DNA of 64,000 nt. It comes from Cyclobacteriaceae bacterium (lineage in GTDB: Bacteria; Bacteroidota; Bacteroidia; Cytophagales; Cyclobacteriaceae). Positions 1-64,000 of the stretch are shown one piece after another. Positions within the stretch are counted from its first letter, which is position 1. Each line of letters opens with the position of its first letter. The stretch lies in contig JAGQYM010000012.1 in NCBI GenBank assembly GCA_020436085.1, positions 31,828-95,827 on the forward strand, in the 5' to 3' direction. The notes beneath the pieces were generated by a model, which saw only the letters and a list, made by a program, of their open reading frames with translations, was not told the DNA's origin and made no database searches. A program made the position numbers and the translations under genes.

Positions 1-378
1 ATACCCTTCGAGGTACAGGATAACAATGGCCTTGTCCACTCCTTTCAAGTACTGTAGCACTTGATTCAGTAGTTCCACGTCATCATCCGCTTTCGCATGC
101 GAAAATGATAGGGCTGCATTGCCGATTGACTCTGTGGTGATCTTATGCTTCTCCTTTCTGACTTTGGCGAGAATGGTATTGAGGCTCACCTTGTAAATCC
201 ATGTGCTAATCTTGGACTCACCGCGGAAGGACCCAAAGGACTTCCATAGTTGCAGCACGATATCCTGAAAAACATCCTTCTGATCTTCATTGCCTGCATA
301 GTAGGCCTTGCACAGGCTCCGGATGATGCCCTGGTTTTCAGCTACTATCCGAACAAAGTCTCGTTTCTGCAGTTCCAA
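1..378 (-). CDS. ECF-family RNA polymerase sigma factor (partial, runs off left edge)
   Basis: Reading the minus strand from about 378 gives an open frame whose product begins LELQKRDFVRIV and continues through an ENQGIIRSLCKAYYAG stretch and a DVFQDIVLQLWKS stretch, typical of sigma-70 region 2 of extracytoplasmic-function sigma factors. It then reaches VLQYLKGVDKAIVILYLEGY at the window edge, which fits the start of region 4. The last part of region 4 lies outside the window. There is no ATG in frame after an in-frame TAA at 391-393, so a TTG at 376-378 is the most plausible start; this is uncertain. ECF factors direct polymerase to small stress or surface-function regulons. No anti-sigma gene is visible because the downstream side is missing. 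Confidence 0.8.
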   Translation of the reverse strand, partial: MELQKRDFVRIVAENQGIIRSLCKAYYAGNEDQKDVFQDIVLQLWKSFGSFRGESKISTWIYKVSLNTILAKVRKEKHKITTESIGNAALSFSHAKADDDVELLNQVLQYLKGVDKAIVILYLEGY

Positions 379-522
379 TTGGATACTTCTTTAAGGCATT
401 AGTAGCCCAATTTCAGGATTTGTCACAGGGGAAGGAAGTATTTTTTTGGTTAAAAGACTGTGGGGCTTCGTTGGTCAAGAAGACCAGCGAGGGCAGCGAG
501 GAATGGTTACTAGTCAAACTTA

Positions 523-810
523 TCAAGAGAAACCGAGTCCGAAAATCAACAATAAAAAAGCAAGTGCTGGCAGTGGAGTACAAAGAATTACCAGTAACCA
601 ATTCTCCATCTGTCGCCTCTCAGTACCCCTCGCTATGATCACTATATATACTAACCAAATGAATGCCAACACCCAGTATGAAAGGAGCAAAAGAATTGCA
701 AAATAAGGGTACTGATCATCCATTATTGATATATAAATCAAGCAAAAAGCATTGATGAGATTGTAAACTAAAGAGAACACACCGAGCGTCTTAGTTAGAG
801 CGGTATGCAT
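523..810 (-). CDS. Small integral membrane protein, unknown function
   Basis: This 95-residue protein has three hydrophobic segments, at roughly residues 9-28, 36-59 and 68-92, joined by short polar loops (MDDQYPY and ARGTERRQMEN). That suggests a three-helix membrane protein. I do not recognise the family. It lies upstream of the sigma factor gene on the same strand with a gap of about 145 bases, so co-expression is possible but not shown. A competing plus-strand frame over the same bases has no hydrophobic pattern and is taken as a shadow. A 32-codon frame (795-893) overlaps its first codons and could act as a translated leader. Confidence 0.6.
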   Translation of the reverse strand: MHTALTKTLGVFSLVYNLINAFCLIYISIMDDQYPYFAILLLLSYWVLAFIWLVYIVIIARGTERRQMENWLLVILCTPLPALAFLLLIFGLGFS

Positions 811-893
811 AAATCATGCCCTGTTGACCAGTCGGTAAATGCTTTAACTGAAAGATATTCGGCTTGTTCCGTAAAAATCTCGTTATTAATCAT
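795..893 (-). CDS. Possible 32-residue small protein or leader peptide
   Basis: An ATG at 891-893 opens a 32-codon frame (MINNEIFTEQAEYLSVKAFT, then about 12 more residues) that stops inside the first codons of the 95-residue membrane protein gene, a 16-base overlap. The composition is protein-like and a purine-rich stretch precedes the ATG. No family is recognised. The overlap would suit translational coupling, but a chance frame of this length cannot be excluded. Confidence 0.3.
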   Translation of the reverse strand: MINNEIFTEQAEYLSVKAFTDWSTGHDLCIPL

Positions 894-1016
894 CTTGCTC
901 TATTCCTTTTTAGCTGCTTAGCAGTTGAAGTTCTACTTCTCTTTATTTAAAAATTATGGTCTTCCAATTTACTTATAATTTCCCAACTCCCATTTCCCCT
1001 ATTCCCCAATAAAACA

Positions 1017-1048
1017 AAAACCCCGACATGTATACCTGCCGGGGTTTT
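1017..1048 (-). terminator. Intrinsic terminator after the unknown-function family gene
   Basis: Read on the minus strand, AAAACCCCG pairs with CGGGGTTTT, extended by three more pairs (one G-U), around an 8-base loop, followed by a T-rich tract. It lies 19 bases beyond the stop codon at 1067. The A-run on the other side makes it potentially bidirectional. A near copy occurs at 53799-53826 beside the remnant of a paralogous gene. Confidence 0.8.
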
Positions 1049-1066
1049 AAGGGATTTGGAACGCTT

Positions 1067-1789
1067 TCATCTGAGCTTGGGTTTGGTGAAACTTAACTCC
1101 TTAACCTGGCCGAACTCTGCGCTGCCGGGGCCATAGAGTACGCGGACGTAGCTCTTTACCCTGTTCGCATTGTTCACCAGCGATACCGCATCCTTGTACA
1201 ACACCTTGTCGCGATGCTGGATGGTGACAGTGCGGGCCAGGCGGGCCTTGGACACCTCATCATTCTTCGTCTTCAACAAAGCTGCCTTCACGGCCAGTTG
1301 CTCCGGCTTCAGCTCCTCCTCGTTGGTCACGTAGCCGGGCAGGTTCGTCACCATGTTGACCAGTTGCGCAAAGTGGTCGGCAATGGCGGTGAAGCTTTGC
1401 TGCGTACGGCTGCGAGCAACTACCGGCTGCTGATCGGCCTCCGTAGAGGGCACGGCCTGGCGTTGGCTCTTGGTACGTCCTGAGATAATTCTCAAGTGGA
1501 AGCGTGCATCGTCAAGGGTGGCCTCGCTCATTGCCAACGCCTTTAAGGTGAAGACAATCTTTGAAGCCAGCGGCTTTACGTCTGCAAACGCATTCTCCCT
1601 GTCGTTAACCAGGGCGTAGTAAGCGTTCGTTTTAAGTGAAACATCTTGCAATGAACTTTGTGCTTCTTTAAGCAAAGCTCTCATCGCTTTAAGCTGGAGG
1701 GTCTGGCGACCGGGGTTATACTTACCTCCGAACCCGGTGCAGATGTCTACTAACCTGGAGTAGCGCATCGCAGTTTTTGCACTAGACAT
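1067..1789 (-). CDS. Unknown-function family protein, about 240 residues
   Basis: The frame is open further upstream to a GTG at 1855, but the ATG at 1787-1789 (MSSAKTAMRYSRLVD) is preferred because the extra N-terminal residues have no organised character. The product has no signal peptide or membrane segment and looks largely helical. It is rich in Ala, Leu and Lys and carries a C-terminal block (VKSYVRVLYGPGSAEFGQV, then a short LSFTK end) shared with the remnant encoded at 53845-54054. I know similar C-termini from other Bacteroidota hypothetical proteins but no function. The gene is monocistronic: terminator at its 3' end, and upstream an AT-rich leader followed by the 22-bp repeat array at 1919-2314. 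The array may therefore be its control region, which is inference only. Confidence 0.7.
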   Translation of the reverse strand: MSSAKTAMRYSRLVDICTGFGGKYNPGRQTLQLKAMRALLKEAQSSLQDVSLKTNAYYALVNDRENAFADVKPLASKIVFTLKALAMSEATLDDARFHLRIISGRTKSQRQAVPSTEADQQPVVARSRTQQSFTAIADHFAQLVNMVTNLPGYVTNEEELKPEQLAVKAALLKTKNDEVSKARLARTVTIQHRDKVLYKDAVSLVNNANRVKSYVRVLYGPGSAEFGQVKELSFTKPKLR

Positions 1790-1918
1790 AACTTGTAAAA
1801 GTTTGAGTGTTAAACATACCTTAATATACGAAAACCCTAGACTATAAAGTTTCACTTTTTAGAAAAATATTTTAAAAAAGTTTTAAGATTTTTCTCTTGG
1901 ACAGAAGAGTGTTTGGAT

Positions 1919-2314
1919 GGGCTGTCACTCCGGTTAGTCTGGCCTGTTACTTGGGTTCATCCGGCATCCAACTCCTGTTGCTGTGGCATGCTGGTCCAGA
2001 TACTGCGGCATATTACTCCACTCCCTCCGGCATGCTCCCCTACTTACCCCGGCATGCTCCTCTACTCCTTCCGGCAGACTGGTACACTCTTCCCGGCATG
2101 TTGTCCTACAATCTCGAGCAGGTTCCTCCACTGCCTACGGCATGTTACTACAGTCTCTCCGGCATGTTCCTCTGCTTTGTAAGGTCTATTGGTCTACTCA
2201 GTCCGGTATATCACTCCACATTGTCCGGCATGTCGCTACACTTCCTCCGGCATATAGGTCCACTTTGTCCGGCAGGGTCCTGGAGTTTGTCCGGCAGGTT
2301 CTACCATTTGCTAA
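1919..2314. repeat. 22-bp periodic tandem array, about 18 degenerate units with no indels
   Basis: Eighteen consecutive units start with GG (one AG) at 1919, 1941, 1963, 1985, 2007 and so on every 22 bases up to 2293, with no insertion or deletion. The consensus is GGCATGTTNCTCCACT followed by a looser six bases ending in TCC. Individual units are quite diverged but always keep the register. Four units (1985, 2073, 2183, 2249) carry a GGT variant in the middle. The array lies between the terminator of the M14 peptidase gene and the AT-rich leader of the unknown-function gene at 1067-1789. Twenty-two bp is about two helical turns, so every unit would face the same side of the DNA. It resembles plasmid iterons in unit size, but no replication gene is near. 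Its function is unknown. Confidence 0.9.
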
Positions 2315-2348
2315 AAAAGGAAAGGCTTCCTTGCGGAAGCCCTTCCTT
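2313..2348 (-). terminator. Strong intrinsic terminator of the M14 peptidase gene
   Basis: On the minus strand a 14-bp stem (AAGGAAGGGCTTCC with GGAAGCCTTTCCTT, one G-U pair) closes a GCAA tetraloop and is followed by TTTTTT. It begins 22 bases after the stop codon at 2371. It separates peptidase transcription from the 22-bp repeat array that follows. Confidence 0.9.
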
Positions 2349-2370
2349 CATTTGGCTCAAATATATATTG

Positions 2371-5121
2371 CTAATTTCCTAAGTGATCCCAATTGATCAG
2401 GATATTCCACACCAGTGGCGCATCATGGTGGTTCAAATATCGGTGGAGCGGATCAAAAGTAAAAGCAATTACCCTACCTTGTCCTTGCGGAACGTTGAAA
2501 ATTCCTCCATGCCCTATAATGGTCTGCTCATTTCGCACCATTCCAGACAAAACATACGGGGGATCCTTCTTTTCATCCGCCTTTTTGGTGGACGCCTTAT
2601 GATCCGGCATACCCATAATCGGACCCAAATAGGGTTCTTCGTCTTTCAAAGGCTTGGTACCATACTGTAGCAGCATCATGTCGCGGTTGTATTTGTCCAA
2701 CTGGTACAGCGGCCCATTGCCCCTGAACACATGGAAAACCTCAGGATAACCATAGAGCACGGGGTTTCCGGGCTTACGGGCCTTCACCCGCACAAACGAA
2801 CCGGGGTGAAACAAGCCTTGTGCATTGTAGCCTTCCAATTCCCTGGCAATACCCGTCTCGGCCACCATTCGGGTGGAGTTGTCCAGTGTCACCAGCACCC
2901 CGCCATTATCCACAAACAGTTTTAACTGGTTCAGGCCATCAAGACCTGGTCCACCGGTCATGTCATTGGTAGCGTCAGGTGTGCCATGGGCAGGATACTC
3001 GGCCGTTTTCGTGAACGGCATCGGTCCCCACTTGGCATCTACCCCATGAATGAAGTCGGCAGCCTCTCCTCTCATGCGCGGCACCAATATCACATCAAAC
3101 TTCTTGCGCAGGTCTCCCGCTTTCAAGTCATCCTTGTCAATAGAGGTATAAGGAATCCCGCGTTGCTCGAAGGTATAGCGCGACCACCCTTCGTCTTGCG
3201 TGCTGAACCAGCTGTGGTAAATGGCTACGCGTGGCAACGTCACATCGTGTTGCTTTCCTCCGGGTGCGGAAGCGGCTGCCTTCAAGTCCAATCCAAATTC
3301 TTTGGCAATGTGATCCGCTTGTGCTTTGGTGACGTCACGGAACACCACGGCTCCAGCTTTCAACGTGTCGCTGCCCACCACTTGTTGTTCATCCAACACA
3401 GACACACGCGCCTTCTTGTTTTGGCCTTTCACCCAATAGAGCGCTGGCAATACCGTGTTCTGTGCCTTGTAGTTCAGGATGTAATTGCCTGCACTTCCCT
3501 CAATAGTACCGGAGTACTTCACATCAGCAGTTACCAGGGTAAGGTCACTGAGGTTGTACTTCACGCTGTCCTCCGCTTTCACCTCCACGCCATAGTTCAA
3601 GCCAAGTGTCCACGCAATATCATCGTAAGGTGGAAACTTTGCTTCCTTGGGATAATTCTGATTGGTAAGCATCGTTACGGCTAGGTCGCGGTACGGCTGA
3701 TCGAGCAGGATCACATAGTCTCCTTCTTTTGATTTGTTGATCTCAAGTCCTTGCACGCGCAATTGGTTGACCATGTATGCGGCCATGGCGGGATCGTTTT
3801 GCTTTTTGGGAATAACGAACGCGCGTATCTTGTCTTCTTTACCGCGCTTGATGTTGTTCACTCCTTTCTGGTAGAAGTTGCGCAGGATCAGATTCTTATT
3901 ATCGGCAGTATACGTTAGCGATGCCAATACGCCTGCCTCCATGTAGTTGGTGTTGTTGCGCAGCGACCAGTTCACCAATTGTGTTGGTGGCGCAGGTCGG
4001 TACCACTCGCGACTGGTAGCGGGGTCGCCTGCATATTTTTGTTTGGAGAGATCACGCAGGTAGGTGTTGGCGCCTGCGTTACCAAATGTTTCATAGAAGC
4101 GACCGATGCTGTTGTGGTTGTTGGCAACCCACATCGCGTAGCCCGGCCACCATCCGTCAAAGAACGCCCACGTAAATGCACCGGGCATGCCTTGCGAAGC
4201 AAGGGTAGTGATGTCGTGGTTGGCCATGATCTGCCACTCACCAATGGCGATCGGATCCATGTGATCATTGTAGGGCCCAGTACCTGTACTGATATATAAT
4301 AGTGGCACTGATTCATGAAGATCTAGCATCACAGAAGGGTGCCACTCGTAGTACACCTTGAAGATGGCCTTCGTCAGCTCTGCTGATACTTGAATGCCGT
4401 CACGGTTGTTGTCGTGGAAAATGTACTTGCCCCAGTAGGGAGTGGAACGGGGAAATCCGTCATCAAATTCTTTTCTTGCTTTGCTGTATCGATAGTACCA
4501 ATCGACCTGCTTATCGCGACCATCTGGCTCGGAGGCCGGGTTGATCAGTACGATTACGTTGTCGCGAATATTTTTGATGTCAGCAGTCTGGCTTGTCGCC
4601 AATCTATATGCCAGCTCCATGAGCATCTCCGGTGAGCCCATCTCGGTTGAGTGTAGTCCACCGTTGAGATAGAAGATGGGCTTGCTGTCGGTGATGATCT
4701 TGTCTGCTTCATCACTGCCGACTTTGCGGGGATCGGAAAGTTTTGAAAGTTGACCTTTATAATGGTCGATTCTTTTCATGGACTCGTCATTGCCGATGAT
4801 GACGAGGTTGATGGCTCGACCTTCTTCGGTAGTACCTACGCGTTGTACAGAAACAAAGGGTGATGCTTTCGCCAGGGCTTCATAGTAGCCATAGATTTCG
4901 CTGGTACGGTGCATGGTGCCGGGTGTGCCTATGATTTGTCCGAAGTGCTTGCGGGGCGAGGGAACGTTTGGATCGTCTACGAGGTTGAGTACGGAAGCAG
5001 GCAGGAAGCGTGGGTCGGTTGTATATTCCTGGATTTTCTTGTTGTACTCATCATCGATATTCTGGGCACAGAGGGTGCCTGCGGCCAGGATGAGGGTAAG
5101 GAGTGTAAATATTCTCTGCAT
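2371..5121 (-). CDS. Secreted M14-family zinc carboxypeptidase
   Basis: The 916-residue product starts with a signal peptide (MQRIFTLLTLILAAGTLCAQ). The M14 catalytic domain spans about residues 60-400. Its zinc ligands are visible in GGLHSTEMG (H157, E160) and LDLHES (H269), with the substrate-binding NPASEPDGRD motif near 195 and the likely catalytic glutamate E344 in RFYETFGN. The remaining C-terminal 450 residues fit the accessory region of large Bacteroidota M14 peptidases, probably including a class I glutamine amidotransferase-like fold (residues ~630-800), which is inference. The enzyme would act in the periplasm or outside the cell on peptides. It is a single gene, ended by the terminator at 2313-2348. 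A second exopeptidase-type gene (M28) lies 940 bases upstream, suggesting a peptide-degrading neighbourhood. Confidence 0.9.
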   Translation of the reverse strand: MQRIFTLLTLILAAGTLCAQNIDDEYNKKIQEYTTDPRFLPASVLNLVDDPNVPSPRKHFGQIIGTPGTMHRTSEIYGYYEALAKASPFVSVQRVGTTEEGRAINLVIIGNDESMKRIDHYKGQLSKLSDPRKVGSDEADKIITDSKPIFYLNGGLHSTEMGSPEMLMELAYRLATSQTADIKNIRDNVIVLINPASEPDGRDKQVDWYYRYSKARKEFDDGFPRSTPYWGKYIFHDNNRDGIQVSAELTKAIFKVYYEWHPSVMLDLHESVPLLYISTGTGPYNDHMDPIAIGEWQIMANHDITTLASQGMPGAFTWAFFDGWWPGYAMWVANNHNSIGRFYETFGNAGANTYLRDLSKQKYAGDPATSREWYRPAPPTQLVNWSLRNNTNYMEAGVLASLTYTADNKNLILRNFYQKGVNNIKRGKEDKIRAFVIPKKQNDPAMAAYMVNQLRVQGLEINKSKEGDYVILLDQPYRDLAVTMLTNQNYPKEAKFPPYDDIAWTLGLNYGVEVKAEDSVKYNLSDLTLVTADVKYSGTIEGSAGNYILNYKAQNTVLPALYWVKGQNKKARVSVLDEQQVVGSDTLKAGAVVFRDVTKAQADHIAKEFGLDLKAAASAPGGKQHDVTLPRVAIYHSWFSTQDEGWSRYTFEQRGIPYTSIDKDDLKAGDLRKKFDVILVPRMRGEAADFIHGVDAKWGPMPFTKTAEYPAHGTPDATNDMTGGPGLDGLNQLKLFVDNGGVLVTLDNSTRMVAETGIARELEGYNAQGLFHPGSFVRVKARKPGNPVLYGYPEVFHVFRGNGPLYQLDKYNRDMMLLQYGTKPLKDEEPYLGPIMGMPDHKASTKKADEKKDPPYVLSGMVRNEQTIIGHGGIFNVPQGQGRVIAFTFDPLHRYLNHHDAPLVWNILINWDHLGN

Positions 5122-5226
5122 AATTCTTCAAGTTTTTGCGGAGCGAATATAAGGAGGGGCGCGAAACGGTCTGACTTTAGACTGATAAGCGGTTAAGGGA
5201 GGGGTTGGTTTGGAAAGAGGACTCAT

Positions 5227-5397
5227 GAGCACGGAGCTAAGTTCCCGCTAGAGAAGGAGGTTGGGTAATGATTATGGAGCACGGAAGTAACTTCCGCGCT
5301 AGAGGAGAGGAAAGAGGACTGATAGAGCACGGAACTAAGTTCCGCGCTAAAGGGGAGTTAGAAAAATTTAGCTTGGCGCGGAAGTTACTTCCGTGCC
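5227..5397. repeat. REP-like palindromes a-d, downstream side of the RAYT gene
   Basis: Four copies of a short palindromic element lie at 5227-5249, 5277-5300, 5325-5348 and, inverted, 5375-5397. The general form is GAGCACGG-AA-S-TA-A-S-TTCCGCGCT. Two flavours occur, with cores CGGAACTAAGTTCCG (first, which is slightly decayed, and third) and CGGAAGTAACTTCCG (second and fourth). The stem base changes on both sides, so pairing is kept. The last copy ends two bases before the RAYT stop codon at 5399. Confidence 0.9.
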
Positions 5398-5398
5398 C

Positions 5399-5950
5399 TC
5401 ACTCCATAAACTCAATATTCAAAAGTCCTTCGCCTGTTCCGTGATAATCCCTCGCACTACTGTAAACATACTCCTCTTCTTTTTCAACAATACCCGCTTT
5501 AACAGGATTCTGATGAATATAGTCCAACTTCTGCTCCATCATTTCATTTGTATTCAACTCAATAGGGTGATACTGATTCTGCCAAAATTTATACTTACGA
5601 TGTTTATTGCTACTATCAGCTGCTTTTGAAAACACTCCGAGCATCCAATCTTTCCTGCTATCCCCACTATTTTCAATCAATCGGCAGATGGTAACCGATG
5701 AGTATTTCTTGAAATCCCTAACTATATCCTGAACATCGTAAGAACCGTTTCGTCCGATAATCATGTGAATATGGTTACTCATGATACACCAGCCATAGAT
5801 TAAAAGCCCTTTGTTCTGCTGACAGTATCTGATGCTTTCTAGGAATGCATCTCTGTACACATGCTTGGTGAACACCTCAATCCAACCGATAACAGCGAAG
5901 GTTATGAAATGTAATCTCTCTTGATCCCGAATCTTGTATTTCTCGCTCAC
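5399..5950 (-). CDS. REP-associated tyrosine transposase (RAYT, Y1/HUH family)
   Basis: The 183-residue product is a typical single-domain Y1 transposase of the IS200-like/RAYT group. The HUH metal-binding motif is in MSNHIHMII (H60, H62) and the catalytic tyrosine is Y144 in LDYIHQNPVKAGIV, with the conserved FWQNQYHPIEL stretch just before it. All key residues are intact. RAYTs cut and join single-stranded REP hairpins and are usually domesticated rather than freely mobile. Here the gene is flanked on both sides by six copies of its likely substrate palindrome (four at 5227-5397, two at 5973-6040), so the whole stretch 5227-6040 behaves like a 'REPtron'. It sits between two unrelated secreted peptidase genes. 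Confidence 0.92.
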   Translation of the reverse strand: MSEKYKIRDQERLHFITFAVIGWIEVFTKHVYRDAFLESIRYCQQNKGLLIYGWCIMSNHIHMIIGRNGSYDVQDIVRDFKKYSSVTICRLIENSGDSRKDWMLGVFSKAADSSNKHRKYKFWQNQYHPIELNTNEMMEQKLDYIHQNPVKAGIVEKEEEYVYSSARDYHGTGEGLLNIEFME

Positions 5951-5972
5951 TACAGTAAGATAATCTTGGGGA

Positions 5973-6040
5973 GAGCACGGAACTAAGTTCCGCGCTAGAA
6001 AAAATAAAAATTAAACCAGCGCGGAAGTTACTTCCGTGCC
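5973..6040. repeat. REP-like palindrome pair e-f, upstream side of the RAYT gene
   Basis: Copies at 5973-5996 (direct, CGGAACTAAGTTCCG core) and 6018-6040 (inverted, CGGAAGTAACTTCCG core on the other strand) form a head-to-head pair 21 bases apart. This is the same arrangement and flavour order as the pair at 5325-5397 on the other side of the gene. The right copy lies 20 bases beyond the stop codon of the M28 peptidase gene, so the pair may also fold in its 3' untranslated region. Confidence 0.9.
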
Positions 6041-6060
6041 AAGTTGGATTTACATCTACC

Positions 6061-7719
6061 CTAGCGTTTTTCGATTATAAGTTTCGGTCCGAACTTTCCA
6101 CCAAAGAAATCTCCTTTGTTCCATGTGGGACGTTGCGGATCGTTAGCGACCTGGTAGCCTGTGAGGAAATTTACTTTCACATGAGTGGCAGCTCCGTTGA
6201 AGTCAAAATCCTGAGACATATCATCCTGGGGTGTGTGGTAGGTCGTTCTGCGCCATGCCACATCGGCTACGCTACGATCTACTTTATCGCTCTCCACAGT
6301 TTTGAATCCGCTTTTAATGAAGAGTGAAGGAATGCCTTTCTTAATAAAACTGTAATGGTCGCTTCGGATGAATACTACTTGTTCAGGAAAGGGATCTGGT
6401 CCTATGCCGAGGTTGAGATATTTTGCAGCCTCACCTAGTGGTTTTGATAAACTGGAATGTTGTGCACCATAGGGTACGATGTCCAACACGGGATGAAAGA
6501 AAAACGGCATATCCATCGAGAAGTTCGCTACCATGCTTTGCTGAGGAATAGTTGGATTGCTCGCAAAGAAATCAGAACCTAAAAGGCCTGACTCCTCACC
6601 TGTGACGATTGCGATGATGATCGAGCGCTTAGTGGGCTCTTTCAATCTCTTGTAAGTTCTTGCAATCTCCAGCGCAATAGAGGTACCGGAGGCGTTATCA
6701 TGCGCACCATTATATATAGAGTCGCCTTTCACCGGCACTCCGATTCCAAAATGGTCAACATGGGCTACATACACCACATACTCATTTTTCAACACAGGAT
6801 CGCTACCGGGAATTATCCCGATTAGGTTGGATGTGGCGATACTGGAAGTCTCACTGCTTACTGTCATCCTTGCCTCAAGGTTTAGCGGCAGTGATTGAGG
6901 TTTGTTGTTCTTGATGCTGTTAATAATAGCATCCATCTTCTTGCCAGAGCTTGCAAATAGTTTTTCTGCATTGGCTGGGTTGAAAGTAGCGATTACCTTT
7001 AGTTGCTCGAAAGTATTTTGTGCTTTGCCGGTTGCATCCGCCCAACGGGATGTACCCTGCTTCGATCTCCTCACCGCAGCTTCCCATGAAGTTCGCTGGT
7101 CGCCCGGTAATTGCATGGTGATGGCACCTATTGCTCCACGCTTCACCGCTTCTTCATATTTTACTGGTGCAGACGAAAAGTACGCGCGTTCGTTGGAAGG
7201 AAAAGACTCAGGTGCCTGATTGAAAAACACCACAATCTTATTCTTCACATCAATCTTCTGATAGTCATCGTAGCCGAGCTCGGGTGCGTGCACACCGTAA
7301 CCCACAAAGACTAACTGTCCTGACACGTCTGACATTACATTAACCAAATTAGGTTGTAGCATGAAATCTTCATCATACACCAGTGCTGTACGATCACCTT
7401 TCGATACGAGCACAAGGCTGCTTTCACTTTCGTTAACTATTCCTTTTTTCAGCGTCACCGGCTGCACATACGATTTCCCATCTACTCCCGGTAGCAGTCC
7501 CATGGACATAAACTGTGTCTCTACGTATTTGGAAGCGAGTGCAAATCCATCCGTACCTGGCTGGCGGCCTTGCAGCAGATCATCTGCGAGATAGGTCATA
7601 TCTGCTTTGATGTGATCGGGGTTCACCTGATTGATCGCATATTCTGCATCGGGTGTAATTTGAGCAAATAGTGTTGCTGTCAGCAGGTTGGCCAGGAATA
7701 GTATTGTCAGCCTTTTCAT
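6061..7719 (-). CDS. Secreted M28-family aminopeptidase with PA-type insert
   Basis: The 552-residue product has a signal peptide (MKRLTILFLANLLTATLFAQ). The M28 metallopeptidase signature is complete: H323 in AHVDHFG, D341 in GAHDNASG, the catalytic and ligand glutamates E375/E376 in TGEESGLLGS, D403 in SMDM, and H495 in YHTPQDD. Residues about 125-280 form the protease-associated type insert common in this subgroup. It should remove N-terminal residues from peptides in the periplasm or outside the cell, using two zinc ions. The RAYT/REP locus follows its stop codon. Length and motif spacing are normal for the family. Confidence 0.9.
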   Translation of the reverse strand: MKRLTILFLANLLTATLFAQITPDAEYAINQVNPDHIKADMTYLADDLLQGRQPGTDGFALASKYVETQFMSMGLLPGVDGKSYVQPVTLKKGIVNESESSLVLVSKGDRTALVYDEDFMLQPNLVNVMSDVSGQLVFVGYGVHAPELGYDDYQKIDVKNKIVVFFNQAPESFPSNERAYFSSAPVKYEEAVKRGAIGAITMQLPGDQRTSWEAAVRRSKQGTSRWADATGKAQNTFEQLKVIATFNPANAEKLFASSGKKMDAIINSIKNNKPQSLPLNLEARMTVSSETSSIATSNLIGIIPGSDPVLKNEYVVYVAHVDHFGIGVPVKGDSIYNGAHDNASGTSIALEIARTYKRLKEPTKRSIIIAIVTGEESGLLGSDFFASNPTIPQQSMVANFSMDMPFFFHPVLDIVPYGAQHSSLSKPLGEAAKYLNLGIGPDPFPEQVVFIRSDHYSFIKKGIPSLFIKSGFKTVESDKVDRSVADVAWRRTTYHTPQDDMSQDFDFNGAATHVKVNFLTGYQVANDPQRPTWNKGDFFGGKFGPKLIIEKR

Positions 7720-7806
7720 AAGAATTAAAATCGGTTTGGATTAACTAATAAATATAGCTAATCCTATGGCTGGGCAAGTGCGGGAATAGATGAATGGCTG
7801 GAAATG

Positions 7807-8556
7807 TTATTCTGTGAGGGCTTTGGTCGCGGCTTCTTTGAGAATGACTAATGCTTCTTCAGGTACTTCGTTCTTCCACGATGCTTTGCTTCTATCCACA
7901 AAATCGAAGTCACTCTTTTGCTCGATTGCTCCGTAGATCGTCATTGCGGCAAGCACGCTGCCCATGACACCGGGGTGAAAAAAATCGTAAGTGTAAAGCG
8001 GAAGACCAGGATCAACTTTCCATGCATACTTCCAGGCAAGTCCTGCGGGGCAGAGCAACGAGCCTGTCTTTTCTGCCGCTTGTGTGTAGGAATAGATTAC
8101 GTTGTCGTGATCAAAGGATCGGTCTTTTGATGGCCACACCATGTACATGGCGAGTTGGGTATCGTTGTCTTTACAGTGATTGGCAAGCAGCGTGGCATAG
8201 TTGAGTAGCAAAACCTGTGACTCGGGTAATGCGGATGGTCCTTGCTGTGCAATAACAATGTCGAACTTCTTACTTTCAATAGCAGCTTGCACTTCAAATT
8301 CACGCCAATGATCTTCGAGTGAGTAGTTAGGTTTGGCTATCGATTCGAAATAGATACCCACGCCATCCATGGCTCCGAGTTCTGATACAAGAGCGGGAAG
8401 GTCATTGAAAAAGGTCAGGCTATTTCCTACATACAACACACGAAGGTCAGCATCCTCGGGAGTTGGGATACCCGGTAGTGGTGGCAGCTCCTCCTCGGCC
8501 GCACGGCAAGAGCTAAGGAGTGTAATGGTTAGTAACAGGAACAGTCTCATCTTCAT
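7807..8556 (-). CDS. SGNH/GDSL-like hydrolase lipoprotein
   Basis: The 249-residue product has a lipoprotein signal with lipobox LLSSC (C17). The fold is suggested by VGNSLTF (putative nucleophile S46), an IAQQGPSAL block near 102-110 in the position of the third SGNH block, and TYDFFHP with D191 and H194 as the likely Asp-His pair. These enzymes are usually esterases or carbohydrate deacetylases, but no substrate can be read here. It would be anchored to a membrane and face the periplasm or cell exterior. It follows the M28 gene's upstream side on the same strand, with 87 bases between them. Confidence 0.7.
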   Translation of the reverse strand: MKMRLFLLLTITLLSSCRAAEEELPPLPGIPTPEDADLRVLYVGNSLTFFNDLPALVSELGAMDGVGIYFESIAKPNYSLEDHWREFEVQAAIESKKFDIVIAQQGPSALPESQVLLLNYATLLANHCKDNDTQLAMYMVWPSKDRSFDHDNVIYSYTQAAEKTGSLLCPAGLAWKYAWKVDPGLPLYTYDFFHPGVMGSVLAAMTIYGAIEQKSDFDFVDRSKASWKNEVPEEALVILKEAATKALTE

Positions 8557-8686
8557 TTGTCAACTCTGCCAAATTACTATCTGTCGTGGCAGAATGAATC
8601 CGCCACGTTACGTGATTTGAGTTCCAGGCAAGACGGGATGGAGCTTTACGTCAATGACGGGAGGTAATTGATCAACAAAATCTCCG

Positions 8687-9133
8687 TCATTCGGGAGCCA
8701 AAAACTCGTTGCGGGTAGCTACAAGGGGAACACCGATTAAAACCAGCGCCACAAGGTTGATCAACACTATATTATATACTGCATCGTAGTAGTATGAAAC
8801 AGTGCTATCGATCAGGAACCAGGAAAGGAGTCCCAACCATAACGCTTTGTAGGCCCACCGCTCCTTGCGCTTAAAGGCAAACTCTGAAATCATGATCATC
8901 AGAATGTGAAAGCCCACGATCGTTCCACCGATAATACCAAAGAGCCAATTCTTGAAAACCAGCACCTCGGTTGAAAACGGTTGGTTGTCAAAAAATACCT
9001 GACGGGTATAAGTATTGTGAATCTCTAGCAAAAGGGAGTTACCTGCGAATGCAACAATCAAACCGACCCCTACCGTCATTATGTTGGCGTAGGTAAGCCA
9101 CTTTTGCCAGAAAGAGAATCGCTTGTCGGTCAT
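8687..9133 (-). CDS. Four-helix membrane protein, unknown function
   Basis: The 148-residue product has hydrophobic segments at about 17-36, 62-84, 94-110 and 118-140, and short charged loops (FAFKRKERWAYK). I do not recognise the family. The gene is divergent from the DUF2306-type gene at 9175 with only 41 bases between the two start codons, so both promoters overlap and the two may be co-regulated. The stop codon lies in an inverted repeat (AATGACGG at 8653-8660 and its complement at 8684-8691) with a wide loop and no T-run, too weak to call a terminator. Confidence 0.6.
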   Translation of the reverse strand: MTDKRFSFWQKWLTYANIMTVGVGLIVAFAGNSLLLEIHNTYTRQVFFDNQPFSTEVLVFKNWLFGIIGGTIVGFHILMIMISEFAFKRKERWAYKALWLGLLSWFLIDSTVSYYYDAVYNIVLINLVALVLIGVPLVATRNEFLAPE

Positions 9134-9174
9134 GATATGGATAAACTAAATACAAAAATTCCGATCTTGGTAAC

Positions 9175-9798
9175 ATGAACAAACTGTTATGGGTGCTTTT
9201 CATCCTTTGCGCTATCACTATCGGGTTATATCCTGTGATGTATGCGTTGATCGATTGGCAGTATGCCTTTCCAAGTTCAAAGCCGGCAGAATTACAAAGT
9301 GATTTCTTATGGAGATTAGCCTTTGTTGGGCATATTTCGTTTGGGGGCATAGCCATGCTTTCCGGATGGTCGCGGTTTTCAAAGAAACTGCGAGCAAAGA
9401 ACCTGAGTCTTCACCGTACGTTGGGAAAAATTTATCTGATCTGTATAAGCCTTAGTGGTGTAGCGGGATTTTATCTCGCCTTGTTTGCCAATGGTGGCTT
9501 AATTTCTTCTTTTGGTTTTGGAGGATTAGCTATTGGCTGGTTGTTGACATCTGCTCTAGCCTACCGGGCGATTAAGCAGAGAGATATTAACGATCATGAG
9601 CGATGGATGATCAGAAGTTATGCACTGTGTTTCGCGGCTGTTACGTTGCGGATATGGCTGCCTCTGTCGCAGGCAGTTTTACATCTTGATTTTATTGAGG
9701 CTTATCGTGTGATCGCGTGGCTGTGTTGGGTTCCTAACCTGCTATTTGCAGAATGGTGGATCAGTAAAATGAAAAAACCAAGTCCACAGGTTGCCTGA
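9175..9798 (+). CDS. DUF2306-type membrane protein
   Basis: The 207-residue product has six to seven hydrophobic segments. It carries conserved features I associate with the DUF2306 family: HISFGGIAMLSG near residue 53, SLHRTLGKIYL near 80, and DHERWMIRSYALCFAAVTLR near 142. Histidines at 53, 82 and 141 would lie near the membrane. The family's role is not established. It is transcribed away from the small membrane protein at 8687-9133. No operon partner follows, since the next plus-strand frame is the tiny ORF at 10044. Confidence 0.75.
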   Translation: MNKLLWVLFILCAITIGLYPVMYALIDWQYAFPSSKPAELQSDFLWRLAFVGHISFGGIAMLSGWSRFSKKLRAKNLSLHRTLGKIYLICISLSGVAGFYLALFANGGLISSFGFGGLAIGWLLTSALAYRAIKQRDINDHERWMIRSYALCFAAVTLRIWLPLSQAVLHLDFIEAYRVIAWLCWVPNLLFAEWWISKMKKPSPQVA

Positions 9799-10043
9799 TA
9801 AAAAAGGATGTAATAAAAAGTTTAGAAAATTACCTTTTAAGAATTTCTCAACACCTACCTATCGTTCGTCATATCCGCCAGCGAGCGGATTTCTACCCCA
9901 TAATTCCTGATTTGTCGATAACCCGTTGATTATTGAGACAGAATCACATTACCAACCTGGAAAATTACGTATAGAGGATTAGGGACTTTTCCGGATGGTA
10001 TCAGGTCATCGAATAATTGACCTTTGTATTCAATCCATTAGGC

Positions 10044-10160
10044 ATGAATAAGGAATATGATCTTCCGCCCGACCTCATTGGATTCAGAAGGCTACTTCTG
10101 TTTACAGCAATGATGGCACTCGCTTTTGGCGCTGTTGCTGTTAATCTTTTGTCTCTTTAA
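10044..10160 (+). CDS. Possible 38-residue single-helix membrane peptide
   Basis: An ATG at 10044 opens a 38-codon frame: a polar start (MNKEYDLPPDLIGFRR) followed by one hydrophobic helix (LLLFTAMMALAFGAVAVNLL). This charge-then-helix pattern is typical of real small membrane peptides. It ends 13 bases short of the convergent permease gene at 10174. The rest of the gap 9799-10043 holds only a small TCCGC/GCGGA inverted repeat and nothing else I can support. Confidence 0.4.
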   Translation: MNKEYDLPPDLIGFRRLLLFTAMMALAFGAVAVNLLSL

Positions 10161-10173
10161 TTCAACCGCTACC

Positions 10174-12849
10174 CTATTCGTATTTCAAAGTTTCGGCTGG
10201 GTTGGTCGAGGCTGCTTTCAGCGCGTGATAACTTACGGTGACCAGTGCAATCGCGGTGCCCATGGCGGTGCTGACTACGAACAACATCCAGTCCATTTCA
10301 ATTCTGTACTCAAACCCTGATAGCCACTTGTTCATCACATACCAGGAAAAAGGTATGGCTAGCGCGAACGCAATAATTGATAACCACACAAACTGCTTGT
10401 TGAGTAATACGAAAATGTTGGATAGTTCGGCTCCCATCACTTTTCTGATGCCGACTTCTTTGGTTCTGTTAACGGCATTGATACCTGCTAGTCCAAACAG
10501 ACCAAGACAAGATACGATGATCGCGAAGGCCGTGGACAGGCTCATGATTTTCATCCAGCGCTGCTGTGCTTGATATTGCTTTGCCACGTCTTCATCCAGG
10601 AAAGTGAAATCGAACGGCTTGTCTGGGTATAATTCCTTCCACGCACCTCGCATCGTTTCCAATGCCGTAGGAATATTTCCCGATGCCACCTTGACAAGCA
10701 TGGTCGTCAGGTGCCCAATATACTCTTTGTCCATTGCCAAAAACATCGGAGCTATCTCTGTCTCAAGCGAGCGATAGTGATAGTCTTTTAGTACACCGAT
10801 CACTTTCGATCCCGGGCCTTCCAGATTCTCAACATAGGGAAGACGTTCCTCCAGTGGATTCTCCCATCCCATGTCTTCTACCAAGGCTTCATTCACCAGA
10901 ATGGCTGATGAGTCAGAGGCGATCGCTGGGTCAAAATTTCGACCGTCTACCAATTCCAAGCCCAACAACGGAACATAGTAAGGATCAACAGCGTAGACGT
11001 ATGCAGACCTTTTCTGTCCATCAATTTTGTAACCATTTAATGACCACCCCTGATTAAAGGACGTGCTTGTGCCCGCTATTGATAAAATGTTTGATTCTTG
11101 GGAAAGATGATTTCGAAACTGCTGAACTACCCGGTCGGATGCATTACTCCAGCCTGCTTGTGTCGGCACCACCACCACCTGGTCTTTGTTGTAGCCAAGG
11201 TCTTTGGAAGTAATAAATCGCATTTGCCGGAACATAACGATCGAGCTTACGATTAAAAAAGCGGACAGTGCAAACTGCAGTACGACAAGCGGTTTGGCAA
11301 ACCCGGCACTCATCTTGGTGCCGTAGCGATTTCTCAATACGCTCACCGGCTTATACCCAGACAACAATAGCGAAGGATAGCTACCAGCTAACAAGCCTAC
11401 TACACAGGTGAGCAAAAAACCGGAAACTAGCAAAGTCATCCATTTCGAGGAGGTGATATGGATGGCTTTATCTGTAAACTCATTAAAGTAAGGTAATGCG
11501 AGCACAACCAATCCAACAGCGGCAATAAGTGCAACAAACGCCAGCATTAGAGACTCGAAGCTAAACTGCCAAACCAACTGTTCCCTCACTGCGCCCATCA
11601 CCTTACGAACACCGACCTCCGTGCTACGCGCTGACGAAGACGTGAGTGCCAGTGAAATGTAATTGATGCACGCAATTACCAATATTAATATGGCGATGCC
11701 ACCGAGGATATAGGAGTATTGCGGATCGCTTACTTTATGCCACTCCACTCCTTTGCGCATGTGCCAATCCATCAGCGGTGAAAAGCCGTAGCTGAATACG
11801 TCTACGCTATCAGATACGCCTGCATCTTTTCTCCATCGGGCCAATTCTTCGGCCATGTGTGTTTTGGTGATTTTCTCCAGGTTGTCACGAAAGGCAGTGG
11901 TACTTCCACCACGTTTCAACTGCACTAAGGTGGCCACATTGAAATTAGCCCATCGGTTAATTTGCCGTTCATAATAAGGTCGGTTGACCACGGGCAAAAG
12001 TATACTGAACTCCAGGCTGGAGTTAGCCGGGGGTTCCTTAATGATACCAGACACCACAAAGGCCTTTTCGCCTGTGCCCTCCGCATCAATCAACAATGTT
12101 TTTCCAAGTGGGTCTTGATCACCGAAGTATTTTCTGGCAATCACAGGTGTTAGCACTACTTCTTCCTTGGTAGAAAATATTTTGTTCAATCCACCCGCTA
12201 ACAGTGGAAAGGAGAACATGTGAAAGAAATCCTTATCGACAAAAGTTAGGTCTTCCGTAAAAACTTTATCTTCATTCCGCACCGCGCCCTTGAAATTGCT
12301 GGAATACCGAGATGCAAACTCGACCACCACAGATTCTTCTTTCAAGACAGGCTGCAACGCAAGCTGGGTATAAGCATGAGTGTTATACCGCTCTTTTTCA
12401 GGTACTGCTTTGTTCCAGTAATCAAAGGCGCGAATCTCTACCCTATAAATCCTGTCTTTATTCTCATGCATCTTATCAAAGCTCTTTTCATCTTCTACAA
12501 AGAGGAAGATGAGAAGGCAAAATGCCATGCCTATCGCGAGGCCAATTGTATTGATCAGTGAGTAGAGTTTTCTCTTTTGGATGTTGCGAAGGCTAACCTT
12601 AATATAGTTGCGAACCATCATAGTTTGTATTATTGAAGTTTTGAATTTGTTTCGTAGCAAGATCTCGGGATGAAATAATCTGATAATACTCCAAATCAAC
12701 CTTCGCCTGGCTCTACTCCTGCTTCCCTGAGCCAGGTCATCTTGATATTGTTCCACCAAATCTCCTTCGATGCCCTCTAACAGTTGCTCGGGGCAAAACC
12801 AGCGGACGATACCAAGTATTGATTGTGGTATGTTATTGTCTTTATTCAT
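10174..12849 (-). CDS. MacB-like ABC permease with N-terminal permease prefix domain (no ATPase)
   Basis: This 891-residue permease begins with a soluble segment of about 80 residues (CPEQLLEGIEGDLVEQYQDD) matching the 'permease prefix domain 2' type found on PadR-linked transporters. The FtsX/MacB core follows: a first helix near 100-125, a large extracytoplasmic domain, three helices, then a second half with the same plan. The two cytoplasmic coupling motifs are STEVGVRKVMGAV and TKEVGIRKVMGAE, and the chain ends NPAETLKYE. No nucleotide-binding domain is present, so an ATPase must act in trans. The gene start overlaps the stop of the second permease by 8 bases, making a PadR-permease-permease operon. 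MacB-type systems move substrates from the periplasm outward rather than across the inner membrane; the cargo here is unknown. Confidence 0.88.
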   Translation of the reverse strand: MNKDNNIPQSILGIVRWFCPEQLLEGIEGDLVEQYQDDLAQGSRSRARRRLIWSIIRLFHPEILLRNKFKTSIIQTMMVRNYIKVSLRNIQKRKLYSLINTIGLAIGMAFCLLIFLFVEDEKSFDKMHENKDRIYRVEIRAFDYWNKAVPEKERYNTHAYTQLALQPVLKEESVVVEFASRYSSNFKGAVRNEDKVFTEDLTFVDKDFFHMFSFPLLAGGLNKIFSTKEEVVLTPVIARKYFGDQDPLGKTLLIDAEGTGEKAFVVSGIIKEPPANSSLEFSILLPVVNRPYYERQINRWANFNVATLVQLKRGGSTTAFRDNLEKITKTHMAEELARWRKDAGVSDSVDVFSYGFSPLMDWHMRKGVEWHKVSDPQYSYILGGIAILILVIACINYISLALTSSSARSTEVGVRKVMGAVREQLVWQFSFESLMLAFVALIAAVGLVVLALPYFNEFTDKAIHITSSKWMTLLVSGFLLTCVVGLLAGSYPSLLLSGYKPVSVLRNRYGTKMSAGFAKPLVVLQFALSAFLIVSSIVMFRQMRFITSKDLGYNKDQVVVVPTQAGWSNASDRVVQQFRNHLSQESNILSIAGTSTSFNQGWSLNGYKIDGQKRSAYVYAVDPYYVPLLGLELVDGRNFDPAIASDSSAILVNEALVEDMGWENPLEERLPYVENLEGPGSKVIGVLKDYHYRSLETEIAPMFLAMDKEYIGHLTTMLVKVASGNIPTALETMRGAWKELYPDKPFDFTFLDEDVAKQYQAQQRWMKIMSLSTAFAIIVSCLGLFGLAGINAVNRTKEVGIRKVMGAELSNIFVLLNKQFVWLSIIAFALAIPFSWYVMNKWLSGFEYRIEMDWMLFVVSTAMGTAIALVTVSYHALKAASTNPAETLKYE

Positions 12850-15496
12850 TTTTCAATACCTCAACAGGTCGGGTCTGTGCAGCTATCCACGTGAGAATGC
12901 CTACAACAAAGAAAATACCAAGGCATACTGTAAGTGTGCCGACTACAAATGGCAGAGGTGATAGGGTGACGCGATATGTAAAAGATTGCAGCCACTGCTC
13001 TCCAGCCCACCATGCAGCAGGCCATGCCAACAACACCGCCACGACCACAAGTGTGACAAAGCCTTTTGAAAAATGTAGCAACAGATTGCCGAAGTCAGAT
13101 CCGAGTACTCTGCGAATTCCGATCTCTTTCATCTTGCGTTGTAGCAACAATCTCACAAGGCCTATCAAACCCAACGTGGCGATAGTATAAGCAAACAGCG
13201 AACTATAGTTGATGATTCGCTTCCATCGCTGTTCATTTGCATACTGTGCATCAAGCGATTGATCAACGAATGCGCCCTCGAAAGGTGAGTCACCTTTGAC
13301 CTCACGCCAGATAGATTCAATTTCCTTGAGGGCGGGTTGAATTTCTCCGGGAGAGATTTTCACCGCCAAACTATTGTACATAGGGGGCCATCTATAGGTA
13401 GTCAGACCGGTTACGCCTTCACTAATGGCATCTTGATCTAGCGCAAGAATGAGGGGTTCGATTTTATTGTGTAGCGAACTAAAGTGATAGTCCTTGACTA
13501 CACCAATGATTTCATGTTGACTTTCAAAATTTTTGCCCGGTATTTGGTGAGCAAGGGGATCATCCCACTGAAAGTGCTTTACCAACGCTTCGTTGACTAC
13601 AATTTGTTTCGAGCCTTCGGTCTTTTGATTTTTATCAAACCATTTTCCTGCCACAACCTCCAATCCCATTGCAGAGAGATAGTTTGGATCGACCATATTA
13701 AAGTACAGCTCTTCGGGGTCGCCAGCTTCCTGCATAAAGGATAGTCGAGTCCAGGGCTCCTCGTAGTCGTTCATTTGAGCGGCCACAGCCATCAATCGCG
13801 AAGAGTTACTGGCTTGTGATTGATAAAGGTTTACAAGGCGCGCGGCTTCATTCTTTGATGCTGGATTGTTGAGCGAAACCTGAAACAAACGTTCCTTGTC
13901 AAATCCGAGGTTCTTTTCGTAGATGTAGTTCATCTGTCGGTTCATAACAAATGTGCCGATGATCAGCGCCAACGAAAGGGTAAACTGTATTACAACAAAT
14001 ACATGCATAGCATTGCCGCGTCCATTATTACCTGCTTTGTTCTTCAGCGCTTGTGCGGGTTGCAGCATAACCAAAAGTCGGCTGGGTATTCCTCCTGCGA
14101 CTATAACGATAATGAGTATTAGGGCAATGATGAATAATACAGGAATCGTTTCGAACGAAAAATGCACAGTTGAATTGATGAGCAGGTTAAACAGCGGGAT
14201 GATAAAGTACACCGAGGTCAGGCCAACTACAGCTCCCACGAGACAGAGCAACAGTGCTTCCATCATCAATTGGTTTCTAATTTGGCCACGGATAGCGCCC
14301 ATCACTTTTCTGACGCCTACTTCTTTCATCCGGCTAAACGTATGTCCGGATGTAAGGGAGACAAAATTTACACATGCCATAAAGAGAATAAGGGCACCGA
14401 CACAAGTCAGGACATAGACATAGGTTGGGTTGCCAACGGTCGAAATACCAGCAGGCCGCGCATCATCTAGTCTCATCTCTCTGAGTGGCTGCAGGTATGC
14501 AACAAGGGCATTTGGATCGTTTTTTTCTTTCGACTTTGTCAAAAACGAGTCGTTAATTTTTTCCTGTAAAAAAGACCGCTGGGAATTATCACTGAGTAAC
14601 AGGAAAGTTTCTACAAGACCATAGTTTTGAGAACTATACACCTCTTCTCCAACGATGCGCTTGAAATTTTCGAAGGGGATGATAACATCAAAATGCTGAC
14701 TTGATTCACCGTCATGATTATCGACTACAGCTGCAACGGTAAATAATTTTAATGTGTCGCCCATTTCAATCAACAAGTCTTGCCCTACTGGGTCTTCATT
14801 CCCGAAGAATGTATGGCTCGACTCTTCCGATAACACAACTTCAGAAGGATTTACAAACAACTTGTCACTACCCTGGAGAACATTAAAATCAAAAATTCGA
14901 AAAAAGGTCTCGTCTGCTACTGTTACTGTTTCTTTAAAGACATCGTCACCGATTTTTATAGATGTCGACCAACTTCCAAATCGGGTAAACGACTCGATCT
15001 CTGGAAAGTCCTGCTGCAATAGTGGCCCCAATGGAATTGCTGTTACCGATGAGCTATTTTTTTGTTGTCCTGTTTCAACTTGTACCGTTGACTCTACTAC
15101 ACGGACAATTTGCGCGGTTTTTGAGTGAAAGCGGTCGTAGTTATGTTCGCCCACTACGTAAAGAAACGTGAGATAGGAAAAGCCAAGGCCGAGTGCCAGT
15201 CCCGCAACATTGATGGACGAGTAGAAACCATTCCTCAGAATATTTCGCCAACCCACTTTTAAGTAGTTCTTCCACATTACTGTTGTGTTTGAGTTAGTAT
15301 TGAATTTGTTTCTTGAGATGATACCCGGTCGGATAAATCGCATAGCGTTCAACGTCAATTGCCATTTCGCCCAAGCGGTGCCTCTTTTTATAGTGTCTTT
15401 TTGATATTGCTCAACCAGATCACCTTCTATGCCTTCGAATAAGTTATCAGGGCATAATCTTCGAAGCAGCCTAAGTCCAGGGTTATGATGCTCCAT
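12842..15496 (-). CDS. MacB-like ABC permease with N-terminal permease prefix domain (second copy)
   Basis: The 884-residue product (ATG at 15494-15496; a TTG two codons earlier is also possible) has the same prefix block (CPDNLFEGIEGDLVEQYQKD) and two FtsX halves as its downstream neighbour, but is clearly diverged in the extracytoplasmic parts. Coupling motifs are MKEVGVRKVMGAI and MKEIGIRRVLGSD, and the end is RPVEVLKNE. The start codon lies inside the PadR gene (14-base overlap) and the stop codon inside the next permease, so all three should be translated from one message. The pair may form a heterodimeric channel, because both have full double-FtsX length and are stoichiometrically coupled; that is inference. 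Confidence 0.88.
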   Translation of the reverse strand: MEHHNPGLRLLRRLCPDNLFEGIEGDLVEQYQKDTIKRGTAWAKWQLTLNAMRFIRPGIISRNKFNTNSNTTVMWKNYLKVGWRNILRNGFYSSINVAGLALGLGFSYLTFLYVVGEHNYDRFHSKTAQIVRVVESTVQVETGQQKNSSSVTAIPLGPLLQQDFPEIESFTRFGSWSTSIKIGDDVFKETVTVADETFFRIFDFNVLQGSDKLFVNPSEVVLSEESSHTFFGNEDPVGQDLLIEMGDTLKLFTVAAVVDNHDGESSQHFDVIIPFENFKRIVGEEVYSSQNYGLVETFLLLSDNSQRSFLQEKINDSFLTKSKEKNDPNALVAYLQPLREMRLDDARPAGISTVGNPTYVYVLTCVGALILFMACVNFVSLTSGHTFSRMKEVGVRKVMGAIRGQIRNQLMMEALLLCLVGAVVGLTSVYFIIPLFNLLINSTVHFSFETIPVLFIIALILIIVIVAGGIPSRLLVMLQPAQALKNKAGNNGRGNAMHVFVVIQFTLSLALIIGTFVMNRQMNYIYEKNLGFDKERLFQVSLNNPASKNEAARLVNLYQSQASNSSRLMAVAAQMNDYEEPWTRLSFMQEAGDPEELYFNMVDPNYLSAMGLEVVAGKWFDKNQKTEGSKQIVVNEALVKHFQWDDPLAHQIPGKNFESQHEIIGVVKDYHFSSLHNKIEPLILALDQDAISEGVTGLTTYRWPPMYNSLAVKISPGEIQPALKEIESIWREVKGDSPFEGAFVDQSLDAQYANEQRWKRIINYSSLFAYTIATLGLIGLVRLLLQRKMKEIGIRRVLGSDFGNLLLHFSKGFVTLVVVAVLLAWPAAWWAGEQWLQSFTYRVTLSPLPFVVGTLTVCLGIFFVVGILTWIAAQTRPVEVLKNE

Positions 15497-15821
15497 AGCC
15501 AAAATTCAACTGAGGAATCAACTTCCACAGGTCCATTCGAGATTCCTTCATTGCACGCAGCACGGCTAAGCCAGCATTGGTAATGGTAAATATTCGTTTC
15601 CTTCTTCCGCCTCGTTCATTGGTAGCCCCTCCCATCTGAGACTTCACATATCCTTTATCTTCCAATCGGTATAAGGTTACATGCACTGCGCTTAAGTTTA
15701 CATCGCGATCGACTCTCTGCTTAATTTCTTCCACGATAGCATTGCCATAGGCGTCATCCTGAAGGATTCCGACAATCGTTAGAACCAATTCTTCAAACTC
15801 TCCCAGGTAGGTCTTGCTCAT
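15483..15821 (-). CDS. PadR-family transcriptional regulator
   Basis: The 112-residue product starts LGEFEELVLTIVGILQDDAY and has the PadR winged-helix pattern, including AVHVTLYRLEDKGYVKS (recognition region) and RRKRIFTITNAGLAVL (wing). It lacks a long C-terminal dimerisation domain, as in short PadR-s1 type members. It heads the operon with the two prefix-domain permeases. This fits the common arrangement in Bacteroidota where PadR represses its linked transporters until an effector binds. Its own promoter region (15822-15880) contains imperfect AT-rich dyads overlapping a TATATTTG -7 box, consistent with autorepression. Confidence 0.9.
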   Translation of the reverse strand: MSKTYLGEFEELVLTIVGILQDDAYGNAIVEEIKQRVDRDVNLSAVHVTLYRLEDKGYVKSQMGGATNERGGRRKRIFTITNAGLAVLRAMKESRMDLWKLIPQLNFGYGAS

Positions 15822-15880
15822 TTGTATATTGTTTGTAAAACAAATATACGCATATGTATATATTTTGTTAAAGAAATGAC
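15822..15880 (-). promoter_or_regulatory. PadR-operon promoter with candidate operators
   Basis: On the minus strand TATATTTG (forward 15841-15848) fits the Bacteroidota -7 consensus TAnnTTTG about 20 bases before the PadR start. No clear -33 TTG is seen. An imperfect dyad (ATATT-GTTT arms, 15826-15847) overlaps the -7 box. A second AT-rich dyad centred on CATATG lies at about 15845-15867. Operator assignment is inference. Confidence 0.55.
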
Positions 15881-15887
15881 TACTTTT

Positions 15888-15911
15888 TATAAAACGCGGC
15901 AGGAATGCCGT
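15888..15911 (-). terminator. Probable terminator of the large T9SS cargo gene
   Basis: On the minus strand CGGCA-TTCC-TGCCG (15897-15910) is followed by CGTTTTATAAAA. It lies about 20 bases after the stop codon at 15932 and ahead of the PadR promoter. The stem is short, so termination may be partial. Confidence 0.5.
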
Positions 15912-15931
15912 AGAATCAAAGTCGTTGTTAT

Positions 15932-18900
15932 CTAAAGCTTGATCAGTTTGAAGAAAACGGGGTGCCCTTCTCTGACACCGGAGACATAATACAAGCCTGC
16001 GGGAAGATCAGGGATCTGGACGTCTGCGGACTTGCCGCTTGCTCCCGATGTGAGAGTAACTTTCATCAGTTGTATTCCCTGTGTACTTAGAATTTCAACC
16101 TCGTCTGCAAAATCAAAAGCAGTTTGAATGTGAATATTGTCCACAGCAGGATTGGGTGACACGGACAAACCACTAAACGATTCTTGTAGGTCACCAGTGA
16201 TAGTCTCTGATCGGGAAGCTTCGATAGTTATTTCCGCCTTACTGGAACAAGTTTCAGAAACATGGGCCACAATACTATATAATCCTGGTGTGGACGACAA
16301 AACAAACCTTCCTTCGCTATTCTCGATTAATTCACCATTCAAATACCAGCTTACGTTGGTTTGATAATTTGATGTTAGCGTATCACCAACCTGTGTGATA
16401 ACGACCTCATCGTAAGGGATTACGATAGCTGGAACCTCCACCCTGGCACTACTGCATCCAGCAGATGAAACTGTTGAAGCATAGTAAGTTTTGGACTTTA
16501 TCAACTCCGGAGTAACAAACACAGAACCGGTAAAGAGGATGTTTTCTGAAGAAGCGCTTTCATACCACTGCACCGTTCCTGATTGGGGTTGTTCGACTGC
16601 AAGTGTAACGCTTCCAGACTTGCACTGCGTGGCTGACGGAAGTACAATAGGCTGTTGAGGATTATAGACTGTGACTTCGGGCTTTACAGTCATCTCAAAT
16701 ATTCCACCGCATGCTCTTGAAGCCATAATGGTCATTTGATTTGTGCCCTCTTCAAGATAGCTGGCTGGAACTTCAAGCGTAATCATTCCACCAGAACCCA
16801 CTATTGAATCGCTAGCTATGATGCTGTTCATAACAACATAATAGTCGATACCTGGCTGTGAATTGGTCAAGGTGATTTCAGCCTTCATACCTTCACATAG
16901 ATTTTCAGTAGCCAACATAGGTAGGTCGACATTTACATCGATGGCGGAAAATCTAAGTTCAAACCGGTCTGCCGCCTTTGAAGCTGCTGTGGCACTAACC
17001 GCGAATGAGTATTCAGAGACTTGTGACAGATCCGTTAGCGCATTTGTAAATCGATCGTACAACTCAATACTATATTCTGCAAACTCCCCTTGTCTGTCGA
17101 AGGATAGGTGATAGGTACCATTAGTCATGTCTTTCGTTTTGATTGACATCACCTGTCCGCACTCAATCTTATTCAAAGAGTTAACGGCCATGCTAATACC
17201 TTCTTCGGACAATGTTGAGAGGTCAAAAAGAGCGTTGTTAAGTTTTGGACCGTCAAAATCATCTAACCTCCCTGACGATAAGGTATTCAACTTGATGATC
17301 GCTTTGTCAGTGACTCCATCTTTCTCAAGGGATAGAGTCATCTTGTTTTGTACACCCGCACGATAGAAGACGCCAACTGCTGTTGTCTTCGCTAACTCAT
17401 TCACAGAAAAATTTGGCGAAGCCGATGTTGCTCGCACCCAGAAAGCCTGACCAGTAGCTAACACCATGGGTACATTGTCGGTATAATCATAGGTGATAAA
17501 GCCTCCACTTCCACCGTTGTCGCTTACATAAATAACAGACGATATACCGGACCGGGTCCATCCGGCATCAGTGTTCCAATCGATAGCTGACGGATACGGA
17601 TTGCCCACAAGGTTAAATCCATCCTCAAGATCCCCATGTGTAGTTAGTGATAGCAGTGAATTGAAGGATACTATTCCCTGATTCACCGGTCCTCGTACAT
17701 CCACAACGGTTGGGTTTGTACACTCGCGGATAAAGGCAGCATAACCACGTCCTATTTCAAGAGGCGCTGCTGTGCTTGACACACCCACCGGATATCCTAC
17801 CCATCCCATGTCAGCTGTGCCCGTTCCCGTATTTGATTCGACATATCGAAATAGTGAAGCGGAACCCGGGATGATTGCCCTTCCACAAATTGAAGTAATT
17901 CCAGATCCTGCAGGGAACTGAACAGTCGGGTTTGAAAATCCACCAGTGATTGGAAAATCATCTTGCCAGTCTGAAACAAACTGCCCGGAAGCAGGACTTG
18001 AAATATATCGGTAAACCCTCGTAACACCAGGAACTTCAGGAGCCATGTACCGCTGCACTGTCACGTTTCCTGTAAGGCTTGCGCCTGCAGGAAGGGAAGT
18101 TATGGCTGCATCAAGAGTTGGTTCATCCCCAGCTGAGATCAAGGTGAACACTCCGCTGCCGCTTCCATCTGCATCAAACTCACTGGCAGACTGGATTGTA
18201 AGAAGACCATGCAAATTGGCGGTCCCATTTACTAAAACTCTGCCTCCCGATTTATTTACAGTCAGGTTGGTAAAGTTCGTTAGCGAGCTACCAGAAATAA
18301 TTTGATTACCCGATCCATTGAACAACGTTGTTTCAGCGTTGCGGCTAAACGATCCATTGTTAGTCCAGTTACCTCCAAGTGTGCATATAAATCCGGAATT
18401 GACAGGAGCTACGGCAGTGCTAAAAGTCAAATCTCCATTGACTGTGATATTATCTTGAAGTGATTTGGTACCTGTTCCGGCCAGGATCAAACTATTGAAT
18501 GGACTACCATTGGTCGTTATGGATTGATTGGAACCGTTGGCTGTCACCACCCCACTTGTAGGCACAAACGTTCCTCCGGAGTTCAACCAGTTTCCTCCAA
18601 ACGTGATGTTCCTTCCGCCTGCGTTCAACACACCACTGTTCAGATTGACATCTGATCTCACCACCAGGTTGTTAGCGGTTAGCTGTGCCGTTGCGTTTGG
18701 ACTATTAATCAAAAGGTTTCCAATCGGTGCGAGAGCATTGATCAAAAAAGTCTGGCCCGTAGGTGTAGAGGTGTTGCCGAGCTGTAAAGTGCCTCCCGTT
18801 ACACTGCTACTTGTTACGCCTGACGTATTATAGCCGAGATTTTGTGCCCCCGATCCCCCTTCTCTCTGAAGAATAATTAAACCACCAGTAACTACCAGTG

Positions 18901-20899
18901 AAGAACCTGCCACATCCATAGAAAACGGAGCTGAGGTAGTAGATGTGGATGAAACCGTTGGGCACACGAGTGTGCCGGCTGTTTGCTTATACCTTGAAAC
19001 AGATCCAGTATTTGGCGCATATCTACCTGCAATTTGTAAAGAACCTCCGTTGACTTCAAGTCGACCTCCAAATGATATCAGGTTTTCATTAGCCGCATTT
19101 CCAACTTGTACAGTACCGCCATCCACATACAGGTCTCCGATCAGATTGACACCTGCCGCAAATTGCATCACACTGTTGGTACTGTTCATGCGTATCGCAC
19201 CGTTAGAAGGAATGTCTCTGGTTGAGTTAAAAAGTTGGAAGGTATTCGACCCTGAAGAAGAAAACCGAAAAGTGCCACCCGAAACAAAAGTGAGTGCATC
19301 GGGATCACAAGAAAAGTTCGAGCTGGTAATATCGAGTATGTTATTTTTATTGCCTTTGTCTACAGCAATGGAATAGAAGGTGGTAGTACCTGAGCCGCTC
19401 ACTGTTTGATTGCCATTTATTTTAATAAAGTTCGCTGTGCAGCGGCTGTTTCCATCTACCGCCAGATCGAGTGTTCCATTGTTTACTACATTGCCTCTCA
19501 GATTGATGGTATGAGTGATATTGGAGTTCGTTGCTTGCGACAACGTAGCTCCGTTGTTGATTGTTAGGGTACCGTTGATTGTCAGTGTTCTTGCAGTGTT
19601 GGTTGTAAATCTTGCTTCACCACTTACGCCTTGACCAATTGTCAAGTTATTACACTCCATGGTGTTTGATCGCATATTAATTGTGTGACCATTGCGGATC
19701 AACACGTTGTCTCCTTGTGAGGGCACGCAAGAACAGTCCCAGGTTCCTGCTGCATCCCATCGACCAGATGAAACCGACACCACATTGCGAGCTGCCGAGG
19801 TAGAAGCATTGTTATCCAGTGAACTGCTAAGCATTCCCTCCGTCACAGCATATACCTTCCAGTAGTATGTGGTTGCGGGCAGCAAGTCTGTGACTACAGT
19901 GGAAGTTGCGTTAGCAGCTGTTTGTGAGAAGAATTGAAAGTTGGTGTTGTCAGTTGAATAGTATAGTACATAACCCACTTCATTGCTGGCCCAGTTAGGC
20001 CAAGACAATGTCATACCCGTACTGGTGATTGAGCCGATGCTCAGACTGCCCGAGGCGGCAGTTGGTGTCGGTGGCACAAAACTAATCTGCGAATTAGTTT
20101 CAGGCATGATCGACAAATTGTTTTGCGATGTATTGTTGAAGATATTGGTATTGGCGAACCTCTGATTCTTTAGTTGTGATACCTGGGGAGAATTGCTGAC
20201 GGACGCGGCATTGATTCCAACAGTATATGAAAATGTGTTAGTACCGGCATTCATGTTGCCGTACACAAACTCAATTCGTCCTGAAGTCTCATACAGTCTG
20301 ACTTGAAAGTTCAAATCCGGTGTGGTGTTTCCATAAACTGCCATCCCGGACCATTCGATTGTGAGTATACGGTTCGGTGCTGTACCAGTAAGTTGATGTT
20401 TTATGCTTGTACCTAATGGATCTGTACCTGATCCGGTCGTCATGTCATCATAAAACGGTGCAAGCGCCAGCCAGGTACCTGCACTGGATGCTGAAAACTG
20501 GCTGTTGCAATAACCATAATCATCACATTGGGGCCCACCGTCATCAGTAGAGTTCGAGAAATCAATAAATCCGTTGGTAGAGACTGAGTACTGTGTGTAC
20601 CGATCTCCATTGTACCAAAAATCAAATCCTATATCGGTCGCTTCACTTCTGTTATCGTCTTCATTGAATGGGCCAGAATAACGCCACCCACTAAACGCGT
20701 TTCCGGTAGATGTGATCGAATTATAGGAAACCCCCGTTGTTCTAATTGTTCCGTAGTTGCCAATCGACTGCGAAATCGCAGGTGTCGCCAAAAAAATGGG
20801 CAAAACTATGGCATATATTACATGAATTCCTTTTAGAAATGATACACGCAGGTATCTCTGGTTTTGGGGCAAAAAATGGCCCCCATGGCACGTTTCCAT
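15932..20899 (-). CDS. Very large secreted T9SS cargo protein with FN3 and C-terminal sorting domain
   Basis: About 1,655 residues from the ATG at 20897-20899; a TTG six codons upstream also opens the frame. A signal peptide (KGIHVIYAIVLPIFLATPAISQ region) follows a rather long polar start. An FN3-like domain lies at about residues 285-370 (LSWPNWASNEVGYVLYYS). A long run of short beta-strand repeats with 'GGNWLNSGG'-like turns covers about 390-960, suggesting a beta-helix. Immunoglobulin/PKD-like segments follow near 1400-1570. The last 80 residues are a type A T9SS sorting domain (LSVSPNPAVDNIHIQ to VFFKLIKL). It should be exported by the Sec system, moved across the outer membrane by T9SS and attached to the surface, perhaps as an adhesin. 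A CRP-type dyad lies about 160 bases upstream of the start. Confidence 0.85.
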   Translation of the reverse strand: METCHGGHFLPQNQRYLRVSFLKGIHVIYAIVLPIFLATPAISQSIGNYGTIRTTGVSYNSITSTGNAFSGWRYSGPFNEDDNRSEATDIGFDFWYNGDRYTQYSVSTNGFIDFSNSTDDGGPQCDDYGYCNSQFSASSAGTWLALAPFYDDMTTGSGTDPLGTSIKHQLTGTAPNRILTIEWSGMAVYGNTTPDLNFQVRLYETSGRIEFVYGNMNAGTNTFSYTVGINAASVSNSPQVSQLKNQRFANTNIFNNTSQNNLSIMPETNSQISFVPPTPTAASGSLSIGSITSTGMTLSWPNWASNEVGYVLYYSTDNTNFQFFSQTAANATSTVVTDLLPATTYYWKVYAVTEGMLSSSLDNNASTSAARNVVSVSSGRWDAAGTWDCSCVPSQGDNVLIRNGHTINMRSNTMECNNLTIGQGVSGEARFTTNTARTLTINGTLTINNGATLSQATNSNITHTINLRGNVVNNGTLDLAVDGNSRCTANFIKINGNQTVSGSGTTTFYSIAVDKGNKNNILDITSSNFSCDPDALTFVSGGTFRFSSSGSNTFQLFNSTRDIPSNGAIRMNSTNSVMQFAAGVNLIGDLYVDGGTVQVGNAANENLISFGGRLEVNGGSLQIAGRYAPNTGSVSRYKQTAGTLVCPTVSSTSTTSAPFSMDVAGSSLVVTGGLIILQREGGSGAQNLGYNTSGVTSSSVTGGTLQLGNTSTPTGQTFLINALAPIGNLLINSPNATAQLTANNLVVRSDVNLNSGVLNAGGRNITFGGNWLNSGGTFVPTSGVVTANGSNQSITTNGSPFNSLILAGTGTKSLQDNITVNGDLTFSTAVAPVNSGFICTLGGNWTNNGSFSRNAETTLFNGSGNQIISGSSLTNFTNLTVNKSGGRVLVNGTANLHGLLTIQSASEFDADGSGSGVFTLISAGDEPTLDAAITSLPAGASLTGNVTVQRYMAPEVPGVTRVYRYISSPASGQFVSDWQDDFPITGGFSNPTVQFPAGSGITSICGRAIIPGSASLFRYVESNTGTGTADMGWVGYPVGVSSTAAPLEIGRGYAAFIRECTNPTVVDVRGPVNQGIVSFNSLLSLTTHGDLEDGFNLVGNPYPSAIDWNTDAGWTRSGISSVIYVSDNGGSGGFITYDYTDNVPMVLATGQAFWVRATSASPNFSVNELAKTTAVGVFYRAGVQNKMTLSLEKDGVTDKAIIKLNTLSSGRLDDFDGPKLNNALFDLSTLSEEGISMAVNSLNKIECGQVMSIKTKDMTNGTYHLSFDRQGEFAEYSIELYDRFTNALTDLSQVSEYSFAVSATAASKAADRFELRFSAIDVNVDLPMLATENLCEGMKAEITLTNSQPGIDYYVVMNSIIASDSIVGSGGMITLEVPASYLEEGTNQMTIMASRACGGIFEMTVKPEVTVYNPQQPIVLPSATQCKSGSVTLAVEQPQSGTVQWYESASSENILFTGSVFVTPELIKSKTYYASTVSSAGCSSARVEVPAIVIPYDEVVITQVGDTLTSNYQTNVSWYLNGELIENSEGRFVLSSTPGLYSIVAHVSETCSSKAEITIEASRSETITGDLQESFSGLSVSPNPAVDNIHIQTAFDFADEVEILSTQGIQLMKVTLTSGASGKSADVQIPDLPAGLYYVSGVREGHPVFFKLIKL

Positions 20900-21055
20900 T
20901 GCGGTGACTTCGTTCAATTTTTGACCGAAATGGCAAATTAAAGGCCAAATGCATATGTTTTACCTAGTGAGTCAAATATATGTTATAACACCTGCGTCAG
21001 CTTAGCTTATGATGTGCCAAATGCCTACTAAACAGCATAAATAGGCCAACTATTA

Positions 21056-21080
21056 TGTGACAAAAGTCACAAAAGTCACA
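21056..21080. promoter_or_regulatory. CRP/FNR-type palindrome with an extra half-site
   Basis: TGTGACAAAAGTCACA (21056-21071) fits TGTGA-N6-TCACA exactly, and a third half-site TCACA follows at 21076-21080 after AAAG. It lies 157-181 bases upstream of the T9SS cargo gene start on the minus strand. CRP-family proteins in other phyla bind this consensus. That one binds here is inference. Confidence 0.5.
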
Positions 21081-21182
21081 TACACCTAATTTCTTACATT
21101 GAGAATATGGAGGGGTCCAACCTATAATATGTCCCGAATTGGGACCAAAATTTTCAAACTGGCAATGACGTGACGCTTGGAC

Positions 21183-23543
21183 TTACTCTCTCCTAAGCGT
21201 CTCAGCAGGGTTGATCTGCGAGGCCCGTAGCGAATGATAGCCCACGGTGGTCCAGGAAATGAAGAGGATGATGACACATGTTCCGGCTACGATCCACCAC
21301 TCGATGGAGGTTTTATACGCAAATCCGGCCAGCCAGAACTTGATCAGGTAGATAGCGACCGGAATGGCGATGATAAAGCTGAAGAAAAGCAGTTTTGCGT
21401 ATTCCTTGTTAAGTAATGTCAAAACAGAGAGTGAGGTTGCACCCATCACTTTGCGGATACCTATCTCTTTGCTGCGCTGCACCGACAGGTAGGCTGATAG
21501 TCCGTACAATCCGAGGCAGGCAATGAACAGTGCCAAACCTGTGAACAGGCCAAGCACTTGCATAAGCACCTGTTCATTGTGCATCAGGTTCTTAAAGTTC
21601 TGATCGAGGAAATAATAGTTGATGGGCTCTTTGGGAGATAGACTGGCCCACTCTTGTTCGATCGCATCAATGACTGCTCTGGCCTGGTTGCTTTCAATTC
21701 TCAATGCAAGTGATAAGCCGTTTGTTGATACGCTAATCATTGATGGGGCAATCGCTGTTCGCAGGGACTCAAAATTGAAATCGCGAACAACACCGACTAC
21801 CTCATACTTTTTGTTAATGATCTCCCCTACCGGATGTTCCAGCAGAAGTTGATTGGCGGCAGACTCGTTGAGGATGATTGCATTTGAATCTGAGGCTATT
21901 TCTTTATCGAAGAATCTTCCTTCGACCAGTTGAAAGCCGAGTGTAGAGGGATAGTCAAAGTCGCCTTGAAACCGGCTTATCCTGACGGGTTCATCGAGAT
22001 ACGCGGATTGCACATTGGCCATTGAAAAACTGGTCACAGACCCCGGCAAACGATTCACCTGACTGAGGCTCACCACTCCAGACTGTGATCGCATTTTGTC
22101 CATAAAGCCCGAGAGCCTTCCTTCAAGGTCTCCGGCATTGCCGATGATCAATACATTATCTTGACTAAACCCGAGGTCGCGTGAGCTCATGAATTGAATT
22201 TGACGAATCATGATGAGGGTTGTGATCACGAGAATTGTTGACAGGCCAAATTGAAATACCACGAGCACATTTCTGAATCTGGAATTCGTTCCGGCTTTGA
22301 AACTTGACTTGAGCACCTGAATTGGTTTAAATGATGAAAGGACCAATGCGGGATAGAGACCTGAAACTATTCCAAGGGCAATCGCCAGGAAAAAAGCGAG
22401 CACGAGATGTTGTGGCCGGGAAAAGACGGAGACTAATAATTCAAGGCCGGTGACTCTTTCGACCAGGATGAGCACCAGTTCAGCCAAACCCATGGCTACT
22501 ACCAAGGAAGCAAGTGTTACCATCAGAGCTTCTGAAATAAATTGTAGTCTGAGCAGTGCTATTGAGGAACCCACGACTTTCTTTACACCAACTTCTTTTG
22601 CGCGATTGATTGCGCGTGCCGTAGACAGGTTGATAAAATTGATAGAAGCGATAAATAAAATAAGTCCTGCTATCGCCAGCAGCACGTAAACCATTGTTTC
22701 GTTTCCTCCTTTGGAGATGTCGAACATGAGCGTGCCTTTAAGATAAATGTCATCGAGTGGTTGTGCTATCAACCGGAAGGCGTCATCGCGAGCGAACCAC
22801 TCTTCAAAAGACAGCGTGCTTTGCATCTGCGGAAAGACTTTTGTCTCTATCATGTTGTCTACGGCAGCCTGCACCTCTCCTATCCCTACTCCAGATTTCA
22901 CCTTGACGTAATTGTAGGCATCAACAGAAAACCAATTAGGGTCAATGGTGGTGGTCTGAGGCATCACGGCCCAAAAAGAAGTGTTGAGGTGAGAATTGAT
23001 ATCATCGGTATCGACTACGCCACGGACTGAGTACAAAGACTTCCCCTTGTCAGTAGTCATTTCGATTACCTTGCCGAGCGGCTGGTCATTTCCAAAAATT
23101 GTGTTTGCCAATGAGCGTGTCAGCACGATGCCATCGCTGCCAAGATCACCTTCACCCTGGTAAAAAGGATACTGGAACACTTCGAAGAAATTCTGCTCCA
23201 CCAGCAAGCCGTTCTCTTTTAAGGTAAAATCACCGATCCCCAAGGATCCCTCGTCATACTTGACGCGGGTGGTTTGATCGACCCAGGGGTATTCGTTAGC
23301 CATCTCCTCGAGAAGGATTTGAGGACCATTGGCAAACTCGCCCATGGTCATGAAGTGCGTGGCGATACGATAGATGCGCTCGTGACCTGAGAAATGCTTT
23401 TCATAACTAAGCTCACGAGAAACAAACATCAGGATGACAAGGCTGCATGCCAAGCTGATCGCTAAGCCAACCACATTGATCAGGGAAAACGAAAGCTGTT
23501 TTCCGAAATTCCTAATTGCTATTCTGATGAAGCTCCTGAACAT
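21183..23543 (-). CDS. MacB-like ABC permease (fifth gene of the sigma-54 operon)
   Basis: This 786-residue protein has one helix near 20-42, an extracytoplasmic MacB domain to about 280, three helices, then the second FtsX half. Coupling motifs are AKEVGVKKVVGSS (about residue 316) and SKEIGIRKVMGAT, and the end is NPAETLRRE. It is the last and shortest of five tandem permeases. Its start lies only 4 bases after the stop of the preceding gene, which favours translational coupling. No ATP-binding domain or membrane-fusion protein gene is nearby. A GTCCC/GGGAC hairpin 36 bases or more beyond the stop lacks a T-run, so the transcript end is not clear. Confidence 0.88.
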   Translation of the reverse strand: MFRSFIRIAIRNFGKQLSFSLINVVGLAISLACSLVILMFVSRELSYEKHFSGHERIYRIATHFMTMGEFANGPQILLEEMANEYPWVDQTTRVKYDEGSLGIGDFTLKENGLLVEQNFFEVFQYPFYQGEGDLGSDGIVLTRSLANTIFGNDQPLGKVIEMTTDKGKSLYSVRGVVDTDDINSHLNTSFWAVMPQTTTIDPNWFSVDAYNYVKVKSGVGIGEVQAAVDNMIETKVFPQMQSTLSFEEWFARDDAFRLIAQPLDDIYLKGTLMFDISKGGNETMVYVLLAIAGLILFIASINFINLSTARAINRAKEVGVKKVVGSSIALLRLQFISEALMVTLASLVVAMGLAELVLILVERVTGLELLVSVFSRPQHLVLAFFLAIALGIVSGLYPALVLSSFKPIQVLKSSFKAGTNSRFRNVLVVFQFGLSTILVITTLIMIRQIQFMSSRDLGFSQDNVLIIGNAGDLEGRLSGFMDKMRSQSGVVSLSQVNRLPGSVTSFSMANVQSAYLDEPVRISRFQGDFDYPSTLGFQLVEGRFFDKEIASDSNAIILNESAANQLLLEHPVGEIINKKYEVVGVVRDFNFESLRTAIAPSMISVSTNGLSLALRIESNQARAVIDAIEQEWASLSPKEPINYYFLDQNFKNLMHNEQVLMQVLGLFTGLALFIACLGLYGLSAYLSVQRSKEIGIRKVMGATSLSVLTLLNKEYAKLLFFSFIIAIPVAIYLIKFWLAGFAYKTSIEWWIVAGTCVIILFISWTTVGYHSLRASQINPAETLRRE

Positions 23544-23547
23544 TGCC

Positions 23548-25998
23548 CTACTCGTCTTTAAGGACTTCCACCGGATTTGTTAATCCCGCCTTTATCGACT
23601 GATAGGCAACAGTAACCCATGTGATGATCAGCATGGCAACACCTGCCAGAGCAAAAGAATCAACACCCAAAGACATGCGATAAGGAAATTGATTGAGCCA
23701 GTCATTCATGGCGTACCAACCTAAGGGCACTGCAATGACGAATGATATTAGTACAAGAATGGTAAAATTTCTATTGAGCAGGAAAACGACTTGTCCTACT
23801 GACGCGCCCAATACTTTTCTTACCCCTATCTCTTTTTTACGTTGTTCTGCAGAATAGGTAACAAGTCCAACCAATCCAATCATTGCAATGAGTAAAGAAA
23901 GAGCAGCGAATACGTTGAACAATCCGCCAAGTCGCTGCTCTTGCTGATATTGCCTTGCCCACTCTTCATCCAAAAAGAAATATTCAAAAGGTGCATCATT
24001 GGCAACAGCATCCCATTTTGATTCGAGCTGGCTAATAATATCAGAAACCTTACTGCTTTCCACCTTCAAGGCGATCATTTTCCCCGTCTCCCAAATTTTA
24101 GAATCGATGTGATAGAAGATAGATGGGTTGATCTCCTGATGCAATGAGGCGTAGTTGAAGTCTTTCACTACACCAATAATCTCACCTTCTCCGGTCTCAG
24201 GGTTTTCAAAACCTTCGTATAAAATTCTTTTTCCCAGGGCTTCTTCTGGAGTCCATCCAAAGAGGCGAACTGTAGTTTCATTCGGAATTACTTTCATCTT
24301 ATCACCTGGCCTGTTGATGTCAAATGAACGACCTGCAGCCAGGCTGAATCCCATGGTTTTGAAATAATGATCATCAATTTTTGTTTGAGAAATCGATAGC
24401 TGAGAATTATCTCCCTCTCTTCTAAAAATATCTTCAAATGATCCACGACCAGGAACCGTCATCGCTATCGAGGCATCGACCACGCCAGGCACCCGGGCTG
24501 CCTCATCCCGAAATGCCTTGACATGATCTGTAAGTTTTTCTGCATTGTCGATCACCAACACATTGTCTTTATCAAATCCTAGATTCTTCGATTGAAAAAA
24601 CTGAAGCTGTTGATGCACCACTATTGTGGCAATGATAAATACGATCGACACCACAAACTGAACTGTCACCAAACCATTGCGCAAGCCTGAACGAAGGCCT
24701 GCAGCCAGCTTTCCCTTAAGCACACTGGCTGGCCTGAAACTCGTCAGGTACAATGACGGATATATTCCTGCGATCACACCGACCACAAGGGGTAACATGA
24801 TCAGAAGCCACCACGACTCGGTACCGTCCCAAAGCGAAAAAGGCATTTCAATACTCAAGGCATTCGATACCACAATTCGAAACAATTCCAACAAGCCAAG
24901 CCCCATCAACGTTGCCACCAGGGCCATGGATACCGACTCAAGTTGAAACTGAAAGATGAGTGATCGTCTCATTGCACCCAACACTTTTTTCACTCCCACT
25001 TCTTTTGCACGCGAGGTGCCGCGTGCGGTGGACAAGTTGATGAAGTTGATAATTGCCAGGATGAGTACAAACAGGGCAACGAAACTGAAGATCTGGACAT
25101 ACTTGATATCCCCGGTCGGCCCAATGCGATTGTCGATCAGTCCTGAGTAAAGATGAATACTTTTTACTGGTTGCAAAGCAAACTCCCAATCTCCTTTGCC
25201 TTTCATGAATTCTGCGTAATCGATTCCCATTCTACCCAGACTTGGCAAAACGTGAAGCTTGACCATGCTTTGCATCTTCTTTTGCAACTCATCAGCGTCC
25301 GTTCCTTGCTTGAGTTTCACATAGGTTGCCGTTTGAGTCCATATCCAGCTCCACTCGAATCGTTTGAGTGCGTGATTGGTATAAATCGACAGGAGATAGT
25401 CGAAATGGAAGTGCATATTCTCAGGCTGTTTTTCTGTGACACCCGTTATCTCCACTGCTCTATTGTCGTCACCCATTTGGATGATCTTTCCCAGAGCGGA
25501 TTCATTGCCAAACAATTTTTTAGCGATAGCCTCGGAGATCACCACCTTATCAACTCCCTGAAGAGCAGTTTTAGGGTTTCCCTCCTTGAGTGGAATTGTG
25601 AAAATGCTGAAGAAATTAGAATCAGCAGCGAGCACATTACTTTCATTGAATGCAAGGACATCGCCATTGTCTTTCAGATATTTTACTAAATAGCCACCAG
25701 GCGTATTCACGCGCATCACCTCCTCCACTTCCGGAAATTCCTGCCCCATCACCACAGCAAGCTGGGGTCCGGTAGATCCCATCATACCTCCCTCTGGCGC
25801 CCAAATCAATGTTTGATTGACGCGATAGAGCCGGTCGATGTCATTATGAAATTTATCATAACTAAGTTCAAACCTAACGTAGCTCCAGATCAGCAGACAC
25901 ACCGCGATGCCCAGTGATAGTCCCAAAACATTGATCAATGAGAAATATTTCTCTCTTAGAATATTCCTTATTGCTGACTTAAAGTGGCTTCTGAACAT
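23548..25998 (-). CDS. MacB-like ABC permease (fourth gene of the sigma-54 operon)
   Basis: The 816-residue permease starts MFRSHFKSAIRNILREKYFS, a positively charged amphipathic lead before helix one, as in its neighbours. Coupling motifs are AKEVGVKKVLGAM and KKEIGVRKVLGAS, with the terminal NPVEVLKDE. The first extracytoplasmic domain is slightly longer than in the downstream copy, with an FMKGKGDWEFALQP stretch. The start is 18 bases after the previous stop. The variant 'KK' in place of 'RK' in the first coupling motif is shared with the gene at 21183, suggesting these two are the closest relatives in the operon. Confidence 0.88.
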   Translation of the reverse strand: MFRSHFKSAIRNILREKYFSLINVLGLSLGIAVCLLIWSYVRFELSYDKFHNDIDRLYRVNQTLIWAPEGGMMGSTGPQLAVVMGQEFPEVEEVMRVNTPGGYLVKYLKDNGDVLAFNESNVLAADSNFFSIFTIPLKEGNPKTALQGVDKVVISEAIAKKLFGNESALGKIIQMGDDNRAVEITGVTEKQPENMHFHFDYLLSIYTNHALKRFEWSWIWTQTATYVKLKQGTDADELQKKMQSMVKLHVLPSLGRMGIDYAEFMKGKGDWEFALQPVKSIHLYSGLIDNRIGPTGDIKYVQIFSFVALFVLILAIINFINLSTARGTSRAKEVGVKKVLGAMRRSLIFQFQLESVSMALVATLMGLGLLELFRIVVSNALSIEMPFSLWDGTESWWLLIMLPLVVGVIAGIYPSLYLTSFRPASVLKGKLAAGLRSGLRNGLVTVQFVVSIVFIIATIVVHQQLQFFQSKNLGFDKDNVLVIDNAEKLTDHVKAFRDEAARVPGVVDASIAMTVPGRGSFEDIFRREGDNSQLSISQTKIDDHYFKTMGFSLAAGRSFDINRPGDKMKVIPNETTVRLFGWTPEEALGKRILYEGFENPETGEGEIIGVVKDFNYASLHQEINPSIFYHIDSKIWETGKMIALKVESSKVSDIISQLESKWDAVANDAPFEYFFLDEEWARQYQQEQRLGGLFNVFAALSLLIAMIGLVGLVTYSAEQRKKEIGVRKVLGASVGQVVFLLNRNFTILVLISFVIAVPLGWYAMNDWLNQFPYRMSLGVDSFALAGVAMLIITWVTVAYQSIKAGLTNPVEVLKDE

Positions 25999-26016
25999 AT
26001 TTCTATTGTTAAATCT

Positions 26017-28401
26017 TTATTCGTTTCTCAAAGCCTCAACCGGATTGACAAGTGCCGCACGTAATGAGCGGTATCCAACAGTGAGGAAAGCAATTGCTGT
26101 TGTGGTCAAAAGACCGGCAGCAAACATGATCACACTTAGCGGAACTCTGTATGCAAAGTTGCCAAGCCATTGATCCATAATATAGCCTGCAAGAGGCGCT
26201 GCGATGACAAACGCAACGATAACCAGAATCATAAATTCTTTTGAGAAGATATAAAAGATGTTTCCAATGGATGCGCCTAACACTTTTCGCACTCCAATTT
26301 CTTTCTCTTTCTCATTCGCCATGAACGAGATTAACCCGTACAAACCGAGACAACCGATCGTAATGGCAATCCCGGAAAATATCATGAGCAACACTGACAT
26401 CCTTTGTTCGTTTTCATAAAACTCAGCAATCTGCCTATCTACAAAATCGTAGCTGAATAAATAGTCAGGGTACTGAGCATTCCATGCCTTTTCAATACCC
26501 TCAATTGCCTCCTTATATTTTCCAGGCTCAAGTTTGACGGCTATCGAGCGATAGTCTTCCAGGTCGCTCATGATCACTGCTGGGTCAATAGGTCTGATGA
26601 GCGAAGTAGTGTGGAAATCTGCAACCACGCCAACAATAGGGATCTTTTTCCTCCAGATATTCATTTCCCTTCCTATTATTTCCTCTGGATTTTCGATGCC
26701 AACTTCATGCATCAGTCTTTCGTTGACCACCGCAGCAGCTATGGTATCTGTTCGTTGAAGATTCCTACCCGCTATCAGCTTCAGTTGAAAGATATCCAGA
26801 TAATCCACATCACCTTCTTTGACATGGGCCCTATGACTATCCTCTACACCTGCCACCGAAAAGTTAGTACTGGAAATAGATCCACTTGACGGAGGTGTTG
26901 AGCAAAGTGTGGTTCCTACAACTCCAGGAACCTGAGTCAGCGCGGATTTCAAAGCTCGCTTCGGTTGAATCCCTTCATTCTCGGGAACTGGCACGGATAC
27001 GATTGCTTCCTTATTAAAACCCAAGTCCTTCTTGTCGAGGAAATTCATCTGTGAAAGCAGAATAACAGTACCAACGATAAGGAGTTGCGAGATCACAAAT
27101 TGAAATACCACGAGACCTCTTCTGAGCGCAAACCCTCCCGTACTTCGGTTGGTGATTTTATTTTTGAGAGCTAAGGCAGGACTGAATCCTGAAAGAAGTA
27201 ATGCTGGGTACGATCCTGAAACTAAACTAACAACCAAGCCTACACCTACCAGAAAGGTGATAACTGAAAGATTGGTCAGATCGATATGCAGATTTAATTC
27301 AAGGAACTGATTGAGTTGGATAAATGCTAACTCAGACAGACCCACAGAAATGATGATTGCAAATAATGTAATAAGTGAAGTCTCCGACAGGTACTGCAAA
27401 ATCAACTGTCCGCGTTGGCTGCCCAATACTTTTCTGATTCCTACTTCTTTGGATCGCTTCACCGCCACAGCTGTGGACAGGTTGACAAAATTGATGCAGG
27501 CAGTTAGAATCAAGAACACGGCAACAATGCCCATTGCAAGGATGGAAGACTCGCTTACAGTTGAATAACGGTAGTTACTGAAGCGAACATCGTAACTAAG
27601 ATCAGACAATGGCTGCAACCACCATGTTGAATTCTCAGCATTATCCTCACCTTTATATTTTTCAATGAAATCATGGAACTGAGCATCGATCTCAGAAGGG
27701 TCTGTACCATTTTTTAGTAACACGTAGCATTGATCGTCACTAAAGGTACTATTCCATCCATATCCATCTTTTTCTTTTTTGATAGTTGCATAGGAGATCA
27801 GGATTTCAAACGGGAGGTTAGTGTTATCAGGGGCATCTTCCATAATTCCCGTAACTTTCAAGTCTATGTCGTTATTCAGGCGGATGGTTTTGTTAATGGG
27901 GTCATCATCTCCAAAAAACTTTCGCGATGAAGACTCTGATAGAATCACCTGACCGGGTTCAATAATGGCTGTCTTATAGTTTCCCGAAATAATCTTCCTG
28001 GAGAAAAATGAGAAGTAGGTTGAATCAGTATAACCAAACCTCTCCTCCTGTTCGAATATTTTCTTATTTCCGTTGTGCTCTACAGTAAAGAGCCCATTGT
28101 AGGAGCCAGAAATGAAAAGCACTTTTTCGAGGCCAGTAACATCATTTCTAAAAGCATCCGAGAAAGGTGGCGGTACCCCTGGGGTGAAATCCTCGTTTCC
28201 GTTTACAACCGTCTTATTCACCACTCGATAAATCCGATCTCCATTAGGGTGATAGTTGTCGAAGCTGGTGAAAAAAGAAATCATCAGAAACAACACCAGA
28301 CTGCAGGTGATTCCCAATGCCAGGCCAAATACGTTGATGACAGAGTAGCCGAGGTTTCTCTGGATATTTCTGAAGGTGACAATGAAGTAGTTCTTAAGCA
28401 T
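26017..28401 (-). CDS. MacB-like ABC permease (third gene of the sigma-54 operon)
   Basis: The 794-residue permease has coupling motifs SKEVGIRKVLGSQ and EKEIGVRKVLGAS and ends NPVEALRNE. Its extracytoplasmic domains contain unusual blocks: FSDAFRNDVTGLEKVLFISG in the first half, and a Ser/Pro-rich CSTPPSSGSISS loop in the second. That suggests a substrate or partner specificity different from its neighbours. It starts 12 bases after the stop of the second gene. The general eight-helix plan is the same as in the others. Confidence 0.88.
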   Translation of the reverse strand: MLKNYFIVTFRNIQRNLGYSVINVFGLALGITCSLVLFLMISFFTSFDNYHPNGDRIYRVVNKTVVNGNEDFTPGVPPPFSDAFRNDVTGLEKVLFISGSYNGLFTVEHNGNKKIFEQEERFGYTDSTYFSFFSRKIISGNYKTAIIEPGQVILSESSSRKFFGDDDPINKTIRLNNDIDLKVTGIMEDAPDNTNLPFEILISYATIKKEKDGYGWNSTFSDDQCYVLLKNGTDPSEIDAQFHDFIEKYKGEDNAENSTWWLQPLSDLSYDVRFSNYRYSTVSESSILAMGIVAVFLILTACINFVNLSTAVAVKRSKEVGIRKVLGSQRGQLILQYLSETSLITLFAIIISVGLSELAFIQLNQFLELNLHIDLTNLSVITFLVGVGLVVSLVSGSYPALLLSGFSPALALKNKITNRSTGGFALRRGLVVFQFVISQLLIVGTVILLSQMNFLDKKDLGFNKEAIVSVPVPENEGIQPKRALKSALTQVPGVVGTTLCSTPPSSGSISSTNFSVAGVEDSHRAHVKEGDVDYLDIFQLKLIAGRNLQRTDTIAAAVVNERLMHEVGIENPEEIIGREMNIWRKKIPIVGVVADFHTTSLIRPIDPAVIMSDLEDYRSIAVKLEPGKYKEAIEGIEKAWNAQYPDYLFSYDFVDRQIAEFYENEQRMSVLLMIFSGIAITIGCLGLYGLISFMANEKEKEIGVRKVLGASIGNIFYIFSKEFMILVIVAFVIAAPLAGYIMDQWLGNFAYRVPLSVIMFAAGLLTTTAIAFLTVGYRSLRAALVNPVEALRNE

Positions 28402-28413
28402 TGTGTTTATTTT

Positions 28414-30810
28414 TTACTCGTCTTTTAATGAGTCAACAGGATTGGCAGTTGCCGCTTTCACGGCCTGATAACTAATGGTAGCAAACGCGATGACGACATT
28501 AAGAATACCACCAATGAGAAAATAAAGCGGATCGACATCTATGCGATAAGCAAATCCACTCAGCCATTGATTCATGGAATACCAAACCAGAGGAGCGGCA
28601 ATCAAGAATGCAATGCCAACAAGCTTGATAAAATCATTGGACAGCAGCATCACGATTCCAGAGACGGAGGCCCCAAGCACTTTTCTTACCCCAACTTCTT
28701 TTGTTTTCTGCACAACCAAAAAAGAAATCAAGCCAAAGAGGCCGAGGCAGCCTATGCCAATGGAGATGCCTGAAAATATTTTGAATATGGTGAACAACTG
28801 GTTCTCGCGACTGTAGTTCTTTGCGAGGTAGTCATCCATGAACGTGTATTCAAATATGAAATCCGGAAATACCTGCTCCCATGCAGCCCTGATGTGAGCA
28901 ATTGTCTCAGGAATGTTTGAGTCATTAATTTTGATTCCTGCTTCAAAGTAAAACTTAGGGTACTGAACCATCACTTGTGGTCTGATAGCCTCGTGAAGTG
29001 ACTTTGTATGAAAATCTTTCACCACTCCAATAATCGGTCCCTTGTTGCGACTTAAACCAAACGAAAGATTCTTCCCAAGTGCTTCTTCTGGCGAGCTGAA
29101 ACCAAACTGACGCACTGCAGTTTCATTTATCAAAAATTCAAGGCCAGCCTCTTGTTCTTCTTGCTTCAGAAACCAGCGTCCTGCCGCAAGCTGCAAATCA
29201 AAGGTGTTCAGGTAATCGTAATCAATAGCTTTTATTCCTGCCAACACCTCACGTTCAACACCATCCATTCTGATCTCGGAATTAATGTCATTGTCAGAAG
29301 TCGGAACACCAATAGCAAAAGACACAGACTTTACATTGCTGTTAGTTAGCAATTGTGTTTTCAATGTCTGCAGCTTCACCGGATCGCGGTCACTCAGGCC
29401 TGCGGTCACGATATAATCCTTATCAAAGCCGAGAGGCTTGTTACGGAAATAATTCATTTGCTGCGCTACTACTATGGTCCCGATGATCAGTACCTGACTG
29501 ATCACAAATTGAAAGGTCACCAGTCCCTCTCTTAAGAATTTTGAATTGCCAGCTGATGAAGTCAGTTTACCTTTCAAGGCAACTGCCGGTTTGTAACCAG
29601 AGAGTACCAAAGCCGGATAGAGGCCTGACATCATAGAAACTGCAATGATGATCGAAATCAGAAATCCGATTGCCATAGGAGTTCTTAAAGCCTCAAAGCT
29701 CAAGCTTGTCCCCATCAGGTTGTTAATAAATGGCATCACACGTTCTGCTACACCAAGCGCTATCAGCGTTGCTAATAGCGTTAAAATAAGTGCCTCCCCC
29801 AGATACTGGTAAACCAGTTGTATTCGAGAGGCACCCAACACTTTTCTCACTCCTACCTCTCTTGATTTCCTTAAGGCAAGCGCTGTACTGAGGTTGACAA
29901 AATTGATACAAGCCAACAGTAGAATGAATAGCCCAATGAAAGCAAGCACGTACAAGTAACTTGTGTCGATTGTGTAACCAGGATTAAACTCAGCATAGGT
30001 CTTATCAAAGTGAATCTCCCGAAGAGGTTGAAGGGTGTAATGCGTATTGTCTGCAGACTCACCTTTCAAATATTTTTTTGGAAGCAAGGCCAATTGGGTT
30101 TCAAAATCTGTCTCTGACATCCCCTCAGGAAGAAGCACATAGTGAGCAAAGCCAATATTAACACCCCACGAATCGTATTTAAAACCACCGACCATCTCGT
30201 CATTGAAGCTTTCTGCGGCAACAATCATCGAGAAGGGCAAGTGGGAATTGCCGGGAGGATCTTTAAGTATACCTGCAATCTCTACATCCACGATCTCAGA
30301 AAAGTTGACAACCTTTCCCACCGGAGAATCACCACCAAAATGTGACTTTGCCATCGACTCTGTGATGAAGGCTGTATTCGGTTTTCGGAATGAAGCAACC
30401 GGGTTGCCAGTCACCACTTCAAAGTCAAAAACCTTGAAGAAGTTGGAATCAGCGAAGATGATTTCATTTTGCGTCCATTTTTCATCTTCCCATTGCAGTT
30501 GATACTCTTGAGGATAGAAGACCTGAGTTACGCCTTGCAATTCGGGATAATCATTGACCAACGCAGGTCGCATGGGAAACGGGGTAGACGCATTTCTCTT
30601 TTCACCCGCATCTGTCAACTCTTCCCTAACCACCCGATAAATTCGATCGCTTTTGCTATGGAACGTGTCGTAGTTCAGCTCAAAATTGATAACAAGGAAT
30701 ACTAACACGCACGCACTGAGGCCAAGACTCAGGCCAAATAGATTAATAAATGTTGATACCTTGTTCTTTACAAGATTTCTAAGCGTGACTTTGAAATAGT
30801 TTTTCAGCAT
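28414..30810 (-). CDS. MacB-like ABC permease (second gene of the sigma-54 operon)
   Basis: The 798-residue permease begins MLKNYFKVTLRNLVKNKVST, with coupling motifs SREVGVRKVLGAS and TKEVGVRKVLGAS and the end NPVDSLKDE. The coupling segments of its two halves are almost identical to each other, which is less so in the other copies and may mean less asymmetric contact with the ATPase. It follows the first gene after 16 bases. It lacks any nucleotide-binding motif, as expected for a permease-only subunit. Confidence 0.88.
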   Translation of the reverse strand: MLKNYFKVTLRNLVKNKVSTFINLFGLSLGLSACVLVFLVINFELNYDTFHSKSDRIYRVVREELTDAGEKRNASTPFPMRPALVNDYPELQGVTQVFYPQEYQLQWEDEKWTQNEIIFADSNFFKVFDFEVVTGNPVASFRKPNTAFITESMAKSHFGGDSPVGKVVNFSEIVDVEIAGILKDPPGNSHLPFSMIVAAESFNDEMVGGFKYDSWGVNIGFAHYVLLPEGMSETDFETQLALLPKKYLKGESADNTHYTLQPLREIHFDKTYAEFNPGYTIDTSYLYVLAFIGLFILLLACINFVNLSTALALRKSREVGVRKVLGASRIQLVYQYLGEALILTLLATLIALGVAERVMPFINNLMGTSLSFEALRTPMAIGFLISIIIAVSMMSGLYPALVLSGYKPAVALKGKLTSSAGNSKFLREGLVTFQFVISQVLIIGTIVVAQQMNYFRNKPLGFDKDYIVTAGLSDRDPVKLQTLKTQLLTNSNVKSVSFAIGVPTSDNDINSEIRMDGVEREVLAGIKAIDYDYLNTFDLQLAAGRWFLKQEEQEAGLEFLINETAVRQFGFSSPEEALGKNLSFGLSRNKGPIIGVVKDFHTKSLHEAIRPQVMVQYPKFYFEAGIKINDSNIPETIAHIRAAWEQVFPDFIFEYTFMDDYLAKNYSRENQLFTIFKIFSGISIGIGCLGLFGLISFLVVQKTKEVGVRKVLGASVSGIVMLLSNDFIKLVGIAFLIAAPLVWYSMNQWLSGFAYRIDVDPLYFLIGGILNVVIAFATISYQAVKAATANPVDSLKDE

Positions 30811-30826
30811 AACAAATAATTTACTG

Positions 30827-33202
30827 CTATTCGCTTTTTAGTGATTCGACTGGATTGATAAGCGCGGCTTTTATTGATTGATAGCTTACCGCGAACAATG
30901 CCACCGCGAGAACCAAAGCTCCGCTCCCTACAAAAACATAAATATTCAGGTCGGTGCGATACTCATAACCTGCCAGCCATGAGTTCATCGCGTAGTAGGC
31001 CATTGGTAAGCCAAGAATTGCAGACAGTAAAATCAGCTTGGCAAAGTCGCGGGACAAAAGCATTACAATTTGTGTTGCTGTTGCACCCAACACCTTTCTG
31101 ATACTTAACTCTTTGTTACGCTGCTCGCTCATATAGGCTGCCAACCCTAAGAGGCCAAGGCAAGCGATGATAAGCGCAAGACCTGTAAAAACTGAGAAGA
31201 GTGTACCTAATCGGGACTCTTCCCTGAACAAGTTGCTGTAAGATTCATCCAAAAAAGAATAATTAAAAGAAATGTCAGAGTGTTTCTTCCATAGTGCTTC
31301 AACCTCCGCAATGGTCTGATCGTAGTCACCTGGATTTAATCGAAGGTGCAGAAGTTGTTGATTATTCTCTAACATAAAAACCAAGGGGCTCACCGCTTCT
31401 TTCAACGATCTGGTATTGAAATCCTTCACAACACCGATTACCTCGAGTTTTCTTGACCTATCATTGTCAGAAAGGTAAACCAGCTTTCCGATCGGGTCAC
31501 CTTCAAAAAGATAACCAGCTGCAACTTCATTTAGAATCACCGAAGCAGAGTCACTCACAAAGTCGCGTGAGAAATTACGTCCGCTCATTACCTCAATTCC
31601 CACTGTTGGAATGAAGTCATAATCGGAGTGGCAGGTTCTTACCAATTTTCTGGTTTCCTGATCATCTTCTGTCACCGCCACCGTGCCATCGTAATCATCG
31701 ATGGGTCGGAATTCAGAACTGGCTATCGCTGAAATGCCTGGCAATTGTTTGAGTTCATTGATCAGTGACTGCTGACTATCAACACGGTCTGCATTTTGGA
31801 TAACCAGCATGTTTTCCTTGTCGAATCCCAGTTTCTTTGATCGCATATATTTGAGCTGCTGCTGAACCACCAGCGTGCAACTGATCAAGATCATCGAGAT
31901 AGTGAATTGCAAAGTGACAAGGCTATTTCTCAGTTTGCTGCTTTTGAACCCAGAACGGATGTCACCCTTCAGAACAACTGATGGCTTGAGTCGGGAAAGG
32001 AAGAACGAAGGGTAACTTCCGGCAAGAACGCCTAGCAGTATCACAAACAACATCAAAGTTGCGATGCCAATGGGTTGAATAATCTGATCAAAGGAGAGCT
32101 CACGACCGGTAAGGTCTACAAAAGGCACCCTTGCCAATTCCACAAGCCCGAGGGAGATCAGAGTTGCAATCGCCACCAGGATGATCGACTCAATTGTAAA
32201 TTGCCTGATGAGCTGATTCGATGCAGAGCCAAGCACCTTCCTCACGCCTACTTCCTTTGCACGATTGGAAGAGCGCGCAGTTGTCAGGTTCACGAAGTTT
32301 ACACACGCCAGCGTCAGCACAACAAGTGCTACGATTCCAAATATATATAACGTTGTTGCTTCACCATTAGGCTCAAATTCTCCCTGACCATTTCCCTGAA
32401 GGTGGATGTCGGTAAGTGCCAACTCATCAAAACTTAAATTGATACCTTGTTTTGGTAAGTCTTTAAACCCTGGGTTGTGAACCTCAATCACATCAGGAAT
32501 TTTACTAACAACGGTTTTGATATTCGCTCCCTCTCGAAGAACAAGGTAGGTAGAAAGGTTCATTGAATTCCAGGTCTCATCTCTGCCAGAAGGTATCAAC
32601 GTGATTGGGGCAACAGCTTTCGGATGAAAATGGGAGTTGGCGGGGGCTTCCTCCATGATGCCCGTCACCTGCAGCACATCATCACCCAATTGAATTGAGT
32701 TTCCTATTACATCACTCCACTGACGAGTCTTAAAGTATTTTTCTGCAATGGCAGGTATGAGTACAATTTTATCATTTCCAACAAGAGCAGAATTTGGATT
32801 GCCAGCAAGTAAATGAAAGTCAAAAACTCTGAAGAAATTTGAATCCGCGAAGAATATGTTCTCTTCATTGAATGCCACGTCATCCTTTTTGAACAGCCTG
32901 TCGCCACTTGTCATACGCATGGCTTCTTCAATCTCCGGGATGTCACTTTCCAATGCTTTTGCCATCGGTGGAAATGTTGAATTCCCATCAAACCGGTTTG
33001 CGCCAAGCTCAAGGTGGGAAACCATGCGGTAGATTCGATCTGACTTTGAGTGGAATCTATCGAAGCTCAGTTCGTTCACTATATATATAGTGATCAACAT
33101 GGCAACGGCAATGCCCACGGCAAGGCCAGAAACGTTTAGAATCGTATAAAACTTCTCTCTGATGAAGTTCCGGATCGCTACTTTAAACAGGTTTTTTAAC
33201 AT
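30827..33202 (-). CDS. MacB-like ABC permease (first gene of the sigma-54 operon)
   Basis: The 791-residue permease heads the five-gene operon. Coupling motifs are AKEVGVRKVLGSA and NKELSIRKVLGAT (second one altered, LSI for IGI), and the end is NPVESLKSE. The start codon lies 27-42 bases downstream of a TGGCACG-N4-TGGC sigma-54-type promoter (33229-33244), so a short leader is predicted. The divergent gene 175 bases away encodes an NtrC-type activator, which is the expected partner for such a promoter. Together these imply that the five permeases are made on demand in response to a signal sensed by the kinase at 34745-36109. The signal is unknown. Confidence 0.88.
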   Translation of the reverse strand: MLKNLFKVAIRNFIREKFYTILNVSGLAVGIAVAMLITIYIVNELSFDRFHSKSDRIYRMVSHLELGANRFDGNSTFPPMAKALESDIPEIEEAMRMTSGDRLFKKDDVAFNEENIFFADSNFFRVFDFHLLAGNPNSALVGNDKIVLIPAIAEKYFKTRQWSDVIGNSIQLGDDVLQVTGIMEEAPANSHFHPKAVAPITLIPSGRDETWNSMNLSTYLVLREGANIKTVVSKIPDVIEVHNPGFKDLPKQGINLSFDELALTDIHLQGNGQGEFEPNGEATTLYIFGIVALVVLTLACVNFVNLTTARSSNRAKEVGVRKVLGSASNQLIRQFTIESIILVAIATLISLGLVELARVPFVDLTGRELSFDQIIQPIGIATLMLFVILLGVLAGSYPSFFLSRLKPSVVLKGDIRSGFKSSKLRNSLVTLQFTISMILISCTLVVQQQLKYMRSKKLGFDKENMLVIQNADRVDSQQSLINELKQLPGISAIASSEFRPIDDYDGTVAVTEDDQETRKLVRTCHSDYDFIPTVGIEVMSGRNFSRDFVSDSASVILNEVAAGYLFEGDPIGKLVYLSDNDRSRKLEVIGVVKDFNTRSLKEAVSPLVFMLENNQQLLHLRLNPGDYDQTIAEVEALWKKHSDISFNYSFLDESYSNLFREESRLGTLFSVFTGLALIIACLGLLGLAAYMSEQRNKELSIRKVLGATATQIVMLLSRDFAKLILLSAILGLPMAYYAMNSWLAGYEYRTDLNIYVFVGSGALVLAVALFAVSYQSIKAALINPVESLKSE

Positions 33203-33228
33203 AGAATCACTCGATTTGTGTCACTATT

Positions 33229-33244
33229 GGCCAAACCCGTGCCA
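33229..33244 (-). promoter_or_regulatory. Sigma-54 (-24/-12) promoter of the five-permease operon
   Basis: The minus strand reads TGGCACGGGTTTGGCC. Against TGGCACG-N4-TTGC only the second T of the -12 element differs. The essential GG at -24 and GC at -12 are present with correct spacing. Transcription would start near 33218, giving a leader of about 16 bases before the ATG at 33202. Confidence 0.75.
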
Positions 33245-33307
33245 TAGATTGTAACTTGGTGAAATAGAGTTATTTATAAATTACAATAGAATTCCACACA
33301 ACATTAT

Positions 33308-33325
33308 TGTATCATTTTTGATACA
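33308..33325. promoter_or_regulatory. Candidate enhancer (activator-binding dyad) for the sigma-54 promoter
   Basis: TGTATCA-TTTT-TGATACA is a perfect 7-bp inverted repeat. A second overlapping dyad has arms TACAATA (33282-33288) and TATTGTA (33305-33311). The position, about 90-107 bases upstream of the predicted sigma-54 start, is usual for NtrC-type enhancers. It also lies about 55 bases before the activator's own start codon, so autoregulation is possible. Confidence 0.5.
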
Positions 33326-33377
33326 CTGCAGCGTGTGATATCGTAACAATTACATACTTTGGAGCCAGATATTACAA

Positions 33378-34745
33378 ATGCGAGAGGGCAACATATTAAT
33401 AATAGACGATGATCGGGACGTGCTGGAAACAGCCCGAATGTTTCTCAAGCAGGAATTCAGCACAGTACAAATAGAAGAGCAGCCGGAGCGGATACCGCAA
33501 CTACTCCAGGAAAGGGATTATGACGTGGTCTTGCTGGACATGAATTTCAACAAGGGAATCAATGATGGCGCTGAGGGGTTCTTCTGGCTTGAGAAAATAT
33601 TGTCTATCGACCCCAATGTGGTTGTCATTTTAATCACCGCTTACGGTGAGGTCGATCTGGCGGTAAAGGCTATGAAGAGTGGTGCCACGGATTTTGTGTT
33701 GAAGCCATGGAAAAACCAGAAGCTCTTAGGCACAATCCTGTCTGCGCTTGAACTTAGAAAATCGCGCAAAGAACTTGAACGTGTCAAGTCAACACAGGAA
33801 GAACTAAGCAAGGACATCGATACAGCTTTCACTGACTTTGTTGGAGAATCTCCAGCTGTAGAACGTGTGCGGGAACTTATCGAAAGGGTTGCCGGTACGG
33901 ATGCAGACGTGTTGATACTTGGTGAAAATGGCACAGGCAAGGAACTGGTGGCTCGTGCAATTCATCGTCAGTCCCTTCGTGCAGATAAAGTCTTTATCAG
34001 TGTCGATCTTGGAGGGATAACAGAGACACTATTTGAAAGCGAGCTTTTTGGCCATGTAAAAGGTGCATTTACTGATGCCAAACAAGATAAGCCGGGCCGG
34101 TTTGAAATTGCATCAGGCGGAACGCTCTTTCTTGATGAAATTGGAAACCTGTCCCTCCCACTTCAGTCAAAACTGCTGACCGTACTTCAACAACGAAAAA
34201 TCCAGAGAGTGGGATCCAACAAAGAGATCGCGGTTGACTTTCGTCTGATCTGCGCAACCAACATGCCTTTGTATGACATGATTTATGAGAAGAAGTTTCG
34301 TCAGGACCTTCTTTATCGTATCAACACCGTAGAGATTCGTGTACCGCCTTTGCGGGAAAGACTGGAAGACTTACCTCTACTCGTTGATCATTTTCTTCAG
34401 CAATATGGGAGAAAATATAAACGCAATGGCATCAGAGTAGATAAGACGATATTTACGAAATTGAAAAAGTATCATTGGCCGGGAAACATCCGTGAATTGC
34501 AGCACGCAATCGAGAGAGCTGTGATTCTATCTGATGGAAAGGTTATCAACTCCCCTGACTTGTTGATCAACAGTGCACCGGAACGAAGTGTGACTACCGA
34601 AAAAGGGCTCACTATGGATGAGATGGAGAAACGTTTCATCATGCAGTCACTAGATGATAATGAAGGAAACGTAACAAAGACTGCGCAGATTTTGGGGATG
34701 ACTAGGACCGCATTATACAGAAGGATGAAAAAATATAGCATCTGA
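33378..34745 (+). CDS. NtrC-family sigma-54-dependent response regulator
   Basis: The 455-residue product has a receiver domain (acidic DD near 11-12, phospho-acceptor D54, T87, K109) and an AAA+ domain with Walker A GENGTGKE (182-189). The sigma-54-contacting loop GAFTDA (229-234) and Walker [11 protein letters not shown] (D253/E254) are also present, followed by a Fis-type helix-turn-helix at the C-terminus ([19 protein letters not shown]). GAFTDA is a known variant of GAFTGA, so activity with sigma-54 is expected. The gene overlaps the kinase gene by one base (TGATG). It is divergent from the five-permease operon, which has a sigma-54 promoter. Confidence 0.93.
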
Positions 34746-36109
34746 TGGTATTGAAGCGATTTACGGTGTTGGTCATCTTGAGGGTCTTCCTCCTACTCAT
34801 TACTATTTTTATTCTTTCCTTGATCTTTGGTGATGGGCGACTATTCTTTAATCAAATCATTCTCAGCTGTGTTCTTATCATCCAAATCTGGGAACTCATT
34901 CGGTACGTGACACAAACCAACCGCGAGCTCGCTCGACTATTCCTTGCTGTGCGCCACTCCGACTTTTCGGTTACGTTCAAAGACATGCCGATGACGCGCT
35001 CGTTCTACGAACTGCAGGACAGTATGATCGAAATTATTCAGGCATTCAAGGATGTAAAGATTGAAAAGGAAGCGCAGTACCAATTTCTTCAGATACTGAT
35101 CCGGCAATTACACTTTGGCATCATCTCGCTTGAGAATGAGAACACTATTACAATCATTAATCCAATGGCTGAGCAACTGGCTGGAATCCATGGAGTAAAA
35201 AACTGGAAACTTGTTCAGCAGCTTAACCCGGTCTTTGCCAAACGAATTGAGGAATTGGGTGACAATGCCCGCACGTTAATTCAGTTCACCACACAAGGAG
35301 AAACCAAGACCCTGGCAGTAGACATACGCACGCCACTAATCCTTGACAAGCCCCACAAGCTGATTACCTTCCAGGACATTAACTCTGAAATTGAGCAAAA
35401 AGAAATTGAAGCTTGGCACAAACTGATTCGCATCCTCACGCACGAAATTATGAATTCAGTGACGCCAATTGCATCGCTTACTGAAACTATGCAGACCTTG
35501 CTTGTCGACAAAAATGGAAATCAAAGACAAGTCCAGGACATAAGTGACGAGACAATCAAAGACATTCTGTTCTCACTGAAAACGATTCACAAACGAAGTG
35601 AAGGGTTATTGAGTTTTGTCGACACCTATAGGAAGCTTACAAAAATTCCGCAGCCCACACTGGAAACGTTTCACATCCGTGATATGCTCGAGCAGATTTC
35701 TGTGCTCATGCATCATGATCTCAAGGGTACAACAGTTAAGTTTGGTGTCAACGTGACCCCTTCTGACTTATTAGTACATGCAGACCCAAAGCTCATCGAA
35801 CAAGTAATCATTAACCTGGTTACCAATAGCATTCACGCATTGGCTAACAAACCAGACGGGCTCATCACGTTGAACGCGTACGAAGAAAATAAGCGAATCG
35901 TAGTGGAAGTGTCGGACAACGGAAAAGGAATTCCGGAAAAGGAACTTGAAGAAATCTTTGTTCCGTTCTTTTCCACGAAAAAGGAAGGCTCGGGTATTGG
36001 CTTGAGTTTATCCAAACAAATCATGAGCCTTCATGGCGGCACGATAAAAGTGAAATCTCAACCGGGAGTTGGCACTTCTTTCTTCCTGAACTTCAAACGT
36101 AAAGTCTGA
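34745..36109 (+). CDS. Membrane histidine kinase partner of the NtrC-type regulator
   Basis: The 454-residue product has two N-terminal helices (about 7-28 and 34-52) with almost no extracytoplasmic loop, so the sensor must work inside or at the membrane. A HAMP-like linker and a PAS-like domain (about 115-225) follow. The H-box is LTHEIMNSVTPIASL, the N-box VTNSIHAL, and the G-boxes DNGKGIP and GSGIGLSLS. All catalytic elements are intact. It follows the regulator by a one-base overlap and precedes the amidohydrolase by one base, so the three genes should be one operon. A kinase with no external sensor domain next to FtsX-type permeases recalls Firmicute Bce-type systems where the permease itself senses. 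This analogy is inference. Confidence 0.9.
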   Translation: MVLKRFTVLVILRVFLLLITIFILSLIFGDGRLFFNQIILSCVLIIQIWELIRYVTQTNRELARLFLAVRHSDFSVTFKDMPMTRSFYELQDSMIEIIQAFKDVKIEKEAQYQFLQILIRQLHFGIISLENENTITIINPMAEQLAGIHGVKNWKLVQQLNPVFAKRIEELGDNARTLIQFTTQGETKTLAVDIRTPLILDKPHKLITFQDINSEIEQKEIEAWHKLIRILTHEIMNSVTPIASLTETMQTLLVDKNGNQRQVQDISDETIKDILFSLKTIHKRSEGLLSFVDTYRKLTKIPQPTLETFHIRDMLEQISVLMHHDLKGTTVKFGVNVTPSDLLVHADPKLIEQVIINLVTNSIHALANKPDGLITLNAYEENKRIVVEVSDNGKGIPEKELEEIFVPFFSTKKEGSGIGLSLSKQIMSLHGGTIKVKSQPGVGTSFFLNFKRKV

Positions 36110-36110
36110 C

Positions 36111-37331
36111 ATGGTAAAGATAAAGTCACAACGATTGCAGTCACGGCTAATGGAGATGGCCAGGTTTGGTGGGCTATCGTCAGGTGGGGTGAAACGACTA
36201 ACGCTTACAGAGGAGGATAAAGGCGCAAGGAATCTGTTGAGAAAGTGGATGAATGACCTCGGCCTTGAAGTGCATGTGGACGAAATAGGTAACATGTTCG
36301 GGATTTTGTCTGGCAAAAACAAGGATCGATTTATTGGAACCGGGTCACATCTTGACAGCGTACCTACTGGCGGAAAATATGATGGGCCTCTCGGTGTGCT
36401 GGCTGCGCTTGAGGTAGCAGAAACAATCGTTGAGCACAAGATTCAACTTAACCACTCACTTGTAGTCGCTAACTATACTAACGAAGAAGGCGTTCGATTT
36501 TTTCCCGATATGATGGGAAGTCTTGCTCACGTTAATCCAAACAAAATCAGTGAATACCTAAGCGCAAAAGACGAAAAAGGAATAACGGTAAAAGAAGCTG
36601 CCGCGGACATCGGGTACAATGGAAAGATGAAGTGTGGGGCTATTCGCTACAATGCTTTTGTTGAGTTACATATTGAACAGGGACCGATCTTAGAACAGAA
36701 AGGAATTGATATTGGTGTAGTGAAAGGAGTGCAGGCGATCCTTTGGATCAAGTTGACAATAGAAGGAAAAAGTGGTCATGCGGGCACTACGCCTATTGCC
36801 GCTCGTAAGGATACCTTTTATGCCTTTAGCAGGCTTTCAAATTACGCGCGACAGCTATGCAGCGAAATTCCAGGCCAGTTGATTACGATTGGATCCATAG
36901 AATTATCACCTAACGCCATCAATGTTATTCCAGAAAAGGTAATTGCCACGCTGGATATCCGAAACCCTTCAGACGAGCATTTGGCAGATGCTATCCAAAA
37001 GGTTCATGAGTTTATCGCGAAGGACGACTCATTTCAAAACCTGAAAGTAAGTGAGGAAGTTTTGGTGGATGTACCTGCGGTAAGGTTCGACCAGAGAGTT
37101 ACCTCCTCTATCTCCAGGAGCTGCCAGTCTCTGGGTTATTCAGAAATGGACATGTTTAGCGGTGCGGGTCATGATGCGCAGATATTGGCGACCCGCTATC
37201 CTGCTGCGATGGTTTTCATTCCTTCAAAGGATGGCATTAGTCACGCAGTGGATGAATACAGTTCACCAGAGCTGATTGAAAAAGGTGCTAATGTTTTGCT
37301 TCAAGCAATACTACACCTTGATCAGGATTAG
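36111..37331 (+). CDS. M20-family Zn-dependent amidohydrolase (N-carbamoylase/allantoate hydrolase-like)
   Basis: The 406-residue product has the motifs of the hydantoinase/carbamoylase subgroup of M20 peptidases: GSHLDSVPTGGKYDGPLG (H80, D91), TNEEGVRF (E125/E126), ELHIEQGP (H187), the dimerisation-domain motif SGHAGTTP, and GAGHDAQ near the end. Substrates of the subgroup are N-carbamoyl amino acids, allantoate or ureidoglycolate-like compounds, but the residues do not settle which. There is no signal peptide, so it should be cytoplasmic. It begins one base after the kinase stop codon. It converges on the permease at 37335 with a gap of only three bases and no visible terminator. An amidohydrolase in a signalling operon is unusual. 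Confidence 0.85.
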   Translation: MVKIKSQRLQSRLMEMARFGGLSSGGVKRLTLTEEDKGARNLLRKWMNDLGLEVHVDEIGNMFGILSGKNKDRFIGTGSHLDSVPTGGKYDGPLGVLAALEVAETIVEHKIQLNHSLVVANYTNEEGVRFFPDMMGSLAHVNPNKISEYLSAKDEKGITVKEAAADIGYNGKMKCGAIRYNAFVELHIEQGPILEQKGIDIGVVKGVQAILWIKLTIEGKSGHAGTTPIAARKDTFYAFSRLSNYARQLCSEIPGQLITIGSIELSPNAINVIPEKVIATLDIRNPSDEHLADAIQKVHEFIAKDDSFQNLKVSEEVLVDVPAVRFDQRVTSSISRSCQSLGYSEMDMFSGAGHDAQILATRYPAAMVFIPSKDGISHAVDEYSSPELIEKGANVLLQAILHLDQD

Positions 37332-37334
37332 CGA

Positions 37335-39755
37335 CTACTCATACTTCAACGTCTGAGCCGGATTTATCAGGGCGGCCTTCAGCGTTTGGAATCCAACGGA
37401 AAGGAAGGCAACAACAAGGACTCCAATGGCAGCTACTACGAACAGTGCCAAGTTGATCTCAATTCTGTAAGGGAAGCCCTCAAGCCATGTATTCATCAAC
37501 CACCAGGCAACTGGCCAAGCAATGACATTAGCAATAAGCACTAGAAGTAAAAACTCTCGTGAAAGTAGAATCACGATATTGGGAACGGATGATCCCAACA
37601 CTTTTCTGATTCCAATTTCTTTGGTTCGCTGTATAGTGAGGAACGATGCAAGACCAAACAAACCAAGGCAAGCGATGAAAATCGCCAACACTGTAAATAC
37701 ACCAAACACTTCACCAAACTGGCGATCACTTTCATATTGTTTGTTAAAGAATTCATCGAGGAAAAAATAATCCAGCGGGTTACCAGGGAAATAAGTATTC
37801 CAAGGTTCCTCAAGCCCTGCCAACACATCCTGTGCATTGACATCACCAATCTTAAATGCGTAGAAGCTGGAAAACTGCGGAGTATATCGAAACACCAACG
37901 GAGTCATCGCTTCTTTCAATGACATCTGGTGATAATCTTCCAACACACCTACAACCTCCAGCGTATCATTTTGAATAATCTTTTGACCAAGTGCATCTTC
38001 TGGTTTCTCAAAATCAAGGGCTTCAGTCATCGCCCGATTGAGAATCACAGATTGAGATTCGTTGGTGAAGTCACGATCAAAACTACGACCGGCTGCAAGT
38101 TTCAGATTGAAGGAGGAAATATAATCGTAGTCAATCCCAATGGTGTAGCCGGAAATATTGGACTCCGGCCCTCCCACCAGTCTCCTTACACCCATAGCCC
38201 AAAATATTTCATCTCCCGGCACATTGGTGGAAGCAGTCATACTCTTCACTCCTGATACACGAAGTGCCTCCGCTTTAAAGCTCTCCATCTTTCTTGAGTA
38301 GGTAGAGTCTGTGGCACCGGGTCCCTTCAATACCAAAGTCTGATTAATGCTTACACCCAAATCCTGGTTGCGCATAAAGTTGAGCTGTTGATACACAACC
38401 AATAGTCCGATAATCAATATGACTGATGCTACAAATTGAAATACCACCAATCCTTTACGTAGCAATCCGCCATGGGCGGTTCGCATCACTTTTCCCTTCA
38501 ACACTGCAATGGGTTTGAATGAGGATAGAACGATGGCTGGATAAAATCCAGACAATAGCGCTCCCACCAAAAACAACACAGATAAAAGTATCCAGAAATC
38601 CTGTTGAAGCATGTACTCAATAGGAATACTTCTTCCTGTGAGACCGATAAAGCCCGGCCATAACACCCACACCAACGCTACCGCCAACAATGCAGAGAAA
38701 AAATTGATAAGGATGGATTCGAACAGAAACTGGTAGATCAATTGGTTCTTCACTGCGCCCATCACTTTTCTTACACCCACTTCATTCGCGCGATCAAAAG
38801 ACTTGGCTGTAGCCAGATTGATATAGTTTACCCAAGCGATAATCAGGATAAACAAGGCGATAAATGACAATGCATACACTGCCTTGCCATCACCCTTTTC
38901 TTCCGGGATTGATTCCTGAAGGAGATCTCCGTACAAATGAATATCCAATATTGGCTGGAGTATAAACTCTTGTTTTTGATTTCGTTTTTCCCAGTCTTCA
39001 TGTCTGGTGTCGTATAAATATGTATCCCACTTCGACTGAAGCGATCTTACGTCAGTACCTGGCTTCAATAAAACGTAGGTATTAAAATCATACCATCCCC
39101 ACGCTGTTTCTGCACCTTCACCGGCACGAGTCACCAGTGTTTGGTACGACATCATGAAATCGAATTTGATATGGGAGTTATCCGGAATATCCTGAAACAC
39201 ACCTGTTACTTCCAATCGGGTGTCACCATTCCATGTGATTGCCTTACCGATCGGGTCATCATCTCCGAAATACTTTTTTGCAGCCCGTTGGGAAATGACA
39301 ACCTTGTCCGGGCCAGTCAGCACCGTTTCTTTATTCCCTTTTACAAGGTTGAAATCGAAAATGTCAAACACAGATGAATCTGTGATCTGCATTCTCTTTT
39401 CGTAAAAGCTAACCAGACCGAGTTCCGGATTCTCATAGCTAACCACACCTCCTACCGGAAACAGGCGAGTAAATCTCAGCACTTCCGGGAAGTTATCGGT
39501 CAATGCCGGACCTACGGCCGGCACTGCGGCTGCACACTCAAACCTAAGTTTACCATTTTGCCATCCATTGTATTGGATGCGGTAGATATCTGGTGCCTTT
39601 GAATGAAAGGTATCAAAGCTCCTTTCATACTTTACATATTGTAGAATGAGCAAGCTGGCTGCTATGCCCAATGAAAGTCCAACGATATTGAGAAAGGTAA
39701 ACCCTTTTTGCTTTAGGAAGTTGCGCAACGCAGAGGTGAAGTAGCTTTTGAACAT
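37335..39755 (-). CDS. MacB-like ABC permease (downstream gene of the third group)
   Basis: The 806-residue permease has coupling motifs ANEVGVRKVMGAV (an Asn replaces the usual Lys) and TKEIGIRKVLGSS and ends NPAQTLKYE. It lies on the far side of the two-component operon from the five-gene cluster and is 126 bases downstream of another permease gene on the same strand. I saw no sigma-54 element in that 126-base gap, so it may depend on the upstream gene's promoter. The first extracytoplasmic domain has an AAVPAVGPALTDNFPEVL block similar to those of the other copies. Confidence 0.88.
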   Translation of the reverse strand: MFKSYFTSALRNFLKQKGFTFLNIVGLSLGIAASLLILQYVKYERSFDTFHSKAPDIYRIQYNGWQNGKLRFECAAAVPAVGPALTDNFPEVLRFTRLFPVGGVVSYENPELGLVSFYEKRMQITDSSVFDIFDFNLVKGNKETVLTGPDKVVISQRAAKKYFGDDDPIGKAITWNGDTRLEVTGVFQDIPDNSHIKFDFMMSYQTLVTRAGEGAETAWGWYDFNTYVLLKPGTDVRSLQSKWDTYLYDTRHEDWEKRNQKQEFILQPILDIHLYGDLLQESIPEEKGDGKAVYALSFIALFILIIAWVNYINLATAKSFDRANEVGVRKVMGAVKNQLIYQFLFESILINFFSALLAVALVWVLWPGFIGLTGRSIPIEYMLQQDFWILLSVLFLVGALLSGFYPAIVLSSFKPIAVLKGKVMRTAHGGLLRKGLVVFQFVASVILIIGLLVVYQQLNFMRNQDLGVSINQTLVLKGPGATDSTYSRKMESFKAEALRVSGVKSMTASTNVPGDEIFWAMGVRRLVGGPESNISGYTIGIDYDYISSFNLKLAAGRSFDRDFTNESQSVILNRAMTEALDFEKPEDALGQKIIQNDTLEVVGVLEDYHQMSLKEAMTPLVFRYTPQFSSFYAFKIGDVNAQDVLAGLEEPWNTYFPGNPLDYFFLDEFFNKQYESDRQFGEVFGVFTVLAIFIACLGLFGLASFLTIQRTKEIGIRKVLGSSVPNIVILLSREFLLLVLIANVIAWPVAWWLMNTWLEGFPYRIEINLALFVVAAIGVLVVAFLSVGFQTLKAALINPAQTLKYE

Positions 39756-39881
39756 GTGTGGTAGATTTAGTCTTTAAACTGGTTCGGGCTGCACTTTGTT
39801 TTCAGGTTTATCCGAAACCGGACATTTCTTATGCATCAATTTATTACTTGACACTAACGATTAGGTTACGGGCATCTCATC

Positions 39882-42332
39882 CTATTCAGCCTTCAGGGTC
39901 TGAGCAGGTTGTGACCGGGCAGTTCGGACGGCCTGATAGCTAATGGTCAATATGGCGATCAGCAATGACAAAACCCCGGCCATTGCAAATGCCTGCCAGC
40001 TGATTCCAACTTTGTATTCAAAAGTTTGCAGCCATTCATTCATCATGTATACCGTAAGAGGAACAGAAACCAAAAGGCTAATTCCGATCAGGTACACATA
40101 ATCCTTTGAAAGAAGCATCAATAATGACTGCTCGGTGGCACCCATCACTTTGCGTATGCTGATTTCCTTTGTTCGGTTTTGCATAGCCAAAGATGCTAGT
40201 GCATAAAGGCCGAGGCTTCCAATAATAATGGCTAACATCGTGGCAATACTAATTATCTTGCTGAGGTTTTGATCGTTGCGGTATTGTGCCGCCATCGACT
40301 GGTCTGCAAAAGAAAAGTCAAATTCCTCACCATTGGAGAGTTTGTCCCACACTAGCTTGATCTCGTCAATGGTCGTTGCCATCTCCCCAGGGCGCAATCG
40401 CACCATCAGCCTGGGGATCATTGTACTGTTCATATTTATGTTCTCAATACCTGATCTTACGACATCAAAGTCTATCACTAATACCACAGGATCGACACTT
40501 GTGTACAGGGAATTGTAATTAAAGTCTTTTACTACGCCAATAACTTCATGATCCCCGAAACGACTTCCGGGAATTCTCTGTCCTATAGGATCCGTCCAAC
40601 CCTGTTCTTTTACAAATGCTTCGTTGACGATTATCGACCTGCGCTTGTCAGCGGGAATGTCTTTGGAAAAGTTTCTGCCCTGCAAAATCTCCATATCCAT
40701 TCCGGGAATGTAATCCTCATCGATGATGTTCAGGTTGAACTGTCTGTAGTTGCCGAGGTTGTCGGTGTAGCCAATGTTGACCCAGTTGCCATGACCAAAA
40801 TCCTGCGAGGCACCGAACACGGCTGCCACGCCAGACACTTTGTTCAACTCAATCTTAAACTGTTCTACTTTACTGAATCCATCACGGACTCTTTGCAACA
40901 TGCCTGAACCCGGTGCAGACACAACGTTCAACTGAGCAACCATCAGCTGCTGTTTGTCAAAACCGAGATCCTTGTTTCGTAAGTAGTTAAGTTGGTCACG
41001 CATGATCAATGTTGACGAGATTAAAAAAACGCTTAACACCAACTGAACACCTACCAATATTTTGCGCAGTCTTTGTTTACTACTGCCGAGGCTAGTACTT
41101 CCTTTGAGGACGGCCACGGGACGAAAGCCACTCAGTACGAAGGCGGGATAGCTTCCTGCAAATAAGCCGATGATAGCAACGAGTATTATCGACAGCAGCA
41201 ACATAAACTTGTTGACTTCTAAATGAAGTACCTTACCCGAGAGGTCGTTAAAAGTTGGAAGTCCGGCAATAGTGACGATAATTCCTACTGCGAGTGATAC
41301 CAGAGTGACAATCACTGCCTCGCTGATGAATTGAAAAATCAGGTGCTTTCTCTCTGCGCCTACTACTTTTCGTACACCCACTTCTTTTGCTCTCTTCAGC
41401 GACCTTCCCACGGATAATGTGACGAAGTTGATACAGGCTACCAATAGAATTAGCAGCGCAATTGCGGCAAGGATGTATGCATACTTAGGGTTGCTGACTG
41501 GCGCTCTACCCACGGGGAAGTCGGTATTCAAATGGATATCAAGCAAGGGCTGTAGTCCAACTTCATACTTTCCTTCATAGTCTGATCCCAATATCTTATC
41601 GAATACCGATTTAAATTTTGGGGTAAGGGAAGATGCGCTTGTCTTATCGTCTAATAGGACATAAGTCTCCGGTATGATGTCCAACCATGCCGTGAGTGTT
41701 CGTTCGCTATAGATTTTGTTGTTATTGAGTCCTGAGATCAGAATATCAAATTGAAAACTCGAGTTGGAAGGCATATTTTTCAAAACAGCCTTCACAGAGA
41801 AGTCCTCAAAATTATCTGCCAGTTGAATCGATACCACTTTATTGATGGGATCAGCATCCCCAAAATACTTTTGCGCCATTCTCTCGGAGAGCACTACCGA
41901 ACTAATGGAGCTCAATGCATCTGTGGTGTTTCCCTTAAGAACTTCGAAATCGAATATGTCAAAGAAGCTTTCGCCTGCTACATAAACTTCTTCTGAAAAT
42001 TGATTTACGTCTACTTTAACAAGTGCTTCAGTAGAATATACACCAGTGCTGTTTTCAACTTCTTCAAAATTGTCTTTGAGTGCTACGGCCATGGGGAATG
42101 GAGTGACCGTGTAAAAGAACTGCTCATCTTTGCCATAGTCTTCTTTTGCCCATACTCTATAGATACGATTTGCTTTGGTATGAAATGAGTCAAAGGTCCA
42201 CTCATCTTTCACGAACAAGACAATGAGCACGCAGCAGGCAATACCGATACCTAATCCGAATATGTTAATAGCAGAATGGGTCTTGCTCTTTAATAACGAG
42301 CGAACTGCAATCTTGAGGTAGTTGTATAACAT
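39882..42332 (-). CDS. MacB-like ABC permease (upstream gene of the third group)
   Basis: The frame is open 69 codons further upstream, but the ATG at 42330-42332 (MLYNYLKIAVRSLLKSKTHS) is chosen. It gives the standard charged start before helix one, and the extra residues resemble nothing in the family. The 816-residue product has coupling motifs AKEVGVRKVVGAE and TKEISIRKVMGAT and ends QPAQTLKAE. Its second extracytoplasmic domain has an inserted stretch (FGASQDFGHGNWVNIGYTDN) not seen in the others. It probably forms a two-gene unit with the permease at 37335. No sigma-54 motif was found upstream. Confidence 0.88.
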   Translation of the reverse strand: MLYNYLKIAVRSLLKSKTHSAINIFGLGIGIACCVLIVLFVKDEWTFDSFHTKANRIYRVWAKEDYGKDEQFFYTVTPFPMAVALKDNFEEVENSTGVYSTEALVKVDVNQFSEEVYVAGESFFDIFDFEVLKGNTTDALSSISSVVLSERMAQKYFGDADPINKVVSIQLADNFEDFSVKAVLKNMPSNSSFQFDILISGLNNNKIYSERTLTAWLDIIPETYVLLDDKTSASSLTPKFKSVFDKILGSDYEGKYEVGLQPLLDIHLNTDFPVGRAPVSNPKYAYILAAIALLILLVACINFVTLSVGRSLKRAKEVGVRKVVGAERKHLIFQFISEAVIVTLVSLAVGIIVTIAGLPTFNDLSGKVLHLEVNKFMLLLSIILVAIIGLFAGSYPAFVLSGFRPVAVLKGSTSLGSSKQRLRKILVGVQLVLSVFLISSTLIMRDQLNYLRNKDLGFDKQQLMVAQLNVVSAPGSGMLQRVRDGFSKVEQFKIELNKVSGVAAVFGASQDFGHGNWVNIGYTDNLGNYRQFNLNIIDEDYIPGMDMEILQGRNFSKDIPADKRRSIIVNEAFVKEQGWTDPIGQRIPGSRFGDHEVIGVVKDFNYNSLYTSVDPVVLVIDFDVVRSGIENINMNSTMIPRLMVRLRPGEMATTIDEIKLVWDKLSNGEEFDFSFADQSMAAQYRNDQNLSKIISIATMLAIIIGSLGLYALASLAMQNRTKEISIRKVMGATEQSLLMLLSKDYVYLIGISLLVSVPLTVYMMNEWLQTFEYKVGISWQAFAMAGVLSLLIAILTISYQAVRTARSQPAQTLKAE

Positions 42333-42556
42333 GGCACAGTAGTTGGTAGTTAATGATCTACATTTCGATACGATAAAAGTGCTTAAATGGAGGAAAATCG
42401 AGTGGGTTCGGGGAGTGATCGGGGGATTGGTTGTACTGAATTGCAGAATTGATGACCTGAGTTCCATGGTAAATGCATCTATGTCGTATATTGATAAATC
42501 ACGGTAACAGGTTGAGTGACAATAACTGCCAGAATACATACCCCAAAACCAAATAC

Positions 42557-43420
42557 ATGAGAACCAGTCTCTTTACCCTCGCCTTTTGTTGTATTGCTTT
42601 TTATAGTGATGCGCAAAACTTCTTCCGCTTGAAAAACAGATGGAAGTCAACGGAGTACATTCACGTAGAGCAACCGACACCGGCATCTAGTGCGATACAG
42701 CCTGGATGGTGGAGCGCTCAGTGGACGCTGGAGCAAGAGCCGGGAACTGCTTACTACCGTATTAAGAACAGATGGAAAAATCAATATCTGCAAATTGAAC
42801 AAGGTCCACTTGCGTGCAGTGACATTCAACCAGGATGGTGGAGTGCGCAGTGGCAACTTGAGCGTGTGGCGGGTACTTCTTTCGTCCGCCTTCGCAATCG
42901 CTGGAAGCCTGATGTAGCCATTCACAACCAGAATGGCCGATTGGAAGCGGGACCCGTAGATCTGGGATGGTGGAGTGCCATGTGGGAGATGGAGGATCTC
43001 AATACTCCCGCTGCCGCAGCCACTCCTTCAAGACCGGCCCCAACAACTCAGCCGGTACCAGCACAAACACGACCAGCAACACCGCCTGCACAACCAGCAA
43101 CACCAGCACTCCCTTCCGGCAATGATGCCCGTGCATTTTCGCCTCAACATGGAGGTAAAGTATCCGTGATGTTTTTGCGGTATACACGCGTATGGCCTAT
43201 TGCTGACTTACAACTCAAGCCTGGCGACAGAATCTACTTCTTCCCCCAAAGAATAGAGTGCAATAGAGATGGAGCCAACTTCAACGCAGACAATCCAGCC
43301 TTGGGTGGTCAAACTTTTACCGTTCAATCGGTGAGTCCTGAATTGAAACTGGACAGAGACATACCTATGATGAGAAATCGCAACAACGATTCCTTCTCAA
43401 TGATCATAGAGGTTTATTAA
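42557..43420 (+). CDS. Secreted protein with three GWWSAQW repeats, probable beta-trefoil, plus C-terminal domain
   Basis: The ATG at 42557 gives MRTSLFTLAFCCIAFYSDAQ, a clear signal peptide; the frame extends further upstream but not in a protein-like way. Three repeats of about 45 residues follow (about 20-65, 66-110, 111-155). Each has a K/RNRWK motif near the start and a PGWWSAQW, PGWWSAQW or LGWWSAMW motif near the end. Three such repeats fit a beta-trefoil of the ricin-B/QxW kind, which often binds sugars. A Pro/Thr/Ala linker (about 165-205) leads to a domain of about 85 residues that I do not recognise. No catalytic domain is visible. It ends overlapping the convergent gene at 43417 by four bases. 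Confidence 0.75.
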   Translation: MRTSLFTLAFCCIAFYSDAQNFFRLKNRWKSTEYIHVEQPTPASSAIQPGWWSAQWTLEQEPGTAYYRIKNRWKNQYLQIEQGPLACSDIQPGWWSAQWQLERVAGTSFVRLRNRWKPDVAIHNQNGRLEAGPVDLGWWSAMWEMEDLNTPAAAATPSRPAPTTQPVPAQTRPATPPAQPATPALPSGNDARAFSPQHGGKVSVMFLRYTRVWPIADLQLKPGDRIYFFPQRIECNRDGANFNADNPALGGQTFTVQSVSPELKLDRDIPMMRNRNNDSFSMIIEVY

Positions 43421-43761
43421 TCAAAGTCTTCGCTACCGGAGTTGCGCAAAATATTCTCTTCGTAACCCGGTAGCCTTTTTAAAAAATCAGTATCAATAAA
43501 ATTCAACCTTCGCTGTAGCACCTGTCGTCCCAACGAAGTAATCGAATACCCACCTGGCAGAGATACGATCAGATCCGAGGCAACCAGATGACGGGCAGCT
43601 TCATTAGTGTTTTTATAAAACTGATCACTAACGAATTCCTCGTCCGCCAACTCAAAGTGCTGGGCTAGTTTTTCTCTCACGCCCCTCATCGACATCACCT
43701 CACCGGCATCAAGCGATGTCAATAAAGGCAACATCATTTTTTGAAAGTCAGGGAGGGGCAT
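43417..43761 (-). CDS. Stand-alone Mrr N-terminal-like winged-helix protein
   Basis: The 114-residue product starts MPLPDFQKMMLPLLTSLDAG and has the pattern of the N-terminal domain of Mrr restriction endonucleases. That pattern is a PDFQ..MLPLL start, a variable helix, NEAARHLVASDLIVSLPGGY in the recognition-helix and wing position, and SITSLGRQVLQRR. The nuclease (PD-(D/E)xK) half is absent and there is no room for it before the neighbouring gene. It could be a DNA-binding regulator or a residue of a former restriction gene. It lies 35 bases downstream of the GloVer-repeat gene on the same strand. Confidence 0.65.
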   Translation of the reverse strand: MPLPDFQKMMLPLLTSLDAGEVMSMRGVREKLAQHFELADEEFVSDQFYKNTNEAARHLVASDLIVSLPGGYSITSLGRQVLQRRLNFIDTDFLKRLPGYEENILRNSGSEDFD

Positions 43762-43796
43762 TACCCAAGGTAGATAATTCCCCTCAATCCTGATGT

Positions 43797-46724
43797 TTAC
43801 TTTTTTGCCAACCTCAACTTCATCACTTTTCCATCCTCTCTTACCATCTCAACTACATAAATGCCAGTGGCAAGTGACCCTATATTTAATGAGTGAGAGT
43901 CATCAACCGATTCTTCTGTCAGTAGCTCCCGACCGGACAAAGTAATGAGCCGAACAGTACTTTTTGGAGCTACGTGACGAAGATGCACCACCGAAGTTGC
44001 CGGATTTGGATAGGCGAAGGATTCGGTTGACCCCGCCCATTCATCCAAAGACGTGATCACCACAGATTGTGTGCTTGTTCCAACACATCCGTTGGTGTCG
44101 CGCACCGTGATATCATATTGACCATTGGCCAAGAGGAAGCTTGATGAAGTTTGGAAGTCTGTACCATCTACTGAATACTCGTAAGGGGTTGTACCGCCTG
44201 TGGCCGTTACTTCAATTGTGGCGCCATTAAAACTAGCATCTACCCCAATGACATCTATTTGTACATCCAATGTGAGAACCGATGTACCACATTGATTCGT
44301 CAGTTCAATGGTATAAGTGCCTCCATCATCTAAAGCGGACTCCACAACTGAAAAGTCATTGTCACTCTGACCAGTTAATATGTTCCCGTCATTCTTCCAT
44401 ACATAGCTATCGGTGTTGCCCGTGGTGACGTCAATAGTGAAGCTTTCACCGCCACATACCTGAATATCGTCAGGTTGCTCAGCCATTGGCTTAAGACAGA
44501 TCTCAAGTATTGTGTAAGGATGAAAGCGTGAGCCTCCGCCTCCAATGAGCATGGATTTCTTATTGACTGTATTGGTATTATCTAGCTCGAAAAATGAATT
44601 ACTACCCAAGCCGTAAAAATTGCCATTGGCAGCCATAAGCAACTCGCCCACGGGACCTCCAACCGATGTGGCATCAAAACTTGCCCTGGTATTGTAGGTA
44701 TTGGTCGAGGGTATGTATTCATATGCCTCTCCTTGATTATTTACACCTCCGGAGTAGGTGACTCCGATAAGTTTATCATCCGCCTCTTTAATTAATCCAC
44801 CGTAAGGATTTAAGCCAGAGACATCATTGAAGCTGATTTTTTTTGTGACCGTTTCGGTGTCGATGTCGTATTCGAAGATGGTGCCTTTATTATTAGTTCC
44901 ACCATTTAAGCTTGTACCATATAACTTTCCGTTGCCCGCCAATACGAGATTACCAAGAGCTTCGGCTATATCAAACGCGCCTAAATCAGCTACCGCAGTA
45001 AATGTTTGACTAGCGATCTCAAATTCGAAAAGTGTTCCATCTCCTGAAGTTCCACCAATACGATTTACACCATATAATTTACCATCAACTTCAATCAATC
45101 CGCTACGATAACCGCCACCACCATTATATCCAGTGTTGCTATTGAAATCACCAATCTTGTCAAGTGCATCAGTGACTGGATCGTAACTAAAGAGCACTCC
45201 ATTGCCAGCTCCACCCCTGTTTGTACGACCGTACAGTTTTCCATTAGATCCAACAATCAGGTAGTGAGGGTTACTGAAATCAAGCGAAGCTGCGTTGGTT
45301 CTGGCGGAAATAACTGGCTTGGGCTTGAACTGCACAAGTGCTTCTACTTCATAGGTTATTGGATTCATCTCAAATAAGGTTCCACCATTGTAGATACCAC
45401 CGGCCAGGTTAAGACCGTAGATTTTTCCCTCGGGTGTTGATACCAACGACACAGGATTGTATCCCGACTCCAACACATTGAAATTAACTAACTCACTGAT
45501 TTGAGTCGATGACGGATCATAACGGAAGAACGCCCCGAAGCCAGTCGAGCCGCCATACGGCATATGTCCATACAGCTTGTTATCAGTTCCTACCACGAAT
45601 GAGTCATAAGCATCGCTGGATTCCGAGGAGAAGTGTGCCTTTACCACGAACACATCATTAACAAAGTCATACTCAACTACTCCGCCAAAACCTTTGTTGC
45701 CACCCCACTCGCATCTACCCGTCAGCTTTCCTGTGGAAAGTTCTTGCAAGTCACCTATTCCAAGACCTATGCTATAATCGTACAGCTGAACTTTGAATGT
45801 GAGCATGGATGAATTGAAATCATACTCCCACAGGCCGCCAGCATTATTCAATCCAGCATATCGGGTGAATCCATACATCTTACCATTGGAAGCGACAATG
45901 GGAGTTGAGACTGGTGAAGCTCCAACTTCAAAATCAAATAGACCTATGAGGGCTGAAGTGTTGAGATCATAAGAAAAGAGTGTGCCACCATCATTGGCAC
46001 CACCAACTACCGTGGTACCATATAGTTTACCATTATGCTCCGCCAGATTACTATTAGGAATTCGTCCATTATTTGTATTGTCAAATTCAGCCTTTTTGGT
46101 CAAGGTGTTGGTGTTGTAGTCATATTCAATGACTGTCCCCGATATACTGCTGCCTCCATTAGTCATCAGACCATATAATTTCCCATTTGAAGCTTCTAAC
46201 AAAGAATTGAATGGATGAACACCTACCGTACCAAAATCAAACTCTGCTTTCTTCGCATAAGTATTGTTGACTTCATCATATTCAAACAATACTCCGTTGC
46301 CATCGTCACCTCCTTCATCGGTCATGGCATATAATTTTCCATTAGATGCACGCACAAGAGACCCCACAGGTGAATACCCTGTCAATTCTTCGAACTTATA
46401 CCTCTCAATGTATTCTCCAGTAGTGACATTATATGAGAAGATCGCACCACGATAGTTGTTTCCACTTCCCTCAGTGGCCAGACCATAGAACAAGCCGGGT
46501 GAAACTTCAATTGGTTTACCAGTCGGTGTCGAATTCAGTCCTTTGGGTTCAAATACAACCTGCAGGTTGTTACCGTCAGCGTCTGTTGTGAATATCGTGC
46601 CGAGTCCTTCTTCCCCGCCACTGTAGTTTGTGCCAAAAAAAGCAGGCTGTGCCATTAACTTTAATGATAATAAGAACATCATGATCGTGGCACTTATTAT
46701 GTATCTGTATCTCATATGACTCAT
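43797..46724 (-). CDS. T9SS-secreted protein with GloVer-type repeats and SprB-like repeat
   Basis: The 975-residue product has a signal peptide (about residues 4-25, ending LKLMAQ). Some 12-13 repeats of about 50 residues follow, of the form 'GG..GxGTLFxYD......KxxFD.....P...L..A.NGKLYG.T', the Gloeo_Verruco (GloVer) repeat that folds as a beta-propeller-like array. After about residue 750 come an Ig/PKD-like segment (CGGESFTIDVTTGNTDSYVW) and a SprB-type repeat (TPYEYSVDGTDFQTSSSF). A T9SS sorting domain (FAYPNPATSVVHLRHV to MKLRLAKK) forms the C-terminus. It should be a surface or released protein. Its start overlaps the stop of the lipoprotein gene upstream by one base, so the two are co-translated. 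Confidence 0.85.
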   Translation of the reverse strand: MSHMRYRYIISATIMMFLLSLKLMAQPAFFGTNYSGGEEGLGTIFTTDADGNNLQVVFEPKGLNSTPTGKPIEVSPGLFYGLATEGSGNNYRGAIFSYNVTTGEYIERYKFEELTGYSPVGSLVRASNGKLYAMTDEGGDDGNGVLFEYDEVNNTYAKKAEFDFGTVGVHPFNSLLEASNGKLYGLMTNGGSSISGTVIEYDYNTNTLTKKAEFDNTNNGRIPNSNLAEHNGKLYGTTVVGGANDGGTLFSYDLNTSALIGLFDFEVGASPVSTPIVASNGKMYGFTRYAGLNNAGGLWEYDFNSSMLTFKVQLYDYSIGLGIGDLQELSTGKLTGRCEWGGNKGFGGVVEYDFVNDVFVVKAHFSSESSDAYDSFVVGTDNKLYGHMPYGGSTGFGAFFRYDPSSTQISELVNFNVLESGYNPVSLVSTPEGKIYGLNLAGGIYNGGTLFEMNPITYEVEALVQFKPKPVISARTNAASLDFSNPHYLIVGSNGKLYGRTNRGGAGNGVLFSYDPVTDALDKIGDFNSNTGYNGGGGYRSGLIEVDGKLYGVNRIGGTSGDGTLFEFEIASQTFTAVADLGAFDIAEALGNLVLAGNGKLYGTSLNGGTNNKGTIFEYDIDTETVTKKISFNDVSGLNPYGGLIKEADDKLIGVTYSGGVNNQGEAYEYIPSTNTYNTRASFDATSVGGPVGELLMAANGNFYGLGSNSFFELDNTNTVNKKSMLIGGGGSRFHPYTILEICLKPMAEQPDDIQVCGGESFTIDVTTGNTDSYVWKNDGNILTGQSDNDFSVVESALDDGGTYTIELTNQCGTSVLTLDVQIDVIGVDASFNGATIEVTATGGTTPYEYSVDGTDFQTSSSFLLANGQYDITVRDTNGCVGTSTQSVVITSLDEWAGSTESFAYPNPATSVVHLRHVAPKSTVRLITLSGRELLTEESVDDSHSLNIGSLATGIYVVEMVREDGKVMKLRLAKK

Positions 46725-47146
46725 TATTTAACAAGTGAAAAAGTAAAACTGCCGGTAACTCCCTTCACACGCCCCGAGGACAAACCTGCATAGTTGAAGG
46801 ATAACACAAGGGTGGAAGAAGTAATCTCATCGATAGTGATTGTGGTGCCATCGCTTCTGATGATCGTGTTGAGATTGTCAGCTCTCACTTCATAGGTGCC
46901 ACTGACGGGCCAGGGATTGCCCCCATTGGTGGTTGTGTAGTTATTTCCAGTGACGACCAAGGTAAATCCGCTGTACTGACTCGTTACGTCCTGACTATCA
47001 TTAGTAACAGTTCCCAACTTCCAGCTCGCGGTCAACTCGTTGATGCGTTGCTCAAGTGGATCGGGGTCATCTTTCTTACACGAGGCGAACAATAAGGGAA
47101 GGGCAAGCGACAGGATAAGCAGACCCGATAGTTTCATTTTTGTCAT
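46724..47146 (-). CDS. Small lipoprotein, possibly lipocalin-like
   Basis: The 140-residue product has a lipoprotein signal with lipobox LFASC (C23), then KKDDPDPLEQRINELTASWK. The remaining beta-rich chain (YSGFTLVVTGNNYTTTNGG and similar) recalls small lipocalin-like Bacteroidota lipoproteins, but family membership is a guess. The stop/start overlap (TAATG) with the large GloVer protein suggests a surface complex or at least a shared role. A small CATCA/TGATG inverted repeat lies upstream at about 47181-47195. Confidence 0.65.
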   Translation of the reverse strand: MTKMKLSGLLILSLALPLLFASCKKDDPDPLEQRINELTASWKLGTVTNDSQDVTSQYSGFTLVVTGNNYTTTNGGNPWPVSGTYEVRADNLNTIIRSDGTTITIDEITSSTLVLSFNYAGLSSGRVKGVTGSFTFSLVK

Positions 47147-47315
47147 TTCATCTTAGCGGTTAAGTGGTTTAGGCAACCATCATTTTGTGATGATTTGCAC
47201 CATTAAATACCTAAGATGTCATGCCGAATAATTTTTTAAAGAGAGGATTGAGCAGACGTTGCCCACCTTTGAGTAAACGCTTGGGGTGATTTAGTAAGTG
47301 CAGGTCAGGTACAGG

Positions 47316-48059
47316 TTACCAGGCTTTGTAATGGCGCAACGCCTCCATGACGACTTCTTTTCTGCGACTGGCTACAGGTATGAGGCTGCCATTTTTCATC
47401 ACCAACTCTCCCCCCTCCCGTTTGTCGAAACGGTCGAGGTGGTGAAGGTTGATCAGGTAGGATTGGTGAACCCGAACGAAGCCTTGAGTGCGTAGGAGTT
47501 CATCATAGTATTTGAGCGTTCGTGAGATCATTAACTCGCGGCCATCATTCAGCATGAACTGCGTATAATTATCTTCTGCTTTGCATGAGATAATATCTTC
47601 CAGTTTCACCAGGTACACATTCGATTGATCGGAAAGTACGATACGATCGAAGTGCTCATCGTTCGCATGCTTACGCAGAAAATCATGTTGTGCATGATGA
47701 TCTTTGGCCATAGCACCAGCAGCTTTTTTCACAGCCTTCACTATTTCCTCCGGATCAGCTGGTTTTAGGATATAATCCAGCGCGCTGAACTTGATTGCTT
47801 TGATGGCATAGTGGTCGTGAGCGGTAACAAAAACAACTGGAAAAGATACGTTGTCTAATCTGGTTAGCAAGTCAAACCCTGTGCCATCACCCATCTCGAT
47901 GTCCAGGAATACAAGGTCAGGCTTAAAATCGTTTACAATCGAAACGCCCTGGGCAACGCTATTCGCCTCAGCGATTTGCACTTCAGTAAAATGATGCCGC
48001 AGGATAATCCCAACGGTTTCCCGAACAGAAGCTTCATCATCAATCAATGCAATTCTCAT
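47316..48059 (-). CDS. LytTR-family response regulator (system 1)
   Basis: The 247-residue product has a receiver domain (D8/D9 acidic pair, phospho-acceptor D53 in VFLDIEMG, T77 region TAHDHY, K99) and a LytTR DNA-binding domain from about residue 140 (SCKAEDNYTQFMLNDGREL, then VRVHQSYLINLHHLDRF). It overlaps the kinase gene by four bases (ATGA type). LytTR regulators bind pairs of short repeats; I could not identify such sites with confidence. Targets are not shown, but the next genes downstream on the same strand are the lipoprotein and GloVer-repeat protein. Confidence 0.92.
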   Translation of the reverse strand: MRIALIDDEASVRETVGIILRHHFTEVQIAEANSVAQGVSIVNDFKPDLVFLDIEMGDGTGFDLLTRLDNVSFPVVFVTAHDHYAIKAIKFSALDYILKPADPEEIVKAVKKAAGAMAKDHHAQHDFLRKHANDEHFDRIVLSDQSNVYLVKLEDIISCKAEDNYTQFMLNDGRELMISRTLKYYDELLRTQGFVRVHQSYLINLHHLDRFDKREGGELVMKNGSLIPVASRRKEVVMEALRHYKAW

Positions 48060-49927
48060 CCCGCGATACGGTTGCGTAAGACCAAACTTACTTCAACACC
48101 ATGAATATTACCATCCTCAATAACATTTCTAACCTTTAGATCATCTGCCGATGTACCCATCTGCTCCAACCTTTCCATCGTGATGCGTGTAGCCATGGAG
48201 GCATGGTCTGCGCCCTTGTCTGTGCGAAGGCCTTCTCCATTATCCCTGATCGTCACTTTAAGATCGTGTCCTTGCTGATCAAATGATATCTCAACCTTAC
48301 CATCAACTTTCCCCGACACACCATGTTCAAGTGCATTTTCAATGAAAGGCTGCGCCATTAATGGTGGTATATATATAGTGTCGGGGTTGATACTTTCGTC
48401 CACGCTGATCTCATACTTTAGATTGCTAAACCTAAGCCTCTGTACGTCCAGGTAATTGGTAAGCGTCTCTATCTCTTCACTCAATGAAATATTTTCCTGT
48501 CGCGATTGCTGCAAGTACCTTCGCATGAGCTGGGCAAACCGTGAAATAAAGGACGCACCCTGCATCGCGTCTCCTTTCACCACGAACTTCTGAATAGCAG
48601 ACAGTGCATTAAAAATAAAGTGTGGGTTCATTTGGTTACGCAACAAACTATTTTCCAGTTGGATCACGCGTAGATTCTTTCGCAAGCTTTTCTGTCTCCA
48701 ATAGAGAAAGCTTGCTAAAATAATTGCAACAAAAACGGCTACCCCACTAATGATTGCGATCGATTGACGCTGAATGGTGAGCTCCTGAATTCTAGCCTGG
48801 TCAGCCAACTGTTGAATTTCCCTTGACTTTCTGTCGGTATCATATTTAAGTTCAAGTTCGGTGAGTTGCTGTTTCTGTTTTTCAATAGAAGCATTCTTAT
48901 AAACCTCAAAGAATGCCTCATGGTAAGTCAGCGCCTGTTGGTGATCGCCTAATGCTGTGCTCACCTTCGAAGCCAGTAAAAGTACCTTCTCCTTAAGACT
49001 CTGTCCGTCATCCAAGGTCTCAATCAACTGTTTACACATTCTTAACGCGCGGTCATGTTGTTTTAATCCGGCATAAGCTGCAGCCTCCTCATAGGTCATG
49101 CTTCGAAGCTTGGCGCTATCGCCCATTTCTTTGAACAACGCTTTCCCTTCTCTCGCACTTGACAGTGCCTGAGGGTATAATTCCATTCGCGAGTAAACAC
49201 CGGGAAGAATCAAGAGTGCCCGCGCCATTGCATATTTTAGGTTCTTTTGTTTCGACACCTCATAACATCGATTGGCATAGTAGAAAGCAGAGTCATTGTT
49301 CTCTAGGTTATCATAGTAAACTGCAATATTGATGAGCGTAGGCAGTTTCACGTTAAGCAAGTCATGCTTGGTGGCGTATGCCAGCGCCTTGCGATAATAT
49401 TCTAATGCCTTCTCGCCCTGTCCTACTGCGTTCATCACAATTCCGAGATTGGAATAGGCAGATGTTAGCCGTTCCTCAAGGTTGAGTTTTTCAAAACCCT
49501 CCGCTGCCCTTGTAAAATAAGTCAGCGCAACATCAGGCATACCTTTATAATAGTAAGCGCCACCAATACCCATATGGAGTTCCGCCACAAGATCTGGTGT
49601 GTCAACGCTATCGCACTGACTGAGTGCTTTATTAAAATAGACCAGACTAGAGTCGTACTGCGAAATCATCCGCTTAGCCAGACCGAGGTTTAGCAAAGCC
49701 TTCACCTGCCCGTTGTTGTAGTTAAGTTGTTGCGCTTCGCGATAGGCTAGTGCCCCGTATTTAAATACTGAATCAGCCGCACCCACCTGAAACGACCGGG
49801 CAATGTCCGTCAGGACATCTACGCGTTGCACGCCTGAGCTACTGTAAAGTTTTTGATAAAGGCTGTCTTGCTGAGCAATCAGGTGCTCGGTGCATGCCAA
49901 CGACAACAGTATCAGGATGTACCTCAT
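48056..49927 (-). CDS. TPR sensor histidine kinase, LytS-type catalytic domain (system 1)
   Basis: The 623-residue product has a signal peptide (ends about residue 19). About six to seven tetratricopeptide repeats (50-345) come next, then a coiled coil (350-388) and one membrane helix (389-410). A His_kinase domain with the phospho-acceptor H436 in RNQMNPHFIFN and an ATPase domain with N-box PFIENALEHG (N531) and G-box IRDNGEGL complete the chain. The TPR part is periplasmic, so the signal is probably a protein partner or cell-envelope state. It is the standard Bacteroidota arrangement and all catalytic residues are present. It is translated together with the LytTR regulator. Confidence 0.92.
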   Translation of the reverse strand: MRYILILLSLACTEHLIAQQDSLYQKLYSSSGVQRVDVLTDIARSFQVGAADSVFKYGALAYREAQQLNYNNGQVKALLNLGLAKRMISQYDSSLVYFNKALSQCDSVDTPDLVAELHMGIGGAYYYKGMPDVALTYFTRAAEGFEKLNLEERLTSAYSNLGIVMNAVGQGEKALEYYRKALAYATKHDLLNVKLPTLINIAVYYDNLENNDSAFYYANRCYEVSKQKNLKYAMARALLILPGVYSRMELYPQALSSAREGKALFKEMGDSAKLRSMTYEEAAAYAGLKQHDRALRMCKQLIETLDDGQSLKEKVLLLASKVSTALGDHQQALTYHEAFFEVYKNASIEKQKQQLTELELKYDTDRKSREIQQLADQARIQELTIQRQSIAIISGVAVFVAIILASFLYWRQKSLRKNLRVIQLENSLLRNQMNPHFIFNALSAIQKFVVKGDAMQGASFISRFAQLMRRYLQQSRQENISLSEEIETLTNYLDVQRLRFSNLKYEISVDESINPDTIYIPPLMAQPFIENALEHGVSGKVDGKVEISFDQQGHDLKVTIRDNGEGLRTDKGADHASMATRITMERLEQMGTSADDLKVRNVIEDGNIHGVEVSLVLRNRIAG

Positions 49928-49961
49928 TTAGGCCTAAAGAAAATAAACTTCCCAACAGAAT

Positions 49962-50348
49962 TCAAAAGGAGATTGCCCTTGACACTGATTCGAGGGGAAC
50001 ACTCCCTTCGGTCGTAACAAAAACACCCTCATTCTGATGCCAGTTTTCAACAACAAAGCGCTTACCATTAAACGCAATTATGAAGATCTCAACAGCACGG
50101 TAGCGAAGTTCGTCTCTGTAATAACTTTCGGTGACCAGGTATTTAACTCTCAGTCCGGTGGCCTTGTGAAGCAGCACCTCCTCTGTCATTCTGTGTACTT
50201 CATCGCGGTCACGGTTTTCTGATTGCAAGTACTCGGGAGGTGTATAGATAAGGAACTGGTTTCGATCAAAGGCGGGCTGATTGTCGCGGTCGATCATAAT
50301 TTCCCTTAGACCAACGGATTCCAAAACAGATTTGAGCAACTCCGTCAT
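49962..50348 (-). CDS. Uncharacterised 128-residue cytoplasmic protein
   Basis: I do not recognise this protein. It has no signal peptide or membrane helix and is rich in charged residues (QSENRDRDEVHRMTEEVLL). Its second half is beta-rich (VEIFIIAFNGKRFVVENWHQ). It lies 34 bases upstream of the TPR kinase gene on the same strand and 53 bases after the zinc-knuckle-like lipoprotein gene. It may be the leading gene of the kinase operon. Confidence 0.6.
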   Translation of the reverse strand: MTELLKSVLESVGLREIMIDRDNQPAFDRNQFLIYTPPEYLQSENRDRDEVHRMTEEVLLHKATGLRVKYLVTESYYRDELRYRAVEIFIIAFNGKRFVVENWHQNEGVFVTTEGSVPLESVSRAISF

Positions 50349-50401
50349 TCGACCTTATTAAATATGATAATCGCGATGGTGCGTAGGTTTGCCCTCTTTC
50401 T

Positions 50402-50860
50402 CTACCCTTCCCTGTGCTGAAAACATCTGCCACTAGCATCAGATGTAAGTCGCTGACATTTCTTACCCTCAGCGGTTGTCCCGGTACATCGGGCTTGCTT
50501 CTGACCGGTAGTTGAACTTGGCTTACATATTCCACATGCTGTTTTCCCCTGTGATTTAGCGATCGCTAGGGAAATTGAATGAGCAGTCTTAGAGTAACGA
50601 CAATCAGCGGTGTGATATTTGTCGCCATCTTCAGTTACGTAAACAATAGGGCCTGTCTCCTGTGACTGGTCTGTTTCCGTTATAGTTTCGGAAGAAGCGG
50701 TTGGTACAATCTGATCTGTGTCTGGTGCAATGTCTTTCGAGGTCGGTTCTTTATCCAGAGATTGAACTTCTTCGACAGAATTACTCTGGGTTGAGGGTTG
50801 CGATGAGCAAGCCATCAATGTCGCCAGGAAACAAACCAGAAAGAACTTTATTTTATTCAT
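50402..50860 (-). CDS. Lipoprotein with two small cysteine-rich C-terminal motifs (DUF5763-like end)
   Basis: The ATG at 50858-50860 gives MNKIKFFLVCFLATLMACSS, a lipoprotein signal, and is preferred over an upstream start without one. A low-complexity Ser/Thr/Asp/Glu linker (about 22-75) leads to YVTEDGDKYHTADCRYSK and ISLAIAKSQGKTACGICKP. That is a His/Cys module seen at the C-terminus of many secreted proteins and may bind metal. The final 30 residues (RCTGTTAEGKKCQRL, then GRCFQH) have the Cys-Cys-Cys-His spacing of DUF5763. It lies 25 bases downstream of the acetamidase gene, perhaps in one operon. Confidence 0.65.
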   Translation of the reverse strand: MNKIKFFLVCFLATLMACSSQPSTQSNSVEEVQSLDKEPTSKDIAPDTDQIVPTASSETITETDQSQETGPIVYVTEDGDKYHTADCRYSKTAHSISLAIAKSQGKTACGICKPSSTTGQKQARCTGTTAEGKKCQRLTSDASGRCFQHREG

Positions 50861-50885
50861 AAACAAACAATCTAAATAGCACCTG

Positions 50886-51917
50886 TTATTTGAAAATAGA
50901 TTTTGGCAACATCGCGTGAACTCCCACATTCCCGTCCACCAACTGGGTGATGTTTACATCCACCACCAGGCTGCAAAGCATATAGGCCTCTGATTGAGAC
51001 AGTTTCTTTTCTTCCATGAGGTAGGAAATCATTTCGCGAACAGCAATGTGTGTTGCTGCATTCAGATCCCTGTCGCAACCCATCGCAATGATATGAGTTG
51101 GCGTCTCAGCACGAGGCCACTTTAGCGATTTACCTTTGTGAAGGACGAATTGCAATGTTCCTTTCAGTGAAGTTTCGATGGCTGTAATGTCTACCTCGCC
51201 ATTACCCTGAGCGGCATGCCCGTCACCTATTTCGAAAAGAGCACCTTTCACATGCACGGGAATTGACAAACTGGTTCCAGCAACAAGTTCTTTGTTGTCG
51301 AGATTGCCTGCATGAATCCATGGAGGTGCGCTATTCCATCGACCGGCCTCCTTAGGTGGAGCCACTCCCATGCTACCGAAGAAGGGATGCAATGGAATAT
51401 CTATGCCATTCACGAAATGGCCAATCATCTTTTGTTTGTCCAGGGGAATGATCATCATCTTACGGTCGAAGATCTCATCGGACAAAAAGCCATTTTGGCC
51501 GATAGCATTATAGCCATATGGGATAGCGAGGTCGATAGCATGGATTTTTACCTCGAGCACATCGCCCGGTTCGGCACCCTCTATATATATAGGTCCGGTG
51601 AGTAAATGTCCACCGGGGCCCCGGTCCGTAATCGACTGCACGTCACGCAACTCTTTCTCCACCTGGTCAGCGGGCAGTCCGGCACCCTCCAATCGCTCGG
51701 GGTTGGAAGTGATGAGCGTATGCACGCGTACGTATTCACCCGGTTTAATTGTAAGGGCGGGTTTGGATTCGCTCCAGTAGTTGCCCCATACGATAGTGGA
51801 AGGTGATGCATTGAGTTGGTGTGGGTTGGATGCAGTGCCCTTGGGTTGAGCGTACGCCCCAAAGGAAAACATTAACAAAAGTAGAATGAGGCTGAGATAG
51901 CTTGTGGTTGTGCGCAT
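50886..51917 (-). CDS. Exported acetamidase/formamidase family protein
   Basis: The 343-residue product has a signal peptide (MRTTTSYLSLILLLLMFSFG to AYA) and the FmdA/AmdA fold signatures: TDRGPGGHLLTGPIYIEGAE, PGDVLEVKIHAIDLA, a NSAPPWIHAGNLDN block with the conserved His and Gly-Asn, and EIGDGHAAQGNGEVDITAIE near residue 235. The family hydrolyses formamide, acetamide and similar amides, usually in the cytoplasm. An exported form suggests another substrate or scavenging of external amides. Upstream lies a divergent glycan-binding protein gene (52054). Confidence 0.85.
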   Translation of the reverse strand: MRTTTSYLSLILLLLMFSFGAYAQPKGTASNPHQLNASPSTIVWGNYWSESKPALTIKPGEYVRVHTLITSNPERLEGAGLPADQVEKELRDVQSITDRGPGGHLLTGPIYIEGAEPGDVLEVKIHAIDLAIPYGYNAIGQNGFLSDEIFDRKMMIIPLDKQKMIGHFVNGIDIPLHPFFGSMGVAPPKEAGRWNSAPPWIHAGNLDNKELVAGTSLSIPVHVKGALFEIGDGHAAQGNGEVDITAIETSLKGTLQFVLHKGKSLKWPRAETPTHIIAMGCDRDLNAATHIAVREMISYLMEEKKLSQSEAYMLCSLVVDVNITQLVDGNVGVHAMLPKSIFK

Positions 51918-52053
51918 GGGTATCGATGGTGGTGATATTACAAGTTAGAAGATACAATAATTTGCCACTTAGAGCTAACCAATTTTAACCGCAAATCCCC
52001 TCGGTAAAACCGGCAAAGAATTTGTGTAAATTGACAAAGTCACAATCACCCCT

Positions 52054-52788
52054 ATGAAAAACTCACTTTATCTTTTTGGACTAGTTTTCCTTGTCATGCC
52101 AACAGTGCTGCAGGCACAAGAAGAGTCTTTCCCCTGCGAATGTTGTAACACAGAACTGAAACAGCTGTTCCAGGGAAAAACGCTTCCGTCTCTGTATGTA
52201 CATGCCTGCAATGGTCCTGGGCTTTCTCTTTTGTCTTCGTCTTTTTTGAAAGCAGGTGGTACTGCTCCAAAAATCATTGAGTATCCAAACGATCCACCCG
52301 ATGACAGCGAGTATGTAGCGTGGACGTGCCGCTATTCTGCGGGTAATCTGATGGATGAAAACCCAACTACAGCTTGGGTGGAAGGTGTCGATGGGCAAGG
52401 CGAGGGTGAGGTCATCTTTGTTCCCTGCCTGGACCTGTCGAAGCCAGTGGAGATTTGGGCGGGATACGGAAAGAGTAGTGCAGTCTATGCTGCTAACTCA
52501 AGGCCAAAAAGAGTGAAACTAATCGTGGTCAGTGCGAAATATGCAGGTGCGTCACAGTATGGAACTACCTATTCCGACCTTAGGGCTGTCGCACAACAAG
52601 AAGTCACATTAAAAGATGTCAACGGCTATCAGACTTTATCGATCCCAACCTTTAAAAGAGAAACTTACTACTGGGCCGAACAGGAGCAGACCCGCGACTT
52701 TGACTATTTTCTTGGCATTGAAATACTGGAGGTGTACAAGGGAACGAAATATACGGATACCTGTATCAGTGAGGTGAGGAATAAGTGA
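52054..52788 (+). CDS. Secreted protein with NADase-type (discoidin-like) glycan-binding domain
   Basis: The 244-residue product has a signal peptide (MKNSLYLFGLVFLVMPTVLQ). A short cysteine-rich stretch (PCECCN) follows. It then carries a domain with the hallmarks of the NADase-type glycan-binding (discoidin/galactose-binding) fold: YSAGNLMDENPTTAWVEGVD, GQGEGEVIFVPCLDL, and a partner strand near DFDYFLGIEILEVYKG. No catalytic domain is attached. Divergent from the acetamidase gene with 136 bases between starts. Confidence 0.75.
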   Translation: MKNSLYLFGLVFLVMPTVLQAQEESFPCECCNTELKQLFQGKTLPSLYVHACNGPGLSLLSSSFLKAGGTAPKIIEYPNDPPDDSEYVAWTCRYSAGNLMDENPTTAWVEGVDGQGEGEVIFVPCLDLSKPVEIWAGYGKSSAVYAANSRPKRVKLIVVSAKYAGASQYGTTYSDLRAVAQQEVTLKDVNGYQTLSIPTFKRETYYWAEQEQTRDFDYFLGIEILEVYKGTKYTDTCISEVRNK

Positions 52789-52934
52789 CTTCGCTTTAGC
52801 AACCGGGCCTAGGCTGTGATCTCAAACATCAACCAGGTTATAGTCCACTACTCTACGTTCTCAGGCGTCATCGTGCGATGATTTGTCATCCGTTAACGGC
52901 TCACAGTTTCCATTCATGTCTTGCCAATTTGACT

Positions 52935-52942
52935 TACTTTTG
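52935..52942 (+). promoter_or_regulatory. Candidate -7 element of greB
   Basis: TACTTTTG fits TAnnTTTG exactly, 22 bases before the GreB start. A clear -33 TTG at the right distance was not found. The gap 52789-52934 also holds a TCATCG/CGATGA hairpin and a CCGTTAACGG palindrome of unknown role. Confidence 0.5.
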
Positions 52943-52964
52943 AAAGTCAGATTGATGTAGGCAG

Positions 52965-53444
52965 ATGAAAACAATGATGATTACGCCTGAGGGCATGGAG
53001 AAGTTGAAAGCAGAGTTGGATCACCTATGGCGTGTGGAACGACCGGAGACAACGCAAAAAGTGTCGTGGGCTGCCAGCCTCGGTGACCGCTCGGAAAATG
53101 CAGACTACCACTACAATAAAAAACGCCTTCGCGAGATTGACAAGCGTATCCTCTACCTTCGCAAGTGCATAGACAACCTTAAGGTGGTGAACTACTCTCC
53201 TTTCCAGGAAGGCAAGGTGATGTTTGGCGCGTGGGTGGAAATAGAAAATAAGCAGAAGAAGCTGAAGAAACGACTCCGTATTGTCGGTGGTGAAGAACTC
53301 ATCGGTGCCAAAGATTATATCTCGATGGACTCCCCCATGGCACATGCCCTACTCAACAAGGAGGTGGGTGAAGAGGCGATTGTGAGGACTACGATAGGTG
53401 AGTTTGTGTGGAAGATTAATAAGATTGAGTATGAGAAGAAGTAG
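52965..53444 (+). CDS. greB: Transcription elongation factor GreB-type
   Basis: The 159-residue product has the Gre coiled-coil (about 8-75) with the acidic tip LGDRSENADYHYNKKRLREI (D41, E44) that inserts into the RNA polymerase channel and stimulates cleavage of backtracked RNA, and the C-terminal FKBP-like domain (about 80-155). 'ENADYHYNKKRLREIDKRI' is more GreB-like than GreA-like, and the two-residue YH insert is typical. It is a single gene with its own candidate -7 box, and its TAG stop codon is the first unit of a heptamer array. Confidence 0.9.
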   Translation: MKTMMITPEGMEKLKAELDHLWRVERPETTQKVSWAASLGDRSENADYHYNKKRLREIDKRILYLRKCIDNLKVVNYSPFQEGKVMFGAWVEIENKQKKLKKRLRIVGGEELIGAKDYISMDSPMAHALLNKEVGEEAIVRTTIGEFVWKINKIEYEKK

Positions 53445-53490
53445 TCGGTAGTCTTTAGTCTTTAGTCTTTAGTATTGAGTATTGAGTATC
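53442..53490. repeat. Heptamer array (TAGTCTT type) beginning with the greB stop codon
   Basis: Seven successive 7-base units: TAGTCGG, TAGTCTT three times, TAGTATT, GAGTATT, GAGTATC. The first unit includes the greB stop codon. Because 7 leaves remainder 1 modulo 3, successive TAG units place stops in all three plus frames, and CTAAAG on the other strand does the same with TAA. A related array occurs at 62514-62580. Confidence 0.85.
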
Positions 53491-53798
53491 AAGTTATCTG
53501 TTGACCGTTGAAAGCAAATCCGAAAGCTTGCCGGGCGCTAATGATCGAATTGCTTCCTTAACCACAAAGGCGATTCCGATAGCTATCGGGAGACGCAGAG
53601 GAGAAAGCTATTTCATGGTGGTGGTTCGTGAGGACATGCCTAATGCAGTAAGGCGCGAACCCATGCTTGGGGCGGGGAGAAATCAATTCCACGAAGAACC
53701 ACAATGAGGGATAGAAAGGAACAGAGGTTTGAAGGCTCTAAAGCTGGCGCGGAAGATAATCCCTCATCAGGTCGGGACACTAACCCTATTAAAACAAA
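53491..53798. other. Gene-free spacer with a perfect 14-bp palindrome
   Basis: No convincing reading frame. It holds CCGATAGCTATCGG (53576-53589), a perfect palindrome, and a GTGGTTCGTG/CACGAAGAACCAC imperfect inverted pair around 53620-53703. A stretch at 53743-53760 resembles half of the REP unit seen near 5.4 kb but lacks the second arm. Confidence 0.5.
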
Positions 53799-53826
53799 AA
53801 AACCCCGGCATCGCTGTCGGGGTTTT
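53799..53826 (-). terminator. Intrinsic terminator, near copy of the one at 1017-1048
   Basis: AAAACCCC with GGGGTTTT arms, extended by GGCA/TGTC around a TCGC loop. The flanking bases (TTTTAAGGGATT) and the end of the adjacent coding frame also match the other locus. So gene end and terminator were duplicated together. Confidence 0.8.
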
Positions 53827-53844
53827 AAGGGATTACGTTAGCCT

Positions 53845-54054
53845 TCATTTGATTTTTAGTTTGGTGAAACTTACGTCCTTAAGGCTGGTGGCCTGTGCGC
53901 TGCGTGTGCCGAAAGTAGCTTTGACATATCGCTTGGCAGCTCTGGCATTGTCGACTATGCCGTGTTTGCTGCGATAGATAAGCTGGTTTCGCTGTTGCCG
54001 CGCCATGATCAAGTCAACCTTCGCATCGTGCACTTCTTTGTTGAGACGGTGCAT
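53845..54054 (-). pseudogene. 3' remnant of a paralogue of the unknown-function gene at 1067-1789
   Basis: The 69 residues (LNKEVHDAKVDLIMARQQRN, then ARAAKRYVKATFG and LKDVSFTKLKIK) align without gaps to the C-terminal part of the protein encoded at 1067-1789 (KNDEVSKARLARTVTIQHRD, then ANRVKSYVRVLYG and VKELSFTKPKLR). The N-terminal two thirds are missing. The upstream frame is closed by a stop and DNA from a truncated hsdM is joined there. The ATG at 54052-54054 is probably fortuitous. Confidence 0.75.
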
Positions 54055-54757
54055 TCTGTGCCAACTTGAAGAAGTTGCTTGCCTTGGCCACGTAGATCAG
54101 CTGACCGAACCGTCTGGTTGTTCGCGCCAGTACGGTGCTTACTTGTTGCGGTGTATAGAACTCACCAGCTTTTTTGCCGGCACCGCTGGCAAACTTACCG
54201 ATGAGGTATTCGTAGGCATCGCCCAGCACATCGTTCTCGGTGTTGTGTAAATCGAAATCAACATCGTTGAGTTGTGATAGCACACGCACGATGAGTTTAT
54301 TCTTATCGTCTTCGCTCTTACCTAACTTACTGCTACCGAGGTCAAGGTCTTCGAAGAGGTTGATGAATTCTTCTTCGCTCTCGGTGCCCATGGTACTTTG
54401 CTCAATGTGATTGAGAATTTTAGCGAGGTCATCGAGTATAAATTTTTCTTTGCCTTCGGCATTGCCGCGTTCGGCAAGTTCGCTGAAGAGTTCATCGGGT
54501 TCGAGAAAATAACCCAGAGCATCGAGGGCATCGGCCTTTACCTCTTTCAAGTACAGCCTTCTTTGTTTGTGTTTCTTTAGGTCAGCGTAGGTGAGCTTGT
54601 CGGGTTTGAGGATCTTATTGGCATGATCCTCCATCTTCTCACTGAGGTACTTATAGAAAATAAAACCAAGGATGTAGTCTCTGAAGTCATCCGCGCCCAT
54701 CTTACCCCGCAGGGTGTCGGCAATTCTCCAGAGTAGTTGTTCGAGTTGTTCAGGCAT
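54014..54757 (-). pseudogene. Truncated type I restriction-modification methyltransferase subunit (hsdM remnant)
   Basis: The frame starts MPEQLEQLLWRIADTLRGKM and matches the HsdM N-terminal domain (GADDFRDYILGFIFYKYLSE), the linker, and the start of the methylase domain up to KAGEFYTPQQVSTVLA (residues 197-211). It then leaves the family: the S-adenosylmethionine motif and the NPPY/F catalytic motif are absent, and a normal HsdM is over 480 residues. The last 35 residues overlap the remnant at 53845-54054 in another frame. The stretch RRFGQLIYVAK may derive from that family's middle part (compare HFAQLVNMVT in the intact copy). No hsdS or hsdR gene is present. It is most likely a dead fragment left by recombination. 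Confidence 0.85.
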
Positions 54758-54974
54758 TGGTTGTCGCTATTCAGACCTTCTATTGGTGATGCCTAAATTA
54801 AGCGTTCCAGCCAATTTACAGAAATTCCTTTTTTAATACGGTAGACAAAGAAATTGACTCATCCTCTCCTGAATTGTAATGATATACGTATTTAGTATAC
54901 CATGCTGCTGACAAGTTGACAAGCAAGTCAATGGGATACCATCGACTTAGCTTGCTACTTTTTCTGATGAACTT

Positions 54975-55253
54975 TCACCGATGACCTGAATTCGAGCATG
55001 CTTCGTTATGAACGACAGCGAATGCCTTCCTTTCAATCACGTCAAACCATACAATATAGCTGTGCCCATAATATGACCGTGTTTCCGTCTTGATGGGATT
55101 AAATTCACTAGATTGAATCAACATTGCATTATATGCGCCCAATTCATTAGCCTCCCTATTCCGATGTTCACACGATGGAATTATTCCTATCAGTAAGACT
55201 GACATTATCACTCTCTGAGAGACCAGCCATCTGAATTTTGAGTCGGACCTCAC
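54975..55253 (-). CDS. Small putative lipoprotein, unknown
   Basis: The 92-residue frame starts with GTG overlapping the stop of the preceding gene (GTGA). It has a hydrophobic segment ending in a possible lipobox (IGIIPSC, C28), then a short globular part (YYGHSYIVWFDVIERKAFAVVHNE). I do not recognise it. The overlap argues that it is translated. The 217 bases between it and the hsdM remnant hold nothing I can support. Confidence 0.5.
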   Translation of the reverse strand: MRSDSKFRWLVSQRVIMSVLLIGIIPSCEHRNREANELGAYNAMLIQSSEFNPIKTETRSYYGHSYIVWFDVIERKAFAVVHNEACSNSGHR

Positions 55254-56062
55254 CGGGTTTCTTGATAAGTAACAATGCTCTGAAGGTGATAAAATTTATC
55301 ACTCCTAACTGTGGTTTGCATGGTATGTCTGTATGTCCCTGCTGGAAGAGCATGAAACCCTGGGCTAAAATAGAACGTTTGTCGTGTGCCGGTATTATAA
55401 AGAGCTGTATTATGAATTACCCCATTGTTTGAGAAGCTTTGGTGAACAACACTAATTCCGCCCTTCACGATCTTGAAAGTATTCGACTCTGCGCTATTAG
55501 GATAGCGCTGATTAATAATGCTCTTCTGAGAGGCAAGGTCCACTCTCATCAAGTCCGCAAAGGTCGTCAGATCGCATTCAACACCCCAGTTATACCACAT
55601 ACAGCTTTCAGATGGAGGATCATAGATACATCGATTCACAGTTCCACCAATGCAAACGATGTCACCTGGTGCGTAAACTGTTCCATTATGCTCACAACCA
55701 CAAGAGCTATCTACATCAGGAAGATTGGGAACCACTGAGCTCCCAATAAGTACAGCCTGTAGTGAGTCAGAATATTCTGCCACTTTGCTACTTTCTTCAT
55801 CCCTCACACAGAAGCACCACTTGTTGGTTGTCTCTTTGCAGTATTGGCCATCTGGGCATGGTGGGTTTCCACACTCCGTTGCAGTAGAACCGCACGCTGT
55901 CAATAGACCTCTTGTCTCCAACTCTTGAACAAATTTATCAACTGCGTCTGTGCGCTCTTTTTCAAGGTCAGCGCACCCGATAATTGAGAGAGCAAAAACA
56001 ATTAAGGCGAAGTATCTCAGCGTGATTTGCATGCTCATCATCCTAGTTATTGAATTCTTCAT
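55250..56062 (-). CDS. Cysteine-rich lipoprotein, unknown
   Basis: The 270-residue product has a lipoprotein signal (ALIVFALSIIGC, C30; the exact start among several Met codons is open). About ten more cysteines are concentrated in CGSTATECGNPPCPDGQYCK, WCFCV, SSCGCEHNG and NRCIYDPP. The first block resembles small disulfide-rich modules and the second a chitin-binding or EGF-like spacing, but I assign neither. The C-terminal 90 residues are beta-rich. It overlaps the small lipoprotein gene by four bases and lies 35 bases downstream of the C1q-like gene. Confidence 0.6.
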   Translation of the reverse strand: MKNSITRMMSMQITLRYFALIVFALSIIGCADLEKERTDAVDKFVQELETRGLLTACGSTATECGNPPCPDGQYCKETTNKWCFCVRDEESSKVAEYSDSLQAVLIGSSVVPNLPDVDSSCGCEHNGTVYAPGDIVCIGGTVNRCIYDPPSESCMWYNWGVECDLTTFADLMRVDLASQKSIINQRYPNSAESNTFKIVKGGISVVHQSFSNNGVIHNTALYNTGTRQTFYFSPGFHALPAGTYRHTMQTTVRSDKFYHLQSIVTYQETR

Positions 56063-56097
56063 TCCTTTTCATTTGCAGTTAAGTGATCTGAAGTTGA

Positions 56098-56712
56098 TTA
56101 AGGGGTACTAAACTTTATTATTTCAATTTGCGCGTACGTTTCATCACCTAAGTCATTTCCATTTTGAGAGCTGGAATTCAAGCCTCGAGCTTCAGTTCCT
56201 CCGTTAGTAGTTCTCACAATATGATGTATTTCGTAGGTAGTTTCTTTGCTCAAATTCAAGTAAACCAAGAGTAATGGTCGAACTGACGCATAACCATCGG
56301 GATGATTATGAACCGACATGCCGTAGTGTGCATTAGCTTCTATCACATTACCCGCGGCATCGATCTCGATTAGCCTGATTCTGGTATGATGAGTTCTATA
56401 GGCTCCAATATTTGCCTCCAACCTGTAAACTCCGGGCTGTAGAGTTACTCTGCTATTATTCAACTTAATCCATTCATCGGTCTTACCTAGAACTGTCAGT
56501 TCATTGAAATCGCGCCTCTCCCAGCTGTTTGCAACCAGCGTACCACTCTTGGCTTTATTTGCTTTCTTGTCCTTTACCAAAGCATATTCATAGTTGCCCG
56601 CAATAGGAATCAGTTCGCCTATCTTCTTTGTTTCTTGTGCAACAAGGATTGTATTACAAAAGCAAAGGAGGAACAGAGTCGCACATCTAACACAATAATT
56701 TTTCATGATCAT
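56098..56712 (-). CDS. Secreted C1q/phage-fibre-like jelly-roll protein
   Basis: The 204-residue product has a signal peptide (ends near LVAQ, residue 25). Its body reads YEYALVKDKKANKAKSGTLV, WERRDFNELT, VTLQPGVYRLEANIGAYRTH, TRIRLIEIDAAGN and YAQIEIIKF. That pattern ('GT...W..R.LN', 'L.PG.YR.EA.A..YR...H..RL') is shared with C1q-like domains of phage tail fibres and collagen-like proteins. It would be a trimeric binding domain exported to the periplasm or beyond. It belongs to the run of secreted genes 58302 to 54975, together with a tail-collar protein. Confidence 0.6.
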   Translation of the reverse strand: MIMKNYCVRCATLFLLCFCNTILVAQETKKIGELIPIAGNYEYALVKDKKANKAKSGTLVANSWERRDFNELTVLGKTDEWIKLNNSRVTLQPGVYRLEANIGAYRTHHTRIRLIEIDAAGNVIEANAHYGMSVHNHPDGYASVRPLLLVYLNLSKETTYEIHHIVRTTNGGTEARGLNSSSQNGNDLGDETYAQIEIIKFSTP

Positions 56713-56882
56713 AGATTTAAGTGTTACCTACTCTTCTTCGGATTTTCGGCTTTCTCCGACCAATCTGTATTCTTCAGTTGGCACATGTAAATAGATTTCA
56801 GTACTTGAAATATTCGACAATAAGTATTCAGACGCACAGTATTAGTTAGTAGGTGGAAATCCTACAAAGATCGAAGTGCTCG

Positions 56883-57530
56883 CTATACACCAATCTCCAC
56901 TCTAATTTGATTGCCCTGCCGGATCGTTCCTAAATTGATCACAGAGGGCATGTCTAGTTGAACACCTGGAGTACTGATGTCAAATCTCAATTGAGCCGGA
57001 AGTAGAGCCCTACACGCATCATACTCGCTAATGTCAACCAATGTGAAATTGTACTGTGGGGGGGCACTCTCAAGTGACGAGCCATCCCACTCGAGAGAAA
57101 ACAAATGGGGAAAACAGCCACCGCTGTAAGTGATGTCAATAATTAACTGACCGGTTGATTTATCAAAACTTGCTCCCTTCAAAATGATCACATTAGCCTG
57201 GCTGGTTGAATAAGTCGATACTTTCTTTACCTTAAGCTGCACCGTTTCATAGTCGGGTTCAGATGGATCTATGGTGGGTTGGGAAATTCTCACACCGTTA
57301 GACTGCTGATTGCCTGTCCAAGGTGCTGCTACTGCAAAAGGCACCATCATGTCCGCGCCAAAGACTGATGTAGGAATAACCTCGAGGGTGTAACCCCATA
57401 TTCCGTCATCGGGCTCTCGGACATAGAGGTGTTCGGTAAGTCTGACGTTCAAGTTGGTTCTTGAAAGATGGCCTGAAACGACAACCTTACCGTCTGGTGT
57501 AATGTCGATTTGTTTGATGTAAGCTCTCAT
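56883..57530 (-). CDS. Uncharacterised beta-rich protein
   Basis: The 215-residue product has no signal peptide (MRAYIKQIDITPDGKVVVSG) and no membrane helix. It is mostly beta. A conserved-looking block (YSGGCFPHLFSLEWDGSSLE, then PPQYNFTLVDISEYDACRAL) with two or three cysteines recalls small calcium-independent beta-sandwich domains, but no family is named with confidence. It lies 85 bases downstream of the tail-collar gene and 170 bases upstream of the C1q-like gene. If exported, it would need a non-classical route. Confidence 0.55.
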   Translation of the reverse strand: MRAYIKQIDITPDGKVVVSGHLSRTNLNVRLTEHLYVREPDDGIWGYTLEVIPTSVFGADMMVPFAVAAPWTGNQQSNGVRISQPTIDPSEPDYETVQLKVKKVSTYSTSQANVIILKGASFDKSTGQLIIDITYSGGCFPHLFSLEWDGSSLESAPPQYNFTLVDISEYDACRALLPAQLRFDISTPGVQLDMPSVINLGTIRQGNQIRVEIGV

Positions 57531-57615
57531 TATAATATTCGGTTAGAGATTTTGATTTCAGCTGGATGATGCATGATTGTAATCACAAGCATTACACAGC
57601 TTGCTGTTTAGTTCA

Positions 57616-58302
57616 TTATTTTACCTTCACAATCCAGTGTATGTATGCATTGATGGGCCTTGTCTCTATATCCCCACCCTCATTCACTATAAGGGTGTGA
57701 TTATGATCGTTAGCTGTCAACTGAATGTTGGAAGTACTATGCACGTAGTCGCCAAAGGTTACGTTGTTGCTTGATCCAACTCCGTGTTCTACACCCTTGC
57801 CCCCTCCATGTCCAGGGAGGTTGTGTGTATGTTTTCCTGAAGGGGAGGTTCTACCAGTAAAGTTAGTGGTAGGTAATCTAGTCGATTGACGTTGAATTGA
57901 GCCAACTTCATTTGATTCACTATTTCCCAAGACAATCCGGCCATCCTTCTCTGGATCAATAAATTCATCATTTCGAGTTCCAGAAACTCCGCGGAGAAAT
58001 AAACCCCTTAAATCAGGAATTTTAAAAAGATCTTTGTTCACTCCCTGATCCGGAGTCCAATTGTCTGCTATAACTCTATAAAGTTCAGGAAACTGATCCT
58101 TAGCCATTGTCAGGCCATCGCATACCTTCCAGTTGGCCGGTAAAAATGCCGGATCGCCTGACCAAGCTACGATCGTTCCGATTGGGACTTCCTCATTATC
58201 CACAAAGCTCCCTGTTTCATTGCTAGACCTAAATGCCAAGGAACTAATTATTCCAACACTTAATATTGTTGAAAAGCCGATAGTTAAAATTTTTTCCTTC
58301 AT
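57616..58302 (-). CDS. Secreted phage-tail-collar-domain protein
   Basis: From the ATG at 58300-58302 (MKEKILTIGFSTILSVGIIS) a signal or anchor segment is followed by the tail collar domain: PIGTIVAWSGDPAFLPANWK, VCDGLTMAKDQFPELYRVIA and KIPDLRGLFLRGVSG. The histidine-rich segment HTHNLPGHGGGKGVEHG and NDHNHTLIVNEGG is typical of microcystin-dependent/MdpB-type and tail-fibre tip domains, where paired His bind iron. The end is TRPINAYIHWIVKVK. A leader segment on a tail-collar domain means the protein is exported rather than part of a phage particle; no other phage gene is present. Confidence 0.8.
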   Translation of the reverse strand: MKEKILTIGFSTILSVGIISSLAFRSSNETGSFVDNEEVPIGTIVAWSGDPAFLPANWKVCDGLTMAKDQFPELYRVIADNWTPDQGVNKDLFKIPDLRGLFLRGVSGTRNDEFIDPEKDGRIVLGNSESNEVGSIQRQSTRLPTTNFTGRTSPSGKHTHNLPGHGGGKGVEHGVGSSNNVTFGDYVHSTSNIQLTANDHNHTLIVNEGGDIETRPINAYIHWIVKVK

Positions 58303-58464
58303 GATTTTGATTTTTGATAGCAACTCTCTTTCCTTTAAAATCTTTTGTCAAATTCCAACCTGAATTGTTGATTAGCCGATTGACATATCTAAGTAACCTC
58401 CCTTAATCGAGGTTTTAAGTCATGAACAAGAATCCGGAGGTGCAGGGTTAGTGCGTGGCGGGAA

Positions 58465-59133
58465 TCAATAGGAGATCGGAATGGTGCCTTTTAACCGGAC
58501 ACGAAGAAAAACCCAAAAACCTACCGCATACAATAGATAGGTTATGTTGTTGAAGATGTTATTCAGAAACCAAACTCTTATGGCGAGAAAGGTCTCCAAA
58601 AGTGTCATCAGAAAGAACGTGCTGAAGCAATAGAAGAAGATAGCGGTAAGGAACCAGAAGGTAGAGGAGGAACGCGGCTGCTCTCCATGTTCAATAAGAT
58701 TCAACAAAGCAAAGCCAGCGAGGAAAGAACCAATAATTTCATAGGAAGCATTGAACAGAGCACTACCTGATACAAAGTCGATGTTGAGGTAGGGATAAAT
58801 TACTACACAGAACAACCAAAAAGGAAGCACTATGACCCAAGCTCCTTTAGCGAGTCGCCTTAACACTCTCAACTCACTGACCTGCCAGATAAACCAGAAG
58901 AAGAACAGCGCCTCCAGTAAGGAGTAAGTGTTGAAGATATTTAGCAGGTGTGTCGTAGTGCCGCTGCTGATCAGCACCCACATGATGATATCTACCGCGA
59001 GCCCGATGAGCAGGAAAAACAAAAACAGCCGGAGGGTAACTCCGGCATGTTTGAAGGCTCTGATTCCAAATATGATGGGGATTAGAATCGGTAGAGCCAG
59101 TAAACCTGAAAGTGTAATCTGGCTGATGTGCAA
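58465..59133 (-). CDS. Seven-helix membrane protein, unknown function
   Basis: The 222-residue product has seven hydrophobic segments spread over the whole chain, with aromatic clusters (LLEALFFFWFIWQV, FWFLTAIFFYCFSTFFLM). I do not recognise the family. The only plausible start is a TTG at 59131-59133, two bases after the upstream stop codon, which fits translational coupling to the lipoprotein gene at 59136. It ends the LytTR system 2 operon. Confidence 0.6.
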   Translation of the reverse strand: MHISQITLSGLLALPILIPIIFGIRAFKHAGVTLRLFLFFLLIGLAVDIIMWVLISSGTTTHLLNIFNTYSLLEALFFFWFIWQVSELRVLRRLAKGAWVIVLPFWLFCVVIYPYLNIDFVSGSALFNASYEIIGSFLAGFALLNLIEHGEQPRSSSTFWFLTAIFFYCFSTFFLMTLLETFLAIRVWFLNNIFNNITYLLYAVGFWVFLRVRLKGTIPISY

Positions 59134-59135
59134 TA

Positions 59136-59978
59136 TTAGTTGTTATAAGGAGGTGGTGGGAAGGATTTTTGGAGGAATGTTCCCACGTTTAGATTTGCCC
59201 GATTATAAACTGTCCTTCTTTGAGCATCCACACCAGCTAGTACTGGACGCAACCAATTGGGTTCATGATCAATATCATGTGAGAGGCCCAAATAATATCT
59301 GATATGGGTTAATCCGCCATTTCTATTCAAAAACTCATCATAACTGGGATTTTTTTCAAATATAGAAACCATATACTTGCTATAAGGACCAATCCCGTTG
59401 GGAGAGATAATAGAGAGTAGTGACCTAAAGTTTTCAGCAAAATCTAGAACATCTTGTCTAGAAATCTTTTTTGCTTTGCCGACAGAGGTGTCCTCCTGAA
59501 TGAAATTCTGAATTTCAGTGTAATGAGTACTAGTCTTGTTGTAAGTAAAAACAGTTGGAACCATTAATGTATCACCAATAGCGGGAGAATTCTCTGGATC
59601 CTTTTCAGTCGAATCGTCTGCGTTTATTTGCTCCAATGCAAGAAAAAATGTTGGGTAATCACTATTAGTAGGGTTATAACAATACCAAAATCTTATGGCA
59701 TTATTAGGCGAATTAATCTGAAAGTAATCTGCCTCATAAACTCCACCGAAAGCATATACCCTCACAATATTTTGGAAACTGTGATTTTCGTTCATAAGAT
59801 ATGAGGCAAGTTTCGCTGTATTTTTCAAGGTAAAGGGCTCTGTAGAGAGGGCTTCAACAAGATCAGGAGCCATTTTAGGTCTTTTTGCTTCTGGAAGAAG
59901 CTTAATCTCATCCTTTGGTTGCGCGCGGCATGCTGTAAGCACAACAATCATCATAGAAAATGCAATCAGATATCTCAT
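59136..59978 (-). CDS. Lipoprotein, unknown function
   Basis: The ATG at 59976-59978 gives MRYLIAFSMMIVVLTACRAQ, a lipoprotein signal with lipobox VLTAC, and is preferred over the frame's upstream Met codons. The 280-residue product is mixed alpha/beta with a Tyr/Asn-rich middle (RFWYCYNPTNSDYPTFFLAL) and a proline-rich end (KSFPPPPYNN). No family is recognised. It lies between a small beta-rich protein and the membrane protein, all on the minus strand. Confidence 0.6.
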   Translation of the reverse strand: MRYLIAFSMMIVVLTACRAQPKDEIKLLPEAKRPKMAPDLVEALSTEPFTLKNTAKLASYLMNENHSFQNIVRVYAFGGVYEADYFQINSPNNAIRFWYCYNPTNSDYPTFFLALEQINADDSTEKDPENSPAIGDTLMVPTVFTYNKTSTHYTEIQNFIQEDTSVGKAKKISRQDVLDFAENFRSLLSIISPNGIGPYSKYMVSIFEKNPSYDEFLNRNGGLTHIRYYLGLSHDIDHEPNWLRPVLAGVDAQRRTVYNRANLNVGTFLQKSFPPPPYNN

Positions 59979-59988
59979 ATGTATAGGG

Positions 59989-60396
59989 TTAGTTGACAAT
60001 TGATTCATATTTGCTATTATTAAAATTGAAAAATCCAAATCCCCTACCACCCCTATCTAATACTCTCGTAAGCTGGTACTGTGCCTCTCGTGGTGACGAG
60101 ATCGTGATCGAATACGAACTCCCCGGTGTTCCTTTTACAAACCAGTGAACGATGTATTCCTTTCCTTCCTCCAACTCCACCGTGGTCGAGTCGCTGTTTT
60201 GCATGATCAGCTCATTGTCGAGGTAGAGCATCAGAGAGCCGCTCGCTATGAATGTAGACGTCACCATTTTCGTCATCCGTGTCTGTGAATTATAAGTACA
60301 AAGTAGGTGGTGCTGTCCTGCCACTAAACCCGCGATCAGCCAGTGGCTGGACCGGGTAAGAGGCTGGTGTGTAGTCGCATGAGAACGGAAACTCAT
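59989..60396 (-). CDS. Small beta-rich protein coupled to the LytTR regulator
   Basis: The 135-residue frame overlaps the regulator's stop codon by four bases (ATGA) and ends 10 bases before the next gene, so it sits tightly in the operon. The chain has no clear signal peptide. It is beta-rich (SGSLMLYLDNELIMQ, then EEGKEYIVHWFVKG) and ends with GGRGFGFFNFNNS. I do not recognise it. The tight packing is the main argument for it being a gene. Confidence 0.55.
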   Translation of the reverse strand: MSFRSHATTHQPLTRSSHWLIAGLVAGQHHLLCTYNSQTRMTKMVTSTFIASGSLMLYLDNELIMQNSDSTTVELEEGKEYIVHWFVKGTPGSSYSITISSPREAQYQLTRVLDRGGRGFGFFNFNNSKYESIVN

Positions 60397-61151
60397 GCGC
60401 GCTTCAGTTGTAGTAAAAACTCCTCTTTCTTCCGCCTAGACACATCGATGAAGGTGCCGTCCGTCAGCTTCACCTGGCCGCCTTCCCCTCGGATGTATTC
60501 GGTGACGTAGCCGAGGTTCACCAGGTGGGAGTTGTGCACGCGGCAAAAGCGGTGGTCGCTCAGCAGTTGCTCGCACTCCTTCAGCGTGCGCGACACGATG
60601 ATGTTCTTGCCATTGGTGAGGTGGAAGGTGGTGTAGGTATTGTCTGACTCACAGCGGAGGATGTCTTTCACCGCCACAAACACAAAGCCCGTGAAGGTGG
60701 GAAGTGCGATCTTCTCCTGGTCGCTGCGGCTGGCGTTGACATTGTCCAGCAGCACCTTGAGGTGTTGGAGGCCTTCCTTTGCTCCTTTCTTCTGTTTGAA
60801 CTTGGTGATGGCGGCATCCAACTCTCCTTTCGCCACGGGCTTCACCAGGTAGTCGACAGCGGAGAGGCGGAATGCCCTGACGGCAAACTCTTCGAAGGAG
60901 GTGGTGAAGATGATTTCAAAGTCGATAGTGGGTAGTGACTGCAACAAATCAAACGAAGTGTGTGGTGGCAGCATCACATCGAGGAACACGAGGTCGGGAG
61001 AATGATGCTTCAGCATTTCCTGTGCCTCGGCTATGGAAGTGGCTACGCCCAGCAGTTTTAGCTCGGGATGGCTTTCCGACAACAGGTCCTGCAGCATCGT
61101 GGCCTGCATGGGTTCGTCTTCTACGATCAGTACAGAGTAGTTTTCTTGCAT
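60393..61151 (-). CDS. LytTR-family response regulator (system 2)
   Basis: The 252-residue product has a receiver domain (E11/D12, phospho-acceptor D58 in VFLDVMLP, K104 in LVKPVAKGE) and a LytTR domain from about residue 150 (LRCESDNTYTTFHLTNGK, CRVHNSHLVNLGYVTEY). It is diverged from the system 1 regulator (47316). Its kinase gene lies upstream but is separated by 178 bases that hold an inverted-repeat element (61185-61293). Four more genes follow on the same strand. Confidence 0.92.
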   Translation of the reverse strand: MQENYSVLIVEDEPMQATMLQDLLSESHPELKLLGVATSIAEAQEMLKHHSPDLVFLDVMLPPHTSFDLLQSLPTIDFEIIFTTSFEEFAVRAFRLSAVDYLVKPVAKGELDAAITKFKQKKGAKEGLQHLKVLLDNVNASRSDQEKIALPTFTGFVFVAVKDILRCESDNTYTTFHLTNGKNIIVSRTLKECEQLLSDHRFCRVHNSHLVNLGYVTEYIRGEGGQVKLTDGTFIDVSRRKKEEFLLQLKRA

Positions 61152-61184
61152 AGGCTCATGAGTTGGAAGTCATAGACAAGGTGT

Positions 61185-61293
61185 CGTCTTTGCGAAGGAG
61201 CACGATGATTATCGGGCGACTGCGGCAATCTCTTAATTGCTGCTTCGTAATTGGGGATTGCTTCTCCCGACAAAAGTCGGGATCGCAATGACG
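61185..61293. repeat. Small inverted-repeat (MITE-like) element between kinase and regulator genes
   Basis: The ends are CGTCTTTGCGA (61185-61195) and TCGCAATGACG (61283-61293), inverted copies with one difference, 109 bp apart. Inside is a perfect hairpin TCCCGAC-AAAA-GTCGGGA (61266-61283). Similar TCGCAATGACG-ended elements are, in my recollection, scattered in Bacteroidota genomes, but I cannot search for copies here. Confidence 0.6.
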
Positions 61294-61329
61294 TGTTTTC
61301 AAAAAAGTGCGTTTTTATGGTCTTCATAT

Positions 61330-62223
61330 TCATAACACGGGTAAGGTGAGCACCAGTCGCCTGCCCAGCACCCGGTCGTCTTGTTTGTTTTCTTCAATGG
61401 TAAAGTCGGCCCGGGCGTGATAGAGGCTGTTGACTACCTCCAATCGCTCGCGTATCAGCGCCATTCCCAAAGATGTTTTCTTGATGGTCTTTGAGATATC
61501 CAGGTCGTCCTTCTGCTCTTCTCCTCCTCCGTTGTCTTCCACCCTGCATTCCAGTTGCTCTCCGTTTTTTGTGATGTGGATCGTCAGCTTCCCTCCCGCT
61601 CCCCTGCGGTTGAGGCCATGCCAGATAGAATTTTCCACGAAGGGCTGGATGATCATAGGCGGCACCTCCACGTCATCGGGGTTCACAGACTGATCGACAT
61701 GAATAGCATAGTCAAAGGCGTGGTCCATGCGCAGTTGCTCCAGCTCGATATACGACCGCAACGCCTCCAGGTCATCGCGCAGGCAAATGGTGCGGTTGGT
61801 AGAGTGTTCCAGTACATGGCGGATGAGTTGGGAAAACCGCACGAGGTAGTCGCCTGCCTGCTTTGCATCCTTCTGATGGATGTAATGGTGGATGGAGTTG
61901 AGGCAGTTGAAGATAAAGTGCGGGTTGATCTGCGCGCGGAGGGCTTTCATCTGCACTTCGAGGATGTTGAGTTTCATCTCCGCTTCCTTCTGCTTGAAGT
62001 AGGCCTCGCGTCTGGACCTGTAGATGACGAACACCACAAAAGAGAAAGCGGCTACCACGGGGATCATCGCGAAGAGCAGCACCTGCTGTACCTGGCTGCG
62101 CTGGTCGGCAAGGATAGGTCTTGAATTCTCCTGCAAGTAGTTGAGGGACTCTGTGAAGGCACGGGTATAATGGCCCGGTGAGAGGGTCATGCACATCATA
62201 TCAGACCATTCGAGTAGTGGCAC
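61330..62223 (-). CDS. LytS-type histidine kinase without a recognisable sensor domain (system 2)
   Basis: The frame gives at most 297 residues (GTG at 62223; ATG codons at 62199 and 62196 are alternatives). Only about 45 residues precede one membrane helix (48-68). A coiled coil (70-95), the His_kinase domain with H102 in RAQINPHFIFN, and the ATPase domain with N198 in IQPFVENSIWHG and the G-boxes VEDNGGGE and SLGMALIRERL follow. Related Bacteroidota kinases usually carry TPRs, beta-propellers or several helices in front. Here an in-frame stop lies 15 bases before the GTG. It may be a naturally short kinase or one that lost its sensor. The catalytic residues are intact. Confidence 0.88.
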   Translation of the reverse strand: MPLLEWSDMMCMTLSPGHYTRAFTESLNYLQENSRPILADQRSQVQQVLLFAMIPVVAAFSFVVFVIYRSRREAYFKQKEAEMKLNILEVQMKALRAQINPHFIFNCLNSIHHYIHQKDAKQAGDYLVRFSQLIRHVLEHSTNRTICLRDDLEALRSYIELEQLRMDHAFDYAIHVDQSVNPDDVEVPPMIIQPFVENSIWHGLNRRGAGGKLTIHITKNGEQLECRVEDNGGGEEQKDDLDISKTIKKTSLGMALIRERLEVVNSLYHARADFTIEENKQDDRVLGRRLVLTLPVL

Positions 62224-62513
62224 CGCGTGAAGTTGTTATTCGATCTATTTTACAACTAAGAAAACCCTACTAGGGGATGGCTCTAACGCTGCACCTGACG
62301 GGCACACGAGTCAACTATGGGGAGAATCGGAAGTCGAGGGACAAGATTAAAGCCTGCTCTGAATTTGCGAATCTTTGTTTCAAAAACATACCTCAGGAGG
62401 TTTTAATTATGTTGTATTTCCTGAGTTGTTGAGGTTTTTCTCTTAAAAGTAGGAATGATGTAGAACGTTGTGGTAATAGTGAGGGAGAACTTACGTGGAA
62501 CTTACACGAACTC
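62224..62513. other. Spacer without recognised genes
   Basis: Between the kinase start and the heptamer array there is no frame of protein-like composition and no clear hairpin. The promoter of the kinase operon should be here, but I see no convincing TAnnTTTG box. Confidence 0.5.
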
Positions 62514-62580
62514 TAGTCCTTAGTTTTTAGTCTTTAGTTTTTAGTGTTTAGTGTTTAGTCCTTAGTTAGTCTTTAGTAAC
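62514..62580. repeat. Heptamer array (TAGTxTT type) overlapping the end of the RDD gene
   Basis: Units TAGTCCT, TAGTTTT, TAGTCTT, TAGTTTT, TAGTGTT, TAGTGTT, TAGTCCT, a truncated TAGT, TAGTCTT and TAGTAAC. On the minus strand the last codons and stop of the RDD protein gene (ACT-AAA-GAC-TAA) are made of the repeat. It is the same family as the array at 53442-53490 but in opposite orientation to its gene. Confidence 0.85.
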
Positions 62581-63171
62581 CACCCAGGTGTCGGTCCACT
62601 TGTCGTGCCAGCCGCGGCTGTTGCTAAGAAAAGAGAAAGCCTCGAAGGGAACACAGCGGGCGAGAGAGCGTCTGAAGATAGTGCCTGTGTCGGGTGTGTT
62701 GCCATCTTTATCTACCACGCGCGTGCCGGTCACCATCTTGCCTACGGTCTTGCCAAAGCTGGCTTCCATCACGGTATAGTAGAAGACCAACACGCTGATG
62801 GAAATGACATAGGCCCAGAGCGGTGTGCCCTCGCTGTCGTCATACACCAGCGACTCGTCCGGAAACATGAGGGCGGCCACCAATCCTGAAAATGCGCCTA
62901 CCAGCAGTGTGAGGATGTAATACACGATGGAGTCCACGATCAGGTTAATGAATCGTTTGGTGCCACTGGCCATGGCCACGGACGGGTCGAAGTTGGTCTT
63001 GCCTATGTATCGATCGATGACCGGGTTCTCCCCGGGTCGGGCGAGGAAGGAGGGGCAATATTCTTCGAAGTCGGCCGGCTGGCCGGTGAGGCCGCATACG
63101 ATGCCTGATGCAGGTATGAATTGTTGGTGTTGGCATACTTTGCAGTAGCGTAGTTGTTCGTCCCGGTTCAT
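62566..63171 (-). CDS. RDD-family membrane protein with N-terminal cysteine motif
   Basis: The 201-residue product starts with a cysteine-rich segment (RYCKVCQHQQF, VCGLTGQPADF, EYCPSF) that could form a small zinc ribbon. The RDD domain follows from about residue 70, with Arg and Asp of the motif in GTKRFINLIVDSIVYY, helices at about 76-100 and 117-138, and the conserved GKTVGKMVTGTRVVDKDG and RRSLARCVPFEAFSFL. RDD proteins are membrane proteins, some linked to transport. The role here is unknown. Its last three codons lie in the heptamer array. Confidence 0.8.
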   Translation of the reverse strand: MNRDEQLRYCKVCQHQQFIPASGIVCGLTGQPADFEEYCPSFLARPGENPVIDRYIGKTNFDPSVAMASGTKRFINLIVDSIVYYILTLLVGAFSGLVAALMFPDESLVYDDSEGTPLWAYVISISVLVFYYTVMEASFGKTVGKMVTGTRVVDKDGNTPDTGTIFRRSLARCVPFEAFSFLSNSRGWHDKWTDTWVVTKD

Positions 63172-64000
63172 AGGGTTTTGGTTTTGCCGATAGTATTTCC
63201 TTAGGCATTATAGGAAAAATATTTGAAAGTTGGATGTTTATTAGTTGTCGGCTGGCCGTAGGCTGTTGGCGGTAGCCATTCGGGATTTCAGGTTTCAAGT
63301 TTGAGATTGGGATCGCCAGCAAGGTGGCATGGCGATTGAATAGCACAATTTTAATTTTAGATTTTCCTGTCCTCAAGCCGGACGGGCTTGTCCTTTTTGC
63401 ATCGCCCAAAAAGGACACAACCTGCCCGCCAACAATATTAAATCGGTTGGCAGGCGGGAAACGCTAGGCAAAATAATGCTTCCTCCCTGTTGCCACCACA
63501 CCCCCGCTATTTTGCCGGCCCAGCGCACTTGAAACTCACAAGCGAATGCAGTCTAATTAACAAGTGCCTGCCCTATTTTGACCAACTCCTTCAGACTGTT
63601 TCCTCAAGTAAGATTTCGGCCAGCGCACTAGTCGTGCTGAACAAAAGTAGTCGAAAGAAATGAGCTGGTTTTCGACACACTATTCAACCCTGCAACACTG
63701 AACGAAGAGAAGTGTCTTAATCGTAAGGAGTTTCAAATTGAGGAGATACTTCTCTTCGCTCAGTATCTCAGTATTAAGAAGCGTCATCTGCAAGGACTGT
63801 CGTTTGGTAATCCCTATTGAAACAAGAGTCTTGTTAAACTATGGTCATCCCCGCTTGCCGGCCGTAGCGTTCAGCGGAGGCTGGCTATTTTGCCGGGCCA
63901 GCGCGCTGGAGATTCTAGATGGAGATTTTGTCTTTGGGCGACAAGTCTGGGTTTTGGGTTTTAGAGTTTTAGGTTCAAGGATGCAGGTTTCCAGAATTCA
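63172..64000. other. Gene-free, repeat- and hairpin-rich region to the window edge
   Basis: No protein-like frame is seen. Structures in order: CAAGCC-GGACG-GGCTTG (63374-63390) running into TGTCCTTTTTG-CATCGCC-CAAAAAGGACA (63389-63417), a perfect 11-bp stem. Next an imperfect 13-bp inverted pair (63421-63433 and 63446-63458), then a direct repeat CTATTTTGCCGGSCCAGCGC (63507 and 63885). Last, a 21-bp inverted pair with two mismatches (63697-63717 and 63744-63764). It looks like an accumulation site for small repeats or the scar of a lost element. Confidence 0.7.

Follow-up and report, generated by a model that had tools for sequence, protein, structure and literature searches.

Why should a bacterial chromosome keep eighteen short repeats in exact register while the sequence of the repeats wears away? 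The question is raised by an array in a 64,000-nucleotide stretch of Cyclobacteriaceae DNA, the window of this study, where the array lies beside a gene (1067-1789) that matched no family in Pfam, NCBIfam, PHROG or PADLOC. A first-pass annotation of the window had proposed that the spacing of the units, about two helical turns, is conserved, that the array belongs with this gene, and that it might be a landing strip for a polymerizing protein, an iteron-like element or a regulatory array.

The array and its surroundings

The array (Table 1) consists of 18 consecutive 22-mers without an indel, exactly as first described, and every unit starts with GG except for one AG at 2117. The unit caller returned 22 bp, 17.8 units and no indel, and the autocorrelation reached 0.52-0.61 at multiples of 22, which were among the top lags (mean 0.27 over lags 1-199). 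The units diverge around GGCATGTTNCTCCACTYTCTCC and are worn to about 60% identity, with an information content of 21.3 bits summed per unit; by eye, the most worn ones include units 1-3 and the last two. In a scan of the whole window at periods of 12-70, the array alone reached z>=6 (z 15.5, period 22). A CRISPR array was ruled out, the units being contiguous and spacer-free in the window and in 12 arrays that were printed for inspection.

Table 1. Features of the window, with strand and remarks
Feature	Position	Strand	Remarks
Array, 18 units of 22 bp	1919..2314	minus (gene-sense strand)	unit GGAGARAGTGGAGNAACATGCC
Array-associated protein gene	1067..1789	minus	240 aa, basic, internally duplicated, all-helical by model
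Leader from array to start codon	1790..1918	minus	129 bp, A+T-rich; presumed promoter region
Terminator-like hairpin with T-run	2313..2348	minus	by eye; ends the upstream M14-peptidase gene; far module edge
M14-peptidase gene, upstream	2371-5121	minus	Pfam PF00246
48-bp repeat	5212-5357		contains GGAACTAAGTTCC palindromes; with the next feature, a RAYT/REP-like system
REP-associated tyrosine transposase	5402-5950	minus	NF047646
7-bp microsatellites	53442-53489 and 62514-62577		TAGTCTT-like
Remnant of a family copy	53860..54063	minus	C-terminal 68 aa, without array
DUF805b RNA	56725-56759	minus	RF02914; single Rfam match, unrelated to the array

The ATG at 1789 is the most likely start codon of the gene, with the GTG at 1855 as the alternative, because the homology within its family begins at the former. 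The hairpin beyond the array had been described as a strong terminator that isolates the array; inspected by eye, it appears instead to terminate the minus-strand gene of the M14 peptidase.

The genome has a second array built from this unit family, on a different contig (G000:C119:6881-7232), where 16 units follow one another at a fixed 22-bp spacing. The two 22-bp arrays each have ECF sigma genes nearby, a lead that was dropped because distance and side differ between them. A blastn search with the exact unit matched one of 58 genomes, namely the own genome, and gave no match in phages or plasmids, and the consensus pattern of the unit was absent from the viral contigs. A sequence-only model of three window units, searched in 196 genomes with strict filters and among the candidates scored, matched two, the own genome and one (G238) with a weak 36-base match; strong periodicity was not seen in 16 kb around the latter.

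A gene family accompanied by arrays

The window gene matches the profile of its family, which was built including it, with E 1.4e-90 over positions 2-240 of 240. The family is multicopy and patchy, with matches in 26 of the 62 genomes of the genus (up to 11 in one), 19/295 genomes of the taxonomic family, 38/395 of the class and 6/296 of the phylum, the own genome being included each time; the latter has eight matches, two of them partial. Sixteen named loci are from Cyclobacteriaceae, Flammeovirgaceae, Cytophagales or Bacteroidetes MAGs. At the sensitivity used, the protein had no match in viral contigs (pattern-based) or in phages and plasmids (tblastn with one member). The proteins are basic (pI 9.67 and net charge +11.5, both medians of 110 copies), the structure model, made from 17 sequences, is all-helical (pLDDT 87), and the profile is made up of two homologous halves (hhalign probability 97%, E 4.5e-11, 67 columns). 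Foldseek searches of the PDB and of viral models returned nothing at E<=0.001, and no known DNA-binding or recombinase fold was matched. One neighboring gene, which we take to be DUF4230-like, adjoins the family gene at 10 loci (L065, L067, L069, L070, L071, L072, L074, L100, L103 and L153) and is the sole neighbor common to as many; the next clusters comprise 6, 5 and 4 loci.

Near the gene, 21- or 22-bp units form a tandem array in 70 of the 84 copies of a first set and in 27 of the 28 copies of a second, more distant set, that is, in 97 of 112 family copies. The first set comprised 84 distinct copies, a subset of those matched, with matches below 150 profile positions excluded and up to 2.5 kb scanned per side; the second comprised 28 new loci from a class-wide search, with up to 1.5 kb per side. 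An array was accepted at z>=6, a called period of 21 or 22 and a distance of at most 900 bp from the gene. It should be noted that z>=6 and 900 bp became the cut-offs only once both sets had been inspected, that the prediction of a period of 21 or 22 preceded the scan of the distant set, and that the unit caller was offered periods of 20-23 alone; the best period of the scan was 21, 22, 42, 43, 44, 63 or 64 in 66/70. These counts support both the conserved spacing of about two helical turns and the assignment of the array to the gene at 1067. The comparison with related genomes that the first-pass annotation had proposed thus came out in its favor: the pair of gene and 21-/22-bp array recurs, although the exact unit was found, in the searches above, in the own genome alone, apart from the weak G238 match.

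In the controls, the opposite flanks of the 70 copies reached z>=6 in six cases (five at period 14, one at 44), and those of the 27 in six (periods 15, 25, 40, 42, 45 and 50), a seventh printing as 6.0 at period 33. The z value never exceeded 5.8 in 23 window chunks of 2.5 kb, and a further 400 kb of DNA, drawn from four genomes, contained three stretches with z>=6, at periods 36, 42 (z 6.4) and 21 (z 6.2), and thus two weak hits at 21/42.

The 15 failing copies are L033, L156, L108, L087, L107, L100, L044, L123, L159, L071, L105, L144, L110, L148 and L168. Among them, L033, L044, L071, L087 and L110 have a short flank on the expected side, L108 (z 5.6) and L123 (z 4.9) are near-misses at period 21, and L105 and L107, both in the own genome, were counted as misses with real-looking arrays of alternating 21/22 bp situated 1.7 and 1.3 kb upstream. 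Of the accepted calls, that at L030, downstream of the gene, is doubtful (best scan period 53, TRF repeat of 103 bp; period of 44 bp at z 6.7 in the upstream flank), and that at L111 consists of CRISPR-like repeats with 66-bp spacing, the same gene having a nearer 43-bp array (L052); the CRISPR-like array adjoins this family copy upstream of the gene. Some loci are non-independent, L165/L166 being nearly identical and L185/L186 and L187/L188 close pairs. A last small set was mixed, with 21-bp arrays at L232 and L233/L235 but not at its two loci from G1070, the one genome outside the class, where 16-bp repeats take their place.

Period, sequence and polarity of the units

The called period was 21 bp in 83 and 22 bp in 14 of the 97 arrays; higher-order repeats of 42, 43, 44 and 63 bp are present, and the 43-bp ones that were inspected alternate 21 and 22. 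The 94 arrays with at most four indels, L119, L106 and L111 with 8, 8 and 10 being excluded, contain 7,248 mismatches to consensus versus 32 indels, and of the 61 arrays whose mismatch exceeds 25%, 45 are indel-free, as counted by a caller that runs at a set period, penalizes indels and recovers 141/158 simulated interior indels. The sequence of the unit varies widely between loci at a constant period of 21-22 bases, which suggests that spacing is conserved more than sequence.

The similarity of arrays drops steadily with the identity of their proteins, from 0.467 at more than 80% identity to 0.325 at less than 30%. Of ten same-genome pairs with more than 75% protein identity, one (91%) retains its unit and four score 0.34-0.39, values that compare with about 0.33 for little-related arrays, in a score that also drops for diffuse arrays. 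These four close pairs with unlike arrays are hard to reconcile with sequence-specific recognition. Same-genome pairs exhibit neither clear repulsion nor clear attraction between their array sequences.

A shared motif, about AAnnTnGCAnYG in the gene sense, is weak (3.25 bits over 78 arrays; 20 draws each, with equal restarts, gave 2.74-2.90 when orientations were randomized and 2.23-2.45 when columns were shuffled), and its polarity is fixed relative to the gene. Dyad symmetry was rejected for the main family (4.68 and 4.71, versus 4.71 and 4.81 shuffled). A coding function of the repeats was likewise rejected, as there is no consistent frame: any of the six frames is open in 2/15 of the 22-bp arrays, and an open frame occurs in 51/86 of the 21-bp arrays, in the gene sense in 34 and antisense in 40. 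The folding energy of the putative RNA equals that of column-permuted arrays, with a mean z of 0.09 in the gene sense and 0.00 antisense (79 arrays; an earlier sample of 30 had given a mean z of -0.47, sd 1.16).

Placement of the arrays relative to genes and transcription signals

The array lies 3' of the gene in 56 of the 97 cases and 5' in 41, and its side tracks the clades of a 110-protein tree built by a quick method. As counted from the drawn tree, 36/38 called arrays are 5' in a clade of 48 rows and 54/58 are 3' in a clade of 62 rows; the tree implies six changes of array side, one of them via the doubtful L030, and seven of period. The gap from a 5' array to the matched gene start is 96-383 bp in 39/41, and 3' arrays start 3-176 bp past the matched gene end in 52/56. 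Gene-sense terminator-like sites are found between gene and 3' array in 14/52 cases and within 200 bp past the array in 1/56, and antisense ones in six cases between and four after. In the 5' clade, gene-sense terminator-like sites occur in at most 1/43 per region. Because arrays are found either 5' or 3', no single regulatory role fits all of them, and a regulatory array for the 1067 gene alone, one of the original proposals, is not supported when 56/97 arrays are 3' and a terminator-like site can intervene.

Promoters were scanned with the box TAnnTTTG. Outward boxes past the far end of the array were found at 13/56 three-prime arrays (4.2 expected) and 9/41 five-prime arrays (4.9 expected), gene-sense boxes between 5' array and gene in 0/41 (3.6 expected), and boxes before the gene in the 3' clade in 8/56 (5.8 expected). 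The far neighbor of 3' arrays is on the same strand in 27 and on the opposite strand in 23 cases, without a clear rule, so that the outward promoters may be the neighbors' own. In nine copies (L125-L133), two ACGANATNTCGT-like palindromes were seen by eye before the gene, about 21-22 bp apart and the farther one degenerate; perhaps they represent a two-unit operator. Repeats of 7 or 14 bp (TTAACGA-like) also occur upstream of several module copies, for example L129 and L130.

Module edges and orphan arrays

The nine copies in the genomes G339 and G349 are scattered, apart from two that share a locus. Of eight non-self matches to the module, six begin about 160 bp and two about 135 bp before the gene (query positions 1834-1838 and 1860), and the similarity stops somewhere from the final portion of the gene to the initial units of the array. 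The copies L125 and L130 occupy one locus, as their shared flanks indicate, yet their units are quite different. Past the array, a tail of 113-174 bp is 74-78% alike at L149, L150 and L152, three sites in G271, and at L158 in G034; elsewhere among the 22 loci compared, one of which has no post-array sequence, shared tails are confined to close or syntenic pairs or to short repeats.

Arrays also exist without a gene. The array on C119 is a gene-less counterpart of the window array, and a 21-bp array on C66 (G000:C66:64203-64529, L239) is the counterpart of the array of the paralogue on C22, with 15 good units and a cross identity of 0.72; these two arrays, of the window copy and the C22 paralogue, were the ones covered by the search. 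No family gene was found within 14 kb (C119) and 8 kb (C66) or among the matches listed on those contigs. Reading frames of the IS200/REP type were seen by eye near five loci, a widely recurring transposase was not found, and a comparison with two relatives lacking the family gave no match to an empty site.

Arrays upstream of DUF6261 genes

Of 36 loci of Pfam DUF6261 (PF19775), five were dropped for an absent or wrong reading frame (L203, L205, L215, L224 and L228). In the remaining 31, the upstream flank has a best period of 41 or 42 with z>=6 in 25 (12-70 scan; one prints as 6.0), and a narrower scan at 38-46 detected arrays in 26, in 25 of which 16-152 bp separate the end of the array window from the gene. 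Like the main family, these are Bacteroidia proteins of about 215-270 aa, in places several per genome, with an array just upstream whose 41/42 bp equal two 21-bp steps. Unlike it, they are neutral or acidic as a rule (median pI 7.3, range 4.7-9.1 in 30 proteins) and their arrays carry dyads (6.08 of 7 versus 5.26 shuffled). The window protein did not match the Pfam DUF6261 model, which gave one weak match (E 0.024) among 19 family members, and the two profiles aligned locally with an hhalign probability of 25% over 63 columns, global runs remaining below 2%; homology of the two families is therefore suggestive only. In the open-licence literature, DUF6261 was met in a single paper, whose title concerns daptomycin resistance.

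A proposed phased platform and its alternatives

The two-turn period, the deficit of indels, the polarity, the position of some 3' arrays past a terminator-like site, the basic protein and the linkage by descent together suggest that the array and the 1067-1789 gene form a two-part chromosomal module, in which a phased DNA platform would be coated by the neighboring protein, a reading in which we place a little more belief than doubt. The module would combine a small basic helical protein with a one-sided array, a weak oriented motif recurring every 21-22 bp, that is, every two turns of B-DNA. The protein would recognize the array in the form of DNA, with a single protomer on each unit and perhaps one of its two homologous halves on each helical turn; protomers would assemble cooperatively next to one another on one face, which would put strong selection on spacing and leave most bases of the unit free to drift. 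Once coated, the array could act as a nucleoprotein cluster, either controlling the module or tethering or marking DNA, and orphan arrays elsewhere in the genome could be bound in trans. We infer binding, cooperativity and stoichiometry, and a protein that would polymerize along one face of the DNA, for which the first-pass annotation saw the array as a landing strip, is the best candidate mechanism. The rapid turnover of array sequence suggests that phase matters more than sequence does.

Several other explanations have to be weighed. The array might be bound by another factor of the host and act in cis on the gene or its neighbor, as would fit the upstream position of the array in the clade of the window and before DUF6261 genes, the DUF6261 dyads, which dimeric repressors need, and the enrichment of outward TAnnTTTG boxes. 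Nevertheless, the 3' arrays of the larger clade, the position of 3' arrays beyond a gene-sense terminator-like site in 14/52 cases, the lack of a clear strand rule for the far neighbors, and a turnover of repeat sequence faster than expected for a shared host factor render this quite unlikely. A selfish or mobile nature of the module, with the array as an end part or recombination substrate and the protein as a recombination or spreading factor, is unlikely too. The multicopy and patchy family, the scattered G339/G349 copies with a common start, the tail common to L149, L150, L152 and L158 and the orphan arrays on C119 and C66 speak for it, and the shared leader and the tail of one group leave room for such a reading; the lack of a widely recurring transposase, the restriction of other tails to close or syntenic pairs or short repeats, and the absence, at the sensitivity used, of a recombinase fold match and of viral, phage and plasmid matches speak against it, and the empty-site comparison yielded nothing in its favor.

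That the array acts as RNA, its transcribed repeats being bound by the protein, would agree with the fixed polarity of the motif, and the scarcity of terminator-like sites in the 5' clade makes transcription of 5' arrays possible. However, gene-sense terminator-like sites precede 3' arrays far more often than they follow them, and the folding energies do not differ from those of permuted arrays, so this idea appears very unlikely. A neutral minisatellite beside the gene by chance is hardly credible: the higher-order units resemble the products of ordinary unequal exchange, but recurrence beside one gene family at a constant period and with widely differing sequence, the result for the distant set, the indel deficit and the low background in control DNA contradict it.

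The phased platform might also be seen more broadly, the main family and DUF6261 being two branches of Bacteroidota-wide DNA-organizing modules in which a duplicated helical protein reads chiefly helical phase. A mark every two turns would be recognized, while the sequence could turn over freely as long as period and polarity were kept. This extension is tentative and, on balance, doubtful; as DUF6261 proteins are as a rule not basic, charge-driven binding does not extend to them. In any case, an unannotated gene family and a Pfam domain gain a strong and testable genomic partner, the phased DNA array, and no description of this pairing was found in open-licence papers. If the proteins coat the arrays, they would constitute a new bacterial nucleoprotein system in which the selected trait is helical phase, and nature would provide a varied library of arrays for its study.

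Relation to known systems

Plasmid origins have iterons, direct repeats about 22 bp long that adjoin the gene of the protein that binds them; those of R6K measure 22 bp. The window array is similar in that its direct repeats of about 22 bp adjoin the gene of a putative binding protein, and an iteron-like element had indeed been suggested. However, the family has many paralogues per genome, its arrays are sometimes 3', and the window units have only about 60% identity; a replication-initiator domain was not found in the window or family protein by family matches or by fold matches at E<=0.001, nor was a replication-protein family, and a plain iteron origin is thus unsupported.

A precedent for the putative mode of binding is BldC, a 68-residue MerR-like protein that is described, in the part of the paper that concerns its sites, as binding directional direct repeats cooperatively and head to tail, at sites where two to four repeats follow at one-turn spacing, and as reading an A/T stretch and a C-G pair (PMC5859096). 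Directional direct repeats can therefore be bound head to tail; the arrays of the family share the directional direct repeats, but are much longer and have a two-turn spacing.

The published repeats found nearest to these arrays are those of Porphyromonas gingivalis, namely the intergenic 23-nt BrickBuilt repeats, the 41-nt 464/PgRS repeats and the 22-nt repeats mentioned with them (PMC4596501). According to the sections of that paper on repeat structure, BrickBuilt elements are MITE-like, belong to one species, and have a leader, a tail and inverted ends, with 0-11% mismatches and 0-6% indels. What might correspond to such edges in the module is a leader of about 135-160 bp common to G339/G349 and, among 22 loci, a tail common to one group of four. 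BrickBuilt and PgRS resemble the family arrays in being spacer-free tandem repeats of Bacteroidota that are diverged within the array and of uncertain role; in the same sections they are tied to no protein family, whereas the arrays described here accompany a gene family and vary greatly in sequence from locus to locus. Nevertheless, these arrays may bear on the 22-, 23- and 41-nt repeats of P. gingivalis.
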